NCBI GenBank assembly: GCA_020444175.1
Contig: JAHLLM010000002.1
Coordinates: forward strand, 1-64,000
Length of the DNA: 64,000 nucleotides
Reading direction: 5' to 3'
DNA from: Desulfobulbaceae bacterium
Lineage (GTDB): Bacteria > Desulfobacterota > Desulfobulbia > Desulfobulbales > SURF-16
Each line of letters begins with the position of its first letter. Within the stretch, counting starts at the first letter, position 1. Positions 1-64,000 of this stretch are shown piece after piece. The notes under the pieces were generated by a model. The model was given only the letters and a program-made list of their open reading frames with translations, had not been told where the DNA came from and did not search any database. Position numbers and translations under genes: made by a program.

Positions 1-30
1 TGTGAGCAGGCCTGATCGTTCAAAGATGAG

Positions 31-48
31 GTGCAGCTGAATAGTTAC
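31..48 (+). repeat. 18-bp repeat, copy 1
   Basis: GTGCAGCTGAATAGTTAC occurs here and again, identical and in the same orientation, at 39217-39234. A near-match to its reverse complement (GTAACTGTTCAG) lies at 35809-35820. The GTAACTATTCAG type of sequence resembles an insertion-sequence terminus, but no transposase gene is visible nearby. Confidence 0.5.
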
Positions 49-169
49 AATTAATTTATATAAAAAAGTACCACATCATGTCAAATGAAAGCGCCATGGA
101 AGAATTTAAATCCTTGCTTGACTCCACCTTGCAGAATGGAATGTAATAAAGGGAATAATAAAAAAGTAA

Positions 170-186
170 TTGATAATCATTATCAA
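170..186. promoter_or_regulatory. Fur-box-like operator
   Basis: TTGATAATCATTATCAA is a perfect 8-1-8 palindrome and contains the classical 7-1-7 Fur core (TGATAAT, one base, ATTATCA). The only gene start downstream in the window is the AAA ATPase at 350, 163 bp away. A leftward gene beyond the window edge is the other possible target. The motif match is seen directly; Fur control is inferred. Confidence 0.6.
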
Positions 187-349
187 AGGCTGTACGATTC
201 CATTTACCCATGATCGTTTTTATATCAACGGTCGTAAAACATTGATAGAGGTGTGGAGTTGTTTTTTTTATTAAGCGTAAACATCCCGCAACTTCTTGCT
301 GACAAATCATAATTTCAAATCTTTCAAAAAAAGAGGGATCGTTCAAGAA

Positions 350-2614
350 ATGAGCAGAGAGCAGAAACAGCAAAAAATTCTTTTCCTTGGTTCAAAGGTG
401 AAAATCAGAAATTTGCCTATTAAAGAAGTGAGCCTTATTGAGGAGGGGAGTCTTCCCTCGTATGGCTATAACCCCGGGGACTTTGTCGAGTTGCTGGCCG
501 GAGACGTGGCCGTGGAAAACGGGAGACTCGAGCAGTGTCTTACCTGGCTTGCCTCTTACCTGACTGCAGCAAATATGAGCCCCCAGATAACAACCTTTTC
601 CTATGGCCAGCAAAAAGATATTTTTCAGGTTTTCCGGAAGAGGCAGCGGCCTGAAATAGATAAAGACCATGGCTGGTTTATGGTGCATCAGATCTTGCCC
701 TTTGCGGGTCGGGGGACTGAAGAGAAGGCCTTTGTCATAACGGATCAAAACCGGCAGGATGTAACCGGTAATGACGGGATCATGGTCGTTGATGATGGAG
801 GACGGCCTCCTCGTATTGCGCCGGAATTGAAAAAGCTTAATCCTGAAGCCTGGGTCATTGCCATGGGTATCAGTGTGGCTCATTGGGCGGATTGGGCTGA
901 GAGTTTCAGGGAGAATTTTGTCCTGTTTGGTCGCCTGTCCGATCTGGAAACAACCCGCATGGAAATGGACAGTTCCGTTGTCTGGGAGTCAATTGTCGCC
1001 ATGGCGCTACGAGCCCTGCGTTCTCCTGAGGTTGGGATCTGGGACAGTGGAAAGGGGCGTTTTCGATGCCATGTTCTCATTGAGATGTTTCCCCACGGAA
1101 TTTTGTATGTGAGTCCGGAGAATGTTTTTTTCCGGCACCGGGAAGGCAGTCTGCCCGAAAAAAGCGCACCTCGGCAGAAAGGATCCGTGCCAGCCTATGA
1201 CACCCTGGTTACCTCCATGCTTGCCATGGATTTCATCCGTTTGGGAAAGCTTGAATACGGCCGGAATTTTTTCTGTGATTTCTCAAAAAGGACCCTGTTG
1301 CACTGGGAGCTTCTTAATGACAATGGCTATTATTTCAATGAATCTCTTGAACTGCCGAATCTCGATTTTACCAGCACCTTTCCGAATGGCGCACCCTGCT
1401 CATTTCTTTACAACGACGACCCTTTTTTCATTGAGCTGCCGGTCTTTTCAGCTGAATTTGACAAAAGCCTGGAGATTGTTTCCGCCCAGGAGTGGGCTCC
1501 GAGCAAACAGGCCGCTCTCAGGAAATTTTTTTCGCAATCGACTCAGAATGGTGCCACGCCCTTACATGCCCATGCTGGGTCGGCACCGGGTTATATGGAT
1601 GTTATTCTCGAGGTGTTGCATTATCTGAAAGAGGAGGTCAGCCGCAAGAGTGGGTTCCACAATCTGCGAATATTTAATATTGGTCACCTCCGAACCACTG
1701 ATCCGGCTGAAATCGGGCCTGTGCTTACTCTTCAATCTGTTATGGATTCATATGTGACCAAGGAGAGTTATCAGAGACCGCTCTGTATCGGTGTCTTCGG
1801 CCCGCCCGGATCAGGAAAATCCTTTGCCGTCAAAGAGGTTGCCAAGGTAATCGGCACAAAATTCGATGGCGATCCATTTGATTTTTTTGAATTCAATCTG
1901 ACCCAGTTTGCTGAACCTGATGAGATTAATTCGGCAATTGATCTTGTCCGGGCCTCGGTTGCCAAAGGAAAGGTGCCGATTACCTTCTGGGATGAGTTTG
2001 ACTGCCGGTATGACGGACATGAGTTCGGCTACCTGCGCTATTTTCTGCCCTCGATGCAGGATGGAGTCACCTATGTCCATGGTATTCCCCATTACATAGG
2101 GCGATCCATATTTGTTTTTGCCGGAGGGGTCAAGACGAGCTGGCAGGGCATGGAAGAAATATTGACCAAGGGCGATCCGCAGGATCTCCAACTGGCAAAG
2201 ACCTTGAAGATTCCTGATTTCATGAGCCGCTTGCGGGTGGTGCTGGATATTGACGGCATTGATATTCCCGAAGAGTTACTGCGGGACTCAGCCTCACGGG
2301 ATGAACTGGAAGAGCTTCGCCGCATACTGCTTAAACGGGCCTTTATTATTGCACACCAGATGGACACCCATTGGAAGAAAGCGGCGCGCAAGACATCCGG
2401 ATTGCTTCTTCGTCTGCTCATCGCCCAGTACAAGTTCGGCGCGCGTTCGATAGAGGCGGTTATTGAAGCGAGCAGGGCGGCTGACAGGTTGGTTTATGGT
2501 CTCCCTGAGATGATTGGTCCGTCCGGGGCCAGGATTCATGCGGACTGGCGTGTTGATCTGGAAAGAAGGCTTGATCAGGTCAGAAAAAAACAGGGAATGC
2601 GTGCTGTCTGGTAA
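350..2614 (+). CDS. AAA family ATPase with large uncharacterised N-terminal region
   Basis: Predicted cytoplasmic protein of 754 residues. A C-terminal AAA-type domain carries Walker A GPPGSGKS at about residue 484 and Walker B ITFWDEFD near 544; the N-terminal 450 residues match nothing I recognise with certainty. Part of it (roughly 60-280, ending in a YDTLVTSMLAM-like helix) recalls degenerate PfkB/ribokinase-like domains found fused to AAA ATPases in some bacterial proteins, which is only an impression. The frame is open from a TTG at 296, but ATG 350 is preferred because a GAGGG lies 12 bp before it and the TTG has no Shine-Dalgarno sequence. It stands alone, ahead of a tRNA. ATP-driven remodelling is likely; the substrate is unknown. 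Confidence 0.75.
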   Translation: MSREQKQQKILFLGSKVKIRNLPIKEVSLIEEGSLPSYGYNPGDFVELLAGDVAVENGRLEQCLTWLASYLTAANMSPQITTFSYGQQKDIFQVFRKRQRPEIDKDHGWFMVHQILPFAGRGTEEKAFVITDQNRQDVTGNDGIMVVDDGGRPPRIAPELKKLNPEAWVIAMGISVAHWADWAESFRENFVLFGRLSDLETTRMEMDSSVVWESIVAMALRALRSPEVGIWDSGKGRFRCHVLIEMFPHGILYVSPENVFFRHREGSLPEKSAPRQKGSVPAYDTLVTSMLAMDFIRLGKLEYGRNFFCDFSKRTLLHWELLNDNGYYFNESLELPNLDFTSTFPNGAPCSFLYNDDPFFIELPVFSAEFDKSLEIVSAQEWAPSKQAALRKFFSQSTQNGATPLHAHAGSAPGYMDVILEVLHYLKEEVSRKSGFHNLRIFNIGHLRTTDPAEIGPVLTLQSVMDSYVTKESYQRPLCIGVFGPPGSGKSFAVKEVAKVIGTKFDGDPFDFFEFNLTQFAEPDEINSAIDLVRASVAKGKVPITFWDEFDCRYDGHEFGYLRYFLPSMQDGVTYVHGIPHYIGRSIFVFAGGVKTSWQGMEEILTKGDPQDLQLAKTLKIPDFMSRLRVVLDIDGIDIPEELLRDSASRDELEELRRILLKRAFIIAHQMDTHWKKAARKTSGLLLRLLIAQYKFGARSIEAVIEASRAADRLVYGLPEMIGPSGARIHADWRVDLERRLDQVRKKQGMRAVW

Positions 2615-2686
2615 GGGATGAAAAATATTTGTCTTGAAGAATCACCCAAGATAGGGTATAGAATCTTCTTCATTCCAAAAACATGT

Positions 2687-2763
2687 GCGCCTGTAGCTCA
2701 TCTGGATAGAGTATCGGACTACGAATCCGAGGGTAGCAGGTTCGAATCCTGCCAGGCGCGCCA
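2687..2763 (+). tRNA. tRNA-Arg (anticodon ACG)
   Basis: A 77-nt cloverleaf with a 7-bp acceptor stem (GCGCCTG pairing with CAGGCGC), D-arm with GCTC/GAGT, a 5-bp anticodon stem TCGGA/TCCGA around the loop CTACGAA, T-arm with GGTTCGAATCC, discriminator G and an encoded CCA tail. The anticodon ACG reads CGN arginine codons after deamination to inosine. Confidence 0.97.
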
Positions 2764-2770
2764 GATAGTC

Positions 2771-2806
2771 AGCCTTTAGCTCTTCTTGAGTTAAGGGCTT
2801 TTTTTT
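2771..2806 (+). terminator. Intrinsic terminator after tRNA-Arg
   Basis: A 12-bp stem (AGCCTTTAGCTC with GAGTTAAGGGCT, two G-U pairs) with loop TTCTT is followed directly by eight T residues. It starts 7 bp beyond the tRNA CCA end. Confidence 0.9.
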
Positions 2807-3088
2807 GTTCTTATTAGTGCTTCATCCTGCCCTTCATTTCCCTTTTTCTGGGAACAAAAAAGACTTTCCATGTGTTATATGTATTATTGGCTTCTTACTG
2901 TTTTATCCTTATCCCTTGTTTTATTTGATATAGCGCCCACCAACAAAGAGGTGCATTGTAAGAATAAAGGCTCTGCTGTCGTGAAGGACGGCTGAGCGAA
3001 CAGAAATCGATCTCCCTTTTAATCGCTGACCACTTCTGCGCAGTAAACCCGGTGGAGATGACCCCCTCATCTTTTACTTTCGAACAAA

Positions 3089-4684
3089 ATGAAGGTTATA
3101 CAGACTACCCATACAAAACTTATTCTGTGCACGGCTCTTTTTTTCGTGCTTTTTGACAACCTGGCGTTTTTTCGAAATGTTGTGGAGGTATATCCCGTCA
3201 GTCTGAAGAATATAGGGTTTCTTGCTTCATTAGCTGCAGTTCTTACAGCATTTATCGTATTATTAATCACTCTGGTGAGGTCGAGATACATGACCAAACC
3301 GGTTTTAATCCTTTTTCTGCTGTTATCTTCTTCTGCCGCTTATTTCATGGATAATTTCAATGTGGTCATTGACCACAACATGATCCGGAATATCGTGCAG
3401 ACGAACCTGAATGAAACCATTGATCTCTTTAACCTCAAGCTGGTTACGTATTTTCTGCTGCTTGGTTTTCTGCCATCCTTGGTCGTTTACATGATCAAAT
3501 TTGAGCCCGTATCCTGGAAAAGGTCTGCTGTCGTCAAATTGCGAGATGTATGTGTGTGCCTGTTGGTTATCTTCGGACTCGTGCTTGTCTCAAGCAGATT
3601 TTATACATCGTTTTTCAGGGAACATAAACACCTGCGCTATTACACCAACCCAACTTACTTTATCTACTCAGCCGGGAAATACATCAACAGCACCTTGCGA
3701 AGTAGTACCGTGATGGCTCACTCTCTGGGCAGCGATGCCCGGATTCCAATAGAAGACGTTGACAGGGAACTGATCATTCTGGTTGTTGGTGAAGCGGCTC
3801 GGGCTGACAGGTTCTCCCTGAATGGCTATGCTAGAGAGACAAATCCGCTTCTCAGCAAGGAGGATGTTCTTTCTTTTGCGAATATGTATTCCTGTGGAAC
3901 GTCAACCGCCTATTCCGTGCCCTGTATGTTTTCCATTTTCCCTCGAAAGGAATACAGCGACAGCAAGGGGAAGTCCACTGAAAATCTCCTGGATGTGCTG
4001 CATCATGCCGGTGTTCATGTGCTGTGGCGGGACAACAATTCCGATTCAAAAGGAGTGGCTCGCAGAGTGCCGTATCAGGACTACAAGCATCCGCAGGTTA
4101 ATCCTGTCTGTGATGAGGAATGTAGAGATGAAGGGATGCTGGTTGGTCTGCAGGACTACATAGATACGCAGCAGGATGGCGATATCCTCATTGTTCTCCA
4201 TCAGATGGGAAATCACGGTCCGGCTTACTATAAAAGATACCCTGAAGCATTTGAAAAATTTACCCCGGTTTGCAAATCAAATCAGTTTGATGAGTGTACT
4301 AAAGAGGAAATCGGCAATGCTTATGACAATGCCCTTCTCTATACTGATTATTTTCTTGACCAGGTTATAAAATTACTTAAAAAAAATTCAGCAGAGTTTG
4401 AAACAGCGATGTTGTACATGAGTGACCATGGCGAATCACTAGGCGAATACGGCCTCTATCTGCATGGCTTGCCCTATTCAATGGCGCCTGATTTTCAGAA
4501 GCATATTGCTGCCTTCCTCTGGTTTGGCGACAGTTTTAAGGTTGACAGGAAGGCGCTTCGGGACAAAGCGTCCAGGCATTTTTCCCAGGATAACCTCTTT
4601 CACACCGTCCTTGGATTGATGGAAGTGAATACAGCAATATACGATAAAAAACTGGATATATTACATTACGATACCGATTATTGA
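3089..4684 (+). CDS. eptA: Lipid A phosphoethanolamine transferase (EptA-like)
   Basis: Inner-membrane enzyme of 531 residues that transfers phosphoethanolamine from phosphatidylethanolamine to lipid A phosphates, lowering surface charge. The N-terminal 200 residues hold about five hydrophobic segments; the rest is a periplasmic sulfatase-fold domain. Visible signatures are GEAARADRFSLNGY near 233, the CGTSTAYSVPC segment with the presumed nucleophile Thr273 and the flanking disulfide cysteines 269 and 279, and MSDHGESLGEYG near 444 supplying zinc ligands. The length fits the EptA/Mcr family. It is monocistronic, with no clear Shine-Dalgarno at the ATG. A different acceptor, such as core sugar, is possible; the specificity is inferred. 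Confidence 0.9.
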   Translation: MKVIQTTHTKLILCTALFFVLFDNLAFFRNVVEVYPVSLKNIGFLASLAAVLTAFIVLLITLVRSRYMTKPVLILFLLLSSSAAYFMDNFNVVIDHNMIRNIVQTNLNETIDLFNLKLVTYFLLLGFLPSLVVYMIKFEPVSWKRSAVVKLRDVCVCLLVIFGLVLVSSRFYTSFFREHKHLRYYTNPTYFIYSAGKYINSTLRSSTVMAHSLGSDARIPIEDVDRELIILVVGEAARADRFSLNGYARETNPLLSKEDVLSFANMYSCGTSTAYSVPCMFSIFPRKEYSDSKGKSTENLLDVLHHAGVHVLWRDNNSDSKGVARRVPYQDYKHPQVNPVCDEECRDEGMLVGLQDYIDTQQDGDILIVLHQMGNHGPAYYKRYPEAFEKFTPVCKSNQFDECTKEEIGNAYDNALLYTDYFLDQVIKLLKKNSAEFETAMLYMSDHGESLGEYGLYLHGLPYSMAPDFQKHIAAFLWFGDSFKVDRKALRDKASRHFSQDNLFHTVLGLMEVNTAIYDKKLDILHYDTDY

Positions 4685-4882
4685 TCATCTGGAAATGGAA
4701 AAAGGTTTGAAGTTCTCTCAATTCTCGTCTTTTTTTAATTCACCAGATCCAGCATTCCTGCCGAAGTAAACAACAGTATCGAGTTGATGTGTGTTACTGG
4801 TACATTGATTTTCGTCTGTACATTTTGAGGTAGAGAAAAAGGGTGCGAGCCCACCATAATAGAAAAACAACAGGAGAGGAAA

Positions 4883-5089
4883 ATGGCAAAAATTATTTTG
4901 GAAGACCAGCAGGCCGCTTTATTGCTCGGCGCGACAGAAGACGGAATTCAGGTAGACATGGCCTACGAAGGTCAGGTGGGTTTGGCGGCAGGACTCTGTG
5001 AGGTGATTGCCCGTCGTCTGGTGGAGGATGAGGATTTTCGCCAGGAACTGCTTGACCAGGTTCAGAAAAATGCGGCAGGAGACTATTAA
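4883..5089 (+). CDS. Small conserved-looking hypothetical protein
   Basis: Encodes 68 residues, beginning MAKIILEDQQAALLLG and ending acidic (VEDEDFRQELLDQVQKN). A strong AGGAGAGG lies 6 bp before the ATG, which supports translation. There is no signal peptide, membrane segment or metal motif. The composition suggests a short beta-strand N-terminus with a helical C-terminus. I do not recognise the family. It is monocistronic, followed by a short palindrome (5100-5119). Confidence 0.6.
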   Translation: MAKIILEDQQAALLLGATEDGIQVDMAYEGQVGLAAGLCEVIARRLVEDEDFRQELLDQVQKNAAGDY

Positions 5090-5118
5090 CCTGCAGGGCA
5101 AAACGCGTTAAAGCGTTT

Positions 5119-5232
5119 TCATACAACGTCTTCATTTGTTCTCCAGCGGCATGGGGCTTTTACCTTTTCTGCGGACACTCTCTTCTCTTTCCCTTGCCGC
5201 CAATAGCATACAAGGTACTTTTCCATTCTCAT
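5119..5232 (-). CDS. Possible very small ORF, 37 residues
   Basis: On the minus strand an AAAGGAG sits 5 bp before an ATG at 5232, opening a 37-residue basic peptide (MRMEKYLVCYWRQGKEKR start). Its stop overlaps the palindrome AAAACGC/GCGTTTT at 5100-5119. Support rests only on the ribosome binding site; no homology is recognised, so it may not be a gene. Confidence 0.3.
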   Translation of the reverse strand: MRMEKYLVCYWRQGKEKRVSAEKVKAPCRWRTNEDVV

Positions 5233-5512
5233 TTTGTCTCCTTTCTCTTTTCTCGACAGGATTGGATGTTTCATGCGAGCATCAATAAGAGTGGTTGTGA
5301 AAATGGGGGCGAAAAAGTGACCACCTCAGTCTCCCGTTTATCGGATGTCTTCATGAAATAGAAAACGGGAAGGCCTCATGTCTGAAAAGTCACAGATAAA
5401 GAAAGCAGTACTTTCCAGAGCAGAGCGACCTATTCGGGCAAAATGCCGGTCGCTTGATTTTCAAGGCGGTTGGGCATGAAACCCTTCAAGATATTTTGGC
5501 TCACTGTCTTGA

Positions 5513-5898
5513 TTTAACGAAGACTTCATTGTTGTAGAGCTTGTGGGGACAGTTCAGGATATAACTGACCGAAAGCCGGCGGGATTGGAACTGAAAAATA
5601 AAACAAATTTTCTGGACAGGTTAATAGAGAATTCAGCTCTAAGTACATGGATTTCGGATGAAGAAGGTACCGCGATCAGAGCTAATCCTGCCTTTTTTGA
5701 GTTTTTTGGCGCCACCAGGGAGGAAGTGATTGGCAAGTATAATCTTTTCAAGGATGCCGTCCTTGAAAAGGAGTTGAGTATGTGAATGTGGAAAATGCAA
5801 CTCACAAAGTCGTTAGATCAATCATGATCCCTATTCTGGGGGAAGATGGAAGAGTCTCAAAAATCGTGATCAGTCTTTCGGGCAATGACAAATCATAG
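5513..5898 (+). pseudogene. Decayed PAS-sensor fragment
   Basis: The translation shows the end of one PAS/PAC unit (LVGTVQDITDRK), a linker, then a recognisable PAS domain (LIENSALSTWISDEEG, FFEFFGATREEVIGKY) that stops at 5783-5785. The remainder of the PAS (SIMIPILGEDGRVSKIVISL) continues in another frame to the TAG at 5896. No start codon with a ribosome binding site, upstream sensor part or kinase domain is present. This is a frameshifted internal remnant of a multi-PAS histidine kinase or cyclase. Confidence 0.7.
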
Positions 5899-5955
5899 TT
5901 GTTGCGCCACCTGTATCATTCTGCTAAGTTCCATGCCTTTTTATGGAGTTTATTG

Positions 5956-7587
5956 ATGATACATCTTACGGATATTTCAAAACAGCATGGCACACAGGTC
6001 CTTTTTCAGAATGCCAGCTTTCAGATCCTGCCCGGAAGCAGGACAGGACTGGTCGGCCCCAATGGGGCAGGTAAATCAACTGTCTTTCGGCTGATCACCG
6101 GAGAAGAAGTGGCTGACAAGGGCGATATTTCCTGTTCAAAAAAAACGGTAATAGGCTATTTCTCTCAGGATGTCGGTGAAATGTCAGGCTGCACGGCCCT
6201 TGAAGAGGTCATGTCCGCATCCGGCGAGGTGCTGCAGCTTGGTGAGCAGATGAAAGAGATGGAGTCATCCATGGCTGAACCCATGGATGATGATGCCATG
6301 GCAGCTCTGCTCGAACGGTACGGAAACGCAGTGGAGGAGTTTGAACACCGGGGGGGATACGACCTGGAGTCGCGTGCCCAGGCACTTTTGACAGGTCTGG
6401 GGATTGGGCCTGATGATTATAACCGGCCGGTTGAAACCTTCAGCGGCGGCTGGAAGATGCGCATTGAGCTGGCTAAGATTCTGACCATAAATCCCGATGT
6501 GCTTCTTCTTGACGAGCCGACAAATCATCTTGATGTTGAATCTATTATCTGGCTGGAGGAATGGCTCACAGGCGAATTTAAGGGCGCGCTGCTTATGACG
6601 TGTCACGACAGGGATTTCATGAATCGGATTGTTTCCCGGATAATTGAGGTCGGCAATATGACGGCCACCACATACAGTGGCAATTATGACTTCTATCTGG
6701 AGGAAAGAGAGATTCGAAGAAAGCAGCTACTGGCCAGTTATCGGCGTCAGCAGGAGATGCTGGCCAAGGAAGAGGAATTTATTGCCCGTTTTGCCGCCAG
6801 GCCATCCCATGCAGCCCAGGTACAGTCGCGCGTAAAGAAGCTGGAAAAAATAGAACGCATCGTCCTTCCTCCGGAGCAGAGAAAAATAAACTTTGAATTT
6901 ACAGAGCCCCCTCGCAGTGGTGACGATGTGGTGCGCTTGAAACAGATCGGTAAAACCTGGACCACGGCTGATGGTGCGCAAAAATCAGTTTTTGGCGGCA
7001 TCAGCGGACTCGTCAGGCGGCAGGACAAGATTGCCGTGGTTGGCGTCAATGGCGCAGGCAAGTCAACCTTTTTGAAGGTGCTCGCCGAACAGACGGAACC
7101 GAGCGCTGGGAGTGTAACAATCGGTGCAAATGTAGCCATAGGATATTTCAGTCAGCACTCCATGGATATCCTTGATCCAGGTAAAACCGTATTTGAGACG
7201 GTTCAGGAAGCCGTGCCCCAATCCACAATAGGGGTTGTCCGCAATCTCTGCGCGGCTTTTCTTTTTCCGGGAGACGACGTTGACAAGCGCATAGCCAATC
7301 TGTCCGGTGGTGAGAAGAGCAGGGTGGTTCTGGCCACACTGCTGGCCAAACCCTTGAATCTGCTTATCCTTGATGAGCCGACAAACCATCTTGATATCCA
7401 GTCCCGCGAGACTCTGCTTCATGCCCTGCAGAAATTTGCCGGCACAGTTGTGCTTGTCAGCCATGACCGGCATTTCCTGCGCTGCCTGGTTGGACGAGTT
7501 TTTGAAATAGACCATGGAGAAATGCGGGTCTATGAAGGAGATTATTCGTACTATGTGGAAAAATCGCGTCAGGAGAAAGCAGCTTGA
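5956..7587 (+). CDS. ABC-F family ATPase
   Basis: Soluble duplicated ABC ATPase of 543 residues with no transmembrane part. Both halves have Walker A (GPNGAGKST and GVNGAGKST), signature (FSGGWKMRIELAKIL and LSGGEKSRVVLATLL) and Walker B followed by the DEPTNHLD motif typical of ABC-F proteins. A charged linker between the halves (about 240-300) is the ribosome-contacting region in this family. Members act on translating ribosomes; the subfamily (Uup, YheS or YbiT type) cannot be settled by eye. Start chosen at ATG 5956 because GGAG lies 7 bp upstream; the frame is open earlier, from 5899. It is convergent with the next gene. Confidence 0.88.
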   Translation: MIHLTDISKQHGTQVLFQNASFQILPGSRTGLVGPNGAGKSTVFRLITGEEVADKGDISCSKKTVIGYFSQDVGEMSGCTALEEVMSASGEVLQLGEQMKEMESSMAEPMDDDAMAALLERYGNAVEEFEHRGGYDLESRAQALLTGLGIGPDDYNRPVETFSGGWKMRIELAKILTINPDVLLLDEPTNHLDVESIIWLEEWLTGEFKGALLMTCHDRDFMNRIVSRIIEVGNMTATTYSGNYDFYLEEREIRRKQLLASYRRQQEMLAKEEEFIARFAARPSHAAQVQSRVKKLEKIERIVLPPEQRKINFEFTEPPRSGDDVVRLKQIGKTWTTADGAQKSVFGGISGLVRRQDKIAVVGVNGAGKSTFLKVLAEQTEPSAGSVTIGANVAIGYFSQHSMDILDPGKTVFETVQEAVPQSTIGVVRNLCAAFLFPGDDVDKRIANLSGGEKSRVVLATLLAKPLNLLILDEPTNHLDIQSRETLLHALQKFAGTVVLVSHDRHFLRCLVGRVFEIDHGEMRVYEGDYSYYVEKSRQEKAA

Positions 7588-7627
7588 GAAGTGTTGTCCG
7601 GTAATAAGTCGAAGGCAGTGTGACCGG

Positions 7628-8101
7628 TTATCCTGCATGAAAGGTGTCAAGGGCCGTTTCCAGTAATTCACTGGTTGCCTTATAAATTTTGGGATCGTTA
7701 CTGGCTCGCGCTCCTGCTACATTCAAGACTTCAATTTCATATTCCTTGAGCCATGAATTGACTCGTCGTGCGGCGTCTGCCTGAGACATGGTTTCCAGAT
7801 CCAGATGCAGCCAGGGTCGTAAATGCTTTTTCGCCATTTCCCTGGTCAAATCGGATCCCCCTGTCAATTTCCCGTGGGATATGATTAACGTCCCTTCAGA
7901 ATTTATAACATTCTTTTCAGTCCGTTTGGGATAACTTCTGGTCGGCATCTCCCTTAAAAGGTATTTGACTGAAAGCGGTCCCTCTTCAGTCAATCTTCCT
8001 TGTGGTATCCAGCCCCCGTGCTGGATATGACGCCTGATGGCCACATCAAGAGCAGCCTGGTCCGCCCCTGTCTGTCCCCCTGAAACAATTTTTTTTACCA
8101 T
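7628..8101 (-). CDS. YpsA-like putative molybdenum carrier (SLOG superfamily)
   Basis: Soluble protein of 157 residues with the N-terminal nucleotide-binding motif VSGGQTGADQAAL, a second glycine-rich loop ISHGKLTGGSDLT, and a C-terminal NVAGARASNDPKIY segment. These match the family annotated as putative molybdenum carrier (cpYpsA), a Rossmann-like SLOG protein. The true ligand is not established; molybdenum-cofactor binding was proposed from a structure. The link to the molybdoenzymes elsewhere in the window is suggestive only. It is monocistronic, and its upstream region carries dispersed repeat copy A. Confidence 0.8.
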   Translation of the reverse strand: MVKKIVSGGQTGADQAALDVAIRRHIQHGGWIPQGRLTEEGPLSVKYLLREMPTRSYPKRTEKNVINSEGTLIISHGKLTGGSDLTREMAKKHLRPWLHLDLETMSQADAARRVNSWLKEYEIEVLNVAGARASNDPKIYKATSELLETALDTFHAG

Positions 8102-8131
8102 AATCGTACTTCAAATATCAGGACTCAAAGG

Positions 8132-8240
8132 ATTTGTGGCAAGAAATTCAAAAAAAATTTTAAAATAAACAATTTTCCTTTGTTGTTAAGGGACTTATCC
8201 TGAAAATTTTAATATTTTATTCCACTTTAGTGGGTCTGGG
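8132..8240 (+). repeat. Dispersed repeat, copy A
   Basis: An AT-rich ~110-bp sequence beginning TTTGTGGCAA and ending in the small hairpin CCACTTTAGTGG followed by GTCTGGG. It is homologous, in inverted orientation, to 23307-23441. The best-conserved blocks are TGTTAAGGGACTTAT and CCTGAAAATTTT plus ATATTTTATTCCACTT. It has no coding capacity and lies between two leftward genes. Confidence 0.7.
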
Positions 8241-8352
8241 CAGCACAAGAGAAGGGATTGCATTTTTCTGAAAAACGCGCAAAGCAGGGTGATGCGTGTG
8301 CGACATTGTCAGTCTCATGGGCGGAAGATCTGTAGCTTAACTTTTTAGGACA

Positions 8353-8550
8353 TCATTGGGCAGATTCTTTTCTGAAAATAAGCCAGATCTGTTTATCTCC
8401 GATGGATTTGTCAACTCTGCCGGTGGATATTTTGTCAAAAGTCCAACCCCGGGCGGCATATTTTTTTATTTGCTCTTTAAAATCTTCAGGGGTTAAAATG
8501 TCATCTGTTTTTGGTTGTTCTTTGCCTGCAACCATCATGAATCTTGCCAT
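8353..8550 (-). CDS. Small hypothetical protein, 65 residues
   Basis: A 65-residue soluble basic protein (MARFMMVAGKEQPKTDD at the start, DKQIWLIFRKESAQ at the end). AAAGGAAAGG immediately precedes the ATG. The middle EDFKEQIKKYAARGW reads as a helix, followed by a beta-rich end. Family not recognised. It could be co-transcribed with the YpsA-like gene, which follows 251 bp further along on the same strand beyond repeat copy A. Confidence 0.55.
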   Translation of the reverse strand: MARFMMVAGKEQPKTDDILTPEDFKEQIKKYAARGWTFDKISTGRVDKSIGDKQIWLIFRKESAQ

Positions 8551-8862
8551 GGCCTTTCCTTTTTACTTGTCAATTAACTGCTGGGTTAGGATCTTTTCAA
8601 TTTAAAAAAGTGATAAATTCATTGGGTTGCCTGGTTACTTTTCTTTTTGTCGGCAACAGTAATGCTCATATGGATTTGCCACTTTGTAGCATGTGAAGGA
8701 TTAAAATTCTACATGGTTTCAGTGTTTCGGTCAACGCAAAATTGCCTAACCCCGATAACTGAAAAACAAAACTAAGAATACAGGACTCCTTCGTTGATAA
8801 ACGTGCAAAAAGTTCCTTGGAGGCTTTTGAAAAACTACTGCACTCAAAGTCTCATTTTTATA
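8551..8862. other. Gene-free interval
   Basis: AT-rich spacer between the leftward cheB and the leftward small ORF. I see no gene, no strong hairpin with a T-run and no recognisable operator. Confidence 0.5.
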
Positions 8863-9465
8863 TCAGCGTGTTGCCTGGCGGGAAACGGGAGAGAATTTTT
8901 CACGCAGGAAAGGTCCTATGTCATCCAGAGGCAGAATATAATCGGCATCAACAGCATCAACGGCTGACTTGGGCATATAGCACGAGGAGGCCGTGGCCGG
9001 GTCCTGGATAATGGCCATTCCGCCACTCTGTTTGATTAATTTCAAGCCACTTGCCCCGTCACGGTTCGCCCCGGTCAGAATAATTCCGACAAGGCATGAG
9101 CCATAGGCATCCACCGCACTTTCAAACAGGACATCAATGGAGGGGCGAGAAAAATGAACCTTCTCATCCACGGACAGGGAGAAGGTTCTGTTCTCTTCTA
9201 TAAGTAAATGATAATTGGCCGGGGCAAAATAGACATGGGCAGGCTGGACAGGTTCTTTGTCAGAAGCTTCTTTGACGGTGACCGCACATCTTTCATTCAG
9301 ATATCTGGATAGAAACGCATCCTGACTGGGGTGCATGTGCTGCACCACAGTAACAGGCAGGGGGAAGTTCTCCGGCAATTCCGGCAGTATCTTCCCCAGG
9401 GCCTCTGTGCCGCCTGCGGAGACGCCTATGACAATCATTTCATATTTTTCCGTTCTTGTCTTCAT
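8863..9465 (-). CDS. cheB: CheB-type protein-glutamate methylesterase domain
   Basis: Stand-alone CheB catalytic domain of 200 residues without the usual N-terminal receiver. The serine-hydrolase triad is visible: Ser in VIGVSAGG, His in VVQHMHPSQD and Asp in GANRDGASGL. It would hydrolyse methyl-glutamates on a receptor-like protein. The ATG overlaps the TGA of cheR by one base (TGATG), so the pair is translationally coupled, and both follow the 1419-residue hybrid kinase. No chemoreceptor sits in this operon, so the substrate may be the kinase or the MCP at 57 kb. This arrangement suggests an alternative, non-flagellar signalling role. Confidence 0.93.
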   Translation of the reverse strand: MKTRTEKYEMIVIGVSAGGTEALGKILPELPENFPLPVTVVQHMHPSQDAFLSRYLNERCAVTVKEASDKEPVQPAHVYFAPANYHLLIEENRTFSLSVDEKVHFSRPSIDVLFESAVDAYGSCLVGIILTGANRDGASGLKLIKQSGGMAIIQDPATASSCYMPKSAVDAVDADYILPLDDIGPFLREKFSPVSRQATR

Positions 9466-10301
9466 CAGCTTATTTTCTGATAGAGTTTCGCTTGTCCGTC
9501 AACCTCTTTGAAGTGTCTGTTGACCTTAGTAAAACGCAAGGTTTCCTTGCTCCCCAGGCAGAGAAAGCCTCCATGGGGCAAGCTGTCATAAAAGAGATGC
9601 AGGACCTGCTCCTGAAGAGAGGAGTTAAAATAAATAAGGACATTACGGCACATGATCAGATGCATCTCACCGAAGACACTGTCTGTAACCAGATTATGCT
9701 TGGCAAAGGTAATGTTTTTGGCAAGAGACGTATCTATAATGGCCGAATCATACTGAGCGTGGTAGTAGTCGGAAAAGGAGCGATGGCCGCCTGCCTTCTG
9801 ATAGTTTACCGTGTACTTTTGCATCTGGGCCAGGGAATAGATCCCTTCCTTGGCCCTGGACAGAACCTCGTCATAGATGTCTGTGGCAAAGATTGTTGCC
9901 CTGTCGTAGAGCCCCTCTTCTTTGAGTAGAATAGCCAGGGAATAGACTTCTTCTCCTGTAGCGCAGCCTGCATGCCATATTTTGATAAAAGGATAGGTTT
10001 TAAGATAGGGAATGATTTCGTGACTGATCGCCTGATAAAAATCAGGATCCCGAAACATTTCAGTGACCGAAATGGTGAAATTTTTGAGAATTTCTTTGAA
10101 AAATGCTTCATCCCTGAGCAGTACCCTGGTCATGTCACTTATATGCGGCAGGCCTGATTTGTTTAAGAAGTTGAGAATTCTTCTTTTAATTGAGGCCCTG
10201 GCATAACGGCGGAAATCATAGCCGTAGCGCTGGTAGATAGCTTCCAGCAGGAGATTTATCTCTATTGTTTCAATCTCACGCTCGTTCACTGATAGAGCCA
10301 C
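9465..10301 (-). CDS. cheR: CheR-type chemoreceptor methyltransferase
   Basis: SAM-dependent methyltransferase of 278 residues that methylates glutamates on chemoreceptor-type proteins. The N-terminal helical CheR domain (about 10-65, YQRYGYDFRRYARASIKRR) precedes the Rossmann domain with the SAM motif HAGCATGEEVYSLA near 115 and the CRNVLIYF motif near 225. The GTG start overlaps the hybrid-kinase 3' end by 16 bp and the stop overlaps cheB. It lacks an added TPR or PAS region. Confidence 0.93.
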   Translation of the reverse strand: MALSVNEREIETIEINLLLEAIYQRYGYDFRRYARASIKRRILNFLNKSGLPHISDMTRVLLRDEAFFKEILKNFTISVTEMFRDPDFYQAISHEIIPYLKTYPFIKIWHAGCATGEEVYSLAILLKEEGLYDRATIFATDIYDEVLSRAKEGIYSLAQMQKYTVNYQKAGGHRSFSDYYHAQYDSAIIDTSLAKNITFAKHNLVTDSVFGEMHLIMCRNVLIYFNSSLQEQVLHLFYDSLPHGGFLCLGSKETLRFTKVNRHFKEVDGQAKLYQKIS

Positions 10302-13300
10302 ACCCGCATCATTGAAAACATGCGATCCAGTTCCACCGGTTTGGCAAGATAATCACTGGCACCCGCAGAAATGCATTTTTCCCTGTCTTCTTTCATGGCC
10401 TTGGCGGTCAGAGCAATGATCGGCAGGGACGAAAACTCTTCCATTTTACGTATTCGGCGAATTGTCTCGTAGCCGTCCATAACAGGCATCATAATATCCA
10501 TAAAGACCAGATCCACATTTTTCTCTTTCTCCATAATGTCGAGAGCGCTCTGGCCGTCAGCCGCAATGCGTATCTCCAGGCCCTTTTCTTTGAGAATTTT
10601 TGAAAGGGCAAAGACGTTACGCATATCATCATCGACCAGGAGAATTTTTTTACCCTCAAACATGTTATCCTGGTCATGGAGACTGATAATCATCTGTTTT
10701 TTATTTTCAGGCAGATTGCCCACAACCCGGTGCAGAAAGAGGGATGTCTCGTCCAGAAGTCTTTCAGACGATTTCACCCCTTTGATGATAATGGAACTCG
10801 CATAATGATGCAGCGCTAAATCCTCTTTTTTGGTGAGTTCGCGGCCGGTATAGACAATAACAGGCGGCATTTCCACTGTTGACTCTTTTTCCAGCAGTTC
10901 GAGCAGGGCAAAGCCGCTCATGTCAGGCAGCCCAAGGTCGAGCACCATACAGTCAAATTTTTTTGCCTTGAGCAGCTCCAGGGCTTCCTGCCCGGAAGCA
11001 GCCTGGGTGGTATGCACATCTCCGTTGCCGATGAGTTCAACGATCTCCTGGCGGAGAGTCGAATCGTCTTCCGCTACCAGCAATTCCTGTATCTGGCGTT
11101 CAATGGTTTGCTGCAGTTTGGCCAGGGCTTTGTCTAACTGTTCGCCTGTTGCCGGCTTGGTTAGAAAGCCGATGACCCCTTTGCGAAAAGCATCAACATT
11201 CGCTTCCTCCCCAGATACGATATGAACAGGAATATGGCGGATGGACGGGTCGGCCTTTAATCTGTCAAGGACGCTCCAGCCATTTATTCCCGGTAATTTC
11301 AAGTCAAGTATAATGCCGGCCGGCTGGTACTTGTTGACAAGTTTCAATCCCTCTTCCCCACTGAGCGCAACCAGGCATTTGAAATTCTTCCGGCGGCACA
11401 GGTCCAGCAGTATTTCGGCAAAACGAATATCATCCTCAATGATTAAAACAACACAATCTCCTTTGTGCAGATTTTTGCGGTCATCGTTAAAGGGTAAGGC
11501 TGGTGTATCCATCTTTTCAGACGTCTCTTTGCTGACTGGAGGCTTAACAATGGCATCCTGAATGGGTGTCAGAGGAGTGGCCTGGGCAGATGTTGCGCTT
11601 TGCGCCGCATCTGCAGCCTGGAGTTTGAGGGGCAGAAACAAGGTAAAGATTGAACCTTTACCCTCAGTACTGACGAGTTGAATCTCCCCGCCCAGCAATC
11701 TGGCAAGTTTGCGGGAGATGGATAGGCCTAATCCGGTTCCGCCGTATTGCCTGGAAATGCCTCCCTCCGCCTGCTGGAAGGCCTCGAAAATTGACTGCTG
11801 CTTGTCGGGTGCGATGCCAATGCCGGTATCGGATACGGCGATGGAGATACTCTCTTCGGGAGTGAGATTGTTTGACTCGCTCTGCCAGTCACCGGATGAC
11901 GCTGACAACTGTACAGTCACTCTGCCCTTATGGGTGAATTTAATGGCGTTTGACACCAGGTTTTTAATAATCTGACTTGTCCGTTGTCTATCCGTGACGA
12001 TAAACTCAGGTGTGTCGGGAGCAACGGTGACCTCAAAACTGATTGCTTTATCTTGAGCCATGTGATTGAAACCTGATTTAAGGCTCATGGCCAACTCTTT
12101 CAGCTCTACCTTCTCAAGTTCGAGTTTCATTCGTCCTGCCTCAATCTTGGAGAGATCAAGGATGTCGTTTATGATATCGAGCAGATCCTTGCCGCAGCTG
12201 TGAATAATCCCTGCTGATTTGATTTGTGCGTCGCTGAGATTGCCCTCTCTGTTTTCCTCCAGACTGCGTGAAAGCAACAGTAGACTGTTTAAAGGAGTAC
12301 GCAGTTCATGGGACATGTTGGAAAGAAATTCCGATTTGTATTTGCTGGCCAGGGCCAACTGTTCGGCCTGCTTCTGCAGACTGAGTCGGCTTGCTTCCAG
12401 TTCCTCGTTTTTGTTGCGTATCTCCAGGCTCTGTTTTTGAAGCGATTCTGTTTTCTCTTCCAGCTCCTCATTGGAGGCCCGCAGCTCTTCCTGCTGCATC
12501 TGCAGGCGTTTTTCGCTTTCCAATAATGAGCTTGTCTGCTCCTCCAGTTCCTCGTTGGTTGCACGTAATTCTTCCTGCTGGGTCTGCAGGTTCTCGGCCT
12601 GTCGTTGTGTCTGTTCAAGAAGCTCTCTCATTTTTGAGCGCGTTCTGACAGAGAAAAAAGCAGTTGCAATGTTATCTGCCACCACCTTGAGCAGTTCTAT
12701 CTCCGTATCGTTAAATTCCTGGAAAGAGCCGAGCTCAATGACCCCCTGCACTTCTTTGTCATGCAGGAAAGGCGCGACAAGTACATAGCGGGGCAAGGCA
12801 TCGCCAATAGCAGAAGCGATACGCGTATAATCATCCGGCAAATCTCCAGCGGAAATCATTTTTTTCTCAAAGGCGGCCTGGCCAGCCAGACCTTCACCAA
12901 TTTTGATGCGGGGCATAAAATCTTTTTCATTGGTAAAGGCATAGCTGCCGGCAAGTTGCAGGTCTCCGCGTCCTTCATCAAGAATGTAAATGGCGCCGAT
13001 CTGGGCCTGAAGATGTTCAGCCAGAAATGAAATAATGTTATGAGCCAGGGTGGCAACATCAAATTCGCCGAGCATGCGATGATTCAGATCATTCTGCCTT
13101 GTTTTGATCCAGTCCTGTTTTCTATTTTCCTCGGTGACGCGGAAAAGGGCCTGGGTCATGGTATTTATGGTGGCCCCCAGTTGATCATTGGGGCCTTTGA
13201 GGGTGATGTTTTTTGAGTAGTCGCCCTGGCTGACGGCATTGGTTACCTTGACAACTTCCCGCAATGTTTCAGTCACTTCGCGCAGGGCAATGCCAAGTTC

Positions 13301-14545
13301 ATCCCTGTCGCTTCGTGGGGCGATGGTGCCGGAATAATCCCCCTGGACAATAAGATTGGCCTGGTCAGCCACTGTCTTTTCCATCTGTACCATCTTTTTG
13401 AACGACTCTGTCAGAAGGACAATTTCGTCCCTGGCCTCTATGTTCAGGCCCACGGACAAATCACCTTCGGCAATAATACTTGCGGCCCGGGTCAGTGAAA
13501 CAATGGGGATGGAAATCATGTTAGCCAGCCAGACAGCCATGCTGACCACAATCAGGAGTGTTACAATAAACGCCAATAAAGCCCAGTTTTCCAGATGCGA
13601 TATGCGGTTAAACGCTTCGTCTTTGTCGATCTTGACTACAACGCCGAGTCCCATTGAAGGGATATACTTCCACATGGCCAGGATATCTTCCCCCCGATAG
13701 TCAATGGAATAACCTTGTCCGCTCTGGCCCTGCACTGCATACTGGATGGGCAGCGCATCAGAAGAACCAAGGGGGACCCTGCGTTGGAAGGCGGCTCCTG
13801 CATCGAACCTGAGAGGAACAATAAACTCTGCGTCATCCTGGCTGCGCACAGCCACAACTATTTCTCCTGTTTCCCCCAGATTTGCATAATCGATGCTGTG
13901 TTCCGTCAGTTTCAGGCTGTCAAGCTGTATAGCAACGGTACCGATAACAGCTTTCTGCTGCTTGATGGGGGCAGCTATAAAGGCAGCCGGCTCGCCGGAA
14001 GGTTCATAATACTCGAAAAGAGACATCTTGATCTGGTCGTGAACCTGGGACTGTATGAAAATTTTGGCCAGTTGCGTATCCTTTAAGCTGCCTGTGGTGA
14101 TATTTGCTCCTAAGTCATCCTCTTTTTTCACTGAAAAGATGATATCCCCATTCGGTGCAATGAGAAAAATATCATAGACTCCGTAACTCTGCTGATAATA
14201 ACGGATGATTTCGTTAAATTTCTCAGCTTCCTCCTGGTAGTAGCCGGACTGAATGCCTCCCCGGGCAAAGGCTTCCTGCAGGGCGACAGTGGCATCGTTG
14301 ATAATTGGATCTCCGGCCAGTATGGAGACATATTTCTTGTGATCTTTAAAAATTTCTTCAATCTGCGCTGTTTTATTCTCAGTCACCGTGGACAGCTTGC
14401 TCAGCACTTCTTCTTCAATAGCTGTTTCGGCCTGATGGAGAAACAGAAAGGATATAATCAGCAGGGGCAACAGAGCGATCACAGATAAATACAAGACCAG
14501 ACGGGAGGCAATTCCTGATTTTCTGAAATGAGGCATAAGTCGCAT
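10286..14545 (-). CDS. Hybrid sensor histidine kinase with Cache, HAMP, GAF and three receiver domains
   Basis: Membrane sensor of 1419 residues. Order: TM1 (about 15-33), a large periplasmic Cache-like sensor, TM2 (about 318-342), HAMP regions (340-490), GAF (490-632), a long coiled coil with repeated QQEELRATNEELEE units (635-735), HisKA with SNMSHELRTPLN (His near 745), HATPase with DTGIGIAPDK and GGTGLGLSIS (861-972), then three receivers (about 1028-1145, 1153-1275, 1298-1415) with acceptor motifs LDLKLPGINGW, LDLGLPDMSGF and MDIMMPVMDGY. AAGGAA lies 5 bp before the ATG. It has no DNA-binding output; it leads into cheR and cheB by overlap. Stacked receivers suggest a phosphorelay hub. 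Confidence 0.93.
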   Translation of the reverse strand: MRLMPHFRKSGIASRLVLYLSVIALLPLLIISFLFLHQAETAIEEEVLSKLSTVTENKTAQIEEIFKDHKKYVSILAGDPIINDATVALQEAFARGGIQSGYYQEEAEKFNEIIRYYQQSYGVYDIFLIAPNGDIIFSVKKEDDLGANITTGSLKDTQLAKIFIQSQVHDQIKMSLFEYYEPSGEPAAFIAAPIKQQKAVIGTVAIQLDSLKLTEHSIDYANLGETGEIVVAVRSQDDAEFIVPLRFDAGAAFQRRVPLGSSDALPIQYAVQGQSGQGYSIDYRGEDILAMWKYIPSMGLGVVVKIDKDEAFNRISHLENWALLAFIVTLLIVVSMAVWLANMISIPIVSLTRAASIIAEGDLSVGLNIEARDEIVLLTESFKKMVQMEKTVADQANLIVQGDYSGTIAPRSDRDELGIALREVTETLREVVKVTNAVSQGDYSKNITLKGPNDQLGATINTMTQALFRVTEENRKQDWIKTRQNDLNHRMLGEFDVATLAHNIISFLAEHLQAQIGAIYILDEGRGDLQLAGSYAFTNEKDFMPRIKIGEGLAGQAAFEKKMISAGDLPDDYTRIASAIGDALPRYVLVAPFLHDKEVQGVIELGSFQEFNDTEIELLKVVADNIATAFFSVRTRSKMRELLEQTQRQAENLQTQQEELRATNEELEEQTSSLLESEKRLQMQQEELRASNEELEEKTESLQKQSLEIRNKNEELEASRLSLQKQAEQLALASKYKSEFLSNMSHELRTPLNSLLLLSRSLEENREGNLSDAQIKSAGIIHSCGKDLLDIINDILDLSKIEAGRMKLELEKVELKELAMSLKSGFNHMAQDKAISFEVTVAPDTPEFIVTDRQRTSQIIKNLVSNAIKFTHKGRVTVQLSASSGDWQSESNNLTPEESISIAVSDTGIGIAPDKQQSIFEAFQQAEGGISRQYGGTGLGLSISRKLARLLGGEIQLVSTEGKGSIFTLFLPLKLQAADAAQSATSAQATPLTPIQDAIVKPPVSKETSEKMDTPALPFNDDRKNLHKGDCVVLIIEDDIRFAEILLDLCRRKNFKCLVALSGEEGLKLVNKYQPAGIILDLKLPGINGWSVLDRLKADPSIRHIPVHIVSGEEANVDAFRKGVIGFLTKPATGEQLDKALAKLQQTIERQIQELLVAEDDSTLRQEIVELIGNGDVHTTQAASGQEALELLKAKKFDCMVLDLGLPDMSGFALLELLEKESTVEMPPVIVYTGRELTKKEDLALHHYASSIIIKGVKSSERLLDETSLFLHRVVGNLPENKKQMIISLHDQDNMFEGKKILLVDDDMRNVFALSKILKEKGLEIRIAADGQSALDIMEKEKNVDLVFMDIMMPVMDGYETIRRIRKMEEFSSLPIIALTAKAMKEDREKCISAGASDYLAKPVELDRMFSMMRVWLYQ

Positions 14546-14678
14546 ATGATTTCCTTAAAATTGTGGCAGGCGGGAAGAGAGATGCCTCGAAAAAATGAGG
14601 AGACATACTGGTAAAGAGCGGGGAGGATATCGGTTATAGATTCCAACCCTGCGGGAGTATTTCTGGGGCTCACATATA

Positions 14679-16265
14679 TTAAGATGGATCATAAAAACCG
14701 TTGTTGAAATTCAGCGGGGGCAACAGGTTGTGCATGGTGTTGGCTAAATCGCCCATGCCGTATGGTTTCGTAATTACCGCGCTGAAACCGCTCTTCTTGA
14801 AGTCGATCATTGGCGAATTTCCAGTGCTGTCTATGGAAGCAACTACCCGGGCCTGCGAGTCTACAGCAAGCAGACGATTCAGAGTGTTGAATCCTTTCTC
14901 TGTATCATGGCTTGATACCCCAAGAAAAACAGCGTCAAAAAGCGAACCGGCTGCCTTGCTTTGTTCATATTTTTCTAGCGTTTCATGGACAGAAGCCGCA
15001 AGCTCCACATTGTATCCGAGGGCACCCAGCAGGTCTGCCGCAAGATATCGAATCAATTCATCTGCATCATAGACAAGAATCCTCACCTTGTTGACTGCTT
15101 CCTCTTCTTTCTCTATTGATTTTTTTGAAGAAATTTCAGGAGAAAGCGGTAAGGAAATTTGAAACACTGTTCCTTTGCCTATTCTGGATTGAACGGTTAA
15201 AGATCCTCCATGTTTCTTGGCAATGGAATAACATATAGCAAGTCCCAACCCCAATCCCTTCTGCTTTCCTTTCTGTTTTGTCGTGAAATACGGTTCAAAG
15301 ATACGTGGAAGGTTTTCCTTTGTAATGCCCGTACCATTGTCTTCAACCGATATTTTTACATACGGTTCCAGCTGGCCTTTCTCTGATGAAGCTGTCATGG
15401 ATTCGAAATACTTGGCAGTAACGGAGAGGGTTCCGCCTTTGGGCATGGCTTCACGGGCATTAAGAAACAGATTATAAAAAAGACGGGTAATCTGGCTTTC
15501 GTCCACCTTGAGATGGGGCAGGTCGTCTGGAATGGAGGAATAGTTAAAGCTGATGGGCGATCCGGCCAGAACGGTATCCGCTGTGTCTCTGATTACTTTA
15601 CCGACGGCAATCTCCCGGAGGTTCAAGACACCCCCTTTGGAAAAGGAGATGAGCCGCCGAGCCAGTTCCTCCGCCTGGAGCGATGAACGCATTGCCCTGC
15701 CAAGTAACTTCTGGACCTTTTCTTGGGGCATCATCATGGAGACGAGTTCGATGGACCCCATGATTGATGTCAGCAGGTTATTGAAATCATGGGCAATGCC
15801 GCTGGCCAGTTCACCAATGGCATCAAGGTTTCTGCTCTGCTGTAACTCCCGTTCCATCTTTCTGCATTCAAGTTTTGAGAGGTAAAGTTGACAGAATACA
15901 CGGACTTTGCTGCGCAGAATTTCAGGGTTAACAGGCTTGAACAGGTAATCAACGGCTCCAGAGTCATAACCTTTGAAGACATGCCTGTCTTCCTTGCTGA
16001 TAGCTGTGACAAAAATAATCGGGATACCTTTTGTCTGATCGTTCTCGCGCATCAGAGTGGCTGTCTCGAAACCATCCATTTCCGGCATCTGTACATCAAG
16101 AAGAACCAGGGCAAATTCAGTGGTAAGCATGAGCTTAAGAGCTTCATTGCCGGATTGGGCAGTGAAAATATCAATCTCCATATCACTCAGAAGTTGCTCC
16201 ATGGCAAAGATGTTATCCTGTCTGTCATCAACTATCAGGATTTTGGCATGTTCTGTGTTCTTCAT
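14679..16265 (-). CDS. Soluble REC-histidine kinase with degenerate C-terminal receiver
   Basis: Cytoplasmic protein of 528 residues: receiver 1-120 (acceptor Asp57 in LLDVQMPEMDG), HisKA with GIAHDFNNLL (His near 160), HATPase about 250-375 (DNGTGITKENLP, KGLGLGLAICYS), and a C-terminal receiver-like domain about 395-515. In that last domain the acceptor segment reads AVFLGVSSHDTEKG: no Asp stands where phosphorylation occurs, although ITKPYG is kept. It is probably a pseudo-receiver used for binding. The ATG overlaps the stop of the preceding kinase (ATGA), indicating coupling. The N-terminal receiver is likely fed by the neighbouring kinases. Confidence 0.92.
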   Translation of the reverse strand: MKNTEHAKILIVDDRQDNIFAMEQLLSDMEIDIFTAQSGNEALKLMLTTEFALVLLDVQMPEMDGFETATLMRENDQTKGIPIIFVTAISKEDRHVFKGYDSGAVDYLFKPVNPEILRSKVRVFCQLYLSKLECRKMERELQQSRNLDAIGELASGIAHDFNNLLTSIMGSIELVSMMMPQEKVQKLLGRAMRSSLQAEELARRLISFSKGGVLNLREIAVGKVIRDTADTVLAGSPISFNYSSIPDDLPHLKVDESQITRLFYNLFLNAREAMPKGGTLSVTAKYFESMTASSEKGQLEPYVKISVEDNGTGITKENLPRIFEPYFTTKQKGKQKGLGLGLAICYSIAKKHGGSLTVQSRIGKGTVFQISLPLSPEISSKKSIEKEEEAVNKVRILVYDADELIRYLAADLLGALGYNVELAASVHETLEKYEQSKAAGSLFDAVFLGVSSHDTEKGFNTLNRLLAVDSQARVVASIDSTGNSPMIDFKKSGFSAVITKPYGMGDLANTMHNLLPPLNFNNGFYDPS

Positions 16266-18505
16266 TTTTCCTTATTTTCACTGTCAAGTATTTCACGAAT
16301 TTTCCTGATCAGCAGGCTGGGAATTAAAGGCTTATTGATAAAAAGAATATCCGGCTCAAGGACACCTTTGCGGGCTATGATATTATCGGTATAGCCCGAC
16401 ATAAAAAGAATTTTTATGTGAGGGTGTGTGTCTTTCATGATCTCAGCTAATTTTTTGCAGGACATGCCGGGCATAATGACATCAGTGAGCAAGAAATCGA
16501 TATTTTTCACGGATTGGCTGATTTCTACCGCCTCTTCGCCGCAGGAGGCTTTAAATACAGTATAGCCCAAAGGCTGCAACGTATCATAGACCATTTCCAG
16601 AATAGAGGGTTCATCATCAACAACCAACACCTTTTCCGTGCCACGAGGCATTTCTTGTATTTCCTGGATGCTTGTGGCTTCAACTCCCATTTTGATTTCA
16701 GGGAAATAGATTTTGAAGGTCGTACCTGAACCGGGTTCACTGTAAACAAAAATATGACCTTTAAGCTGTTTCATTATTCCGTAGACAGTGGAGAGGCCCA
16801 GGCCGGTTCCTTCACCTTTTGCCTTGGTGGTGAAAAAAGGGTCGAAAATTTTCTCAATGATGTCTTTTTTCAAGCCATGCCCGGTGTCCGTGACGACAAG
16901 CATGACATAAGAGCCGGGCGAAGCTTCTGCATGAGTACGGCAGTACTCTTCATCAAACTCAACGGTGTCCGTTTCAAGAGTCAGGGTCCCCCCCTCAGGC
17001 ATTGCATCTCTGGCGTTGACTGCCAGGTTCATGATTATCTGTTCAACCTGACCCGGATCTGCCTTGATATTGCCGGCTGTTTTTCTCAGGTTCAGATCTG
17101 TCGTTATATCTTCACCGATAAGTCTGCCAAGCATTTTAGACATGTTATTGATCAGGTGGTTCAGGTTGAAGACCTGCATTTCCATGACCTGTTTACGACT
17201 GAAAGCCAGCAACTGCCTGGTGAGATTTGCCGCCCGGCTTGCAGAATCGGCAATGACCTTGATGCGTGGACGCAGAGGGTCCTCTTCTGGTAAGCCCATC
17301 ATGATAACTTCACTGTAACCGAGAATGACTGTCAATATATTGTTGAAATCATGGGCCACACCGCCAGCCAGCAGTCCAAGGCTCTCAAGTTTCTGGGTCT
17401 GGTTCAGGGCGATTTTAAGTTTTTTCTTTTCAGTAATATCTATAAAGTGGCCGCTAAATCCGCTGATAACACCGTCTACATCATATTCCGGGTAAAGGGA
17501 GAGAATAATGGTGTGCTCAGCGTCGTCTCGTCCACTTATGAGGGTTTCAACACCAATCAGTTTCCCGGCTATGGCAATCTCCATGAACCTTTCCCTGTCC
17601 TTTTCCGGCAGTAAACTGAAAAAATCGATGCCCAGATTACAAAGTTCTCCAAGCATTCTGTTGCCTTCGGTGATGTTGAAATCGATGTCCAGCGTAAAAA
17701 GGGCATGTTCCACCCGTTCAAACAGTTCACGGATCTTTTTTTGTGAAAGTTTGAGTTTTTGCTCGCGGTCCTTGATGGCGTAACTCATTTTATTGAATTC
17801 AGCTGTGAGCTGGCCAATCTCTCCACCTGTGTCCGTGTCTGGCACTTGGGGATATTCTCCCTCCTGCAGGTCTTTTACCGCAGAAAAGAGGACGTTTAAG
17901 GGTTTCAAGGCGACAGTGAGCAGGACGTTTACAAGGATAATAGCAATGGCCACCAGCACAATGGCGAAAAGGGTACCGTTAACGATAATTCTTTTCGTGG
18001 TTTTTTGCATGATGCCTTTGGACAAGCCGATTCTGACCCAGCCGATATGTTCCTTGACCGTTGCGTCGTGGGTCTGCTCGGCGAACATATCGATATCTTT
18101 GTCCGCACGAACAGAATAAACAGGGTCGTAAAATTCAAAATAACCGGCATGTTCACGAACAAAGACAGAGTTTCCAGGGGTGAGTGCTGTGGGAGGTTGC
18201 GGTGTATTTGCCACTCCTTCATGGACGATCATTTCGAATTTCTGGTTGTAAAAAGTGACAAAAGGAACGTTTTTTATTTCATTTAAAGAAGCGGCGGCAT
18301 TGTAGACGAATTCCGGGTTCTCGGAGAGCAGGGGAAGTTCCGCAGCCTTTGCGGCAACAGTTGACAGTATTTCGCCCCTCTTGATAATCTCTTCGCGCAG
18401 GAGTTTTTGCTCTGCCCGAATGGATGTCAGGGAGTATGCAATGGATATTGCAATTATGATCGGGCAGAAAAGCAGGAGTGCTTTTGTCTTAAAGGATAAA
18501 CGCAT
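16262..18505 (-). CDS. Membrane hybrid histidine kinase (HAMP-PAS-HisKA-HATPase-REC)
   Basis: Sensor kinase of 747 residues. TM1 about 9-29, periplasmic sensor to 170 (NNPEFVYN-like Cache-type segment), TM2 about 178-200, HAMP 200-250, PAS 262-365, HisKA with [13 protein letters not shown] (His near 385), HATPase 480-600 ([23 protein letters not shown]) and a C-terminal receiver from about 625 ([13 protein letters not shown]). It lies 37 bp after a periplasmic ABC-type binding protein gene and overlaps the next kinase by 4 bp. A binding protein handing ligand information to an adjacent kinase, as in TorT-TorS, is the natural inference. Confidence 0.92.
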
Positions 18506-18542
18506 TAAAAAAATATTTTCCTTTTTTCTCTATCCTGACATG

Positions 18543-19472
18543 CTAGGGGTAAACGGCACTGGCCATTTCAAGCATTTCCTCTGGAATGGCGATATCCATT
18601 TTTTTCGCTGTATTCCGATTAATGTAGAGGTTGAAATGCTGCGGCGGCAATGCCTCCGATTTAATAAAGTTATCCCTTTTCAGGGAGTTCTCCGCCATTA
18701 TGCCGAGGCTGCGGCCAGATGATTCCGGCTCGAACTCCAGAGCGAAAAGTGCTCCCTGGCGGACGTGTTTTTTTGATATTCCGAGTAGGGGGACTTTTTT
18801 CCGAAAGGAAAAAAGATAGATTTCTTCAAGCGCTTTTTGGGTAAGCAGTGAAATGTCGGGAAGCAGCAAGAGTGCATCGACTTCCTGCAGATTTTTGATC
18901 GTGTTCACAAAATCAAAAGTGTTGGTCACTCTGTAGATGGTAATTTGTGGAACAGCACTGTCATCCAGGACACTGAGCACCTGTGGACTTGCAATGACGC
19001 AGATTTTTTTAAGATCCGGCAGGTACGCTTTAACCAGCTTGAGGTATTCTTTGATTGGGGTTCCCATATACAGGCCCGCAGTGTTAGGTCTGTCTATGCT
19101 GAGTGGCAGGATGACAAGGTCATAAAGAACAGTGATTGAAGAGGGTAAAGTCAGGGCCTCATCGATTGACTGGCGGCCAAGGGCAATAACGGTTCTGGCC
19201 CCATGCTGCTTGACAAGATTGGCAAGTTTGCCCTTGGCCTTTTGGGGACTGAAAACAGGGACGTGCCTATCCATGGCATCTTCAATGCCTTCAATTATCT
19301 GCACCACGGGTTTGAGGCGTGTGTCGCCCACCACCAGGACTTCGTTTTTCCCTGCCTTGCTCGTGCCGCAGAGTAGTGTGGCCAAAAAGAGCAGGACAAT
19401 AAACCTGATGGAGAACTGTCCTTTATGTCTCAGTAAGTGAGGCTTACCCACTTTCCTGTCATGAAAAGTCAT
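18543..19472 (-). CDS. Periplasmic ABC-transporter substrate-binding-like protein
   Basis: About 309 residues when started at ATG 19472; the frame is open back to 19568. A basic stretch and hydrophobic core (FIVLLFLATLLCGTSKA) form a signal peptide. The mature part resembles the ABC_sub_bind (PF04392) type II periplasmic-binding fold: VLVVGDTRLKPVVQIIEGI, ARTVIALGRQSIDEAL, LKKICVIASPQ, VDALLLLPD and VPLLGISKKHVRQGALFALE. No permease or ATPase gene accompanies it; it heads the sensor-kinase operon, so it more likely presents a ligand to the 747-residue kinase than feeds a transporter. The start is uncertain because no Shine-Dalgarno is obvious. Confidence 0.8.
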   Translation of the reverse strand: MTFHDRKVGKPHLLRHKGQFSIRFIVLLFLATLLCGTSKAGKNEVLVVGDTRLKPVVQIIEGIEDAMDRHVPVFSPQKAKGKLANLVKQHGARTVIALGRQSIDEALTLPSSITVLYDLVILPLSIDRPNTAGLYMGTPIKEYLKLVKAYLPDLKKICVIASPQVLSVLDDSAVPQITIYRVTNTFDFVNTIKNLQEVDALLLLPDISLLTQKALEEIYLFSFRKKVPLLGISKKHVRQGALFALEFEPESSGRSLGIMAENSLKRDNFIKSEALPPQHFNLYINRNTAKKMDIAIPEEMLEMASAVYP

Positions 19473-19940
19473 ATGGGTGAAAGATATGTACCGTAGTATG
19501 ATTTTATCATGCTCAACACCTGACGCTGATGGTCTTGTAAAAAGTCTCTGATTGAGCCGGAGCAACACTTTAAATCAACAAGTTAAGAAGCGCCTAGCCG
19601 ATGGAATCGTATTTGTTTCGATTTTGCCAAAGTTTGTTTGAAAATGTCATCAAGAGGTCATTCTTGGTAATATTTAGTAACTAGTCTCAGGCTAGTGAAT
19701 GCCTTGTGAAATGTCAATGAAAATGTGTGTGATTTTGTGGTGATAGGGCCAAGTCCTGTAATGATTTCCGGAGATTTGAAACGGGGAAAGCATAGAGCGG
19801 ATGAAGTGATTCGTTTATATCTTAACAAAGTCAATTTTTTTCTGTCAATGATGCAAGTTTACAACTTTAAAGATAAGATATCCGGCACCAGACTGAAATG
19901 AGGGGAGAAATGAAATAAGCCCGGGGAGATAAGAACAATC
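19473..19940. other. Divergent intergenic region
   Basis: Lies between the leftward signalling operon and the rightward GGCT-like gene, so promoters for both are expected here. It is AT-rich with no clear palindromic operator, riboswitch or gene. Confidence 0.5.
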
Positions 19941-20684
19941 ATGGTGTTTGTTTACTGTGGGCGGACATTTTACTCTTGCCGGAGAATTAAAAATGGGGCG
20001 CGTAATCAATTGATTTATGATTCAACTCATCTGGAAAAAATCTGGAATCATTCTAATGGAGGCGACAACGCCTGCCTTGTATTTGGCTACGGATCCATCG
20101 TTCATCTGCAATCCCTCTCTGCCTTTCTCGGGAAAAAGAAGATCAGTCAGAGCGATTATCGCTATTGTAATCTCGTGGGGTTCAGAAGAGCATGGAATAT
20201 TGCAATGGATAACAGCCATGATATCCCTGGGTATAAATGGTTCCGAGATACCGACAGCCAAAAAAGACCAGATCTGCGAGTCGCTTTTCTTAATATTTAT
20301 GAATCCCGGAAAAATGATTTTATAAACGGTGTTCTTTTCCGGGTTACGAAAAACGAATTAGCAAGGATGCAAAAGCGGGAAAGAAATTATGATCTGCTTG
20401 AAATATCAGACCGCCTTAATATTTCCGTTTCTGGAAAAGCGTATGTTTTTATAGGGAAGAAAGAAGCGGAAAAAAGATTTGTACAAGGCTTGAGAGCCAA
20501 CAAAACAGTTATCTCCGCAGACTACAAGAAGCTCGTTGAGCAAGGGTTTAAGTCTGTTTCCCGCGATTACTTTGAAACATATATCCAAACGACCGATGAG
20601 CCGGCTGTGCCGGTGAGAAAACTGGAAACAGTATATTCGGATACATTCTACCCTGAAGATTATAGAGCGTTTTTTCGTAAATGA
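19941..20684 (+). CDS. Gamma-glutamylcyclotransferase-like (GGCT/AIG2) protein
   Basis: Soluble protein of 247 residues. From about residue 44 it shows the GGCT fold signatures: the substrate-binding loop LVFGYGSIVH, CNLVGFRRAWN, and a presumed catalytic Glu in QKRERNYDL, after the NGVLFRVTKNELA strand-helix unit. Family members cyclise gamma-glutamyl amines or peptides to 5-oxoproline. The first ~43 residues are atypical and basic, so the true start may be internal; only a distant GGGGAG precedes the ATG. The C-terminal 60 residues, after the VSRDYFETY segment, extend beyond the core domain. Exact substrate unknown. Confidence 0.75.
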   Translation: MVFVYCGRTFYSCRRIKNGARNQLIYDSTHLEKIWNHSNGGDNACLVFGYGSIVHLQSLSAFLGKKKISQSDYRYCNLVGFRRAWNIAMDNSHDIPGYKWFRDTDSQKRPDLRVAFLNIYESRKNDFINGVLFRVTKNELARMQKRERNYDLLEISDRLNISVSGKAYVFIGKKEAEKRFVQGLRANKTVISADYKKLVEQGFKSVSRDYFETYIQTTDEPAVPVRKLETVYSDTFYPEDYRAFFRK

Positions 20685-20793
20685 GTTGAGGAGGATTCTT
20701 AATGAGGCATTCTTGAATAAAGGAAAAGGTGCACCTCTTTCAGAATATCATTTCGAGCACAGTTTATTCAGGCTTTTGTACCTTTGGGAAAAT

Positions 20794-20836
20794 AAAAAAA
20801 GGCCCTGATCTCGGAGGAGGGGAGAAGATCAGGGCC
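20794..20836 (-). terminator. Intrinsic terminator for the leftward small ORF
   Basis: A perfect 11-bp stem GGCCCTGATCT/AGATCAGGGCC with a 14-nt purine-rich loop. Read on the minus strand it is followed by seven T residues, so it terminates leftward transcription from the 48-residue ORF at 20911-21057. Confidence 0.8.
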
Positions 20837-20910
20837 TGGGACGAGGAATACGCATGCTGCAAGGGGGCGATACCCTATATGTAAAGTTTTCTCATTTTAC
20901 AGCTGACCTA

Positions 20911-21057
20911 TTACTTGCTGTCAAAGGAGAGTGATTGCTGAAAACATTCACCATGCAGTTCTAAAAATTCCTGTACTAAATTTTTGCGGGCCTTCAAATC
21001 GAGGCGGAAATAAACCGGACTTAAGATTAAAATTTTTATCGCATCCCTTGCTGTCAT
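20911..21057 (-). CDS. Small protein, 48 residues
   Basis: Begins MTARDAIKILILSPVYFRL and contains a second amphipathic helix LDLKARKNLVQEFLELHGE. GAGGG lies 7 bp before the ATG at 21057 and a strong leftward terminator follows 75 bp beyond the stop. The frame extends further upstream but the extension looks non-coding and lacks a ribosome binding site. The two-helix composition with an SPxYFRL turn is reminiscent of short conserved delta-proteobacterial proteins of unknown function. Confidence 0.65.
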   Translation of the reverse strand: MTARDAIKILILSPVYFRLDLKARKNLVQEFLELHGECFQQSLSFDSK

Positions 21058-21598
21058 GACAAATCCCTCGTGTTTGCTCCATTTCGTCTGTTGGTATTTT
21101 CCTCTGGTAGTGATTAAATATTTATTAAGTTGTAAGAGCAAAAACGATACCACGATGTGTGGTTTTTGGCTGCCGCGATGTTGTTTTGTTTTGTTTTGTC
21201 TTTTGTTTCAGTGTGTTGCGGTTTGTAAAAAAAGTTTATTGGTTGTCTGGGGGGGATTTGACCCTGTTAAGAAAAGAGGTAAAAGTGGTGATATCACCCA
21301 GGCAGGGTGATTTTTTCCCTCTTTCAGGTGTGGATATTTTTTTTTAAAAAAAATTCAAATTAAAATGAGCAAAGAGAAAAAAATATCAATTCGCAATCTT
21401 CCTCCTGGGAAAAGATTATTTGTGTCGCCATGGGGCAACACTTGGGGGCGGGTTATGAAAAAAAATTACATGAATCGATAATTTCAACATCACTGGTTGA
21501 CCCAAAAAAAAGGAGCGATTGCTCTCAGATATTCGTGTCATATTATTGATGGGCAAAATTGCTGCTTGGCAATCCTATGTTTCTGCAGCGCATCAATT
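21058..21598. other. AT-rich gene-poor interval
   Basis: Contains T/G-rich and A-rich runs and no gene I can defend. A 38-residue frame at 21365-21481 (MSKEKKISIRNLPPGKRLF start) looks protein-like but has no Shine-Dalgarno. Confidence 0.45.
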
Positions 21599-21646
21599 AA
21601 AAAAACCTCCTGCTACAGGCTGAGGCTGTCTGTAGCAGGAGGTTTT
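21599..21646 (-). terminator. Strong terminator of the cysteine-rich protein gene
   Basis: A perfect 17-bp stem (AAAACCTCCTGCTACAG with its exact complement) with an 11-nt loop. It is flanked by A and T runs on the two sides, so it can act in both directions. It lies 33 bp beyond the stop of the leftward gene at 21679. Confidence 0.92.
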
Positions 21647-21678
21647 AAGTTGAGCAGGAAAAGAAATAAAGGAGGGGA

Positions 21679-22638
21679 TTATTTTCTCCCTTTCTTTTTC
21701 GCTTTGGTCTGTACTTTTTTCTGGGCCTTTACCTGTTTTTCTTTAGGCTGAGGAAAGATGACATTGATACTGTCTGTTGCTTCAAATGAACTGCCGTCGC
21801 TTAAAGTTCCAGTAACATTCAGTTCCGTTTCCATTGGGAATACGACCTCTTCATCTCCGGGAAGAAGTGATTCAATAAGCGCTGCACGGCTGAATTTGAG
21901 CATCAGTAAGTCTTCTTCCTGCATGCACGCTTTTTCTGCAGGAATAGTTTCATTCAGCAGGATTGACTCAACATCCACATCTTCAACAGCCATAATGGTC
22001 TCGGATTGCACCAGGCAGGTAATCCATCTGCCATTTGATTTGAGATTAAGGGTTTCCGGAGTACAGATAATGGTTGTTTGGGGTTCCAGACAATCAGCGG
22101 TGCATTCTTCATCAGCTGCTTGACAGTCAGCAGAACACTGGGCAGCGCAGGCTTCGATACATGCGGTGTCGCCCTCTGCGCACTCATCCGTGCAGGTCGT
22201 GTCAATTGCGCATTCCTCTTCACATACTTCAAGGGCAGCTGCACAGTCATCCAGGCAGATTTCTTCACTGAAAACTTCAAAAAAATCTTTGAGAACTGGT
22301 TCTTCATTTTCATCAACACCAGAAAAGAGTTGGACCAGAAAGTCTGTCGCCAGAGTGTCTTCCGGAAGAGTAATTTCCTGGTAAAATTCATTTGTCTGAT
22401 CCAGGCATGATTCCTCTTCAGCTGCCATGGGGTCGGCATAAAGGTTTACGGTGCAGAGGTTGTCTTCGCAGATAGTCTCAGAGGTCATGAGGCGTTCGGC
22501 GCAGCCGGTCAGGGTGCCGGTGACTTCCACGGTATTTTCTGTAGCCAGGACAACATCTTCGATGTCATCAGCATAGGCAAGGTTAGCACTAAGTCCTGCA
22601 AAGATACCTGCAAAAACAAGGGATTTAAATGCTTTCAT
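21679..22638 (-). CDS. Secreted acidic cysteine-rich protein
   Basis: A 319-residue protein with a clear signal peptide (MKAFKSLVFAGIFAGLSANLAYA). The middle (about 127-190) has six Cx3C pairs in acidic helical sequence: CLDDC, CEEEC, CTDEC, CIEAC, CSADC-like and CTADC. The C-terminal ~120 residues contain TLNLKSNGRWITC and VTGTLSDGSSFEATDSI, which I associate with a beta-sandwich module found in many archaeal and bacterial secreted proteins. The tail is Lys-rich (KAQKKVQTKAKKKGRK). GGAG lies 8 bp before the ATG. The function is unknown; metal or redox binding, or disulfide-stapled helices, are possibilities. It is monocistronic with a strong terminator. Confidence 0.8.
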   Translation of the reverse strand: MKAFKSLVFAGIFAGLSANLAYADDIEDVVLATENTVEVTGTLTGCAERLMTSETICEDNLCTVNLYADPMAAEEESCLDQTNEFYQEITLPEDTLATDFLVQLFSGVDENEEPVLKDFFEVFSEEICLDDCAAALEVCEEECAIDTTCTDECAEGDTACIEACAAQCSADCQAADEECTADCLEPQTTIICTPETLNLKSNGRWITCLVQSETIMAVEDVDVESILLNETIPAEKACMQEEDLLMLKFSRAALIESLLPGDEEVVFPMETELNVTGTLSDGSSFEATDSINVIFPQPKEKQVKAQKKVQTKAKKKGRK

Positions 22639-23018
22639 GAAAAATTCTCCTTTCTTTATTAATTGTAGAGTTCACGTGACCTCTTTGTGGTTGTCAAAAA
22701 GTAACTACAAGTATCGTGCCATTTTATTTCTTTGGGGAAAAAAGGAGAACGTGGCAAACGATGGATTTGGGAATCGTGATTTCGTGTTGTGTGGGCTGTT
22801 GAAAAAAAATTGAAAAAAAAGGCGAACCAAAACGTCATGACAAACAAAATGCTAAAAAAAAATTGTCAGTCCTGTCTGGTTTTTTTAATTCAAAAATTTT
22901 GAATTAATGCCGATACGTTATTTAAGAAAGAAATTGTAGCCAAGGAGATATTTCCCGAAGTTACAGGCTTTCCAACCATGACAAGTTTTGCCGGATAACA
23001 ACCTGTGAGGTCTTTTAG
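22639..23018. other. Gene-free interval with A-runs
   Basis: Upstream DNA of the cysteine-rich protein gene (leftward) and of the small zinc-motif ORF (rightward). It is very AT-rich (several A7-A9 runs) and no operator is recognised. Confidence 0.45.
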
Positions 23019-23183
23019 ATGATTATTATGTGCTGCAAATGCAAAAAAATACGATCAGAGCGAGGCTGGATGCACAGTCATATTCCTGAGGATAGAGTCA
23101 TATCCCATGGCTACTGCCCGGACTGCTATCTGCAAACCATTGAGGAAATAGAGGAGTGCGGTATCATTAAGCATGTCTCCTGA
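23019..23183 (+). CDS. Small Cys4 zinc-motif protein, 54 residues
   Basis: Begins MIIMCCKCKKIRSERGWMH and contains ISHGYCPDCYLQTIEE. The C-x2-C-KKIR ... SHGxCPxC pattern is the putative zinc-binding knuckle found as a C-terminal module of many bacterial response regulators and PAS proteins (typically CxxCKKIRdd...FSHGiCPdC); here it is a free-standing protein. GAGG lies 8 bp before the ATG. An alternative ATG is three codons in. A role as a stand-alone adaptor, or as a remnant of a larger regulator, cannot be decided. Confidence 0.75.
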   Translation: MIIMCCKCKKIRSERGWMHSHIPEDRVISHGYCPDCYLQTIEEIEECGIIKHVS

Positions 23184-23306
23184 CGTGGCGTTGTAACAAG
23201 GGAAGCCTGCCCCTCTTTCATGCCTTTTTCTCTTCTTTTTTTGTTCATACCATGATACGTAGAGGTGGATTTAATTATACTGTCGCCCCTGGCGTATCGG
23301 CCCTCC

Positions 23307-23441
23307 CCCAACCCACTCAAGTGGAATAAAATATCAAAATTTTCAGGACTCTTTTCAGTACCCCGTTGAGGGGTATAAGTCCCTTAACAGCAGAGGCAAC
23401 TTGTTAATTCTAGATATTTTTTTGAATTTTTTGCCACAAAT
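23307..23441 (-). repeat. Dispersed repeat, copy B
   Basis: Minus-strand homologue of the element at 8132-8240, with the same order of conserved blocks (TTTGTGGCAA, TGTTAAGGGACTTAT, CCTGAAAATTTT, ATATTTTATTCCACTT, GAGTGGGT). Compared with copy A it has about 26 extra bases after GGGACTTAT, including a small hairpin ACCCC-TCAAC-GGGGT. Confidence 0.7.
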
Positions 23442-23543
23442 AACACGAAAATAACTCCTAAACGCCTAATGACCACGTGGAAACCGGAAGCGCATTCCTT
23501 TAAAGTGGGAAAAATTTTAACCGGATATTGCTGAAAAAATACG

Positions 23544-23990
23544 GTGGAATCTTATCTTATAGCAAACGGTCTGACCGCCCTTTTCGGATTAAGTTTTCTG
23601 GCTGCAACGGTGCTGCCAATTGGCTCGGAATGGCTGCTTGTTGCCCTTCTGATAAAGGAATTTCAGATTGAACATGTTGTTGCTGTGGCGACCCTTGGCA
23701 ATTATCTAGGGGCCTGTACAACATACATGGTCGGTTTATGGGGCTCTTTGTATCTTGCCCAGAAAGTTTTCAGGATTGACTCCTGTCTTGTCGATAGGGC
23801 GAAGATGCTGTACCATAAATATGGTTCGTGGTCCCTGCTGCTTTCCTGGCTTCCGATTATAGGCGACCCTCTCTGTCTTGTCGGTGGAGCTTTGCGACTG
23901 AATTTCATCCTGTTCTCCGTGTTGGTGTTCTGCGGTAAATTCATCCGCTATGCACTTGTCGCCTTAGCTGTCAAGGGGAGCTTGGGATAG
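23544..23990 (+). CDS. YqaA-like inner-membrane protein (DedA/VTT relative)
   Basis: A 148-residue membrane protein with about four hydrophobic segments. The sequence LPIGSEWLLVALL, TLGNYLGACTTYMVGLWG and the re-entrant-type motif SWLPIIGDPLCLVGGALRL match the YqaA branch of the SNARE-associated/DedA superfamily, which has been linked to lipid scrambling and membrane homeostasis. The start is GTG with no strong Shine-Dalgarno. The length agrees with YqaA. It is monocistronic. Confidence 0.85.
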   Translation: MESYLIANGLTALFGLSFLAATVLPIGSEWLLVALLIKEFQIEHVVAVATLGNYLGACTTYMVGLWGSLYLAQKVFRIDSCLVDRAKMLYHKYGSWSLLLSWLPIIGDPLCLVGGALRLNFILFSVLVFCGKFIRYALVALAVKGSLG

Positions 23991-24310
23991 CGTTTTCTCA
24001 GTCAAAAAAAATCATGTCATTGGTTGATTCCGAACCGCACGGAATCTGTGTCTTCATTTTATCTATCCGTGCCACGCTGCATTATTGCTGTAATATTCAA
24101 AGAAAATTTTATATACTCTACACTTTGCCGGTCTGGCGCGTAAGTCTCTTGAAGCTAAAAAAAACAGCTCAATATTGAAGGCGTTGCCAAAAAAACTCTA
24201 AAAATGACCATCCGCCGCGGGAATGTCGGCATGTTACAAGCGAGCCGGCTGCGGTTGAGTGGTTTTTTGCATAAGATTTTCCCTTTATAGACTTAAAACG
24301 ATTTTTCTTT
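23991..24310. other. Intergenic region with a 7-bp hairpin
   Basis: A perfect hairpin GATTCCG/CGGAATC with a 7-nt loop lies at 24026-24046 but lacks a T-run directly after it, so it is at best a weak terminator for the YqaA-like gene. Nothing else is recognised before the cyclase gene. Confidence 0.45.
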
Positions 24311-25645
24311 ATGGACGCTCTCCAGATACTGTCAATCATTCTCGTAATTTTTGGTGCGGGATTTATGCTGGCCTCAATCGTTGTCAGTTTGAATGCTTTA
24401 GCGAGTGTGCCGCTTCGATTCAGGCAGAGATGGAAGATTCTCGCGGGCCTCATGGTTTTTTTCTTTGGAGGCTATATAACATTTATCATCATCCAGTTGG
24501 AAAAGCTCAAGCTTCACATGGAGTTTCTCTCAGGAATTGTTTTTCTGGGCGGTGCTATCTTTGTTTTTCGTTTTATTCATCTTGCCAGGAAAATTATCTC
24601 TCAATTACAGCGCAGCCAGCATAAGCTGCGTGAAGCAAGAGATGATCTGGAAATCAAAGTGGAGCAGCGAACCGTGGATCTGAAAAAGGCGTTGAGCAAC
24701 CTTGTCACGGAAGCAGCTGAACGGGAGAAGATATCCAAGGATCTGGCTAAATCCAATACTGAACTTATGCAGATTCTGAATAGTTCTGCTGATGGCATAC
24801 ATGTGGTCGGGCTTGATTTTATTATCCGTCGGGTCAATCAGACATATGCGCAAATGGCAGGGCTGAGCGAGGATGAGCTTGTTGGCTTGCGTTGCGATCA
24901 GGCATTTGTCCAGCAGCAGGCTTGCGGGACCGAAAAATGTTCAATTAAAAGAATTCTTGAGGGAGAGACGCGGATCGACAGGGAAGTCTATCTGGAAACC
25001 CATGACGGCAGAAGCATTCCCTGTCAAGTCACCACGTTTCCTTACTACGATCCTGATGGGGGATTAATAGGGATTGTAGAAGAATTCAGGGATATTTCCA
25101 ATCAAAAGAAGATGGAAGACAGATTGCGTGAAATCTCCATCACCGACGAACTCACAGGCTTGCTTAATCGGCGCGGTTTTCTGTCAATAGCTGCCAAACA
25201 GCTTGAACTTGCCGACAGACTCGAAAAACAGATGTATCTTCTGTACGCTGATATAGACAACATGAAGTGGATAAATGATAATCTGGGGCACAGCATCGGC
25301 GACGAAGCATTAAAAGAAGCGTCGGATGTTCTGGTGAGCACCTTTCGGAAAGCGGACGTAATCGGCATCGGCAGACTTGGTGGAGACGAATATGCAGTGC
25401 TCATGTTCAGTGATCTGCAGGCAGAGGGTTGCGACCATCCGGTGCTCAAAAGGATAGAGGATGAGATTGCCCAAAGAAATAAAAAACCGAACAGAAAGTA
25501 CGCGCTTTCAATAAGTGTGGGAATTGTCCCCTATGTCCCGGAAGAATGTTCCTCTCTTGAGGAATTTATCTCCAGGGGGGATGAGGCTATGTACACCAGA
25601 AAGAGGGAGAAAAAAGTACAAGAAAAGAGGATGTGGGGGAAATAG
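24311..25645 (+). CDS. Membrane PAS-GGDEF diguanylate cyclase
   Basis: A 444-residue protein. Three N-terminal membrane segments (about 5-27, 45-63, 73-91), a coiled coil to about 155, PAS about 155-265 (ILNSSADGIHVVGLDFIIRR with a CGTEKCS insert), then a GGDEF domain to 435. The active-site motif reads RLGGDEYAVLM; the preceding RKAD has two more residues before GGDEY than the usual inhibitory RxxD site, so feedback control is uncertain. It makes c-di-GMP from two GTP. No clear Shine-Dalgarno precedes the ATG. It ends about 110 bp before the regulatory operon at 25756. Confidence 0.9.
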   Translation: MDALQILSIILVIFGAGFMLASIVVSLNALASVPLRFRQRWKILAGLMVFFFGGYITFIIIQLEKLKLHMEFLSGIVFLGGAIFVFRFIHLARKIISQLQRSQHKLREARDDLEIKVEQRTVDLKKALSNLVTEAAEREKISKDLAKSNTELMQILNSSADGIHVVGLDFIIRRVNQTYAQMAGLSEDELVGLRCDQAFVQQQACGTEKCSIKRILEGETRIDREVYLETHDGRSIPCQVTTFPYYDPDGGLIGIVEEFRDISNQKKMEDRLREISITDELTGLLNRRGFLSIAAKQLELADRLEKQMYLLYADIDNMKWINDNLGHSIGDEALKEASDVLVSTFRKADVIGIGRLGGDEYAVLMFSDLQAEGCDHPVLKRIEDEIAQRNKKPNRKYALSISVGIVPYVPEECSSLEEFISRGDEAMYTRKREKKVQEKRMWGK

Positions 25646-25675
25646 TGAGGGAGGAGGCCTGCCTGTTTCCTGATA

Positions 25676-25694
25676 GTTGGTAAAAAATAAGCTT
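25676..25694 (+). promoter_or_regulatory. Candidate sigma-54 (-24/-12) promoter
   Basis: GTTGGTAAAAAATAAGCTT has the invariant GG and GC spaced by 10 bases, about 64 bp before the REC-PAS gene. The -24 TTGG is good; the rest of the consensus is weak. It is listed because the operon encodes an NtrC-type activator. Confidence 0.3.
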
Positions 25695-25755
25695 TGAAAG
25701 CACTATCATTGCAATAAGTTAAAAAGTTTTTTCCAGAGTTGAGGTTGGACGACGT

Positions 25756-26751
25756 ATGGTAAAAAAAATTTTGGTTGTAGATAACAATCAGGTCATTTTA
25801 CATTTGATGGGTCATATATTAGCTGAAGATGAGTACGAGGTGCGGACAGCGGTTGATGGTTTGAATGCCCTTGAGGTTCTGACCAATTATCAGCCGGATG
25901 TCATTTTTGTCGATCTGGTCATGCCTAAAATTAACGGAGAGAAGCTCTGCCGTATTCTGCGGACAATGCCTGAGATGGATAATGTTTTTATTGTTATTCT
26001 TTCGGCAATTGCTGCTGAAGAAAAGCTCGATTTCACGACGTTTGGGGCAAACGCCTGCATTGCAAAAGGACCGTTTAAAGAGATGCAGGCCCATGTGGCA
26101 GATGTGCTGAACCATGCAAAAAACGAAAATCCCTCAGAGAGAAAGTCCAGGTCAATTGTCGGAATGGAAAATATCTTTGAGCGGGAAATCACCAAGGAAC
26201 TTCTTTCGACCAAAAGACATTACGAGGTGGCTCTGAATCATATATCAGATGCCTTCCTGGAATTGACCCGTGAAGGAAAGGTAGTGTATGCAAATCCCGC
26301 GGCCTGCAGGCTGCTTGGACTTGCCGAAGAGAAACTTCTCTCTGCGAGTTTTGTTGATTTTTTTAGTCCAGACTATCAGATGCAGATTCTATCTCTTCTC
26401 GCCGGTCTGGAAGATAACAGTCTGTCGGTTGGTGAAGACACGCCTGTTATTCTTAATGATAAACATGTGAGGTTGAATCTGGTCGGTGTTGTTGAGGAAA
26501 AGCATCAATTTGTGGTTGCCATAATTAATGATATTACCAGACGTAAAATTATCGAAATGCAGATTATAAGCCACCAGCAAGAACTTGAACGACTTGTGGC
26601 GGAACGGGCACAGGAGATAACGAATATCAATAACCGACTGAAGGAAGAGATAACCAGGAATGAACACTTAGCTGTTGAAATAAAGACGTTGCAAAAGGCA
26701 TTGCAGGAAGCCGGAGCAGAGATTGAATCGTCTCAATCCGGGAAGGCATAA
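25756..26751 (+). CDS. REC-PAS signalling protein with coiled-coil tail
   Basis: A 331-residue cytoplasmic protein. Receiver 1-120 with acceptor Asp53 (IFVDLVMPKING) and an atypical conserved-Lys region (ACIAKGPFKE instead of TKPF); PAS about 155-270 (ALNHISDAFLELTREGKVVY, IINDITRRK); then a coiled coil to the end. There is no kinase, cyclase or DNA-binding output, so it probably works by protein contact. First gene of a set with the haem-kinase (49 bp gap) and the sigma-54 activator. Confidence 0.88.
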   Translation: MVKKILVVDNNQVILHLMGHILAEDEYEVRTAVDGLNALEVLTNYQPDVIFVDLVMPKINGEKLCRILRTMPEMDNVFIVILSAIAAEEKLDFTTFGANACIAKGPFKEMQAHVADVLNHAKNENPSERKSRSIVGMENIFEREITKELLSTKRHYEVALNHISDAFLELTREGKVVYANPAACRLLGLAEEKLLSASFVDFFSPDYQMQILSLLAGLEDNSLSVGEDTPVILNDKHVRLNLVGVVEEKHQFVVAIINDITRRKIIEMQIISHQQELERLVAERAQEITNINNRLKEEITRNEHLAVEIKTLQKALQEAGAEIESSQSGKA

Positions 26752-26800
26752 AGGTGGATCGATTTTCGATCCATGACTGTTCCCATCCCTTTCAGGTAAT

Positions 26801-28378
26801 ATGCTCTTCAGTATGCAGATAAAAACCAAATTCATCATCTATATCAGTGCGGTTGTTACCCTGTCTTACGGAATTACGTTTTACCGCACCTCCAATTTTC
26901 AGGAAGATCTTGTGGTGGCCCAGGCCGCCAGCCAGGCACGTATGCTTTACAGGCAGATTCGTCTGACGCGGCAATGGGTCGCTGATCATAATGGCCTTTT
27001 CCTTGTTAAAAGTGAAGGCGTGGCCAGCAGCCCATTTCTTGTGGACAGCGAACTTGCAGCCAGAGACGGCACATTGCTCGTAAAGCGGAATCCCGCCATG
27101 GTGACCCGGGAATTGTCTGAATATGCAGCCAGGGAGGGTTTTGGTCAATTTCGAGTAACCAGCCTTAATCCTATCAATCCTCTAAATACGCCTGACGAGT
27201 TTGAGAGAGAAAGTCTTCTTGGTTTTAAAAACGGTCTTGAGGAAATGCTTGAAATCGAGAACGTTGCCGGTGTCAAACGTCTGCGTTATATCGCCCCGCT
27301 TGTCACGGAGATGTCCTGCCTTGAGTGCCATGAAGAACAGGGCTATCATGTCGGCGATATCCGCGGGGGTCTCAGTGTTTCAATTCCCATTGACTGGGCA
27401 TACTCTGAGATAAAGAAAAATAATCTCATGCTGCTGTTTATCGCAGTGACAACTATCTGTGTTGTGTCAATTATTCTTTTTCGATTGGTGGATTCGCTGA
27501 TTGTCCGGAGAGTTCGTTCGCTGGCTGATGTAATGGATAGATATCCGGATAATATTGACCGTAGTGAGCTGGAAAGACTCCCTGTGGGGCTGGATGAAGT
27601 CGGTCATTTGAGTCAGAATTTTCGTGAACTGTGTCAGCGTCTTGATATTTCAAAGCAGGAACTGGAACTCTCCCAGGAACAGGTTTTTCAGAATGAAAAA
27701 CTGGCAGCCCTGGGGCGCCTCGTTGCCGGAGTAGGGCATGAAATCAATAATCCTCTGGCGGGCATGCTGAATTGCGTGAAAAGCATGCAGGAGTCTCCAG
27801 ATGATCTAGAGCAGACTAGGCGTTATCTGCCTTTACTTGTTAAGGGACTTGATCGCATCAAGCATACTGTGCGGCAATTGCTCAATTATGGTCGACGTGC
27901 TGCTCTTCACCCCCAGAGCGTGGATATTGACGGATTGATCAGGGAGTGTTTTGAACTGCTGAGCTATGGCCTGAAAAATATTGATCTGCAACTTGATTTG
28001 AAGCTTAACACACCTTTTTGTGTGGACGTCGAAGCCTTAAAGCAAATCGTCATGAATATCGGCATTAATGCCATACATGCCATGCCTGACGGAGGCACGC
28101 TCACTGTTTCAAGCAGACAGCAGGAGAGTACAATTTTACTTGATTTTGTTGATACCGGTATCGGCATCAGTCCGGAAAACCAGAAGAAAATTTTTGATCC
28201 CTTTTTTACGACAAAAGAGGTGGGCGAAGGGACAGGACTGGGACTTTCCGTCACTTTTACTCTTGTTAAAAGGATGGGCGGAGATATTAAAGTGGTCAGC
28301 GAAGAAGGCAAGGGGGCCTGCTTTTCCCTGGAGTTGCCTGTGGAAATGTGTACAAATGGAGGGGAGGAGGCAAAATGA
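26801..28378 (+). CDS. Sensor histidine kinase with c-type haem periplasmic domain
   Basis: A 525-residue membrane kinase. TM1 near 6-25, a periplasmic domain with one haem c motif CLECH (about 173-177), TM2 near 210-230, HAMP, HisKA with GVGHEINNPLAG (His near 314) and HATPase ([22 protein letters not shown]). The TSLNPINPLNTPDEFE and ECHEEQGYHVGDIRGGLSV segments fit the Tll0287-like (DUF3365) haem domain, proposed to sense redox state or gases. The TGA overlaps the ATG of the response-regulator gene (ATGA), making them a cognate pair. An alternative start is ATG 26816. Confidence 0.93.
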   Translation: MLFSMQIKTKFIIYISAVVTLSYGITFYRTSNFQEDLVVAQAASQARMLYRQIRLTRQWVADHNGLFLVKSEGVASSPFLVDSELAARDGTLLVKRNPAMVTRELSEYAAREGFGQFRVTSLNPINPLNTPDEFERESLLGFKNGLEEMLEIENVAGVKRLRYIAPLVTEMSCLECHEEQGYHVGDIRGGLSVSIPIDWAYSEIKKNNLMLLFIAVTTICVVSIILFRLVDSLIVRRVRSLADVMDRYPDNIDRSELERLPVGLDEVGHLSQNFRELCQRLDISKQELELSQEQVFQNEKLAALGRLVAGVGHEINNPLAGMLNCVKSMQESPDDLEQTRRYLPLLVKGLDRIKHTVRQLLNYGRRAALHPQSVDIDGLIRECFELLSYGLKNIDLQLDLKLNTPFCVDVEALKQIVMNIGINAIHAMPDGGTLTVSSRQQESTILLDFVDTGIGISPENQKKIFDPFFTTKEVGEGTGLGLSVTFTLVKRMGGDIKVVSEEGKGACFSLELPVEMCTNGGEEAK

Positions 28379-29733
28379 CTTCTGTGAATACTGCTCATGG
28401 GGCAAGAATACTCCTTGCTGAAGATGATGAGATTCTGCGTATCACTTTAAGTGACAGCCTGAAAAAAAACGGCTGGATTGTTGATGAGGCAAGTGATGGC
28501 AAGGAGGCGCTCTCTTTCATAAAAAAGAACACATATAAGCTTGTGCTTTCCGATATCCGCATGCCTGGGCTTGACGGACAGCAGCTCCTTACAAAAATTA
28601 AAGACCTTGCACCGGGTACCGATGTCATTTTGATGACAGCCTATGGAGGCACGGAAGATGCCGTTGCCTGTTTGAAATTGGGTGCAGCCGATTATATTCT
28701 GAAACCGTTTGATATGGATGATTTACTCATTCGTATCAAGCGACTTCTGGAAATTCAGGAAATCAAGGTAAAGTGTTCTTCCCTTGAAGAGAACTGCCAG
28801 GGCAAGCGAAAGCCCATAGTCGGCAAATCCGGACCTGTGCAGGCCATGTTGAAGCTCATCAGCCAGGTCGCTCTGTCCGATGCCACTGTTCTGGTGTCAG
28901 GGGAAAGCGGCACGGGCAAGGAGCTGGTGGCCGCGGCAATTCATTTTGGCAGTAAACGTGCTGAAGGACCCTATATCCGTATTAATTGCGCTGCCATTCC
29001 CGAAGGACTCATGGAATCAGAGCTTTTCGGACATGAAAAAGGAGCCTTTACCGGAGCAACGTCCCGCAAGATCGGCAAATTTGAACTGGCAAACCGGGGC
29101 ACCATTCTGCTTGATGAAATCGGAGATATGCCGCTTGAGCTGCAGGCCAAGCTTCTCCGTGTTCTGCAGGAGCATGAAATTGAACGTGTTGGCGGGGCAG
29201 GCCCTGTTCCCATAGATGCTCGAGTCATATGCGCTACTGCTAAGAAACTGGCTCAGGAGGTGGAGGCCGGAAAATTTCGTGAGGATCTCTTCTACCGTCT
29301 GCAGGTCATTCCTGTTGAGGTGCCTCCGCTCAGAGACCGCAAGGAGGATATCGGAGATCTGTGCCAAAGTTTTCTGGCCGAGTTCAGCCGGGAGCGCGGC
29401 ATGGAATTTCAGCTGTCCGACGAGGCTCTGGGTATTCTGCAGTCCTACGATTATCCAGGAAACGTGCGTGAATTGAAAAACATCATCGAGCGCGTATCTG
29501 TGCTTGCCACCTCGCCTGTTATTGAAGCCTGGAACCTGCCTCCTGATATCAGCGGCAGCTTTGAACCGGATACGGATGAAACAATGACGCTTTCGGTTGC
29601 CGTTGCCAATGCAGAGAAGGCCTGTATTGTCAAAGCATTACGCCGTACGGAAGGCAATAAAACCGAGGCCTCGGCACTTCTTGGCATCAGTCGTAAAAAT
29701 CTCTGGGAAAAACTAAAAACATATAAGCTGTAA
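28375..29733 (+). CDS. NtrC-family sigma-54-dependent response regulator
   Basis: A 452-residue regulator. Receiver about 8-125 (acceptor Asp60 in VLSDIRMPGLDG), AAA+ domain about 150-380 with Walker A GESGTGKE near 176 and the sigma-54 contact loop GAFTGA at about 223-228, and a Fis-type helix-turn-helix at the C-terminus (NKTEASALLGISRKNLWEKL). GGAGGGGAGGAGG precedes the ATG at 28375, which overlaps the stop of the haem kinase. It would activate sigma-54 promoters when phosphorylated; the nap operon 550 bp downstream is an obvious candidate target, although I could not find a good -24/-12 site there. Confidence 0.95.
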   Translation: MTSVNTAHGARILLAEDDEILRITLSDSLKKNGWIVDEASDGKEALSFIKKNTYKLVLSDIRMPGLDGQQLLTKIKDLAPGTDVILMTAYGGTEDAVACLKLGAADYILKPFDMDDLLIRIKRLLEIQEIKVKCSSLEENCQGKRKPIVGKSGPVQAMLKLISQVALSDATVLVSGESGTGKELVAAAIHFGSKRAEGPYIRINCAAIPEGLMESELFGHEKGAFTGATSRKIGKFELANRGTILLDEIGDMPLELQAKLLRVLQEHEIERVGGAGPVPIDARVICATAKKLAQEVEAGKFREDLFYRLQVIPVEVPPLRDRKEDIGDLCQSFLAEFSRERGMEFQLSDEALGILQSYDYPGNVRELKNIIERVSVLATSPVIEAWNLPPDISGSFEPDTDETMTLSVAVANAEKACIVKALRRTEGNKTEASALLGISRKNLWEKLKTYKL

Positions 29734-30285
29734 TTTGCCCCTGCCTTCCGATCCTTTGTTACGCTGTGGTTACGTTTCTTTAGTTGTATGTGTTACCTCC
29801 CGGTAACTCTTGTTCTCCTGTTTTGTTTTCTGGTTATTCAATTTTTCCCGCCTTTTATTTAATTTATCCTTAATGTCCGGCATGTTGTGGCGTCTTGAAA
29901 GGGAAAAAGCTTCCTGTGATTTTTCTGGAATAGTTGTTGCAAAATTAAATATGCAGCAAGTGGAACGAAGAGAAATTTGCAAAAAATTGCGAAGCTGACC
30001 AGCCGCAATCATTACTGTACCAATGTGCGGATGTGTCGGCGGCGGGAGAGTATTTTTTCACCCCTTCCCCAAGGGACATAAATGCGAAACCGTCAAACGA
30101 AGAGTGACGTTTTCAGGTCTTGTCTCTCTCCTTGTCCTGGTCGAGGTCAATTTCTTCACTCTTCGTTTCACTTTTTTTTGAGATATTCAGATGGAGCAGC
30201 ATCCAGCTGCTGACAGAAAAATCGACCGCAGTCCTACCGATGCCGGTTGCATATTGATGGATAAAAAAATGAAAAGGAGGTTCTT
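29734..30285. other. Intergenic region upstream of nap with long-loop hairpin
   Basis: No gene is seen in 550 bp. An exact 13-bp inverted repeat (AAACGAAGAGTGA at 30095-30107, complement at 30156-30168) encloses a 48-nt loop and is followed by T8 at 30172-30179. It could be a terminator, the 3' end of a small RNA or a nap leader structure. No convincing sigma-54 or CRP/FNR site was found. Confidence 0.5.
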
Positions 30286-30657
30286 GTGAAACGGAAAATT
30301 ATCATCTCCATTCTTCTGGCAGCGGTAGCCGGTATGGCGAGCTGCTCAGCGCGTCAGCCCCATGCGCAGGAAGGCATGAATTCAGGCGGTCATCCTGAAT
30401 TAACGGATCAGCAAAAACTCATTGCCTGTTCGGAATGCCATAAATCGGAAACACCCGACATTTATGATGAGTGGTATCAATCCCTGCATGGAATAGGCAT
30501 GGTGAAATGTTATCAGTGTCATGGAACTTTTGAAAATATGGCGGTTGTCCCGCAAAAAAGCGACTGTGCAGTCTGCCATACAGCGGCCATGGAAAAATGC
30601 CCTGCCGACAAGCTCTGCTGGGAATGTCACACACCTCACACGTTTAAAGTACATTAA
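30286..30657 (+). CDS. napM: NapM-like tetrahaem cytochrome c lipoprotein
   Basis: A 123-residue exported cytochrome. A lipoprotein signal peptide ends in the lipobox AGMASC; the mature part has four haem c motifs CSECH, CYQCH, CAVCH and CWECH plus extra histidines for axial ligation. A tetrahaem cytochrome directly ahead of napA matches napM of the Desulfovibrio nap operon, where it is thought to pass electrons to NapA. GTG start with AAGGAGG 5 bp upstream. Lipid anchoring would keep it at the membrane near NapH. Confidence 0.85.
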   Translation: MKRKIIISILLAAVAGMASCSARQPHAQEGMNSGGHPELTDQQKLIACSECHKSETPDIYDEWYQSLHGIGMVKCYQCHGTFENMAVVPQKSDCAVCHTAAMEKCPADKLCWECHTPHTFKVH

Positions 30658-30675
30658 TAAAGGAGGATGGGAAAC

Positions 30676-33060
30676 ATGGCGCAATCAAGAAGAGAATTTC
30701 TGAAAAGAACGGCTGCCCTCAGTGCGGCTTCATATATCGGTATGAATCTTCCTTACCGGAAACAAAATGCTGCCCTGGCAGCAGATGCTGATTCCTGGCA
30801 TCGGGGATCGTGCCGGCTTTGCGGAACCGGCTGCCGGGTTGAGCTGGGCGTAAAAAACGGCAAGGCTGTTGCCTTGCGCGGTGTCAAAGACGCGCGTACC
30901 AATTTTGGCTATCTCTGTATGAAGGGCATGCATTTCTGGAAATGTATGGGGCACCCTGACCGGCTTCGCACGCCTCTTTACCGTGAGAGTAAAAAAGACA
31001 AATTCCGGGAAATCAGCTGGGAAAAGGCACTGGATATTGCTGCAGAAAAATTTGCCGATTCCGTTAAAAAATATGGCAATGATTCTGTGGCCTATTACGG
31101 CTCCGGACAGGCGCTCACCGAAGAAACCTATCTTTTTCAGAAGGTGTTCAGAGGAGGCTTGCAAACCAATAACGTGGAAGGGAACCCGCGTCTGTGCATG
31201 GCAAGTGCCGTGGGAGGCTATCTGACCTCTTTCGGGGCGGATGAACCGATCGGTGGCTATGCGGACATTGAGAAGGCCCATTGCTTCTTTATCATCGGAA
31301 GCAACACGGCCGAGGCCCATCCTGTACTTTTCAGGAGGATAATGCGGCGCAAGCTCGATAACAAGGATGTCAAGATAATCAATGCCGATCCCAGGATCTC
31401 CCAGACATCGCGAATTGCCGATCTGCATCTGCAGTTTGATCCGGGAACGGACCTGGCGCTGCTGAATGCCATGGCCAATGTTATTATTGAAGAAAAGCTC
31501 TATGACGAAAAATTTCTTGAAAGTTACGTGACCTGTAAAAAAGGGAAAAAGGAAACCGTCAGCTTTGAGGAATTTAAAAAATTCGTGGCCGATTATACGC
31601 CGGAAAAAGCGGCTGCCATCTGTAGAGGAAACATGACTCCGGACAAGATCAGGCAGACAGCCCGCTGGTTTGCAGGATCAAAGGGAACACTCAGTCTGTG
31701 GACCATGGGCATTAATCAGCGAAAAAGGGGTGTCTGGGCCAACAATCTGATACACAATCTGCATATCCTGACCGGGCAGCTGTTGACGCCTGGAGCGGAC
31801 AGCCTGTCGTTGACCGGCCAGCCCAATGCCTGCGGCGGTGTGCGCGAGGGTGGCGGACTCTGTCATATACTGCCGGGTCATCGTCTTGTGGCCAAGGAGA
31901 AACTGCGTAATCAGGTGGAGGATGCCTGGGGGATTCCCCATGGGCGCATCCCCCCTAAGCCCGGATATCATACAATGGCGCTTTTCTCAGCAGTAAACGA
32001 GGGCAAAATAAAGGCACTCTGGGTCAACTGCACAAGCCCCATGCAGAGCCTACCAAATGTTGACCTGTATTCCAAGGGTATGAGGCGGGAAGATGTCTTC
32101 ATGATATGTTCGGACATTTTTCCAACCTTGACCACCGAAGCGGCAAATCTGGTTCTGCCTGCGGCATTTCATTTTGAAAAAACCGGAGTTTACGGATGCA
32201 CGGAGCGACGTTCCCAACTGACTCTGAAGGCGGTGAACGCACCTGACGGGGCCATGCCGGAAGTCTGGATTGTGCGGGAATGGGCCAAAAAACTGGCCGA
32301 AAAGATGGATGATCCCGTTATCAGTAAATGCGTGGAGCCCTTTGAAGGGCTGGAGCCTGATTTTGCCTTACCAAAGGCCATATGGGATGAATACAGCCAG
32401 AAGCTGACAAGTGGACGTGATAACGATCTGCGCGGCGCAACTTACACTGTCTTGCAAAAGATGCCGGATGGCGTGCAGTGGCCTGCCCCTACTGAGGCTT
32501 ATGCCCTGACCGGCGGCACGGTGAAAAAGTTTGTACGCGGCATGGACCCCCTGGCTGATACCCATGCCAAAGATGACAAACCCTATCAGTTTTACGGTCA
32601 TGCCCATGATGATGGAAAACTCTGGCTGTGGCTGCGGGAACAGGCTGACCCGGAAGAGATTCCAGATAAGGACTATCCCTTCTATCTTTCCACCGGCCGC
32701 ATCGTCGACCACTGGCATACCATGAGTATGACGGGACGAATTCCTGAATTGCTGCGAGCCAATCCCTATGCCTTTGTCGAGGTCAATCCCAGGGATGCTG
32801 CCAAACTGGGAATAAAGCCGGGCGATATGGTCGAGGTTGAGTCTCGCCGTGGCAAAAATTTTCTGCCGGCAAAGGTCTATGAAGGACCAACCGAAGGAAT
32901 GGTCTTTGTTTACTGGCATGATCAGCATCCGGATCGTCTCATTAATATGGTGACCAAGGACGGCTATGATCCCGGATCAAAAGAGCCGGAGTTCAAGATC
33001 TGCGCCTGCCGGGTCAAAAGGATCTCCGGACCAAAACCATTAAAGCCCTATATCGTTTAA
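30676..33060 (+). CDS. napA: Periplasmic nitrate reductase catalytic subunit
   Basis: Molybdenum bis-MGD enzyme of 794 residues reducing nitrate to nitrite in the periplasm. A Tat signal begins SRREFLKRTAALSAAS. [4Fe-4S] ligands are Cys46, Cys49, Cys53 and Cys81. The Mo-ligand cysteine is Cys174 in the NapA-type motif NPRLCMASAVGGY, followed by DEPIGGY. The C-terminal molybdopterin-binding beta-barrel begins near STGRIVDHWHTMSMTGRIPE. ATG 30676 is chosen because AGGAGG sits 9 bp upstream; the ATG at 30667 is fused to that Shine-Dalgarno. Close to the monomeric Desulfovibrio NapA but somewhat longer. Nitrate specificity is inferred from motifs and from napD, napG and napH. Confidence 0.92.
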   Translation: MAQSRREFLKRTAALSAASYIGMNLPYRKQNAALAADADSWHRGSCRLCGTGCRVELGVKNGKAVALRGVKDARTNFGYLCMKGMHFWKCMGHPDRLRTPLYRESKKDKFREISWEKALDIAAEKFADSVKKYGNDSVAYYGSGQALTEETYLFQKVFRGGLQTNNVEGNPRLCMASAVGGYLTSFGADEPIGGYADIEKAHCFFIIGSNTAEAHPVLFRRIMRRKLDNKDVKIINADPRISQTSRIADLHLQFDPGTDLALLNAMANVIIEEKLYDEKFLESYVTCKKGKKETVSFEEFKKFVADYTPEKAAAICRGNMTPDKIRQTARWFAGSKGTLSLWTMGINQRKRGVWANNLIHNLHILTGQLLTPGADSLSLTGQPNACGGVREGGGLCHILPGHRLVAKEKLRNQVEDAWGIPHGRIPPKPGYHTMALFSAVNEGKIKALWVNCTSPMQSLPNVDLYSKGMRREDVFMICSDIFPTLTTEAANLVLPAAFHFEKTGVYGCTERRSQLTLKAVNAPDGAMPEVWIVREWAKKLAEKMDDPVISKCVEPFEGLEPDFALPKAIWDEYSQKLTSGRDNDLRGATYTVLQKMPDGVQWPAPTEAYALTGGTVKKFVRGMDPLADTHAKDDKPYQFYGHAHDDGKLWLWLREQADPEEIPDKDYPFYLSTGRIVDHWHTMSMTGRIPELLRANPYAFVEVNPRDAAKLGIKPGDMVEVESRRGKNFLPAKVYEGPTEGMVFVYWHDQHPDRLINMVTKDGYDPGSKEPEFKICACRVKRISGPKPLKPYIV

Positions 33061-33074
33061 GAAAGATGTGAGGC

Positions 33075-33116
33075 GTAAGGCGTGAGGTGTCCCTTCTCCG
33101 CATCTCACGCCTTTAC
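33075..33116. repeat. Hairpin between napA and napD
   Basis: GTAAGGCGTGAGGTG can pair with CATCTCACGCCTTTAC across an 11-nt loop. There is no T-run, so it is not a terminator; it may stabilise the napA message. A similar palindrome (AGGAGTAAGG/CCTCACTCCT) lies at 35263-35290. Confidence 0.65.
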
Positions 33117-33141
33117 CCCTCATGAATAAAGGAGATACCAT

Positions 33142-33447
33142 ATGCCCATTGGCGGATTTATTGTAAATGCCGTACCTGAAGATCTGGAAGTTGCTGTGGC
33201 TTTTTTGACGGCAATTCCGGAAGTGGAAATTCATGGTCATGACAAGGGTGGCAATATAGTTTTAGTGATTGACGCGCCGGACAGTGAACACATGCAGAGG
33301 GTTGTTAAAAAAATAAACGACTGTGCCAGCGTCTTAACCGTTGGGCTTACCTATCTGAATGTGGAAGATGAGGCGGATACGATTCCAGCTGGCGCAGATG
33401 TAACAGGCATTTTCCATGGAGGACCCGCGTCAGGGAGTGCGGGGTGA
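33142..33447 (+). CDS. napD: NapD-like chaperone for NapA
   Basis: A 101-residue cytoplasmic protein with the NapD ferredoxin-like fold pattern: GGFIVNAVPEDLEVAVAFLTA, PEVEIHGHDKGGNIVLVID and VVKKINDCASVLTVGLTYLNVED. NapD binds the NapA Tat signal and delays export until cofactor insertion. AAGGAG lies 8 bp before the ATG. The GTGA overlap with napG shows translational coupling. The acidic/glycine tail (last ~20 residues) is longer than in many NapD proteins. Confidence 0.9.
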   Translation: MPIGGFIVNAVPEDLEVAVAFLTAIPEVEIHGHDKGGNIVLVIDAPDSEHMQRVVKKINDCASVLTVGLTYLNVEDEADTIPAGADVTGIFHGGPASGSAG

Positions 33448-34037
33448 AACGACGTGTTTTTTTGAAGGCAGTGGCCGGACTGTCCGGCCTCCTATTTTTG
33501 CCCTGTCCTGCCAAAGCGGGAAAATTTTTTTCCTCGCCCCTTGCCCGAAACCGTCTGCGCCCTCCCGGCGCTGTTTCTGAAGAAATTTTTGCCGGTAAAT
33601 GCATTCGCTGCGGCCGCTGCGTTGAAGTCTGTCCCTATAAGTCGATCATTCCCCTTGACATAAGAAGCGGGGTGTATGCCGGCACGCCGCTGGTGCTGGC
33701 GGAAAAGGTGCCTTGCTACCTGTGCATGAAGTGCGTTAAGGTCTGCCCCACCGGCACCCTGCAAAAAATTGGTCAGGAAGAAACGCGGATGGGGCTTGCC
33801 GTTATCAATCGGCATCTCTGCTACAACTGGCAGGAAATGACCCTTTGCCGCACCTGCTATGACGTTTGTCCTTTCAAGGAAAAAGCAATTTCCCTGCATG
33901 AACTGAAACCCCTTATCCATGACGATTACTGCACTGGTTGCGGTATCTGCACCCATGCCTGCCCGGTAACGGCGGATGATGGGCAAAAGGCGGTTAATAT
34001 TGAGTCCCTTTACGCAAATGAAACCGTGAGGTGGTAG
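33444..34037 (+). CDS. napG: NapG-type periplasmic ferredoxin
   Basis: A 197-residue protein with a Tat signal (KRRVFLKAVAGLSG). Four [4Fe-4S] binding sets: CIRCGRCVEVCP, CYLCMKCVKVCP, a C-terminal-half set with CRTCYDVCP, and CTGCGICTHACP. It belongs to the MauM/NapG family and would pass electrons from NapH to the periplasmic cytochrome NapM. GTG start overlapping the napD stop; 3 bp separate its stop from napH. Confidence 0.9.
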   Translation: MKRRVFLKAVAGLSGLLFLPCPAKAGKFFSSPLARNRLRPPGAVSEEIFAGKCIRCGRCVEVCPYKSIIPLDIRSGVYAGTPLVLAEKVPCYLCMKCVKVCPTGTLQKIGQEETRMGLAVINRHLCYNWQEMTLCRTCYDVCPFKEKAISLHELKPLIHDDYCTGCGICTHACPVTADDGQKAVNIESLYANETVRW

Positions 34038-34040
34038 GGG

Positions 34041-34871
34041 ATGCAAAAAACTGCTGACAGGACACCAAAACAGCATATCCGGCGTTGGCGCTTACTGGTT
34101 CAGACCGGTGCATTTCTCCTTCTCATTATCACGCCTCTGCTTAATTGTCATTTTCAGGTAAATTTCGTCCAGGGCTGGTTTCAATCACTGGGTATCGGCA
34201 AGTTCTGGATTGTTTCGCCCCTTGAGGGATTGGAAAGCCTGCTTGTCGCTAAAATTATCTATCTGCCGTTGTTGATCGGCATGCTTTTTCCCATCATCAT
34301 TGCCCTCTTTCTTGGCCGGGTATTCTGCGGTTGGGTGTGTCCCATCCACTTTCTTTCCGATCTTTCGGACCGCGCAGTGCGGCTGTTTATTCGGAAAAAA
34401 AATCCAAAGGATTTTCTGATTCTTCCCCGTTCTCTGCTGTGGTTTGTCTTGATTGTTGAACTTGTTCTGACTATGGTACTGGGAGCACCGCTTTTTGTCT
34501 TTCTTTCCCCGCCCGGGCTTGTGGGGCGTGAAATAATGCGTGTTGTTTTTTTTCATACATTGGCCTGGGAAGCACTCATCGTGGTGGCCGTACTTGCGGC
34601 AAATTTTGTAACACGCCGCCTGTTCTGCCGTTATTTCTGTCCTCTGGGCGCCTTGCTTGCTTTCCTGGGAGGAAAGAGGAAGCTTGTGATCAGCCATGAG
34701 CCTGAATCCTGTTCATCCTGTGGTTTGTGCGCACGAGCCTGCCCCATTGGGCTTGATCCTGCTCATGGTGAAGGTTTGTCAATGCACTGCTGGAATTGCG
34801 GTGAATGTGTGGAAAACTGTAAGGAGAGGTCCTTACGCCTTGGCTGGCAGAAAAAACTCGGTAGAGGGTAA
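34041..34871 (+). CDS. napH: NapH-type membrane ferredoxin (quinol dehydrogenase)
   Basis: A 276-residue membrane protein with four hydrophobic segments, two cytoplasmic-side cysteine motifs CGWVCP and CRYFCPLG, and a C-terminal pair of [4Fe-4S] sets (CSSCGLCARACP and CWNCGECVENC). In NapGH-type systems it accepts electrons from menaquinol. With no napC in the cluster, NapH-NapG-NapM is the only visible route from quinol to NapA. The TAA stop overlaps the ATG of the next short frame (TAATG). Confidence 0.9.
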   Translation: MQKTADRTPKQHIRRWRLLVQTGAFLLLIITPLLNCHFQVNFVQGWFQSLGIGKFWIVSPLEGLESLLVAKIIYLPLLIGMLFPIIIALFLGRVFCGWVCPIHFLSDLSDRAVRLFIRKKNPKDFLILPRSLLWFVLIVELVLTMVLGAPLFVFLSPPGLVGREIMRVVFFHTLAWEALIVVAVLAANFVTRRLFCRYFCPLGALLAFLGGKRKLVISHEPESCSSCGLCARACPIGLDPAHGEGLSMHCWNCGECVENCKERSLRLGWQKKLGRG

Positions 34872-35083
34872 TGGACAGGACAGACTATCGCGGCGATTGT
34901 TGAAAAGGATTTAAAGACGTTAGGTTGCGTCTGAAGAACAGCTCTATGGGCATGCGTTTCAGTTTTATCTGCGCACTTGAGCAGGCAGGCAAGATGGACA
35001 GGGTCATTGCCTATGCGGATGGACGGGTGATCTCGAAGCAGAGAACCCCTGTAGGGGCGATTTATGTTGTCGAAAAAACGTAA
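34871..35083 (+). CDS. Candidate 70-residue selenoprotein ending the nap operon
   Basis: The ATG overlaps the napH stop (TAATG). The frame reads MDRTDYRGDC, then TGA (34901-34903), then continues open for 59 codons (KGFKDVRLRLKNSSMGMRF ... GRVISKQRTPVGAIYVVEKT) to TAA. Eleven bases after the TGA a 5-bp stem AGACG/CGTCT (34915-34932) with loop TTAGGTTG forms, the same spacing as in the E. coli fdhF SECIS element. Decoding TGA as selenocysteine would give a redox-type Cys-Sec pair. No family is recognised. The loop lacks a G in its first two positions, a point against. The alternative is a stop-interrupted pseudogene or no gene. Confidence 0.38.
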
Positions 35084-35090
35084 TAAGCGC

Positions 35091-35255
35091 CTAACAGGCT
35101 GTTGAAAAATGTAGCGAGCGAAGCGGAGACAAGGATTTATGCCCTTCAGGGTGAAAATGAGGCGAAAAAGCGCAGTTTACATGGAGTAAATGAGCATTTT
35201 GAGCCGAATTTTGACGCAGTATCAGCAAGCGCAGTAGTTTTTCAACAACCTGCTA
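35091..35255 (+). mobile_element. MITE-like element, copy 1
   Basis: About 165 bp with terminal inverted repeats: left CTAACAGGCTGTTGAAAAA, right GTTTTTCAACAACCTGCTA. Almost the same sequence, including the interior around GGATTTATGCCCTTCAGG, recurs at 61444-61633, 26 kb away. There is no coding capacity. It lies 8 bp after the candidate selenoprotein frame and may end the nap transcript region. Confidence 0.82.
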
Positions 35256-35262
35256 AGGCGCA

Positions 35263-35290
35263 AGGAGTAAGGGGATATCGCCTCACTCCT
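35263..35290. repeat. Small palindrome related to the one at 33075
   Basis: AGGAGTAAGG and CCTCACTCCT pair with one G-U across an 8-nt loop. The AAGGNGTRAGG type of sequence also forms the napA-napD hairpin, suggesting a short dispersed palindromic repeat. Confidence 0.45.
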
Positions 35291-35316
35291 CACACTTCAC
35301 TGCTCAACCACAAAAT

Positions 35317-35667
35317 TCAGTGAATTGTGTCCGTTTCCTCATCGATGAAAAGCTGACGCACACCGTGGGTCATTTCTTTTTGGTTTATTTTTTCAATGGC
35401 CTCCTCTTTGGAAACTCCAAGCGAGTCGGCAATGCTTTCGATGTCGTAGCAGGGTTGTCCGTCCGGGGTGTACCCTGTTTGCCTGATTTCCGGAAAGCAG
35501 CTGTTTGTCGCAATGCTTGATGCCTGACCCAGGATTTCTTTTATCTCGGGCGGTCCGTAGAGCAGGAGCCATTCCACCGCATCGGCCCATGTTTTGCTGT
35601 CCACGGTTTTATTCTCAAGAACGGCCATGGCCATTTCAAGATCCCATATTTTTTTGAAATCGCTCAT
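35317..35667 (-). CDS. Hypothetical protein, 116 residues
   Basis: Started at ATG 35667 (AAGGGA upstream); the frame is open to 35763 but the extra N-terminus is atypical. Acidic soluble protein: MSDFKKIWDLEMAMAVLENK, WADAVEWLLLYGPPEIKEIL, then CFPEIRQTGYTPDGQPCYD and a helical segment IADSLGVSKEEAIEKINQKE that resembles a short helix-turn-helix. Not assignable to a family by eye; no partner gene. Confidence 0.65.
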   Translation of the reverse strand: MSDFKKIWDLEMAMAVLENKTVDSKTWADAVEWLLLYGPPEIKEILGQASSIATNSCFPEIRQTGYTPDGQPCYDIESIADSLGVSKEEAIEKINQKEMTHGVRQLFIDEETDTIH

Positions 35668-36073
35668 TTTTTTCCCTTGTTGTATGTTTTTTTGTGTTTT
35701 TACACAGCATGACTGTTTCCACGCAGAAGAATTGCGTTTGGTATATGCCTTCATGCCAATCAATTTGGAACCAAAATGAAAATAATCATATCAATATCAT
35801 AAATCAACGTAACTGTTCAGTGAACCTAGCGGGACGTTGCGCCTGTTTCAAGAGGCATATGAAGTAATAAACACGGAGAACACAAAGAAAATCCTTCAGC
35901 CACGGGGAAAAATATTTTTTTGCTCCGGTTATGTCGTGATCTTCGTATGAAAAATTACTCTTGCTCCTTTGAAACAGGGCCCTGTACCTGAATAGGTGAG
36001 CGGCTGTCTCTCTGGACAGCGGCAGAAAATAGATATAATGTGCGCATTTATCCTGACTCCAACTAAGGCTATT
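35668..36073. other. Divergent intergenic region
   Basis: Separates a leftward hypothetical gene from the rightward peptidase/ChaN fusion. It contains GTAACTGTTCAG (35809-35820), a near-match to the reverse complement of the 18-bp repeat, and a distant inverted pair CCTGTTTCAA (about 35841) and TTTGAAACAGG (about 35968). A weak AT-rich TGAAAATAATCATATCA sequence could be a degenerate Fur site. Confidence 0.4.
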
Positions 36074-39000
36074 ATGATGAAAAATATTTTTTCTTTGTTT
36101 TCCGCATTCCTTGTCTCCTCTTTTCTGATGTCTTCCTTCCTGTGTTCCGCAGTTTTTGCAAGCCAGGAGGTAGAAGTCTTATTTGACCTTGAGGCGCATA
36201 CTGTCAGCGGTATTTCCAGGTTGCATCTTGACGCGGGACAGGAGCTTTCAATTCACAGTAACGGGCTTGATGTCAAAGCGGTTCTGGTCAATGGCAAAGA
36301 GGCGGTGTTTGAGTCAAGTGGAGGCCTGCTCCATTTTACGGCAGCAACCCAAAGCCGTGAGGTCGATATAGCCTTTCACAAGGAGATCTCCCCGGAAGAG
36401 CAGGCCCGCACATTAATCGGCAAGGATGGCATTGTCCTTCTTGACCTCTGGTATCCTGTGCCGGACAAAGATATGCCGGTGCGTCTCAGCGCTCTTATCC
36501 CCGACGATTTCTACGCGGTCTCCGAAGCCGACGATATTGTTTATAAACCGCAGTCTCAGGGGAAAAAAGTTTCTTTTACATTTCCCCATTCTGTTCCTTA
36601 TGTGCATTTTGTGGCAGGTCCTTACCAGGTTAAAGAGGAAATCCTGCCAGGAGGAACTCTTCTTGCCACCTATTTTTTCCCTGAGGATCAGTCGTATGCC
36701 GATAGCTATGCCGCAAAGACAAAAGAGTATCTGGCCCGCTATGAAAAGCTGATCGGACCGTACCCGTATAAACGGTTTTCCGTTGTTGAAAACAGGCTGC
36801 CCACCGGTTTTGCCATGCCCACATTCACTCTTCTCGGGCAAAGCGTGGTGCGCCTGCCCTTTATAACCGAAACATCCCTGGGTCATGAGGTGCTGCACTC
36901 CTGGTTTGGTAATGCCGTTGATGTTGACTACGGTCAGGGAAACTGGTGCGAGGGTCTGACAACCTATCTGGCCGACCAGGCCTATGCCGCGGATAAGGGA
37001 GAAGATGTTGCTTTCCGCAAGGGGCAGCTGGTGAAATACAGGAGCCATGTTGCTTCGGACAACACGATGACGGTTGCCGATTTTAAGGGAGCAGGCGATC
37101 ATAGTATAGCAAGCCAGGCATCGCGGGCTGTGGGCTACAACAAGGTCAGCATGATTTTTCACATGCTTCGCATGGAACTTGGCGAGGAAAACTTTATTGC
37201 TGGGCTCAGGGATTTTTATGAACAGAACAAATTTCAATCTGCCTCCTGGGATGATATCAAGGCAAGTTTTGAGCGGGTAAGCGAGAAGAAACTCGGCCCT
37301 TTTTTCGAGCAGTGGCTTTCCCGTGCCGATGTGCCTTCACTTGGAGTCAAGGGATTGCGGCTTGATTTTAAAGACGGAGAGCCTGAGCTTAGTTTTAAAA
37401 TTGTGCAGCAAAACGATTCTCCCTATGAATTATCCGTTGCCATTGTGGTTGACAGCGGGCAGGGCCAGATAAAACAAGATGTCCAAGTGGCAGGCGCTGC
37501 AACACCTGTGACTATCCCTTTGACCTCTTTCCCGACCAGATTATCCCTTGATCCGGATTATGACCTTATGCGTGCCCTTTCTCCGGATGAGGTTCCTGCC
37601 GTCTGGTCGCGTTTCCGTGGATCGGCGGCTAAAATTGCCGTGGTGGATGAAGCCAGAAAAGACGCCTTTGCTCCATTTTTCCCCGTGCTTGAGGAGTTGG
37701 ATTGCTCCGTGGTCACGGATGAAGAACTGGACGATGCACTTCTGGCGGAAAAGGACGTGCTGCTGCTCGGTACTGGTTCAAAAGCAAGTCGGGGCATGTT
37801 TGCAAGGCCGCAACTGCCTGATGCTGGATTTACGGTGGAGGTGAGGGAAAACCCTCTTGCTCCCGGAAAGGTTGCAGTGCTTGTTGAAGCGCAAAATGCG
37901 GGAGAAGTCGAGGCTGCAGTCCATAAGCTGCGGCACTATGGAAAATACGGCTATCTGCATTTTGCAAAGGGCAAGATAGAGGAGAAGAATATCCCTGAAT
38001 CCGATACCGGGCAAATCTATCTGCTTGATCAGCAGCCCAGGGGAGCTGCTGTGGAAAAAAGCCTGGAATTCAATGACATAATAGAAAAAATAGCGCGCAG
38101 CAGGATTGTTTATGTGGGAGAAACCCATGTCAACCAGGCCGATCATATTTTGCAGTACAGGGTTCTGAAGGCCATCCATGACAGGTATCCTGAACTTGCC
38201 ATCGGCATGGAGATGTTTAACAAAAACAGCCAGGAGGCCCTTGATGCTTATATTGCCGGAGAGATTGGCGAGCGCGAGTTTCTTAAAAAATCAGAGTATT
38301 ATAAGAACTGGGGATATGACTACCGTTTTTACCGCGATATTCTGCAGTTTGCCAGACGCTACTCGTTGCCGGTCATAGCCTTGAATCTTGATAAGGAGAT
38401 CGTTAGCAACACCTTTAAAAACGGCGGCATAGCAGGGCTTGAAGACGAGGTGAAGGAAACATTGCCCCAGGAAAGAAATCTTGATATGCCCGGTTACAGG
38501 GAAAGGCTGTCCATGGTCTTTCAGGGGCACAGCGGCCCCCATTTTAATGAGCAGAAACTGGTGACCTTTGTCCAGGCCCAGGTTCTGTGGGATGAAACCA
38601 TGGCCCAGCAGATTGTTGATTTCCTGCAGGAAAACCCGGAAAGAAAAATGATTGTCATTGCCGGCTCCGGCCATGTGGTCAAAGAAAATGCCATCCCGCC
38701 GCGGGTGGCGCGTCGACTTGACGCGGAGCAGTCTGTGGTGGTCAATGTCCGGGAAAATGAGCTAGCCCCGGAGGAAGCGGATTACGTCTTTTTTTCAGCT
38801 CCGGTAAATTTGCCGCCTTCCCCGAAGCTTGGCGTCATGCTTGAGGAGAAGGATGACGGACCGACTATTACCGCCCTTTCTCCCCAGGGCAGCGCCAAGA
38901 ATGCAGGACTTGACGAGGATGACATCATTCTGGCCATTGGCGGCAAAGAGGTTAAAAGTGTCGAGGATATCAAAATAGAGCTCCTCTACAAAGAGCACGG

Positions 39001-39079
39001 GAACACGGTGCAAGTCAAGGTTTTGCGGCCCGTATTTTTGCTGCCCGATGCAGTGCTAAACTTTGATGTGACCCTGTAG
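36074..39079 (+). CDS. Secreted M1-type peptidase fused to ChaN and PDZ domains
   Basis: A 1001-residue exported protein; ATG 36074 follows AAGG and is succeeded by a signal peptide (LFSAFLVSSFLMSSFL). Residues 30-480 form an M1-like gluzincin peptidase with HEVLHSWFGNAV (zinc His271 and His275) and Glu in GNWCEGLTTYLADQ. About 665-900 is a ChaN/DUF399 domain (IVYVGETHVNQADH, IGMEMFNKNSQEA, VIAGSGHVVK), a family reported to bind haem. About 915-1000 is PDZ (GSAKNAGLDEDDIILAIGG). Peptidase and ChaN in one chain is unusual; haem or peptide handling in the periplasm is the inference. It is monocistronic. Confidence 0.88.
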   Translation: MMKNIFSLFSAFLVSSFLMSSFLCSAVFASQEVEVLFDLEAHTVSGISRLHLDAGQELSIHSNGLDVKAVLVNGKEAVFESSGGLLHFTAATQSREVDIAFHKEISPEEQARTLIGKDGIVLLDLWYPVPDKDMPVRLSALIPDDFYAVSEADDIVYKPQSQGKKVSFTFPHSVPYVHFVAGPYQVKEEILPGGTLLATYFFPEDQSYADSYAAKTKEYLARYEKLIGPYPYKRFSVVENRLPTGFAMPTFTLLGQSVVRLPFITETSLGHEVLHSWFGNAVDVDYGQGNWCEGLTTYLADQAYAADKGEDVAFRKGQLVKYRSHVASDNTMTVADFKGAGDHSIASQASRAVGYNKVSMIFHMLRMELGEENFIAGLRDFYEQNKFQSASWDDIKASFERVSEKKLGPFFEQWLSRADVPSLGVKGLRLDFKDGEPELSFKIVQQNDSPYELSVAIVVDSGQGQIKQDVQVAGAATPVTIPLTSFPTRLSLDPDYDLMRALSPDEVPAVWSRFRGSAAKIAVVDEARKDAFAPFFPVLEELDCSVVTDEELDDALLAEKDVLLLGTGSKASRGMFARPQLPDAGFTVEVRENPLAPGKVAVLVEAQNAGEVEAAVHKLRHYGKYGYLHFAKGKIEEKNIPESDTGQIYLLDQQPRGAAVEKSLEFNDIIEKIARSRIVYVGETHVNQADHILQYRVLKAIHDRYPELAIGMEMFNKNSQEALDAYIAGEIGEREFLKKSEYYKNWGYDYRFYRDILQFARRYSLPVIALNLDKEIVSNTFKNGGIAGLEDEVKETLPQERNLDMPGYRERLSMVFQGHSGPHFNEQKLVTFVQAQVLWDETMAQQIVDFLQENPERKMIVIAGSGHVVKENAIPPRVARRLDAEQSVVVNVRENELAPEEADYVFFSAPVNLPPSPKLGVMLEEKDDGPTITALSPQGSAKNAGLDEDDIILAIGGKEVKSVEDIKIELLYKEHGNTVQVKVLRPVFLLPDAVLNFDVTL

Positions 39080-39216
39080 GAAGAGTCAGTCAAGATGGAA
39101 TCAGGTAACGAGTGCCTGTCCATAAATGGCCCTTTTGCCTGATATCTGCGTCATGCTTAAAAAATTATCCTCGGAATATTGTGCTATGTAAGACAGACTG
39201 ATCGCGCCCATATGAA

Positions 39217-39234
39217 GTGCAGCTGAATAGTTAC
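39217..39234 (+). repeat. 18-bp repeat, copy 2
   Basis: GTGCAGCTGAATAGTTAC, identical to 31-48. With the inverted near-copy at 35809 it brackets the peptidase/ChaN gene. See the corresponding finding. Confidence 0.5.
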
Positions 39235-39238
39235 GGAA

Positions 39239-39580
39239 TCAGCAGGTAAGATGGAAACCGGCAGCAACATTTTTCCCTTCACCTGTCAAACGGTTAAAGG
39301 TTGTGATAGCCCTGGCCGTTGGTTCCTCAATAAGACTTATTCCGCTTGCAGCCAGCTGCTTGCTTAATTTTACCCCAACCTTCATGATGCCAGGGTTGCC
39401 TTTGCCTATGACCAGATAGTCGGGCGCGGCTGCCAGGATGTCGTGGATGTCACTCTCTTCGACTAGATGCCCGGATTTTCTCCACCAGTCGGGTATGATT
39501 TTGCCTGCTATTATCTTTAGGTCACTTGAAAAGGTTTTGCCGGAAATCGTCATTTTTCCAAAAGAATAATTTTCAATCAT
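39239..39580 (-). CDS. Mth938-like (DUF498) domain protein
   Basis: 113 residues from ATG 39580 (GGAGG 10 bp upstream). Single-domain protein with the Mth938 pattern: MTISGKTFSSDLKIIAGK, PDYLVIGKGNPGIMKV, ASGISLIEEPTARAITTFN and the typical ending AAGFHLTC. The family includes the NDUFAF3 relatives and is widely conserved but biochemically obscure in bacteria. Its stop lies 5 bp from the 18-bp repeat. Confidence 0.85.
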   Translation of the reverse strand: MIENYSFGKMTISGKTFSSDLKIIAGKIIPDWWRKSGHLVEESDIHDILAAAPDYLVIGKGNPGIMKVGVKLSKQLAASGISLIEEPTARAITTFNRLTGEGKNVAAGFHLTC

Positions 39581-39783
39581 CTGATCATATCCTCCACAAA
39601 AAAAGTTGCGGTTATTTTCACTCCCTGGCCAGTATGAAGGTCTTGTAAAAAAAATCACGCGCCCACCGCCGCAACGCGGGTAACTTGGTGGTATGTGTTG
39701 GCGGATGGTCTGTTTCAGGACCTGTCTGTTCCGGCTGCGTTTTTATTGATTTAACCAATTTCCTATCTGTTTGCCAGGGCAAA

Positions 39784-42288
39784 TCATCTGCGCTTTTTGT
39801 CTTGTTTTTTCGTTCGTCTGGTTGGGGCTGCCTCAAAGGGATTATCCGGCCAGTGGTGTTTGGGATAACGGCCCTTGAGTTCCTTTTTTACCTCATGGTA
39901 GGTTGTGTGCCAGAAATTGCCCAGGTCCCGGGTCACCTGGATGGGTCTGCCGGCAGGTGACAACAGATGGGTGAGGATGGGAATTTTTCCGCCAAAAACG
40001 GTTGGAGTGACTGTGGCACCGAACATCTCCTGAAGACGGACGGCAAGAACCGGCGATTCTCCGGGCTGGTACAGAAGTTTTATCTTCGATCCGCTTGGCA
40101 CCGTGAAATGGGTGGGCACCAACCTGTCGAGTTCCTGCTGGTCCTGCCAGGACAGGAGAGAAAGAAGGACAGGGTACAGGTCAATGTTTTTTAGCTGCTT
40201 TAAGGAGGCAGTGTTGTCAAGATAGGGTTCGATCCAGGCAAGATTGCTCAGCAGTGCTTTATCCGATACATCCGGCCACCTTTCAGAATTCCAGATATGG
40301 GCGCACTGCATTCTGGCCTGCAGTTCGCGACTTTTTTTGTGCCAGCCCAGGCAATCTATTCCAGCCTGTTTAATTCCTTCAATAAGGCAGCGACGAGTTT
40401 TTTCCGGATCAGGGTTTTGTAAAGGCTCTCTTTCCAGTTCCAGGCTGCCCAGCGACAAGACCGAGACCGCCTCAACTCTGGCATTATTCCATTCCACCTT
40501 CTCCTCCCTGATCAATAAATGGGCATGATTCTCAAGAATTTCCTTACGGGACAGAGCTGCACCCAGAAAAATGCGTCCCTGGTGTTTGCCGCCGTCAAGA
40601 TGCGCTGCCACCAGAAGATCAGATTCATGCAGATGGTCGCCGACAGGGAGGATCGCACCGCGCCCTGAGGACAGCAGATGCTGACCCGCGCCAGTTTTTT
40701 TCAGGGCTATGCGATCCGGATAGGCCAGGGCAAGGAGGCTGCCTGATTCCTGAAAATTATGCATCTCTCCATCAACGCCAAGCAGGCGTTGATACTGATG
40801 GGATTCCTGGAGAATTTGTCGGCAAAGTGACGGGTCAGCGCCCCGTGCCCGAACCATGTCGGTTTTTCCTTGCTCAAACAGGCGGAGGATATCCAGGCGG
40901 TCCTCAATATCAACACTTCTATCGCCATCACTGCCGCGAAAGGGATCTCGATTCTGGAGCAGGGCAGCCAGCCGACAGGCAAGCGGGCCAATTTGCAGTC
41001 GGCACCCTTGCAGCAGCATGAGTGCCAGTCGGGGATGCAGGGGGAGAGAGCCGATCTGTCTGCCACGGGAAGTCAAACTTCCCTTTTTATCAAGCGCTCC
41101 GAGTTGGCCAAGGAGTTCACGGGCCTTTTTGACCTGGCCGGTTCGGGGCGGGTCAAGCCAGGTCAGTTCTCCTGGGTTGGCGACTCCCCACTTCAGGACT
41201 TCAAGAAGTAAAGGGGCAAGATCGGCGCCCACAATCTCGGGGGGCAGAAAATCCGCTTTTGAATAATGTTCTGCCATGGTCCATAAACGGTAACATGTTC
41301 CAGGTCCCAGTCTGCCGGCTCGACCGGCCCGCTGGTCCGCAGAGGCTTTAGAGATGGCAACCGTTTTCAGTGTGGTCAGTCCGGTTGCCGGAGAAAAGGA
41401 GGGGATCTTTACAAGCCCGGAGTCAATGACAACGGACACGCCTTCAATGGTGAGACTTGTTTCAGCTATGGGAGTGGAGAGGATCAGCCTTTTTTTGTCT
41501 GCCGGCATAAAAACCTGATCCTGTTTTTTCTGTGGCAGGTTGCCGTAGAGGGGCAGGGTGAGTATAGCGTCTCCTCTGATCTGACTCTGTAAGGCTTTGA
41601 TCTCGCCTGCGCCCGGCAGAAATACGAGGATATCACCTTCCTCTTCTGCAAGGGCACGATGGATGGCATTCGCCGTTCTTTTTACAAGGGAGTCAGTGGT
41701 TGGTCGGGGGAGATAGTGTGTGGTTACCGGAAAACAGCGGCCCTCTCCGCAGACAACCGGAGCGCCGCCGAGAATGTGCGCCACTCGTGCCGTATCCATG
41801 GTGGCGGACATAATCATTATTTTCAAATCATCCCGCAGTTCCTGGGCATCCAGGCAGAAGGCCAGGGCCAGGTCGGCCATGAGGGTACGCTCGTGGAATT
41901 CATCAAATACGACCATTCCCACCCCGTTAAGTTCCGGGTCCTGCTGGATCATTCGGATGAAAACTCCCTCGGTCACAACTTCAATCCGTGTTCTTGGGCT
42001 GATTTTCTGGTCAAAACGGATACGATAGCCGATAAGTCCCCCCAGGGTGTCGCCTGTAATATCAGTCATGCGTTTTGCCGCCATGCGGGCCGCAAGGCGC
42101 CTGGGTTCCAGCATGACGATTTTTTTTTCGGCAAGCCACGGCTCTTTGAGCAGGGCCAGGGGGACAACTGTGGTTTTGCCTGAGCCCGGCTCTGCGTTAA
42201 GGACAACGGATCGATTGTTTGCAAATTCTTCCCGCAGTTTGTGCAGGACATCCTGAATGGGCAATTGAGGCAGTTTAAATTTCATCAC
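39784..42288 (-). CDS. hrpB: ATP-dependent RNA helicase HrpB
   Basis: DEAH-box helicase of 834 residues: Walker A AEPGSGKTTVVPLAL near 38, DEFHER motif II near 128, SATMDT motif III, and motif VI QRAGRAGRLGPG. The C-terminal half carries the HrpB-specific region ending TPVFGGKIPILTHLLSPAGRPIQVTRDLGNFW. It unwinds RNA in vitro; the physiological role is unclear. The length matches the family. It is monocistronic, with no clear terminator. Confidence 0.95.
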   Translation of the reverse strand: MMKFKLPQLPIQDVLHKLREEFANNRSVVLNAEPGSGKTTVVPLALLKEPWLAEKKIVMLEPRRLAARMAAKRMTDITGDTLGGLIGYRIRFDQKISPRTRIEVVTEGVFIRMIQQDPELNGVGMVVFDEFHERTLMADLALAFCLDAQELRDDLKIMIMSATMDTARVAHILGGAPVVCGEGRCFPVTTHYLPRPTTDSLVKRTANAIHRALAEEEGDILVFLPGAGEIKALQSQIRGDAILTLPLYGNLPQKKQDQVFMPADKKRLILSTPIAETSLTIEGVSVVIDSGLVKIPSFSPATGLTTLKTVAISKASADQRAGRAGRLGPGTCYRLWTMAEHYSKADFLPPEIVGADLAPLLLEVLKWGVANPGELTWLDPPRTGQVKKARELLGQLGALDKKGSLTSRGRQIGSLPLHPRLALMLLQGCRLQIGPLACRLAALLQNRDPFRGSDGDRSVDIEDRLDILRLFEQGKTDMVRARGADPSLCRQILQESHQYQRLLGVDGEMHNFQESGSLLALAYPDRIALKKTGAGQHLLSSGRGAILPVGDHLHESDLLVAAHLDGGKHQGRIFLGAALSRKEILENHAHLLIREEKVEWNNARVEAVSVLSLGSLELEREPLQNPDPEKTRRCLIEGIKQAGIDCLGWHKKSRELQARMQCAHIWNSERWPDVSDKALLSNLAWIEPYLDNTASLKQLKNIDLYPVLLSLLSWQDQQELDRLVPTHFTVPSGSKIKLLYQPGESPVLAVRLQEMFGATVTPTVFGGKIPILTHLLSPAGRPIQVTRDLGNFWHTTYHEVKKELKGRYPKHHWPDNPFEAAPTRRTKKQDKKRR

Positions 42289-42930
42289 CTATCCTTACCA
42301 CCGCTTTTGGCTCTTCTCAAGAAATCCTTATGTAAAACGCGGAAATTGGCGGTTTCGTATTTACACCCTTTTGTTGGATTAATGGCAGCGGTTTACGTTG
42401 CCCGTGATGTAAAAAAAAGCAAGTTATAGGTAAAGTATGGCAAGTTGACGCACTCCTTGCAATCAGAAGGTATTTTTGTTGTTGTCTTTCTTCCTGTTCA
42501 GATGATGATTGCAGCCTTGTTTTGTGTATGGCTTATGCGACTCATGGACCAGGGGAGAGAGGAGCGCAAGAAAATGAAAGTAAAGGTTGGTTTTGGGACG
42601 TTGTTGAAAAAGCGTATCGTTTTATTAGTTAGTTAAATACTGATGGTTTGTTCGCGTGTTGTGTTTTTTTATGTCACGTAATGTCGAGTCATTTTCTCTT
42701 GAATTGTGGCACATGCGATGAGAAGCCATCGTGCAGGTTGCGTTTTTATGCGCTGAATGAGGAAATTCTCTTTTGCAATGAATTTGCGTCTTGTTGCTGC
42801 TTAAATTGTTTGGTAGTATCAGCCTTCATTTTTTTATTTATTTCAAGTTATTCAGAATGTCATTTCTATTTATTGGAGTAATTACTTTTCCCCTCTAAGG
42901 ATATAAATACGACTTCAACAGGCTTTGAAT
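42289..42930. other. AT-rich intergenic region
   Basis: About 640 bp without a convincing gene. One frame (42681-42881) has a cysteine-rich start (LNCGTCDEKPSCRLRFYALN) but degenerates into hydrophobic AT-rich sequence and has no ribosome binding site; it may be a decayed gene. No terminator or operator is recognised. Confidence 0.45.
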
Positions 42931-44835
42931 ATGGATATACAAAAAATATCAGATATCCTGACTCCCGATGTCGTCGGAATTGCGCCGGAGGCATCAATAT
43001 CCGAAACCCTGCAGCTTATGACCAGCAAGAATATCAGCTGCGTTGTGGTGATGGAAGGAAATCATCCCATCGGTATCGTCACTGAAAGGAATATGGTCAG
43101 GCTGGTCGCTAAACAATGGGGAGTGATCCGCGATCAGGAAGTGCGAGAGGTGATGAGTTCTCCTCTTGTTTCCATTGAAGGTGGAATGGATATATTTGAG
43201 GCCTATAATGTCCTTTTTAGCAAAGGATTGCGGCATCTTGTGGTGATGGATGGAGATGAACCCTCAGGGGTGATTACTTTATCCAACATTATTGAACACC
43301 TCACTTTTGAATCATTTGTTGAAATAAAACGGGTGTCCCAGGTAATGACAAAAATTGTCTTTACTGTAGACCCTGAGATCGAACTCAAGGACGCCCTTAT
43401 TGAGATGTCTCGTAAGTCCATGAGTTGTATTATTGCCGTGGATGGTAAAAAACCTCTTGGCATCATTACTGAGCGGGACATCTCTCATCTCCTTGCAGAA
43501 GATCTTGACCTGTCGCGTTTTAAGGTGGGTGATGTCATGACCCGTTCCCTTCAGATGGTAAACATGGACACTCCCTTAACCTCGGCTGTTGAAATAATGA
43601 AAAGGCAAAGGTTGCGTCGGCTTGTGGTTGTTGGTACTGAAGGAAATATCGAAGGCCTGGCAACCCAATCCGATATTGTGAAAGGCCTGGAAGGAAAATA
43701 TATACAGGCCTTAAGCGATATAATCCGGGAAAAAGACAGCATCATCCAGCGTACCTCGAAAGATCTGGCTGAAAAGAGTGTTTATCTCGATAATATCCTT
43801 CAATCTTCAATTGATAACGGCATTTTAGCCATGGATCTCGATAACTATGTAACCTATTGCAACCCAGGAGCTGAAAATATTCTCGGAATAAAAGCCGAGA
43901 GAGTACTGGGGAAGGATCTCCGTCACGTACACGGCAATGATCACTGCCTGCTTCGCAAGGTGGAAGAGGTTCTCGGAGAGATCCGTAACGGTGAGCAGGT
44001 TTCTTTTGTTATTGAGCGTTTCCGGGGAGCAGAGAAACAGTATATTAATGCCAGTGCATCCGGCATACGGGATTATGCCGGCGTGTTACAGGGCTTTTTT
44101 TTGATGATCAGTGACGTTACCAAGCAGAAAGAGGCAGAGGAAGAGCTCAAAAAGGCACATGAACATCTGGAACAGCGTGTTGCGGAGCGCACAGCAGAGC
44201 TGTCCAAGGCCATGCACGGGGCAGTTGAGGCCATGGCCATGACCGTTGAGATGCGTGACCCCTACACCTCCGGGCATCAGCGCAGGGTGGCCGATTTGGC
44301 CTCGCATATAGCCATGGAACTTGCACTGAGCGATGAAAAGGTTCAGGGTGTATATATGGCAGGAGTTATACATGATATAGGCAAGATCCGCGTCCCTTCG
44401 GATATACTCTGCCTGCCCGGTAGACTTTCTCAGGCGGAATTTGCCATCATTGCCCCGCATCCAACAGTCGGGTATGATATTTTAAAAGGCATTGAATTTC
44501 CCTGGCCCATAGCCAGGATAGTGCTGCAACACCATGAACGTCTTGATGGCAGCGGATATCCGCAGTGCCTCCAAGCAGATCAGATCCTTATTGAGGCAAA
44601 GATTCTGGCAGTTGCCGATGTGGTGGAGGCAATGTCTTCACACCGGCCCTATCGACCGGCTCGCGGGGTAGAACGTGCGTTGGAGGAAATAACTGATAAC
44701 TCTGCCATCAGGTATGACAGTGAGGCTGTCGGTGCCTGTGTAGAGCTTTTTACCAAAAAGAAGTATCAGTTCCCTTCTCACAGAAAACAGAGTGGTGAGA
44801 ATTTAATGCATATGGAATCAATTGCATTAACATAA
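42931..44835 (+). CDS. CBS-PAS-HD-GYP c-di-GMP phosphodiesterase
   Basis: A 634-residue cytoplasmic protein: four CBS motifs in two Bateman pairs (1-125 and 130-265; GIVTERNM, GVITLSNI, GIITERDI, LATQSDI), PAS about 285-400, a coiled coil, then HD-GYP about 420-600 with HDIGKIRVP, the HP ligand in IIAPHPTVGYDI, HHERLDGSGYP and VADVVEAMSSHRPYRPA. The metal ligands look intact, so c-di-GMP hydrolysis is expected, possibly under adenine-nucleotide control through the CBS pairs. The frame opens at a TTG (42925) but ATG 42931 is the better start. It is followed by a GGDEF protein. Confidence 0.92.
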   Translation: MDIQKISDILTPDVVGIAPEASISETLQLMTSKNISCVVVMEGNHPIGIVTERNMVRLVAKQWGVIRDQEVREVMSSPLVSIEGGMDIFEAYNVLFSKGLRHLVVMDGDEPSGVITLSNIIEHLTFESFVEIKRVSQVMTKIVFTVDPEIELKDALIEMSRKSMSCIIAVDGKKPLGIITERDISHLLAEDLDLSRFKVGDVMTRSLQMVNMDTPLTSAVEIMKRQRLRRLVVVGTEGNIEGLATQSDIVKGLEGKYIQALSDIIREKDSIIQRTSKDLAEKSVYLDNILQSSIDNGILAMDLDNYVTYCNPGAENILGIKAERVLGKDLRHVHGNDHCLLRKVEEVLGEIRNGEQVSFVIERFRGAEKQYINASASGIRDYAGVLQGFFLMISDVTKQKEAEEELKKAHEHLEQRVAERTAELSKAMHGAVEAMAMTVEMRDPYTSGHQRRVADLASHIAMELALSDEKVQGVYMAGVIHDIGKIRVPSDILCLPGRLSQAEFAIIAPHPTVGYDILKGIEFPWPIARIVLQHHERLDGSGYPQCLQADQILIEAKILAVADVVEAMSSHRPYRPARGVERALEEITDNSAIRYDSEAVGACVELFTKKKYQFPSHRKQSGENLMHMESIALT

Positions 44836-44967
44836 CCTTTTCGACTGATTGTCATCAGTGTTTGATGAAGAGGGAGAGGTAAGTGTAAAATAAGTGAGTG
44901 ATGTAAGTAAATGATAGAAGCTGGTAGAATTGCCATAAATCTTATTAATCCCAGCAAATGAGAAATT

Positions 44968-46545
44968 ATGTTTGATACAGCGGAAATTCTTTCTGATTCG
45001 GTTTTGCAGTTGGATAAACTGCTTGAGTTGAAGAACAAGCAGTTGAAGGCCTTAAAGGAAATTGCCTGCACCATCGGCGAGGTGGAGGGTGAAGATGCCT
45101 TTGTATTGCAGGCGCTTCAGGTGATTAAAAAGGTCATGGATGCACATACTGACCCCTTTCTTTATATCCGTGGACCTGAAGGGAAAAAATTCTGCCTTGC
45201 CGCCGATTGTCCGGAATTAGAGGAGTTTTATGTTTACCTCAAGGAGGTAAAATCGCTGGACAGAGATGTCATAGTTGTCGACACTTACCGCCCCATTGCC
45301 AGTGCTCTTGGCAAGCAGGACCAGGGAGGTCCCTGCATTGTTGCTCCGATTTATTGTGATAACAAAGATATCGGCTATATCGCCATTGTCGATTCAACAC
45401 ATCAGGCAGTCAATAAAGATGAACGTTTGTTTCTTCGCTATGCAGGTGAAACAATAGGAATTCTTTTACGAATTTTTCAGGTTAACAATGATTTTTCCAA
45501 GATCCGCAATGAAATGGAGAGAAATCTGAATGAACTGATTGCCGTACACTCTGTTTCAAAAGCTATCAGCGGCGATATGAATGTTCATGCAATTCTGGAT
45601 AATGCATTGGACACATTACTTGCCCAGGAAATTTTAAATGTCCAGGCCAAGTGTGGAGTTTTTCTCGTCAATGAGGCAACCGGTCAGCTCGATATGGTTT
45701 GTCATAGAGGTCTTGACCCTGAGATTGCTGAGAAGGAAACGAGCATTGCCTTTGGTCATTGTCTGTGCGGACTTGCGGCCGAGAGTGGAAAAATTGTCAC
45801 ATCAGATGATTGTTACACTGACAACAGGCATCATACCCGATATGACGGTATGCTGCCCCATGGTCATATTATTTTGCCACTGATGACAAAGGGAAAGGTG
45901 ATCGGTGTTCTCTTTCTTTACCTTTCAGTTGGTCAAGAAGCCACTGAAGGACAGGTGAAAATGTTGAAAACCATTGCCAATCAATTGGCAGTGGCGGTTG
46001 AAAATGCCCGCCTTTATGAGCAGGTCAAACATCTCTCCCTGCATGACTCCCTGACAGGGCTGGCTAACAGGACTCTGTTACTCAGCCGTCTCAATGAGGA
46101 GGCCGGGCGGGCGCGACGTGCCAGGGAAAATCTGTCTGTCGCCATGGTTGATATCGATTTTTTCAAAAAGGTCAACGATACCTATGGCCATGCCGCCGGA
46201 GACATGGTGTTGCGTGAAGTGGCGATTCTCCTGCGCCAGGAGTTCAGGAGTTGCGATTTCGTGGCCCGTTACGGAGGGGAGGAATTTACTCTCATTATGC
46301 CCGATACCAATAAAGAGCAAGCCGCCATTGCCCTGGAGAGAATACGGCAGAGTGTTGAGGCGTTTGAGTTTTGTTGCGGCCGCAGTGATACTTATAAGAA
46401 TATTCGCATAACAATCAGCGGCGGCGTGGCTGTCGGGAGTGGTGTGGACCAATCCTGGAGTATTGAAACCCTGCTTGAAACAGCCGATGAAGCCCTCTAC
46501 AAGGCTAAACAGACAGGGCGAAATAAGATTGTTTATGCTGGTTAA
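44968..46545 (+). CDS. GAF-GAF-GGDEF diguanylate cyclase
   Basis: A 525-residue soluble protein. GAF-like domain 1 about 30-170, GAF 2 about 195-345 (AIAFGHCLCGLAAESGK, IILPLMTKGKVIGVLF), and GGDEF about 350-520 with RYGGEEFTLIMP and an upstream RSCD that fits the inhibitory RxxD site. Both catalytic and feedback residues look intact. It lies 132 bp after the HD-GYP gene, giving opposing c-di-GMP activities side by side. Confidence 0.93.
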   Translation: MFDTAEILSDSVLQLDKLLELKNKQLKALKEIACTIGEVEGEDAFVLQALQVIKKVMDAHTDPFLYIRGPEGKKFCLAADCPELEEFYVYLKEVKSLDRDVIVVDTYRPIASALGKQDQGGPCIVAPIYCDNKDIGYIAIVDSTHQAVNKDERLFLRYAGETIGILLRIFQVNNDFSKIRNEMERNLNELIAVHSVSKAISGDMNVHAILDNALDTLLAQEILNVQAKCGVFLVNEATGQLDMVCHRGLDPEIAEKETSIAFGHCLCGLAAESGKIVTSDDCYTDNRHHTRYDGMLPHGHIILPLMTKGKVIGVLFLYLSVGQEATEGQVKMLKTIANQLAVAVENARLYEQVKHLSLHDSLTGLANRTLLLSRLNEEAGRARRARENLSVAMVDIDFFKKVNDTYGHAAGDMVLREVAILLRQEFRSCDFVARYGGEEFTLIMPDTNKEQAAIALERIRQSVEAFEFCCGRSDTYKNIRITISGGVAVGSGVDQSWSIETLLETADEALYKAKQTGRNKIVYAG

Positions 46546-46596
46546 ACATTGGAGTTGAGGTTCCCGTCAGCACCTTTTTTTTGTATTTGCCTCTAT

Positions 46597-46734
46597 ACAA
46601 TTCTCAGTAGTCAACCTCTAGACTCCCGCCTCCGCGGGAGTGCCGGCGGGCTTGGTTATGTCATTCCCGCGGAGGCGGGAATCCAGTATTGGAAAATTGG
46701 CGACAGGAAAGTGGCAATTTTAACTGAGAATTGT
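46597..46734. mobile_element. MITE-like element carrying REP palindromes
   Basis: Exact 12-bp terminal inverted repeats ACAATTCTCAGT (46597-46608) and ACTGAGAATTGT (46723-46734). Inside are two REP-like GC-rich palindromes, CTCCCGCCTCCGCGGGAG and ATTCCCGCGGAGGCGGGAAT, the second of the widespread TCATTCCCGCGNAGGCGGGAATCC type. No ORF. It sits in the 500-bp gap between the cyclase and the transglutaminase gene; the rest of that gap shows nothing recognisable. Confidence 0.8.
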
Positions 46735-47047
46735 TTATAAACATATTTTAATATTGGTTTTTTGGTATACGGGTAACTTCCATCACTTCCGGTCGTGTCT
46801 GCCCAAAAAACATTTATCTTTGTATTCAACCGCTGAAAAGATTCAGTGTACACCTTTCTCGTCTCATACCTTCCTCCCCCCCAGAAATAAAGTAGAAATA
46901 ATTCCTAAACCTATCGATTCGTTTCCTGGTATCGTAATTACCGAATTGACAAATAGTATTTATTGTTTAATTGTCGTGGCCAGCTATTTGAAAATTAAGA
47001 GAAATTTAACTTTGTAAATTATTTCATTTTAGGGGAAAGGAGAAAAG

Positions 47048-48061
47048 ATGAAAAAAATTCTATTTGTAATCTGGCTGGCAATATTGATGGCAAACCCTGC
47101 GTTTGCACTCTCCGGCTCACACTCTGGTACCATGAAAATGGAGTTTGATCTCTCCAATCATGCCAACGGAAAGGAAGCCCGGTTATGGATTCCGTATCCA
47201 GTTTCAGATAAATATCAGGATATTTCCAATGTCCACTTATCTGGCGATTACGTAGAAGCGGCAATCTATACGGACAAAGTTTTCAAAACCCCCATGATTT
47301 ATGCCCGCTGGAAAAAATCAGCAAAAAGCCGCAAGCTTAATTTTTCCTGTGATATTACACGGCAGGAACGGTTGGACAAAGACCTGCCGCCTTGGGAAAC
47401 CCAGTGGGATCCCGCGGATTATGCCCCCTACCTTACGGCGACAACTCTTGCGCCGATAGACGGCCCTGTTAAGGCTCTTGCTGATGAAATCACTGCTGGT
47501 AAGGGGACGGTTCAGGCCAAAGCAAGGGCGATTTATGACTGGATTTGTGAAAATATGTTTCGCGACCCGGAAACAAATGGCTGCGGCAGTGGAGATGTCT
47601 GCTCACTTCTTCTGACCAGGGGCGGGAAATGCGCTGACATCCACTCGGTTTTCGTTGCCCTGGCCAGGGCTGCAGGTGTTCCATCCCGGGAAGTTTTCGG
47701 TATTCGGCAGGGTAAGAAGGGTGATACCGATGTTACTACCTGGGAGCATTGCTGGGCCGAGTTTTACCTGCCTGGATATGGCTGGGTTGTCGTTGACCCG
47801 GGTGATGTCCGCAAAATGATGCTGAAAGAAAAGCTCTCCCTTGAAGACGCCAAGACCACAGAGTATCGCCAGTATTTCTGGGGCGGAGCTGACCCTTATC
47901 GGGTAAAATTAGGAATAGGTCGTGACCTTAACTTGACCCCGCCGCAGCATGGCGGAACTGTAAACTATCTTATGTACCCCTTTGCCCAGATTGGTGAAGA
48001 GACTCTCGACTGGCTCGATCCCAAAACCTTCACGTACAAAATTACTCATACTTCCAGATAA
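47048..48061 (+). CDS. Secreted transglutaminase-like protein
   Basis: A 337-residue exported protein with a signal peptide (LFVIWLAILMANPAFA). The transglutaminase/protease-like core has Cys in LLTRGGKCADIHS, His in TTWEHCWAEFYL and Asp in VVVDPGDVRK, the usual Cys-His-Asp order. The N-terminal ~100 residues are beta-rich (GTMKMEFDLSNHANGKEARLW). Bacterial members are mostly peptidases or amidases; the activity is not determined. AAAGGAG sits 5 bp before the ATG. A terminator follows 21 bp after the stop. Confidence 0.88.
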   Translation: MKKILFVIWLAILMANPAFALSGSHSGTMKMEFDLSNHANGKEARLWIPYPVSDKYQDISNVHLSGDYVEAAIYTDKVFKTPMIYARWKKSAKSRKLNFSCDITRQERLDKDLPPWETQWDPADYAPYLTATTLAPIDGPVKALADEITAGKGTVQAKARAIYDWICENMFRDPETNGCGSGDVCSLLLTRGGKCADIHSVFVALARAAGVPSREVFGIRQGKKGDTDVTTWEHCWAEFYLPGYGWVVVDPGDVRKMMLKEKLSLEDAKTTEYRQYFWGGADPYRVKLGIGRDLNLTPPQHGGTVNYLMYPFAQIGEETLDWLDPKTFTYKITHTSR

Positions 48062-48082
48062 AAATAGGAAATATGGCATTAA

Positions 48083-48115
48083 AGCGAGCTCCATTGGGTA
48101 GCTCGCTTTTTTTTT
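48083..48115 (+). terminator. Intrinsic terminator or attenuator ahead of the Ttr-like genes
   Basis: An 8-bp perfect stem AGCGAGCT/AGCTCGCT with a 9-nt loop and nine T residues. Only 18 bp separate the end of the T-run from the next start codon, too little for a separate promoter. Confidence 0.9.
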
Positions 48116-48133
48116 ATGCTGAGGACAAGATTT

Positions 48134-48799
48134 ATGGAAAATAGAAGAAAATTTATCAAAAAAAGCGGGCTTCTCGTTATAGGTGCTGTTGCTGTAGCTC
48201 ACAGTGAGTCGCTTCTGGCAAAAGAAAGTCCGGAAAAATGGGCTATGATTATTGATCTGAATCGCTGCACTGGATGCCAGTCATGCGTGGTAGCCTGTAA
48301 AAATCAGAGCAAGAGTGGCCAAGGACAATTTAACACAAAAATCCTGTCCGTTGAAAGTGGCGACTATCCGTCTGCTCGACTCGTTTATACCCCTGTTCAA
48401 TGTAATCAATGCGACACTCCTCCCTGTGTGGAGGCTTGTCCTGCAGGGGCTACTTTTAAACTGGCAAATGGCATTGTTGTGACCGATTGGAATAAATGTC
48501 AGTCAAAAGGTGACTGTGTCAGCGCCTGTCCGTATGGGGCGAGATTTCAGGATCCCCGGCATCAAAACAAAGCAGACAAATGCGACTTCTGCCTTGATCG
48601 GCTTCAAATAGGTTTGGAGCCTGCTTGTGTGGAGTTGTGTCCATCAAAGGCCAGGATATTTGGCAATATGAATAATCCGCAGGGGGAGTTTGCTACCTAT
48701 CTCAATAAAACAAAGTTAACAGAACGCAAGGCTGATCTGCAAACCGGACCGCAGGTTCATTATCTCCCATCACGGCATGATCAGGAGGGGATTATATGA
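48134..48799 (+). CDS. ttrB: TtrB/PhsB-type iron-sulfur subunit
   Basis: A 221-residue FeS protein of the DMSO-reductase type. A Tat-like leader (ENRRKFIKKSGLLVIGAVAV) and four cysteine sets: CTGCQSCVVAC, CNQCDTPPCVEAC, CQSKGDCVSAC and CDFCLDRLQIGLEPACVELC, enough for four [4Fe-4S] clusters. ATG 48134 has GAGG 9 bp upstream. It overlaps the catalytic-subunit gene by ATGA. It closely resembles tetrathionate reductase TtrB; the true substrate could also be another S, As or Se oxyanion. Confidence 0.85.
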   Translation: MENRRKFIKKSGLLVIGAVAVAHSESLLAKESPEKWAMIIDLNRCTGCQSCVVACKNQSKSGQGQFNTKILSVESGDYPSARLVYTPVQCNQCDTPPCVEACPAGATFKLANGIVVTDWNKCQSKGDCVSACPYGARFQDPRHQNKADKCDFCLDRLQIGLEPACVELCPSKARIFGNMNNPQGEFATYLNKTKLTERKADLQTGPQVHYLPSRHDQEGII

Positions 48800-51700
48800 A
48801 AGAAGAAAAACATACACAGAAAAACAGCGTCCAGGATTCTACCTCCAGACGTTTCTTTTTAAAGGGAGCGGTAGCGGCAACGGCTGGTATTGCAGCATTA
48901 GGAAGCAAAAAGTCTGAGGCTGACACCAATAGGGACTGGAAAAATCCGCGCAGTTTGCAGAAAGGGGCCTTGTCGCAACTCGACGAAGGGATTCGTGTGA
49001 CCCATTCCGTATGTCTCGGTTGCAATGCCAGGTGCGGCAACAGGATTGTCGTCAAAGACGGCATGCTTGAAAACATATCCGGAAATCCATATAACCCCTA
49101 TAATACTCACGGAAATCCGGTTGAATATACCACTCCGGTTAACACAACCTTGGGAATTTCCAGCCCTGTGTGCGCTAAGGCCATTGATGCTCCAAATTAT
49201 GCCTATAACCCTTATCGTTTATTGAAGCCGTTAAAAAGAGCGGGAAAAAGGGGTGAGGGTAAATTTGAGCCGATCGAATGGGAGCAGTTGATCAGAGAAG
49301 TGAGCCAGGGAGGCAGACTTTTTGCTCATCTTGGAGAAAAACGTGAAATCGAAGGATTGAAAGCGCTGGATAGTGATGAGCCAATCGATCCCGCTGCCCC
49401 GGAACTGGGCCCCAGAAGAAATGGTTTTGTCCTCATGACCGGGCGCCTGCAAACCGGTCGCAAAGCATTTATAGATCGTTTTGTTAAGACTTCCATGGGG
49501 TCTGTTAACCGCATAGGGCATACCGATATCTGCGGTCTCGGTTTCCGCATGGGAAATTATGCCTTTACGGATAAGAAGCAGGTGGAGCTCAAGGCAGATC
49601 CGTGGGGAGCTGAGTATATTCTGGTTTTTGGCGCCAATATTTATGAGGCCTTGCAGCCCGGAATAAACACATATGGCGCTGCCGTGGCCAAGAGGAGTTC
49701 TGAAGGTAAGGTCAAATTTGCCATAGTTGACCCCCGGGCCCAGAATGCCTCTACCCATGCCGAGGACTGGGTGCCTGTTAAGCCGGGACAGGATGGCGCC
49801 TTTGCCATGGGAATGATGCGCTGGATTATTGAAAACAAGGCATACAACAGCGAGTATCTTATGGCTCCGAGTCCTGAAGCCGCTTCAGCAAAAGAATATG
49901 CCTGTTATGTGAATGCCACACATCTTGTTATTGATGATCCCAGCCATACCAATAACGGAAAGTTTCTGCGTTTAGCGGATCTGGTTTTGGGTGAGGATGA
50001 AAAAGCCGGGGAGACATTCATTGTATTGTCAGCAAAGGATGGTTCTCCGGTTGCCTATGATCGCGTTGATGCGGCAATTCTTGATCGTGCTGCGATTGTA
50101 AAAGATAGGTTCGGTAATGAAATCAGGGTGAAAACAGCTTTCAGGCTGATGAAAGAAAGCGTTATGGAACATAGTCTGGATGACTATGCCCGCTTTGCAG
50201 ACGTTCCCAGGAAAACTATTGAGAAGATCGCCAGAAATTTTTCCTCATATGGCCGCAAGGCTGCGGTATGCCAGTACCATGGAGCAGGCAACTACGTAAG
50301 CGGCACCTATGCTGCCTATGCAATAGCCGCTTTGAATGCCATGGTTGGCAGCGTTGAAGGCAGGGGCGGTTACATGACTTCAGGAGGCGGTGCAGCCAAA
50401 TGGGACCGGGGAATCTATGATATGAAGAAATTCCCCGGCAAACGAAAGGGGCACGGAGTCAAGATTTCGCGGGAAAAGGCAACTTATGAAAAAAGCACTG
50501 AATACAAAAACAAAAAGGACAGAACAGGATCCGGCTATCCATCCAAGCGGCCTTGGTTCAAGTTTACCAAAGGAGGGCTCAGCGTTGAAAGCCTGAGCGG
50601 TATTGACGAAAAATACCCCTATCAATGCAAGGTGCTGTTCACCTACTTCTATAATCCGGTCTATTCCACCCCGGGCGGCTATCGCTACCAGGACACACTT
50701 CAGAGCACGGATAAAGTGCCTCTTCATGTTTCCATCGATACCGGCATTAATGAGTCAAACCTTTATGCCGACTATATTGTTCCGGATGTAACATATCTTG
50801 AAGGACATTACGGGTGGCTCAGTCCCCATGCACCTGCTTTGAGGTTTACGGGGGTGCGGACACCGGCCATTGAACCCCTGACAGGGAAAACAAAAGAGGG
50901 ACTTCCTTTCTGCCTGGAAACATTTTTGATAGATCTTGCCAAAACAATGGAGCTTCCAGGTTTTGGAGAGAAAGCCATACCCGGCAAAGATGGCAAAGTA
51001 TATCCGCTGAACCGTGCGGAGGATTTCTACCTTCGTGGGTTTGCCAACATTGCTGAAAACGCCAAGGTTGCCGAGGCCTCAAGTGAAGAACAAAAATTTG
51101 TTGATCAAAACTATCTTGTTTCCCGTTATAAGGACATACTCACCAAAAGCGAGTGGGGAAAAACTAGTTATGTGCTGGCTCGAGGGGGATTCTTCAAAAA
51201 GTACGAGGATGTTTTTGATGGTCTCGAATTCAAGCGAGGCGTCAAAAGAGTGGTTTTGTACAATGAAGACCTTGCCGCCGCGACAAATACCCTGTCCGGA
51301 CAACGATTTCATGGCACATTAAAGTACCTGCCGCCAATGGACAGTGCCGGCAATATCATTGAAGAAAAAGACAAGGAATATCCTTATTACGTCATCACAC
51401 ACAAAATGAATGTGCATACCCAGTCCCGCACCAATGTCCATCGCTGGGCAATGGAAATATTTCCAGAAAATTTTGTGGTCATCAATGAAAGTGATGCTAA
51501 AGATTTAGAGGTAAAATCCGGTGACAGGGTAAAATTACTCTCTCAGAGCAATAAGACGGGAATCATAGGAACAGCACAGGTAAGCAAACTTGTCCGGCCT
51601 GGATGCGTCGGTGTTTCTTTCCATTATGGGCATACGCAGCTCGGTGCATCGCGGCTTCACATAGCAGGAGGCAAAAAAGTATTCCTGGGTGGAGATAGTG

Positions 51701-51864
51701 TCATGGACGGAGACTTTATGATTCCGGATGCAAAGCTTGGTGCCGGCATCAATCCCAATATGGTAACGCGGCTTGACGAAAACCTGAGTAATACACCCAT
51801 GGTGGACCTTGTTGGCGGTATACCTGATTTCAGCAGTACACGGGTAAAGATCATGAAAGCATGA
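48796..51864 (+). CDS. ttrA: Tetrathionate-reductase-like molybdopterin catalytic subunit
   Basis: A 1022-residue enzyme, the usual TtrA size. Tat signal SRRFFLKGAVAATAG. [4Fe-4S] ligands Cys73, Cys76 and Cys80 (CLGCNARC) plus a later Cys in SSPVCAKA. The Mo-ligand region is HTDICGLGFRMGN (Cys246), the TtrA-type motif. The C-terminal domain carries VHTQSRTNVHRW and LGASRLHIAGGKK. TtrA reduces tetrathionate to thiosulfate. No ttrC (NrfD-like quinol subunit) or ttrRS genes follow, so the electron donor is open and the substrate is a family-level inference. A terminator follows the gene. Confidence 0.88.
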   Translation: MKEEKHTQKNSVQDSTSRRFFLKGAVAATAGIAALGSKKSEADTNRDWKNPRSLQKGALSQLDEGIRVTHSVCLGCNARCGNRIVVKDGMLENISGNPYNPYNTHGNPVEYTTPVNTTLGISSPVCAKAIDAPNYAYNPYRLLKPLKRAGKRGEGKFEPIEWEQLIREVSQGGRLFAHLGEKREIEGLKALDSDEPIDPAAPELGPRRNGFVLMTGRLQTGRKAFIDRFVKTSMGSVNRIGHTDICGLGFRMGNYAFTDKKQVELKADPWGAEYILVFGANIYEALQPGINTYGAAVAKRSSEGKVKFAIVDPRAQNASTHAEDWVPVKPGQDGAFAMGMMRWIIENKAYNSEYLMAPSPEAASAKEYACYVNATHLVIDDPSHTNNGKFLRLADLVLGEDEKAGETFIVLSAKDGSPVAYDRVDAAILDRAAIVKDRFGNEIRVKTAFRLMKESVMEHSLDDYARFADVPRKTIEKIARNFSSYGRKAAVCQYHGAGNYVSGTYAAYAIAALNAMVGSVEGRGGYMTSGGGAAKWDRGIYDMKKFPGKRKGHGVKISREKATYEKSTEYKNKKDRTGSGYPSKRPWFKFTKGGLSVESLSGIDEKYPYQCKVLFTYFYNPVYSTPGGYRYQDTLQSTDKVPLHVSIDTGINESNLYADYIVPDVTYLEGHYGWLSPHAPALRFTGVRTPAIEPLTGKTKEGLPFCLETFLIDLAKTMELPGFGEKAIPGKDGKVYPLNRAEDFYLRGFANIAENAKVAEASSEEQKFVDQNYLVSRYKDILTKSEWGKTSYVLARGGFFKKYEDVFDGLEFKRGVKRVVLYNEDLAAATNTLSGQRFHGTLKYLPPMDSAGNIIEEKDKEYPYYVITHKMNVHTQSRTNVHRWAMEIFPENFVVINESDAKDLEVKSGDRVKLLSQSNKTGIIGTAQVSKLVRPGCVGVSFHYGHTQLGASRLHIAGGKKVFLGGDSVMDGDFMIPDAKLGAGINPNMVTRLDENLSNTPMVDLVGGIPDFSSTRVKIMKA

Positions 51865-51936
51865 TGCAACAGCCTGCTTAAGCAATATTCATAAAAAATT
51901 AAATAAGCATAAGCAGTTATGCGATAAATGATGAAG

Positions 51937-51968
51937 AGCCAATGGACCTTGAAAGCCATTGGCTTTTT
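51937..51968 (+). terminator. Terminator of the Ttr-like operon
   Basis: A 9-bp perfect stem AGCCAATGG/CCATTGGCT with a 10-nt loop followed by five T residues, 72 bp after the stop. It also separates the operon from convergent tex. Confidence 0.85.
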
Positions 51969-51993
51969 CGTTGTATAAGTCCGGAGAACGGAT

Positions 51994-54123
51994 TTAGTTC
52001 TGCATTTTTTTCAATGACAGAGCAATGCGCTTTCTCGGGATATCAATTTCCACAACGCGGACTTTAAGCTGTTGGCCTATTTTAACGATTTCCGCCGGGT
52101 CCTTGACAAAACGATCTGCCAGTTGACTGATGTGGATAAGGCCATCCTGATGAACACCGATGTCAACAAAGGCGCCGAAACGGGTGACGTTGGTGACAAC
52201 GCCGGGGAGCTGCATCTCAGGGTAAAGATCCTCAATGCTATTGACGCCTTCGGCGAACTGAAACACTGTAAACGCCTCTCTCGGATCGCGACCAGGCTTT
52301 GCCAGTTCCGCCATGATGTCGTTTAAGGTCGGAAAGCCGACCGATTCGGAGATGTATTTTTTCAGGTCAATTTTTTCCCTGACATTCTTATTGGCAACGA
52401 GCTCAGAAACCGAGCATTTCATATCTTTTGCCATCTGCTCGACAAGGGCGTAACGCTCCGGGTGAACGCCGCTTGAGTCGAGAGGATTTTTGGAGCCCCT
52501 GACGCGCAGAAACCCCGCGCATTGCTCATAAGCCTTGGGGCCGAGACGCGCGACTTTTTTAAGTTGTTTCCGTTGGAGAAAAGGACCGTTTTCCTGCCGG
52601 TATGCTACAATGTTTTGAGCCAGGGTCGGGCCAAGTCCGGAAACAAAAGTAAGGAGTTGGGCGCTTGCCGTATTTACTTCCACACCGACGCTGTTGACGC
52701 AGCTGATGACAACATCCTCAAGACTCTTTTTCAGTTCAGACTGATCCACATCATGCTGGTACTGCCCCACGCCTATGGATTTCGGATCAATTTTCACCAG
52801 TTCCGCCAGCGGGTCCTGCAGACGGCGGCCAATGGATAGAGAGCCGCGCACCGTTATATCAAGCTCCGGGAATTCCTCGCGTGCCGCCTCCGAGGCCGAG
52901 TAGATGGAAGCGCCGCTTTCGTTTACCATGGTAATAATGATGTCAGGAGAAATGTTCAGGCCGCGCACAAAGGCTTCGGTTTCACGGCCTGCGGTGCCGC
53001 TGCCGATGGCAATGGCTTCGAGTTCGTGGGTCTTACAGAGCCGGCGTATGATATCAGCAGCCTGACGTTGCTTTTCTCCGCCATGGGTCGGGTATATGGT
53101 TGTGTGGTGAAGGAGTTTGCCCTGGCCATCAAGGCAGACCAGTTTGGCGCCGGTCCGGAAACCGGGATCAAGGGCCATCAGGCGTTTTTGGCCGAGGGGT
53201 GGGGCCAGGAGCAGTTCCCGTAAATTTTCAGCAAAAACGGCTATTGCTTCCTTGTCTGCCTGTGCTTTCAGGTTGTTGCGCAGTTCATTTTCCAGCGATG
53301 GCGTGAGAAGTCGTTTATAACTGTCTTCCACTGCCAGTGTTACATTCTTGCCGGCAAAGTCGTTTTGTTTCACGAATTTTCTGTGTAAGTATCGGACCCC
53401 TTTCTCCTCATGAGGACGAATTGTCAGGGTGAGAATCTTTTCACGCTCTCCACGCAGCATGGCAAGCAGGCGGTGACTCGGTACTTTGTCCGCCGCTTCC
53501 TGCCAGTCAAAATAATCCTTAAACTTCGTCCCATTCTCCTCATTTTTTTTAACAAGCTTTGACTGGATGGTGCTTTCGCGGGCAAAAAGTTGCCGCAACG
53601 CCGTACGTACCTCGGCGTCTTCGCTGACCCATTCGGCAATAATATCCCTGCTGCCTGCCAAGGCATCATCCTCGCTTTCGCAGCCTTTTGTCGGATCAAC
53701 AAAGGGGCTCGCGTCAATTTTTCTGCCGTCCTGGGCGAAAATATTTCTGGCTAGCGGCTCAAGGCCTTTCTCTTTGGCAATGGTCGCCCTGGTTCGGCGT
53801 TTTTGCCTGTATGGCAGGTAGATATCTTCTAATGTTGCAAGATCTTCGGCCTTGTTGATTGTGTTATTCAGTTTTTCTGTGAGTAATTCCCGTTCGGAAA
53901 GAGAAACGAGTATGGCCTGTCTCCGTTTGTCAAGTTCGGCAAGTTTGTCAAACCTGTCCCTTATGGCCGCGATTGCTGTATCTTCAAGGGCGCCGGTTGC
54001 TTCTTTTCTGTACCTGGCAATAAACGGCACGGTTGCGCCTTCTTCGAGCAAAGCGGCAACAGCGGAGACCTGCTGGTCCCGAAGATGCATTTCCTGGGCT
54101 ATGATTTTATGATATTGATTCAT
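51994..54123 (-). CDS. tex: Tex family RNA-binding transcription accessory protein
   Basis: A 709-residue cytoplasmic nucleic-acid-binding protein. N-terminal helical Tex domain (VPFIARYRKEATGALED near 33), YqgF/RNase H-like domain (LMALDPGFRTGAKLVCLDG near 320), helix-hairpin-helix segments (LLTFVSGLGPTLAQNIVAYR near 490) and a C-terminal S1 domain (GVVTNVTRFGAFVDIGVHQ near 630). Length and order match Tex. It is a conserved factor linked to transcription and stress. Monocistronic, with the ATG at 54123. Confidence 0.97.
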   Translation of the reverse strand: MNQYHKIIAQEMHLRDQQVSAVAALLEEGATVPFIARYRKEATGALEDTAIAAIRDRFDKLAELDKRRQAILVSLSERELLTEKLNNTINKAEDLATLEDIYLPYRQKRRTRATIAKEKGLEPLARNIFAQDGRKIDASPFVDPTKGCESEDDALAGSRDIIAEWVSEDAEVRTALRQLFARESTIQSKLVKKNEENGTKFKDYFDWQEAADKVPSHRLLAMLRGEREKILTLTIRPHEEKGVRYLHRKFVKQNDFAGKNVTLAVEDSYKRLLTPSLENELRNNLKAQADKEAIAVFAENLRELLLAPPLGQKRLMALDPGFRTGAKLVCLDGQGKLLHHTTIYPTHGGEKQRQAADIIRRLCKTHELEAIAIGSGTAGRETEAFVRGLNISPDIIITMVNESGASIYSASEAAREEFPELDITVRGSLSIGRRLQDPLAELVKIDPKSIGVGQYQHDVDQSELKKSLEDVVISCVNSVGVEVNTASAQLLTFVSGLGPTLAQNIVAYRQENGPFLQRKQLKKVARLGPKAYEQCAGFLRVRGSKNPLDSSGVHPERYALVEQMAKDMKCSVSELVANKNVREKIDLKKYISESVGFPTLNDIMAELAKPGRDPREAFTVFQFAEGVNSIEDLYPEMQLPGVVTNVTRFGAFVDIGVHQDGLIHISQLADRFVKDPAEIVKIGQQLKVRVVEIDIPRKRIALSLKKMQN

Positions 54124-54279
54124 TTTTCACATTGTTAGGGTGATTTTAAGGTGGTTCATGCCTGATAAGGCTGTGCCCTTCAGAGGCTCCAAGGATAACG
54201 TCATTCTCCAGCAGGAGACACAGGCAAGAGATCTCAGGAACAAAAAAGAATCAAAGGCCATATTTCGAACAGGCGCGAG

Positions 54280-54486
54280 CTAATTTCTCCGGAGCACGTT
54301 TGCTATTCTTCTCAGGAAATAGAGAACAATGCCAACAACAGCAGTAGTTTTGCCAAATTTGAGGAGAGAGGGATTATTTGTCTGGTCTCCCCAAATAGCG
54401 CAGAGCGAACCAACAACAAGCAGAACTGCTCCGACAGTCCTTCGAATTTTTTCATTATCATCAAGCTGTGCCATAAAAAATATCAT
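54280..54486 (-). CDS. Small membrane protein, 68 residues
   Basis: Two hydrophobic helices (VGAVLLVVGSLCAIWG and TTAVVGIVLYFLRRI) with a charged N-terminus (MAQLDDNEKIRR) and a basic C-terminus. GAGGG lies 7 bp before the ATG at 54486; a second ATG is four codons in. No family recognised. It resembles short hairpin membrane proteins of unknown role. Confidence 0.65.
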   Translation of the reverse strand: MIFFMAQLDDNEKIRRTVGAVLLVVGSLCAIWGDQTNNPSLLKFGKTTAVVGIVLYFLRRIANVLRRN

Positions 54487-55017
54487 CCTTGATCCCTCAA
54501 CTTCCGGGACGGGAGAGAGTGTTGCATAGTCAAAAAAAATTCCCTGTCAAAAAGCGAAGATCAGAGCATATCAATCCGTCTTCAGGCCATAAATGAAAAT
54601 TATTCACCGGCAGTTTTTTACATAATGTCCATGGTTGGACAATATTTGCAAGGCAAGGTCAAGATTTTTCAGCATGTTTGGCTCCTGTTTTTTGAAAGAC
54701 GATCAATTTTGACGGTCTCGGATTTATGTCATTCAGGGCAATAAGTTTCAAAATGAGCCGGGGCAATACGTTCAGTTTCCAACTTCGGAATCATGAACCT
54801 TGAAAAATCAATTTTTTTAGGATTTTACCAAAGATTGCAGGTTTCACATTTACTCACTTATGGAAGGCGGAAAGAAGGTGTTTTTGTTCAAAACGGGAAA
54901 TTCAAATTTCCCAAAAAAAGAGTTGACTGATTGACTGAGAGTTGATAGTAATAATTATCAAAAAAGGGTTAACTTTATTTTAACTAAGGTAATTTTTATG
55001 AGAGGAGGTATTGAATT
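54487..55017. other. Intergenic region upstream of the peroxidase gene
   Basis: 530 bp with no supported gene. A 22-residue minus-strand frame starting at 54674 has a good AGGAG but is very short. A Fur/PerR-like palindromic sequence lies at 54942-54961. Confidence 0.45.
54942..54961. promoter_or_regulatory. Possible Fur/PerR-type operator of the peroxidase gene
   Basis: TTGATAGTAATAATTATCAA is AT-rich with palindromic arms TTGATA/TATCAA, 56 bp before the start of a dihaem peroxidase gene, a common Fur/PerR-type target. The centre is not a perfect match to either consensus. Confidence 0.35.
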
Positions 55018-56052
55018 ATGAAGTGGAAGATGTTGCTTGCTGCAGGGGCTTTTTTTTTGTTTTGTTCACCGGTCATGGCCGCTGATTCTTTAAGAACACA
55101 GGCTTCAGAGGTGTTTGAACCGATTCCGCTGGGTCCGCCTGAGCTCAAGGCAAATCCTCAGACTCCGGCAAAAGAGGATCTCGGCAAAAAGCTGTTTTTT
55201 GATCCCCGGCTGTCAAAAAGCGCTTTAATCAGCTGTAACACATGTCATAATGTCGGCATGGGCGGGGCTGATTTTCAGGAAACATCCACCGGCCATGGCT
55301 GGCAGAAAGGACCACGTAATGCGCCTACAGTTTTGAATTCCGTCTATAACGTTGCCCAGTTCTGGGACGGAAGGGCAAAGGATCTGGCTGAGCAGGCGAA
55401 AGGGCCGGTACAGGCTGGGGTTGAGATGAACAATACGCCGGAACATGTTGTTGAAACGCTGAATAGCATGCCGGAATATGTCGAGCTTTTCACAAAAGCA
55501 TTTCCAGGGGAGAAAGACCCGGTCAGCTTTGATAATATGGCAAAAGCCATCGAGGTTTTTGAAGCAACGCTCAATACACCTCACTCGCCTTTTGACCGTT
55601 TTTTGCGGGGTGAAAAAAATGCCTTGAGCTCAGAGGCCCGCAAGGGGTTAGAGGTATTTATGGAAAAAGACTGCCATTCCTGTCACGGCGGTGTGAATAT
55701 GGGTGGCGACGATTACTATTCTTTTGGAGTGGAAAAGGCACCTGCCCAGGAAATCATGGCCGGGGACAAAGGCCGCTACCAGGTAACCCACCTCAAGGAT
55801 GATGAACATGTTTTCAAGTCGCCATCACTCCGGAATATTGAACTCACAGCCCCATACTTTCATTCCGGCAGGATCTGGAGCCTGCCGGAGGCAGTTGCGG
55901 TTATGGGCTCCTCACAGTTAGGAGCAACGCTTGATGACAGGGAAGTGGATTTCATTGTTGCATTTTTAAAAGCAACAACAGGCAATCAACCGCAAGTTGC
56001 ATATCCTGTTCTGCCGAAACCAACTGATAAAACCCCTGTTCCGGTATTATAA
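55018..56052 (+). CDS. Dihaem cytochrome c peroxidase
   Basis: A 344-residue periplasmic enzyme reducing H2O2 to water with electrons from c-type cytochromes. A signal peptide (LLAAGAFFLFCSPVMA), N-terminal haem motif CNTCH (Cys73, Cys76, His77), C-terminal haem motif CHSCH (Cys219, Cys222, His223) and the MauG/CcpA signatures GWQKGPRNAPTVLNSVYN and HVFKSPSLRNIELTAPYFHSG. GAGAGGAGG is 6-8 bp upstream of the ATG. The length fits bacterial CcpA. It provides oxidative-stress defence in an anaerobe. Confidence 0.95.
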   Translation: MKWKMLLAAGAFFLFCSPVMAADSLRTQASEVFEPIPLGPPELKANPQTPAKEDLGKKLFFDPRLSKSALISCNTCHNVGMGGADFQETSTGHGWQKGPRNAPTVLNSVYNVAQFWDGRAKDLAEQAKGPVQAGVEMNNTPEHVVETLNSMPEYVELFTKAFPGEKDPVSFDNMAKAIEVFEATLNTPHSPFDRFLRGEKNALSSEARKGLEVFMEKDCHSCHGGVNMGGDDYYSFGVEKAPAQEIMAGDKGRYQVTHLKDDEHVFKSPSLRNIELTAPYFHSGRIWSLPEAVAVMGSSQLGATLDDREVDFIVAFLKATTGNQPQVAYPVLPKPTDKTPVPVL

Positions 56053-56084
56053 TCATATACCTGTAAGGGTTTCCTTTATCCTGA

Positions 56085-56105
56085 GGGGCTGGTGGTTCCA
56101 GCCCC
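56085..56105 (+). other. GC-rich hairpin downstream of the peroxidase gene
   Basis: A perfect 8-bp stem GGGGCTGG/CCAGCCCC with a 5-nt loop, without a T-run. It begins 33 bp after the peroxidase stop and ends 20 bp before the next ATG, so it may shape the mRNA between the two genes. Confidence 0.55.
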
Positions 56106-56124
56106 CAAATGAGGCACATAACCT

Positions 56125-56628
56125 ATGCTAGTCTTTCATCGAATTATCAATGTTTGTTATACTCTTCTTCTTGGGACAACCATTGGGGCATCTTTCGCAT
56201 TGGGAGCTTTTGTAGCCCCCTCGATTTTTAACTCAGGGATCATTCTAGGAGCTGAGCTTCTTGATCATTATCAAGAAGGGCTGATAATGACAGAAATTTT
56301 TAAAAGATACTGTACCCTGCTTAATATAACGGTGGGCAGTATTCTGGTGTGGGAATGCATGAAATTTTTTGTTTTTAAAAAGCGAGATTACTTTCTGGTC
56401 CTTTCTGCCTGTGTGGTGACAGTTACAGGGTTACTCTTCACCAGCTATTTTACTCCGAAGATTATTGAGGCACAAGGCGGTGGTCCTGCAGCAACCGCAA
56501 CTGAAATATTTCAAACATTGCACCAGGCTTCGGTTACGGATTTCAGCTTTCTGTTGGTTGCTCTTGCCGTCATGTTAGCCAAAGTGTCTTTTAACAAAGA
56601 GTCTGGGCATGAGGAATTGAGTGGATGA
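56125..56628 (+). CDS. DUF4149-type integral membrane protein
   Basis: A 167-residue protein with four hydrophobic helices (about 8-30, 65-83, 89-110, 137-158). The pattern ASFALGAFVAPSIFNS, then TEIFKRYCTLLNITVGSILV and SYFTPKIIEAQG, matches the DUF4149 family of four-helix membrane proteins. Function unknown. It may be co-transcribed with the peroxidase gene 72 bp upstream. Confidence 0.78.
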   Translation: MLVFHRIINVCYTLLLGTTIGASFALGAFVAPSIFNSGIILGAELLDHYQEGLIMTEIFKRYCTLLNITVGSILVWECMKFFVFKKRDYFLVLSACVVTVTGLLFTSYFTPKIIEAQGGGPAATATEIFQTLHQASVTDFSFLLVALAVMLAKVSFNKESGHEELSG

Positions 56629-56808
56629 TTCCAATTTATCTGTCATTCCTCTCCTCCATTATTTGCATCTCCTGACAAAAAAATAAAAAACGCACTTGAA
56701 TTCTTGAATGCCCCCAATATAAAATCAATTGAGTAAAATAACCAGATTTCAAAATGATGTTTACGCCCCTAACTCAATTTTCCCACCAAATAAAAGGAGA
56801 GAACTTTT

Positions 56809-57321
56809 ATGAAAGCACCAGGTCGTATTTTTATTATTTTGTTGGCGTGCATTAGTCTTTTTCTGGCCGAGTCTGCTTTTGGCGCCACACCTGACGAGAT
56901 AAAAAATGTGGTTGACAAGGTCGAAAAAGCTGCTGCCCTGGTGGGGAGTGAAGGAGAAGCAGCCTATGGAAAATTGACAGATCCTGATGGGGAATTTGTC
57001 AATGGATCATTGTACGTGTTCGTTTTTTCTTTGCGTGCGGAAAATAAAGGGGTGCTTACAGCCCATTTGAAAAAGGGCATGGTGGGTAAAAGTCTGCTTT
57101 CCCTTAAGGAACCGGGAACCAACCGAAAATTTGCCCAGGATTTTGTCGCCATTGCCGAAAGTGCTCCAGGCAAAGGGTGGACGGAATACAAGTGGGCCAA
57201 GCCTAATGTGCGAGAGATTGCCGTCAAGGCCACCTATATTATGAAAGTTCCTGGTCATGAACTTGCAATTGGGGCTGGTATTTATGACGTTACCAAGGCT
57301 GAGGCTGAAGCTGTCATGTAA
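56809..57321 (+). CDS. Periplasmic single-Cache-domain protein
   Basis: A 170-residue exported protein: a signal peptide (FIILLACISLFLAESAFG) and a Cache_2-like domain (GSLYVFVFSLRAENKGVLTAH, GMVGKSLLSLKEPGTNRKFAQDF, GWTEYKWAKPN, LAIGAGIYDVTK). Stand-alone Cache proteins bind small ligands; the chemoreceptor gene 110 bp downstream is a plausible partner. AAGGAG lies 11 bp before the ATG. Confidence 0.82.
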   Translation: MKAPGRIFIILLACISLFLAESAFGATPDEIKNVVDKVEKAAALVGSEGEAAYGKLTDPDGEFVNGSLYVFVFSLRAENKGVLTAHLKKGMVGKSLLSLKEPGTNRKFAQDFVAIAESAPGKGWTEYKWAKPNVREIAVKATYIMKVPGHELAIGAGIYDVTKAEAEAVM

Positions 57322-57430
57322 ATCTCCATCAATGGAAAGATGTCCAAGAGCGTTGTTTAACCGCCTTAAGGTGTTCAAGTCCTGCAACTGATTGCTGAAA
57401 GTCTGATTCTCCTGCCAGGAGGTGTATTGT

Positions 57431-59296
57431 ATGTTTGCCAGTATCCGCTCAAAAATTGCTCTTCTCGTTATCGTCAGTGTTGTGATACTCACTCTTCTGG
57501 GGATGACGAGTGCCTATATCGACAAGTCAAAGAGCGGAAAAAACGCCATCGCCTCTCTCAGCCGGGAATTGGCCGTGAATGTTGCCGAAAGTATGATGCT
57601 CGAAGAGCAGTATATCAAGCTTAATCACACCGAAATTCTAAAAAAAATTGAGGATACACGGGGCAAAATGGCTCAGGTGCTGGCAAGTCTCGGCAGTACC
57701 GCCGATGCCGGTCAGGAGAAGGGTATCATCGAGAGAATCCTGTCAAAAGATAAGGCCAGACGTGATGTATTTCAGCAGATTAAAACGGTTCTTCCGCAAA
57801 TCAGGGAGGAGATAGCAGCCTATAACGATGTCTTGGAGAAGCTTAATGATAACATGACCGGAATAGTCGGAGCCATCAGCGAGGAGGAGTCCTTTCTGTC
57901 CATGGAGGGCGAGGTGTTGACCGCTGATGAATCAGCTCTGCGTGACCAGGTCATAGGTTTTCAGGGAAGAATGGACAAGCGGCTCATTGGCCTGCAGGCC
58001 CTTCATATGCATCGTGATTTTGATGAATTTCATTCCGGAAGAGATGCCCTTGAAGAAAGGGCCAAGCATGACATCGTCGGCATGACGAATTTGGTTAACC
58101 TTATAAATAAAGAGGTATACAGTGCCAAGTGGCAGGAGGCTATGGATATCTGGCCTCAGGTTATGGTTAAGGAAGATGGTATTGTCGCCAAATTGTCGGC
58201 GAATCAAGAGCTGAATGGGGTGCTTGAGAAAAACGGCAATGATATTCAGGAGCTGTGTCGCAGTATCGTTACTCTTTCCGAGAGATCCATTGCCCAGACC
58301 ACTAAGGCCAGCAGAATCCTTGGAATTTCCATTTTTTCCGGAGGCATCATACTTCTTCTTTTTATCGGTATGATAACTATTCAAAGTGCACACAAGTCAC
58401 TTCACACCGTTATTTCCGGGGTTACCACCTCCTCGGCCGAGGTCATGGCGGCCTCAAATCATGTCGCCACCTCAAGCTATCATCTGGCCTCCAGCGCCAC
58501 GCAGCAGGCTGCTGCACTGGAAGATGCGGTTCTTTCCCTGAAGGAGATGTCAAGCCATACGGAGCATAATGCAGACAGCGCAAATCAGGCCAATGAAGTT
58601 GTTCGTCAGAATCATGAATCTGTTAATGAGGCTAGTGAGAAGATTTCCCACCTGACCTTGTCCATGGAAGAGATTTACCGCGCCAGTGAAGAAACATCGC
58701 GCATCATCAAAACAATAGATGAAATTGCCTTTCAGACCAACATTCTGGCTTTGAATGCTGCCGTGGAAGCTGCCAGAGCCGGGGAGGCGGGTGCCGGATT
58801 CGCCGTTGTTGCCGATGAGGTACGAAATCTTGCCATGCGCTCGGCTGAAGCGGCGAGAACCACGTCGGCTCTTATTGAGAATACCGCCTCAAAGGTGCAT
58901 AAAGGCTCAGACATGGTCTCAGAATTCAAGGTCACCTTTGAAAACGTGGCGGATGGCAATACCTCAGTGCATATGATCATTGAAGAAATTGCCAAGGCAA
59001 CTTCAGGACAGGCCGAAGGAATTAAAGGCCTCACCTCGACCATGGATGAGATGCAGAAGGTCATTCACGAAAATGCCGCGGCAGCGGAACAGTCTGCTTC
59101 TGCCGCCGAAGAACTGAATGCCCAGGCTGAGGAGATGCAACTCTATTCGGACCAACTCGTTGTTCTGGTCGGAGATCATGATAAGAATGCCCCCCCAAAG
59201 AGGACGGAGAACGTGCAAAACCAAAACAACGCCTCAAAGGCGGAGGATGCTTATGTCGTGCCCGGGGAAAAGCATTTGCTCGTTGATTCGGAGTAG
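57431..59296 (+). CDS. Methyl-accepting chemotaxis protein
   Basis: A 621-residue membrane receptor. TM1 about 9-28, a helical periplasmic region to about 295, TM2 about 298-318, no clear HAMP, then the long signalling helices with the hairpin tip [20 protein letters not shown] and [15 protein letters not shown] Glu/Gln/Ala-rich methylation-type helix is seen on both sides. AGGAGG 8 bp before ATG 57431 decides the start; the frame opens earlier with GTG 57422. The C-terminus has no CheR-docking pentapeptide. It may be a substrate for the CheR/CheB pair at 9-10 kb. Confidence 0.93.
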
Positions 59297-59358
59297 CGTG
59301 TTCGACGTTCTTCGTATAAATGAACCACGGTGACCGCGCATCGGAACGTTCAATCCAT

Positions 59359-59383
59359 AAGAAAGGGTGCTGCCTTTCTTTTT
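59359..59383 (+). terminator. Terminator of the chemoreceptor gene
   Basis: An 8-bp stem AAGAAAGG/CCTTTCTT with a 6-nt loop, ending in five T residues counted with the stem. It lies in the convergent gap before the leftward propeller gene. Confidence 0.6.
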
Positions 59384-59429
59384 GGTGATTTTGATCTGGG
59401 TGCAGTCGTTTTTTCAGGCTTTACACATC

Positions 59430-61100
59430 TCAATCTTCCTGGCAGTCCCCCTTTGCTTCCTTGATTTCAAATATGGTTGTCGATCCGCTGACTTCGTTGG
59501 CGACCACAAGCAGTGGTTTATGAACAGGACTTCTGTCCCTGCTGATAAAAAGAAGACCTTCCGGGGCCAGATCGCCTGCCGTGTCTAAGGAAGGATCGCC
59601 GCCGAAATCTCTGGTGTTCTTGTATTCAATAAATTGCGGAGCATAGGGATTGGTAATATCATAAACCATGATGCCGCCAACTCTTTCAAGGCCGATAAAA
59701 GCGTATGTTCTGCGGCCGATATGCCCCAGGGCGATCCCTTCAGGCTCAGGCCCCTTGTCGTCGCTTCGGTTATCAAATGAATCATTTTCATCGTCAGTAG
59801 AATTAAAATCGGCCGGAAGGGAATCTGCTGTGATTTTTTCAATGGCATCACCGCTGTCAAATACCATTTCCCCTTTGTCATTGAAAATGGAGAATGAGCG
59901 TGCTCCATATGAATACAGGCGATCAAAATCTCCGTCATCATCAATATCGCCTTTCGTGTTGGTGATCTTAAGGCGTCCAACATTCTCGCTTTGCTGCAGT
60001 TCTTCCGCATTGGGAAAGGTGTACGGATCAAGGGATATATCCTTGATCCTTGCCTCTTCGCTGAAAGCGTCATAATCCCTGGAATCTCCTTCATTTGCCG
60101 TCACAATGAAGGTTTTGCCCCGATAAAAATAAGAGGCAATGGCATCCGGCTGATACATTCCGTAAACCGGCCAGTTGGTGATATTGATTATATCGTCTTT
60201 GTTGCTGGCATCGAGACCGTTATTTGGCAGCGAATGATCTTTAAAGCCGAGGCCGACAAGTTGTTTTACAGCCCCCTCATCAATGTCGATTTCAGCCAGG
60301 GCGTTATTTTCCTGCAAAGAGACCCAGGCTGTTTTCGAATCTCGTGACACGGTGATGTATTCAGGCTCCAGGTCCTGGGCAACAGTGGCATTGGGACCGA
60401 AAACTCGAATCGATTCATCCAGTGCCGTACCATTGAACCTGGTAAATGATACCGTCCGTACTTGATCCTGGGTGAGATGAGTAACGCACTCTGCCAGGGA
60501 TTCGTGCCTTTTTCTTTCTGTTTTCAGGTGACGGCCCGGGTAGGAGTCATTGTCTATGCAAAGGTCAATGATACTGACAGTGCCTTCTGGATCATTCTGA
60601 TAGGAGTCATCCGGTTCGCCTTCGTTGGCGACAAGCAGGTGTCTGCCGTTTGGCGTGAAAGTCAGCATGTCCGGCAGGGCACCCACTGTTACTTTGTTTA
60701 AGAAAGAGCCGTTTGCATCGAAAAAGGCAACTGTGCCGGGGGCCTGTTTGTCATTGTTTTCAACTGCAGCAGCAATGATGCCTTTTTGGGCTGCAACACT
60801 GTTTGCCGCTTTGCCAAAGTCGCTCAGATTTATTGAATTTACGAGTATTGGATTTTCAGGATCCATGATATCCAGCACATCGATGTTTCCGGTGGCGGCA
60901 TTGGTGACAAATATCCTTTTTGATTTTGCGTCGTAGGCCGGTATCTCGGCTGCACTGCCAGCGAAGATGCCGGTCCGGTAGGAGCCGATTCTTTGAAGTG
61001 TTATCTCCTTTTTCTGGGCATAGCATAAACTGACACCGGAAAAGAGACAACTTGCAGACAGCAAGATGCCCAAAGCGCAAACGGTTATACTTTTTTTCAT
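59430..61100 (-). CDS. Choice-of-anchor-I family beta-propeller protein
   Basis: A 556-residue exported protein. ATG 61100 has GGAGG 6 bp upstream and a signal peptide (KKSITVCALGILLSASCLFSG). Propeller-like repeats (FVTNAATGNIDVLDIMDP, LLVANEGEPDDSYQNDPEGT, AWVSLQENNALAEIDID, FIVTANEGDSRDYDAF, DKGPEPEGIALGHIGRRTYAFIG) match the choice-of-anchor I domain. Proteins of this type are often annotated as alkaline-phosphatase-like or esterase-like, without proof. The mature C-terminus has no visible sorting or anchor motif. Confidence 0.85.
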   Translation of the reverse strand: MKKSITVCALGILLSASCLFSGVSLCYAQKKEITLQRIGSYRTGIFAGSAAEIPAYDAKSKRIFVTNAATGNIDVLDIMDPENPILVNSINLSDFGKAANSVAAQKGIIAAAVENNDKQAPGTVAFFDANGSFLNKVTVGALPDMLTFTPNGRHLLVANEGEPDDSYQNDPEGTVSIIDLCIDNDSYPGRHLKTERKRHESLAECVTHLTQDQVRTVSFTRFNGTALDESIRVFGPNATVAQDLEPEYITVSRDSKTAWVSLQENNALAEIDIDEGAVKQLVGLGFKDHSLPNNGLDASNKDDIINITNWPVYGMYQPDAIASYFYRGKTFIVTANEGDSRDYDAFSEEARIKDISLDPYTFPNAEELQQSENVGRLKITNTKGDIDDDGDFDRLYSYGARSFSIFNDKGEMVFDSGDAIEKITADSLPADFNSTDDENDSFDNRSDDKGPEPEGIALGHIGRRTYAFIGLERVGGIMVYDITNPYAPQFIEYKNTRDFGGDPSLDTAGDLAPEGLLFISRDRSPVHKPLLVVANEVSGSTTIFEIKEAKGDCQED

Positions 61101-61304
61101 TTCCATCCTCCACTGTTTGGTTGCCAATAATGATTCAAATTGAGACAAACAGTAACGTGAAACTATGAAAGAACTGTTAAGAAATCATTAAAAGAAAGTT
61201 AGAAAGAGGGGTAGTTTTTCAGGGACCTTGGGAGGACCAAAGGTGTCAGGCGGATATCGGGCAGGGAAGCGAGCCTGCGAGAGGATCATTTGTGGACGGG
61301 CACG

Positions 61305-61445
61305 AGTGTCATGTCAAGCTTCAATTGTCGTGCAGGTCGCCATGCCCATGGCGACTCTTCAGTGTCGGAAAGGGGGCGAAGTCTCTCCTTGTTCGCTATC
61401 TTCCGACCTCTACAGCATGTGTCAAAAGGCATTTGATATGACACT
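61305..61445. mobile_element. Second MITE-like element with 13-bp inverted repeats
   Basis: AGTGTCATGTCAA (61305-61317) and TTGATATGACACT (61433-61445) are inverted repeats matching at 12 of 13 positions. The 141-bp interval has an internal perfect hairpin GTCGCCAT/ATGGCGAC (61337-61356) and no gene. Its right end overlaps the left end of the MITE-like copy 2 by two bases. Confidence 0.6.
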
Positions 61446-61633
61446 AGCAGGCTGTTGAAAAATGTAGCGAGCGTAGCGGAGACAAGGATTTATGCCCTTC
61501 AGGGTGAAAATGAGGCGAAAAAGCGCAGTTTACATGGAGTAAATGAGCATTTTGAGCCGAATTTTGACGCAGTATCAGCAGATAGCGAACAAAGTGAGAC
61601 TTCGAGCGCAGTAGTTTTTCAATAACCTGCTAG
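61444..61633 (+). mobile_element. MITE-like element, copy 2
   Basis: About 190 bp, with the terminal inverted repeats CTAGCAGGCTGTTGAAAAA and TTTTTCAATAACCTGCTAG. The interior is nearly identical to 35091-35255 apart from about 25 extra bases (around ATAGCGAACAAAGTGAGAC) near the right end. The last four bases overlap the 3' end of the following kinase gene, supplying its TAG stop. Confidence 0.85.
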
Positions 61634-63096
61634 TTTAATTGACCGGGATGTGTTTCCGTTTTAACCGGAAATTTTATGGTGAAGGTCACTCCGCCCTTAC
61701 TGTTGTTGGCAACAGAAACAGTGCCTGACTGCTGATCGATCAGTCGTTTGCATATTGCCAGGCCCAGCCCTGTTCCTTTTGTTTTTGTGGTAAAAAAAGG
61801 TTCAAAGATGCTGGAGATTTGTTCCTCGGGAATTCCCTCGCCGGTGTCTGAAATCTCTACCTCCACATGCCCGGACGGCAGCTTCGATGTCTTGGCGCGT
61901 ATGGTACCGCTTTGAGGTATGGCATCAACCGCGTTGAGAAGCAGGTTCAAAAATACCTGAAGCAGCTGGGAGGGATCTGCGTTTATTTCCGGCAGGTTTT
62001 CATCGAGTCTTGAGATTATGTTAATTTCTTTATTTCTCCGGTTTTTTTCTGCTCCCTTGAGCGAGTATTGCATGCTTTGCAGGGCATTTTCAAGCACCGT
62101 GTTAATATTAACACTGGTCAGTTCCGGTTGAGGCGGTCTGGCGTAACGAAGCAGACTTTCAAGGAGATTTTCAACACGGTCAAGCTCAGTGGTCATTTCC
62201 TTGAAAAGAGTTTTGCTGACATTGGTAAGCTCAAGTTTGCCGTCAAGAAACTGAATTGTCAATCTTATGCCGGCCAGGGGGTTTCTAACTTCATGGGCCA
62301 GTCCTGCCGCAATTTCGCCGACAACCGCCAGGCGTTCTGCATTTTGCATTCGTGCATATTGATCCTTTATCGACATTGCCATGTCATTAAAATCGGTGGA
62401 AAGTTCTTTAAATTCATCTTTGAGTTGTTCTTCAATTCTATAGTTCAGGTTGCCGTTCTTCAGGCTGCTTGTTGCCTTGGTAAGGGCAGACAAAGAGGCC
62501 GTGAAGTCTCTGAAGAAAAAGAGAGTGATGCCCAGAACTATGAGTGGGCCAAGGGTCAGGAGAAGGGCGAGCAGCATCTTCGTGTTGACAATTTCTCTGC
62601 GGGCCAGTTTGAGTTTTTTGGTGAATCTTCCTGATGCGAAGGCTATCATGTCCGTCATCTCAGCGACAATTTCGGTTCCCTGCGAGTGGGCAATCTGGCG
62701 TTCCTGATTCAATCTTTCCTCATTGGACCGTATGGTGTACACCCTGCTCAGATTTTTTTTGTAGCGGGCCACTTTTTTTGCAAAAATTTCCAGGCGTTCC
62801 TGGACGTCTGGTTCGTGGTGGCATTCGAAGCATGTGGAGATTGTGGAATCCATTTCTTCCACATGTTCAATAAAATTATCTAGATTTGTGGAAAAAGGCG
62901 AGCCCTTGAGAAGAAGGTCAGCCTGGACGACTTTGAGGTTGTGCAGCGCTTTTTCCCGCAGCATACCTATGTGCTGCAGGGTGATAATGTCCTCAAGCTG
63001 TGCATTCCCCTTTTCCATTGACCGGTAAATGGAAATACCTCCGGCAATAAAGCCGATGGTGAGAATAAGAAGCGATATGAAAATTTTCTTTTTCAT
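61630..63096 (-). CDS. Sensor histidine kinase with c-type haem motif
   Basis: A 488-residue membrane kinase: TM1 about 5-24, a helical periplasmic domain with the haem c motif CFECH (Cys89, Cys92, His93), TM2 about 173-195, HAMP, HisKA with GLAHEVRNPLAGIR (His near 265) and HATPase (DTGEGIPEEQ, KGTGLGLAICKR). The family-level idea is redox or gas sensing by a covalently bound haem. The ATG overlaps the stop of the PhnD-like lipoprotein gene (TAATG), which likely supplies ligand information. No response regulator is next to it in view; the gene ends in a MITE-like element. Confidence 0.92.
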   Translation of the reverse strand: MKKKIFISLLILTIGFIAGGISIYRSMEKGNAQLEDIITLQHIGMLREKALHNLKVVQADLLLKGSPFSTNLDNFIEHVEEMDSTISTCFECHHEPDVQERLEIFAKKVARYKKNLSRVYTIRSNEERLNQERQIAHSQGTEIVAEMTDMIAFASGRFTKKLKLARREIVNTKMLLALLLTLGPLIVLGITLFFFRDFTASLSALTKATSSLKNGNLNYRIEEQLKDEFKELSTDFNDMAMSIKDQYARMQNAERLAVVGEIAAGLAHEVRNPLAGIRLTIQFLDGKLELTNVSKTLFKEMTTELDRVENLLESLLRYARPPQPELTSVNINTVLENALQSMQYSLKGAEKNRRNKEINIISRLDENLPEINADPSQLLQVFLNLLLNAVDAIPQSGTIRAKTSKLPSGHVEVEISDTGEGIPEEQISSIFEPFFTTKTKGTGLGLAICKRLIDQQSGTVSVANNSKGGVTFTIKFPVKTETHPGQLN

Positions 63097-64000
63097 TAGT
63101 TGTTAAGATAGTCGTAGGCAGCAAGATCAAGGCCGATATGGTCGGCATAATCAAAAACAGGACGGTAATCCTGCATTTTGGTTTCAATGAATCGGGATGC
63201 TCCGAATTTTTTTAAAATATCTCTGCCCTTGATGTCCATATCCATATCCAGAAGGGCTTCTTTCAATCTGACGATCAAGTTGTTGTTCAGGTCTTTGCTG
63301 ACAAGCAGACTGTTGGCCGGTACTTCCGGGGAGAGGGCCAGTATCCGGAGTTCTTTCTCTATTCTTGGGTTCTCATTCTTCATTCTGTCGAATACCGTGT
63401 TTTTGGCGGCGCCGATGTCTGCTTTCTTGTTTAAGACATCACGGATTGCGTCCTCATGGGTACCGGTAAAGTAGGTCTCGTTGAACCACTGTGCGTGGTC
63501 GGTAATGCCCTGCTCCTGAAAGTAATGAAGCGGTAGAAGCCAGCCCGCGGTAGTTGCCCTGTCGACAAAGGCAAAGCGCTTTCCTTTCATGTCGGCGCCT
63601 GACAATATGCCACTGTCAATCCTGGTAAAAATGAGACCATAATAAGTGGATTTGGCATCCGAGTTTTCCGGTCTTGCCAGAGGTTCAACATTTAACTTTT
63701 TGCAGGCCAGGGCACCGGTAAAGCTGCCGAAAAATGCGCCATCCAGTTCTTTGTTCAGAAAGTTGTCAATGATATTGCCATAGCGCGAAAGGATTTTTAG
63801 TTCAATGTTAACACCGATTTTGTCCGAGAGATACTGGGCAAGTGGCTCATAGCGTTTTTTCTGGGCAAAGAGGTTCTGTTCAGGGATAAGGCCGATGCGG
63901 ATTGTTTGTTGATAGGAACGTGGTTTCGGAGATTTTTCTGGTTCCTGTTTTTCGCATCCGAAAAGAAAGAAAACAAAGAGAGAAATACAGATTAGAAAAA
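63096..64000 (-). CDS. PhnD-like periplasmic-binding lipoprotein (5' end beyond window)
   Basis: The minus-strand frame is open from the window end to its TAA at 63098-63096, about 300 visible codons. The first visible residues are a hydrophobic stretch ending in LFGCEKQ, a lipobox, so only the first few codons are missing. The body matches the PhnD/phosphonate-binding-like fold: TIRIGLIPEQNLFAQKKRYE, LAQYLSDKIGVNIELKIL, FFGSFTGALACKKL, GKRFAFVDRATTAGWLLP and DIGAAKNTVFDRM. No ABC permease is present; the TAATG coupling to a haem kinase suggests a sensory role. Confidence 0.88.
   Translation of the reverse strand, partial: FLICISLFVFFLFGCEKQEPEKSPKPRSYQQTIRIGLIPEQNLFAQKKRYEPLAQYLSDKIGVNIELKILSRYGNIIDNFLNKELDGAFFGSFTGALACKKLNVEPLARPENSDAKSTYYGLIFTRIDSGILSGADMKGKRFAFVDRATTAGWLLPLHYFQEQGITDHAQWFNETYFTGTHEDAIRDVLNKKADIGAAKNTVFDRMKNENPRIEKELRILALSPEVPANSLLVSKDLNNNLIVRLKEALLDMDMDIKGRDILKKFGASRFIETKMQDYRPVFDYADHIGLDLAAYDYLNN

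Follow-up and report, generated by a model that had tools for sequence, protein, structure and literature searches.

A family of small Cys-Sec proteins in Desulfobacterota, very probably of TusA-like fold, with a proposed role in sulfur transfer

The window (the whole stretch of DNA analysed, 64,000 nucleotides from a Desulfobulbaceae bacterium) is contig C28 of a 5.4-Mb genome. Its forward strand carries napA (30667-33060; the 797-aa catalytic subunit, assigned by Pfam and NCBIfam), napD (33142-33447; PF03927), a gene for a napG-like ferredoxin (33444-34037; NCBIfam) and napH (34041-34871; a polyferredoxin assigned by the NapH/MauN models). The napH stop codon overlaps, in the sequence TAATG, the ATG (34871) of a short gene on the same strand (34871-35083), which our reading of the frame and its relatives assign to a 70-aa selenoprotein. 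With U for Sec, its translation is MDRTDYRGDCUKGFKDVRLRLKNSSMGMRFSFICALEQAGKMDRVIAYADGRVISKQRTPVGAIYVVEKT. As the preliminary description had reported, codon 10 is TGT and codon 11 is TGA (34901-34903), giving the vicinal Cys10-Sec11 (CU) motif (34898-34903), and the following 59 codons are open up to a TAA (35081-35083). The AGAGGG located inside the end of napH (34863-34868) is a plausible ribosome-binding site, judging from the sequence only.

Two nucleotides after the stop codon of this gene starts a MITE-like element (35086-35262) with 18-nt terminal inverted repeats (35092-35109 and 35238-35255); 49 match rows in the genome correspond to about 40 complete or fragmentary copies of it. Further downstream, a convergent gene on the reverse strand (35317-35763) encodes a 148-aa protein with a WLLLYGPPEIKEILGQAS stretch and no Pfam or NCBIfam match. 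Several genomes of the family keep the latter gene in synteny with that of the selenoprotein (L001, L079; the L081 and L082 matches are apparently antisense frames).

The absence of selB or selC had been named beforehand as an observation that would speak against selenocysteine (Sec). The same genome encodes a tRNA-Sec (selC) with the anticodon UCA, together with selA, selB and selD. The selD gene (L149, G000:C79:89271-90194) is itself a selenoprotein gene with an in-frame TGA.

When Sec was coded as Cys, a protein search of near genomes recovered the frame from 30 of 97, almost invariably with a single TGA in frame. Profile searches retrieved members in 82 of the 258 genomes sampled from the order (of the 105 matches, 97 read through a TGA), in 15 of the 39 genomes of another order, and in the phylum at large (29 of 395 genomes matched, 27 with true members, the other two matches being ABC-protein artefacts). 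The matches L005, L077 and L078 were spurious, and the plasmids gave no match to the family. Candidatus Electrothrix gigas is one named relative, found by exact-peptide scan; phyla beyond Desulfobacterota were covered by one such scan only, which does not imply absence of the family outside the phylum. Upstream of a distant member (L042), and directly adjacent to it, lies a NapH-like polyferredoxin gene (4137-4967, reverse strand) whose product is 29% identical to the NapH of the window; a Nitro_FeMo-Co protein follows this polyferredoxin.

We read 104 distinct gene sequences, not counting partial hits or the f3 copies treated further on. Of these, 103 have TGA at codon 11 and one has TAA; codon 10 encodes Cys in 103 and Ala in one. 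The core motif of the family is D-[YS]-[RK]-x-[DEN]-C-U-x-[GA]. Homologues with either Cys or Sec at codon 11 had been named beforehand as support, and the Sec form was the one encountered: no Cys-for-Sec relative was found among the 258 genomes of the order, the 395 of the phylum and the 39 of another order. Cys homologues would have scored, since the profile rows had C at the Sec position, yet none appeared; each of the inspected rows with no stop was a spurious match, a partial hit or an f3 copy carrying a Leu codon. Cys-containing homologues are usual for bacterial selenoproteins, but they are not a defining requirement.

Purifying selection acts on the codons past the TGA. Between the window copy and a same-genus copy, the region after the TGA has a pS of 0.55 and a pN of 0.13, with 9, 6 and 25 differences at the first, second and third codon positions, respectively; pN is well below pS downstream of the TGA in every pair examined. 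Codons on both sides of the TGA are conserved across the phylum, and indels are absent near the motif. A lack of such codon-level conservation was what the preliminary description had named as refuting its claim.

The second signal is a bacterial SECIS hairpin (34915-34932, forward strand), supported by folding and by covariation in the relatives. In the window, 34915-34920 pairs with 34927-34932 (A-U, G-C, A-U, C-G, G-C, U-G), and a U.U mismatch (34921/34926) encloses the apical loop AGGU (34922-34925), which lies 18 nt after the TGA. The minimum free energy (MFE) is -7.7 to -9.5 kcal/mol, varying with the length folded, and the hairpin of this copy is a weaker variant. The conserved stem-loop begins 11-12 nt downstream of the TGA; in relatives it is a 7-bp hairpin (most commonly GGACGTA-AGGT-TACGTCT or GGACGTA-AGTT-TACGTCT) with its loop 18 nt past the UGA. 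In 47 sequences, pairing holds in 97.6% of the cells, with double changes at five of the seven pairs (24 double-changed cells versus 4.3 in shuffles); covariation reaches 0.364 versus 0.234 in shuffles, above all 500 of them, and slid controls reach at most 0.155. The clearest signal links the last base of codon 17 (usually a Val codon, so that the change is synonymous) to the middle base of codon 19: A, G or C in the former goes with T, C or G in the latter. These bases form Watson-Crick pairs in 98 of 104 members versus 48.5 in shuffles (maximum 67 in 20,000 shuffles), with at least 12 state changes by parsimony, although a 60-residue protein offers too few supported branches to give an independent-pairs test power. 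Compared with synonymous-codon resampling, the MFE right after the TGA has a mean z of -0.45 (sem 0.12), other segments ranging from -0.19 to +0.36; this signal is only modest, most of the stem being dictated by the encoded amino acids.

The published bSECIS rules (PMC13188914) ask for a stem of 4-16 bp, a loop of 3-9 nt, a G in the first two loop positions, a distance of 16-37 nt from the UGA and an MFE <= -7.5. All of them, as coded in this analysis, hold for 85 of the 104 members; the window copy agrees in stem, spacing and energy, and departs from the G rule when the U.U mismatch is taken as part of the loop. The earlier doubt about a loop that does not start with G is thus true of the window copy and originates from its U.U mismatch at the loop-closing pair; in most relatives this pair (pair 21) is Watson-Crick and the loop is NGGU or NGUU, all 104 sequences having a G at the second loop position. 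About 100 relatives share the TGA, the preceding Cys and the hairpin, far more than chance would give. Together, the conserved TGA, the SECIS covariation, the selection after the TGA and the presence of selA, selB, selC and selD bear out the small new selenoprotein suggested earlier: 34871-35083 almost certainly encodes a genuine one, and we strongly infer that Sec is incorporated in the cell.

As regards the fold, AlphaFold models from two alignments led by different sequences had pLDDT values of 93.9 and 96.7. For both models, the seven best VIA matches were TusA/SirA/YeeD structures (8k1r, 8j4c, 1dcj, 3lvj, 3hz7, 3lvk, 2lxr), with Z scores of 8.6-10.6 for the first model, where a tRNA methyltransferase scores the same as the lowest of the seven (8.6), and of 8.2-9.9 for the second. 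Other IF3-C/Alba-like folds come next (Z about 7.7 and below, around 7); this arrangement is common, a point against the assignment. On balance, the product is very probably a free-standing b-a-b-a-b-b domain with a TusA-like fold, as modelled. In 1dcj and 3lvj, residue 13 of TusA (Asp13) is matched by Asp1 of the second model, and a further six residues, if ungapped, place the Sec on TusA Cys19, the established catalytic Cys. In this register, the Sec would occupy the place of the TusA catalytic Cys.

The likeness lies in the predicted fold and in the position of the catalytic chalcogen, where helix 1 begins, whereas the sequences differ: the family has a Sec for the Cys and another Cys directly before it, and lacks the CPxP motif of TusA (its C-U-x-[GA] has no Pro). 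Pfam gave no TusA (PF01206) match over the cut-off, and hhalign against a TusA profile from the same genomes was not significant (probability about 1%, E 0.06, versus 0.27 for the reversed control). Because these comparisons provide no sequence evidence for common descent with TusA, we describe its fold as TusA-like and do not place the family in PF01206. The same genome has a separate TusA-type protein (220 aa, G000:C36). YedF, the SirA-like protein of selenium metabolism, shares the TusA-type domain and occurs in selenium-using bacteria; to our knowledge it is not itself a selenoprotein. The YeeE/YedE thiosulfate-transporter selenoprotein (GUxSG) contains Sec and is the partner in sulfur uptake of the TusA-fold protein YeeD, but it is a membrane transporter of unrelated sequence; YeeD decomposes thiosulfate on its Cys (PMC11073785).

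From the predicted fold and the position of the Sec, we propose the following pathway. Guided by the hairpin (34915-34932), SelB and Sec-tRNA(UCA) would insert selenocysteine at the UGA (34901-34903) and thereby put Cys and Sec side by side at the N-terminal end of helix 1, with the Sec in the position of the TusA catalytic Cys. The selenolate may then attack the sulfane sulfur of a persulfide, polysulfide or thiosulfate from a desulfurase, a rhodanese or a similar donor, and carry the sulfur as a perseleno-sulfide. The neighbouring Cys10 would resolve this intermediate, releasing (hydro)sulfide and leaving a Cys-Sec selenenylsulfide for re-reduction. The protein would accordingly be a sulfur carrier/reductase that brings its own resolving thiol and does not serve nitrate reductase in particular. 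Taken as a whole, the proposal (selenoprotein, TusA-like fold and sulfur-carrier/reductase role) is somewhat favoured, its functional part standing as a hypothesis. More tentatively, and with less than even confidence, this could be the first Sec-dependent TusA-type sulfur carrier, occurring in sulfur-metabolising Desulfobacterota in the Sec form only, whose Cys-Sec pair both takes up and reductively releases sulfane sulfur or thiosulfate; it would have been overlooked because predictors look for Cys homologues.

A protein of the same fold could instead work mainly as a thiol/selenol redox relay, or bind metals or metalloids through its Cys-Sec pair, without carrying sulfur. We regard this as a possible but rather unlikely reading: the metal-handling selenoproteins SaoL, HgcA and MbdU have vicinal CU motifs (PMC13188914) and the CPxP typical of TusA carriers is missing, whereas the fold and the register agree with sulfur-handling proteins and no conserved metal-resistance neighbour was found. 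The neighbours of carriers include a Na/Pi cotransporter, a response regulator/kinase, CreA, TatC, Dus and a CxxCxxCC protein, the only sulfur-related one being a class-V aminotransferase of the cysteine-desulfurase type (L035); no operon is conserved across the carriers examined.

This gene neighbourhood also bears on the claim that the gene provides a redox-active site beside a nitrate-reductase electron path. Its product could be a Nap or molybdoenzyme accessory, i.e. a TusA-like sulfur donor for molybdenum-cofactor maturation or a part of nap electron transfer, and PA1006, a TusA-family protein of Pseudomonas, does carry a persulfide, and every nitrate reductase activity depends on it (PMC3568144). 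The gene directly follows an intact napH in the window and in G019, and NapD is commoner in carriers (48 of 82 versus 69 of 176 non-carriers; uncorrected Fisher p 0.005, overlap counted by hand). Against this, NapD is missing from 34 of the 82 carriers, G014 and G021 keep an intact selenoprotein gene next to a napH that is truncated or frameshifted, and nap proteins were not found in the flanks of most other carriers. The Cys-Sec pair of the earlier claim stands, and the anticipated placement after napH holds here and in a few relatives, the neighbours being unrelated elsewhere. The nap link of the family is suggestive at best; a role in the nitrate electron path is weakly supported because the link is local and partly decayed, and we consider it improbable.

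Decayed copies are the material from which one could argue that the TGA is a true stop, ending a 10-codon leader or marking a broken gene with conserved downstream remains. In G016 (L036, G016:C227), where no selB passed the cut-off, a 1-nt insertion directly follows the TGA and the hairpin is still intact; an otherwise intact W-type member (L151, G487:C24) has TAA at the Sec codon; and L045 reads ACC TGA, having lost both the Cys and the hairpin. The indel-free conservation of the codons around the TGA across the phylum, the low pN after it and the covarying hairpin make a true stop highly improbable. In the f3 family, located beside tatC, L022 and L023 carry DCU and the hairpin, while L039, L040, L044 and L046 have D-T-L or D-I-L (TTA or CTG) and no hairpin, the protein being otherwise conserved (tatC was located in the flanks of L039, L040 and L044; the shared locus of some other f3 copies was deduced from similar upstream sequence). 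This DCU-to-DTL series with loss of the SECIS is natural material for studying how Sec genes die. Readthrough of the UGA by another mechanism (a suppressor tRNA or a reassigned code) is the least credible reading of all, having nothing specific in its favour beyond the frame open through the TGA, and facing a position-specific SECIS that fits the published model (PMC13188914) in most members, a complete sel machinery and the disappearance of the hairpin where the TGA is lost.

The family of about 70 residues is a phylum-wide group of previously uncatalogued selenoproteins. Searches of Pfam, NCBIfam and PDB sequences gave no usable homologue, no NCBIfam model matched the ten members tested, and Rfam had nothing relevant; DUF7219 (E 0.004) fell below its cut-off. 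The family had been described as not recognised, which holds for its sequence (no Pfam or NCBIfam match over the cut-off) and not for its predicted fold, that of TusA/SirA. Neither TusA/SirA nor this family is among the 119 prokaryotic selenoprotein families of the 2026 inventory (PMC13188914), and a full-text literature search, with subscription papers mostly outside it, found no report of the family. The selenoproteins SaoL, HgcA, SaoC, MbdU, DUF466 KCU-star and CopZ-like form 2 share the adjacent Cys and Sec, but they have other domains and contexts, and an NCBIfam scan of our family matched none of their models. The deep-Sep hypothetical selenoproteins DG, DW and DF (PMC12013277) are also small, uncharacterised and from Desulfobacterota; unlike our family, which matches none of their NCBIfam models, they have Cys homologues. 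Methods relying on Cys homologues would miss families that have no Cys form. The deep-Sep screen of Desulfolithobacter dissulfuricans GF1 yielded 0 new selenoproteins (PMC12013277), and this strain, which G519 appears to represent, appears to carry a member of the family.

Our findings add a selenoprotein family, present in about one third of the sampled genomes of the order, to a catalogue that Cys-homologue methods cannot complete. Should the TusA assignment be right, selenium takes part in the intracellular trafficking of sulfur in Desulfobacterota, including the cable bacteria.
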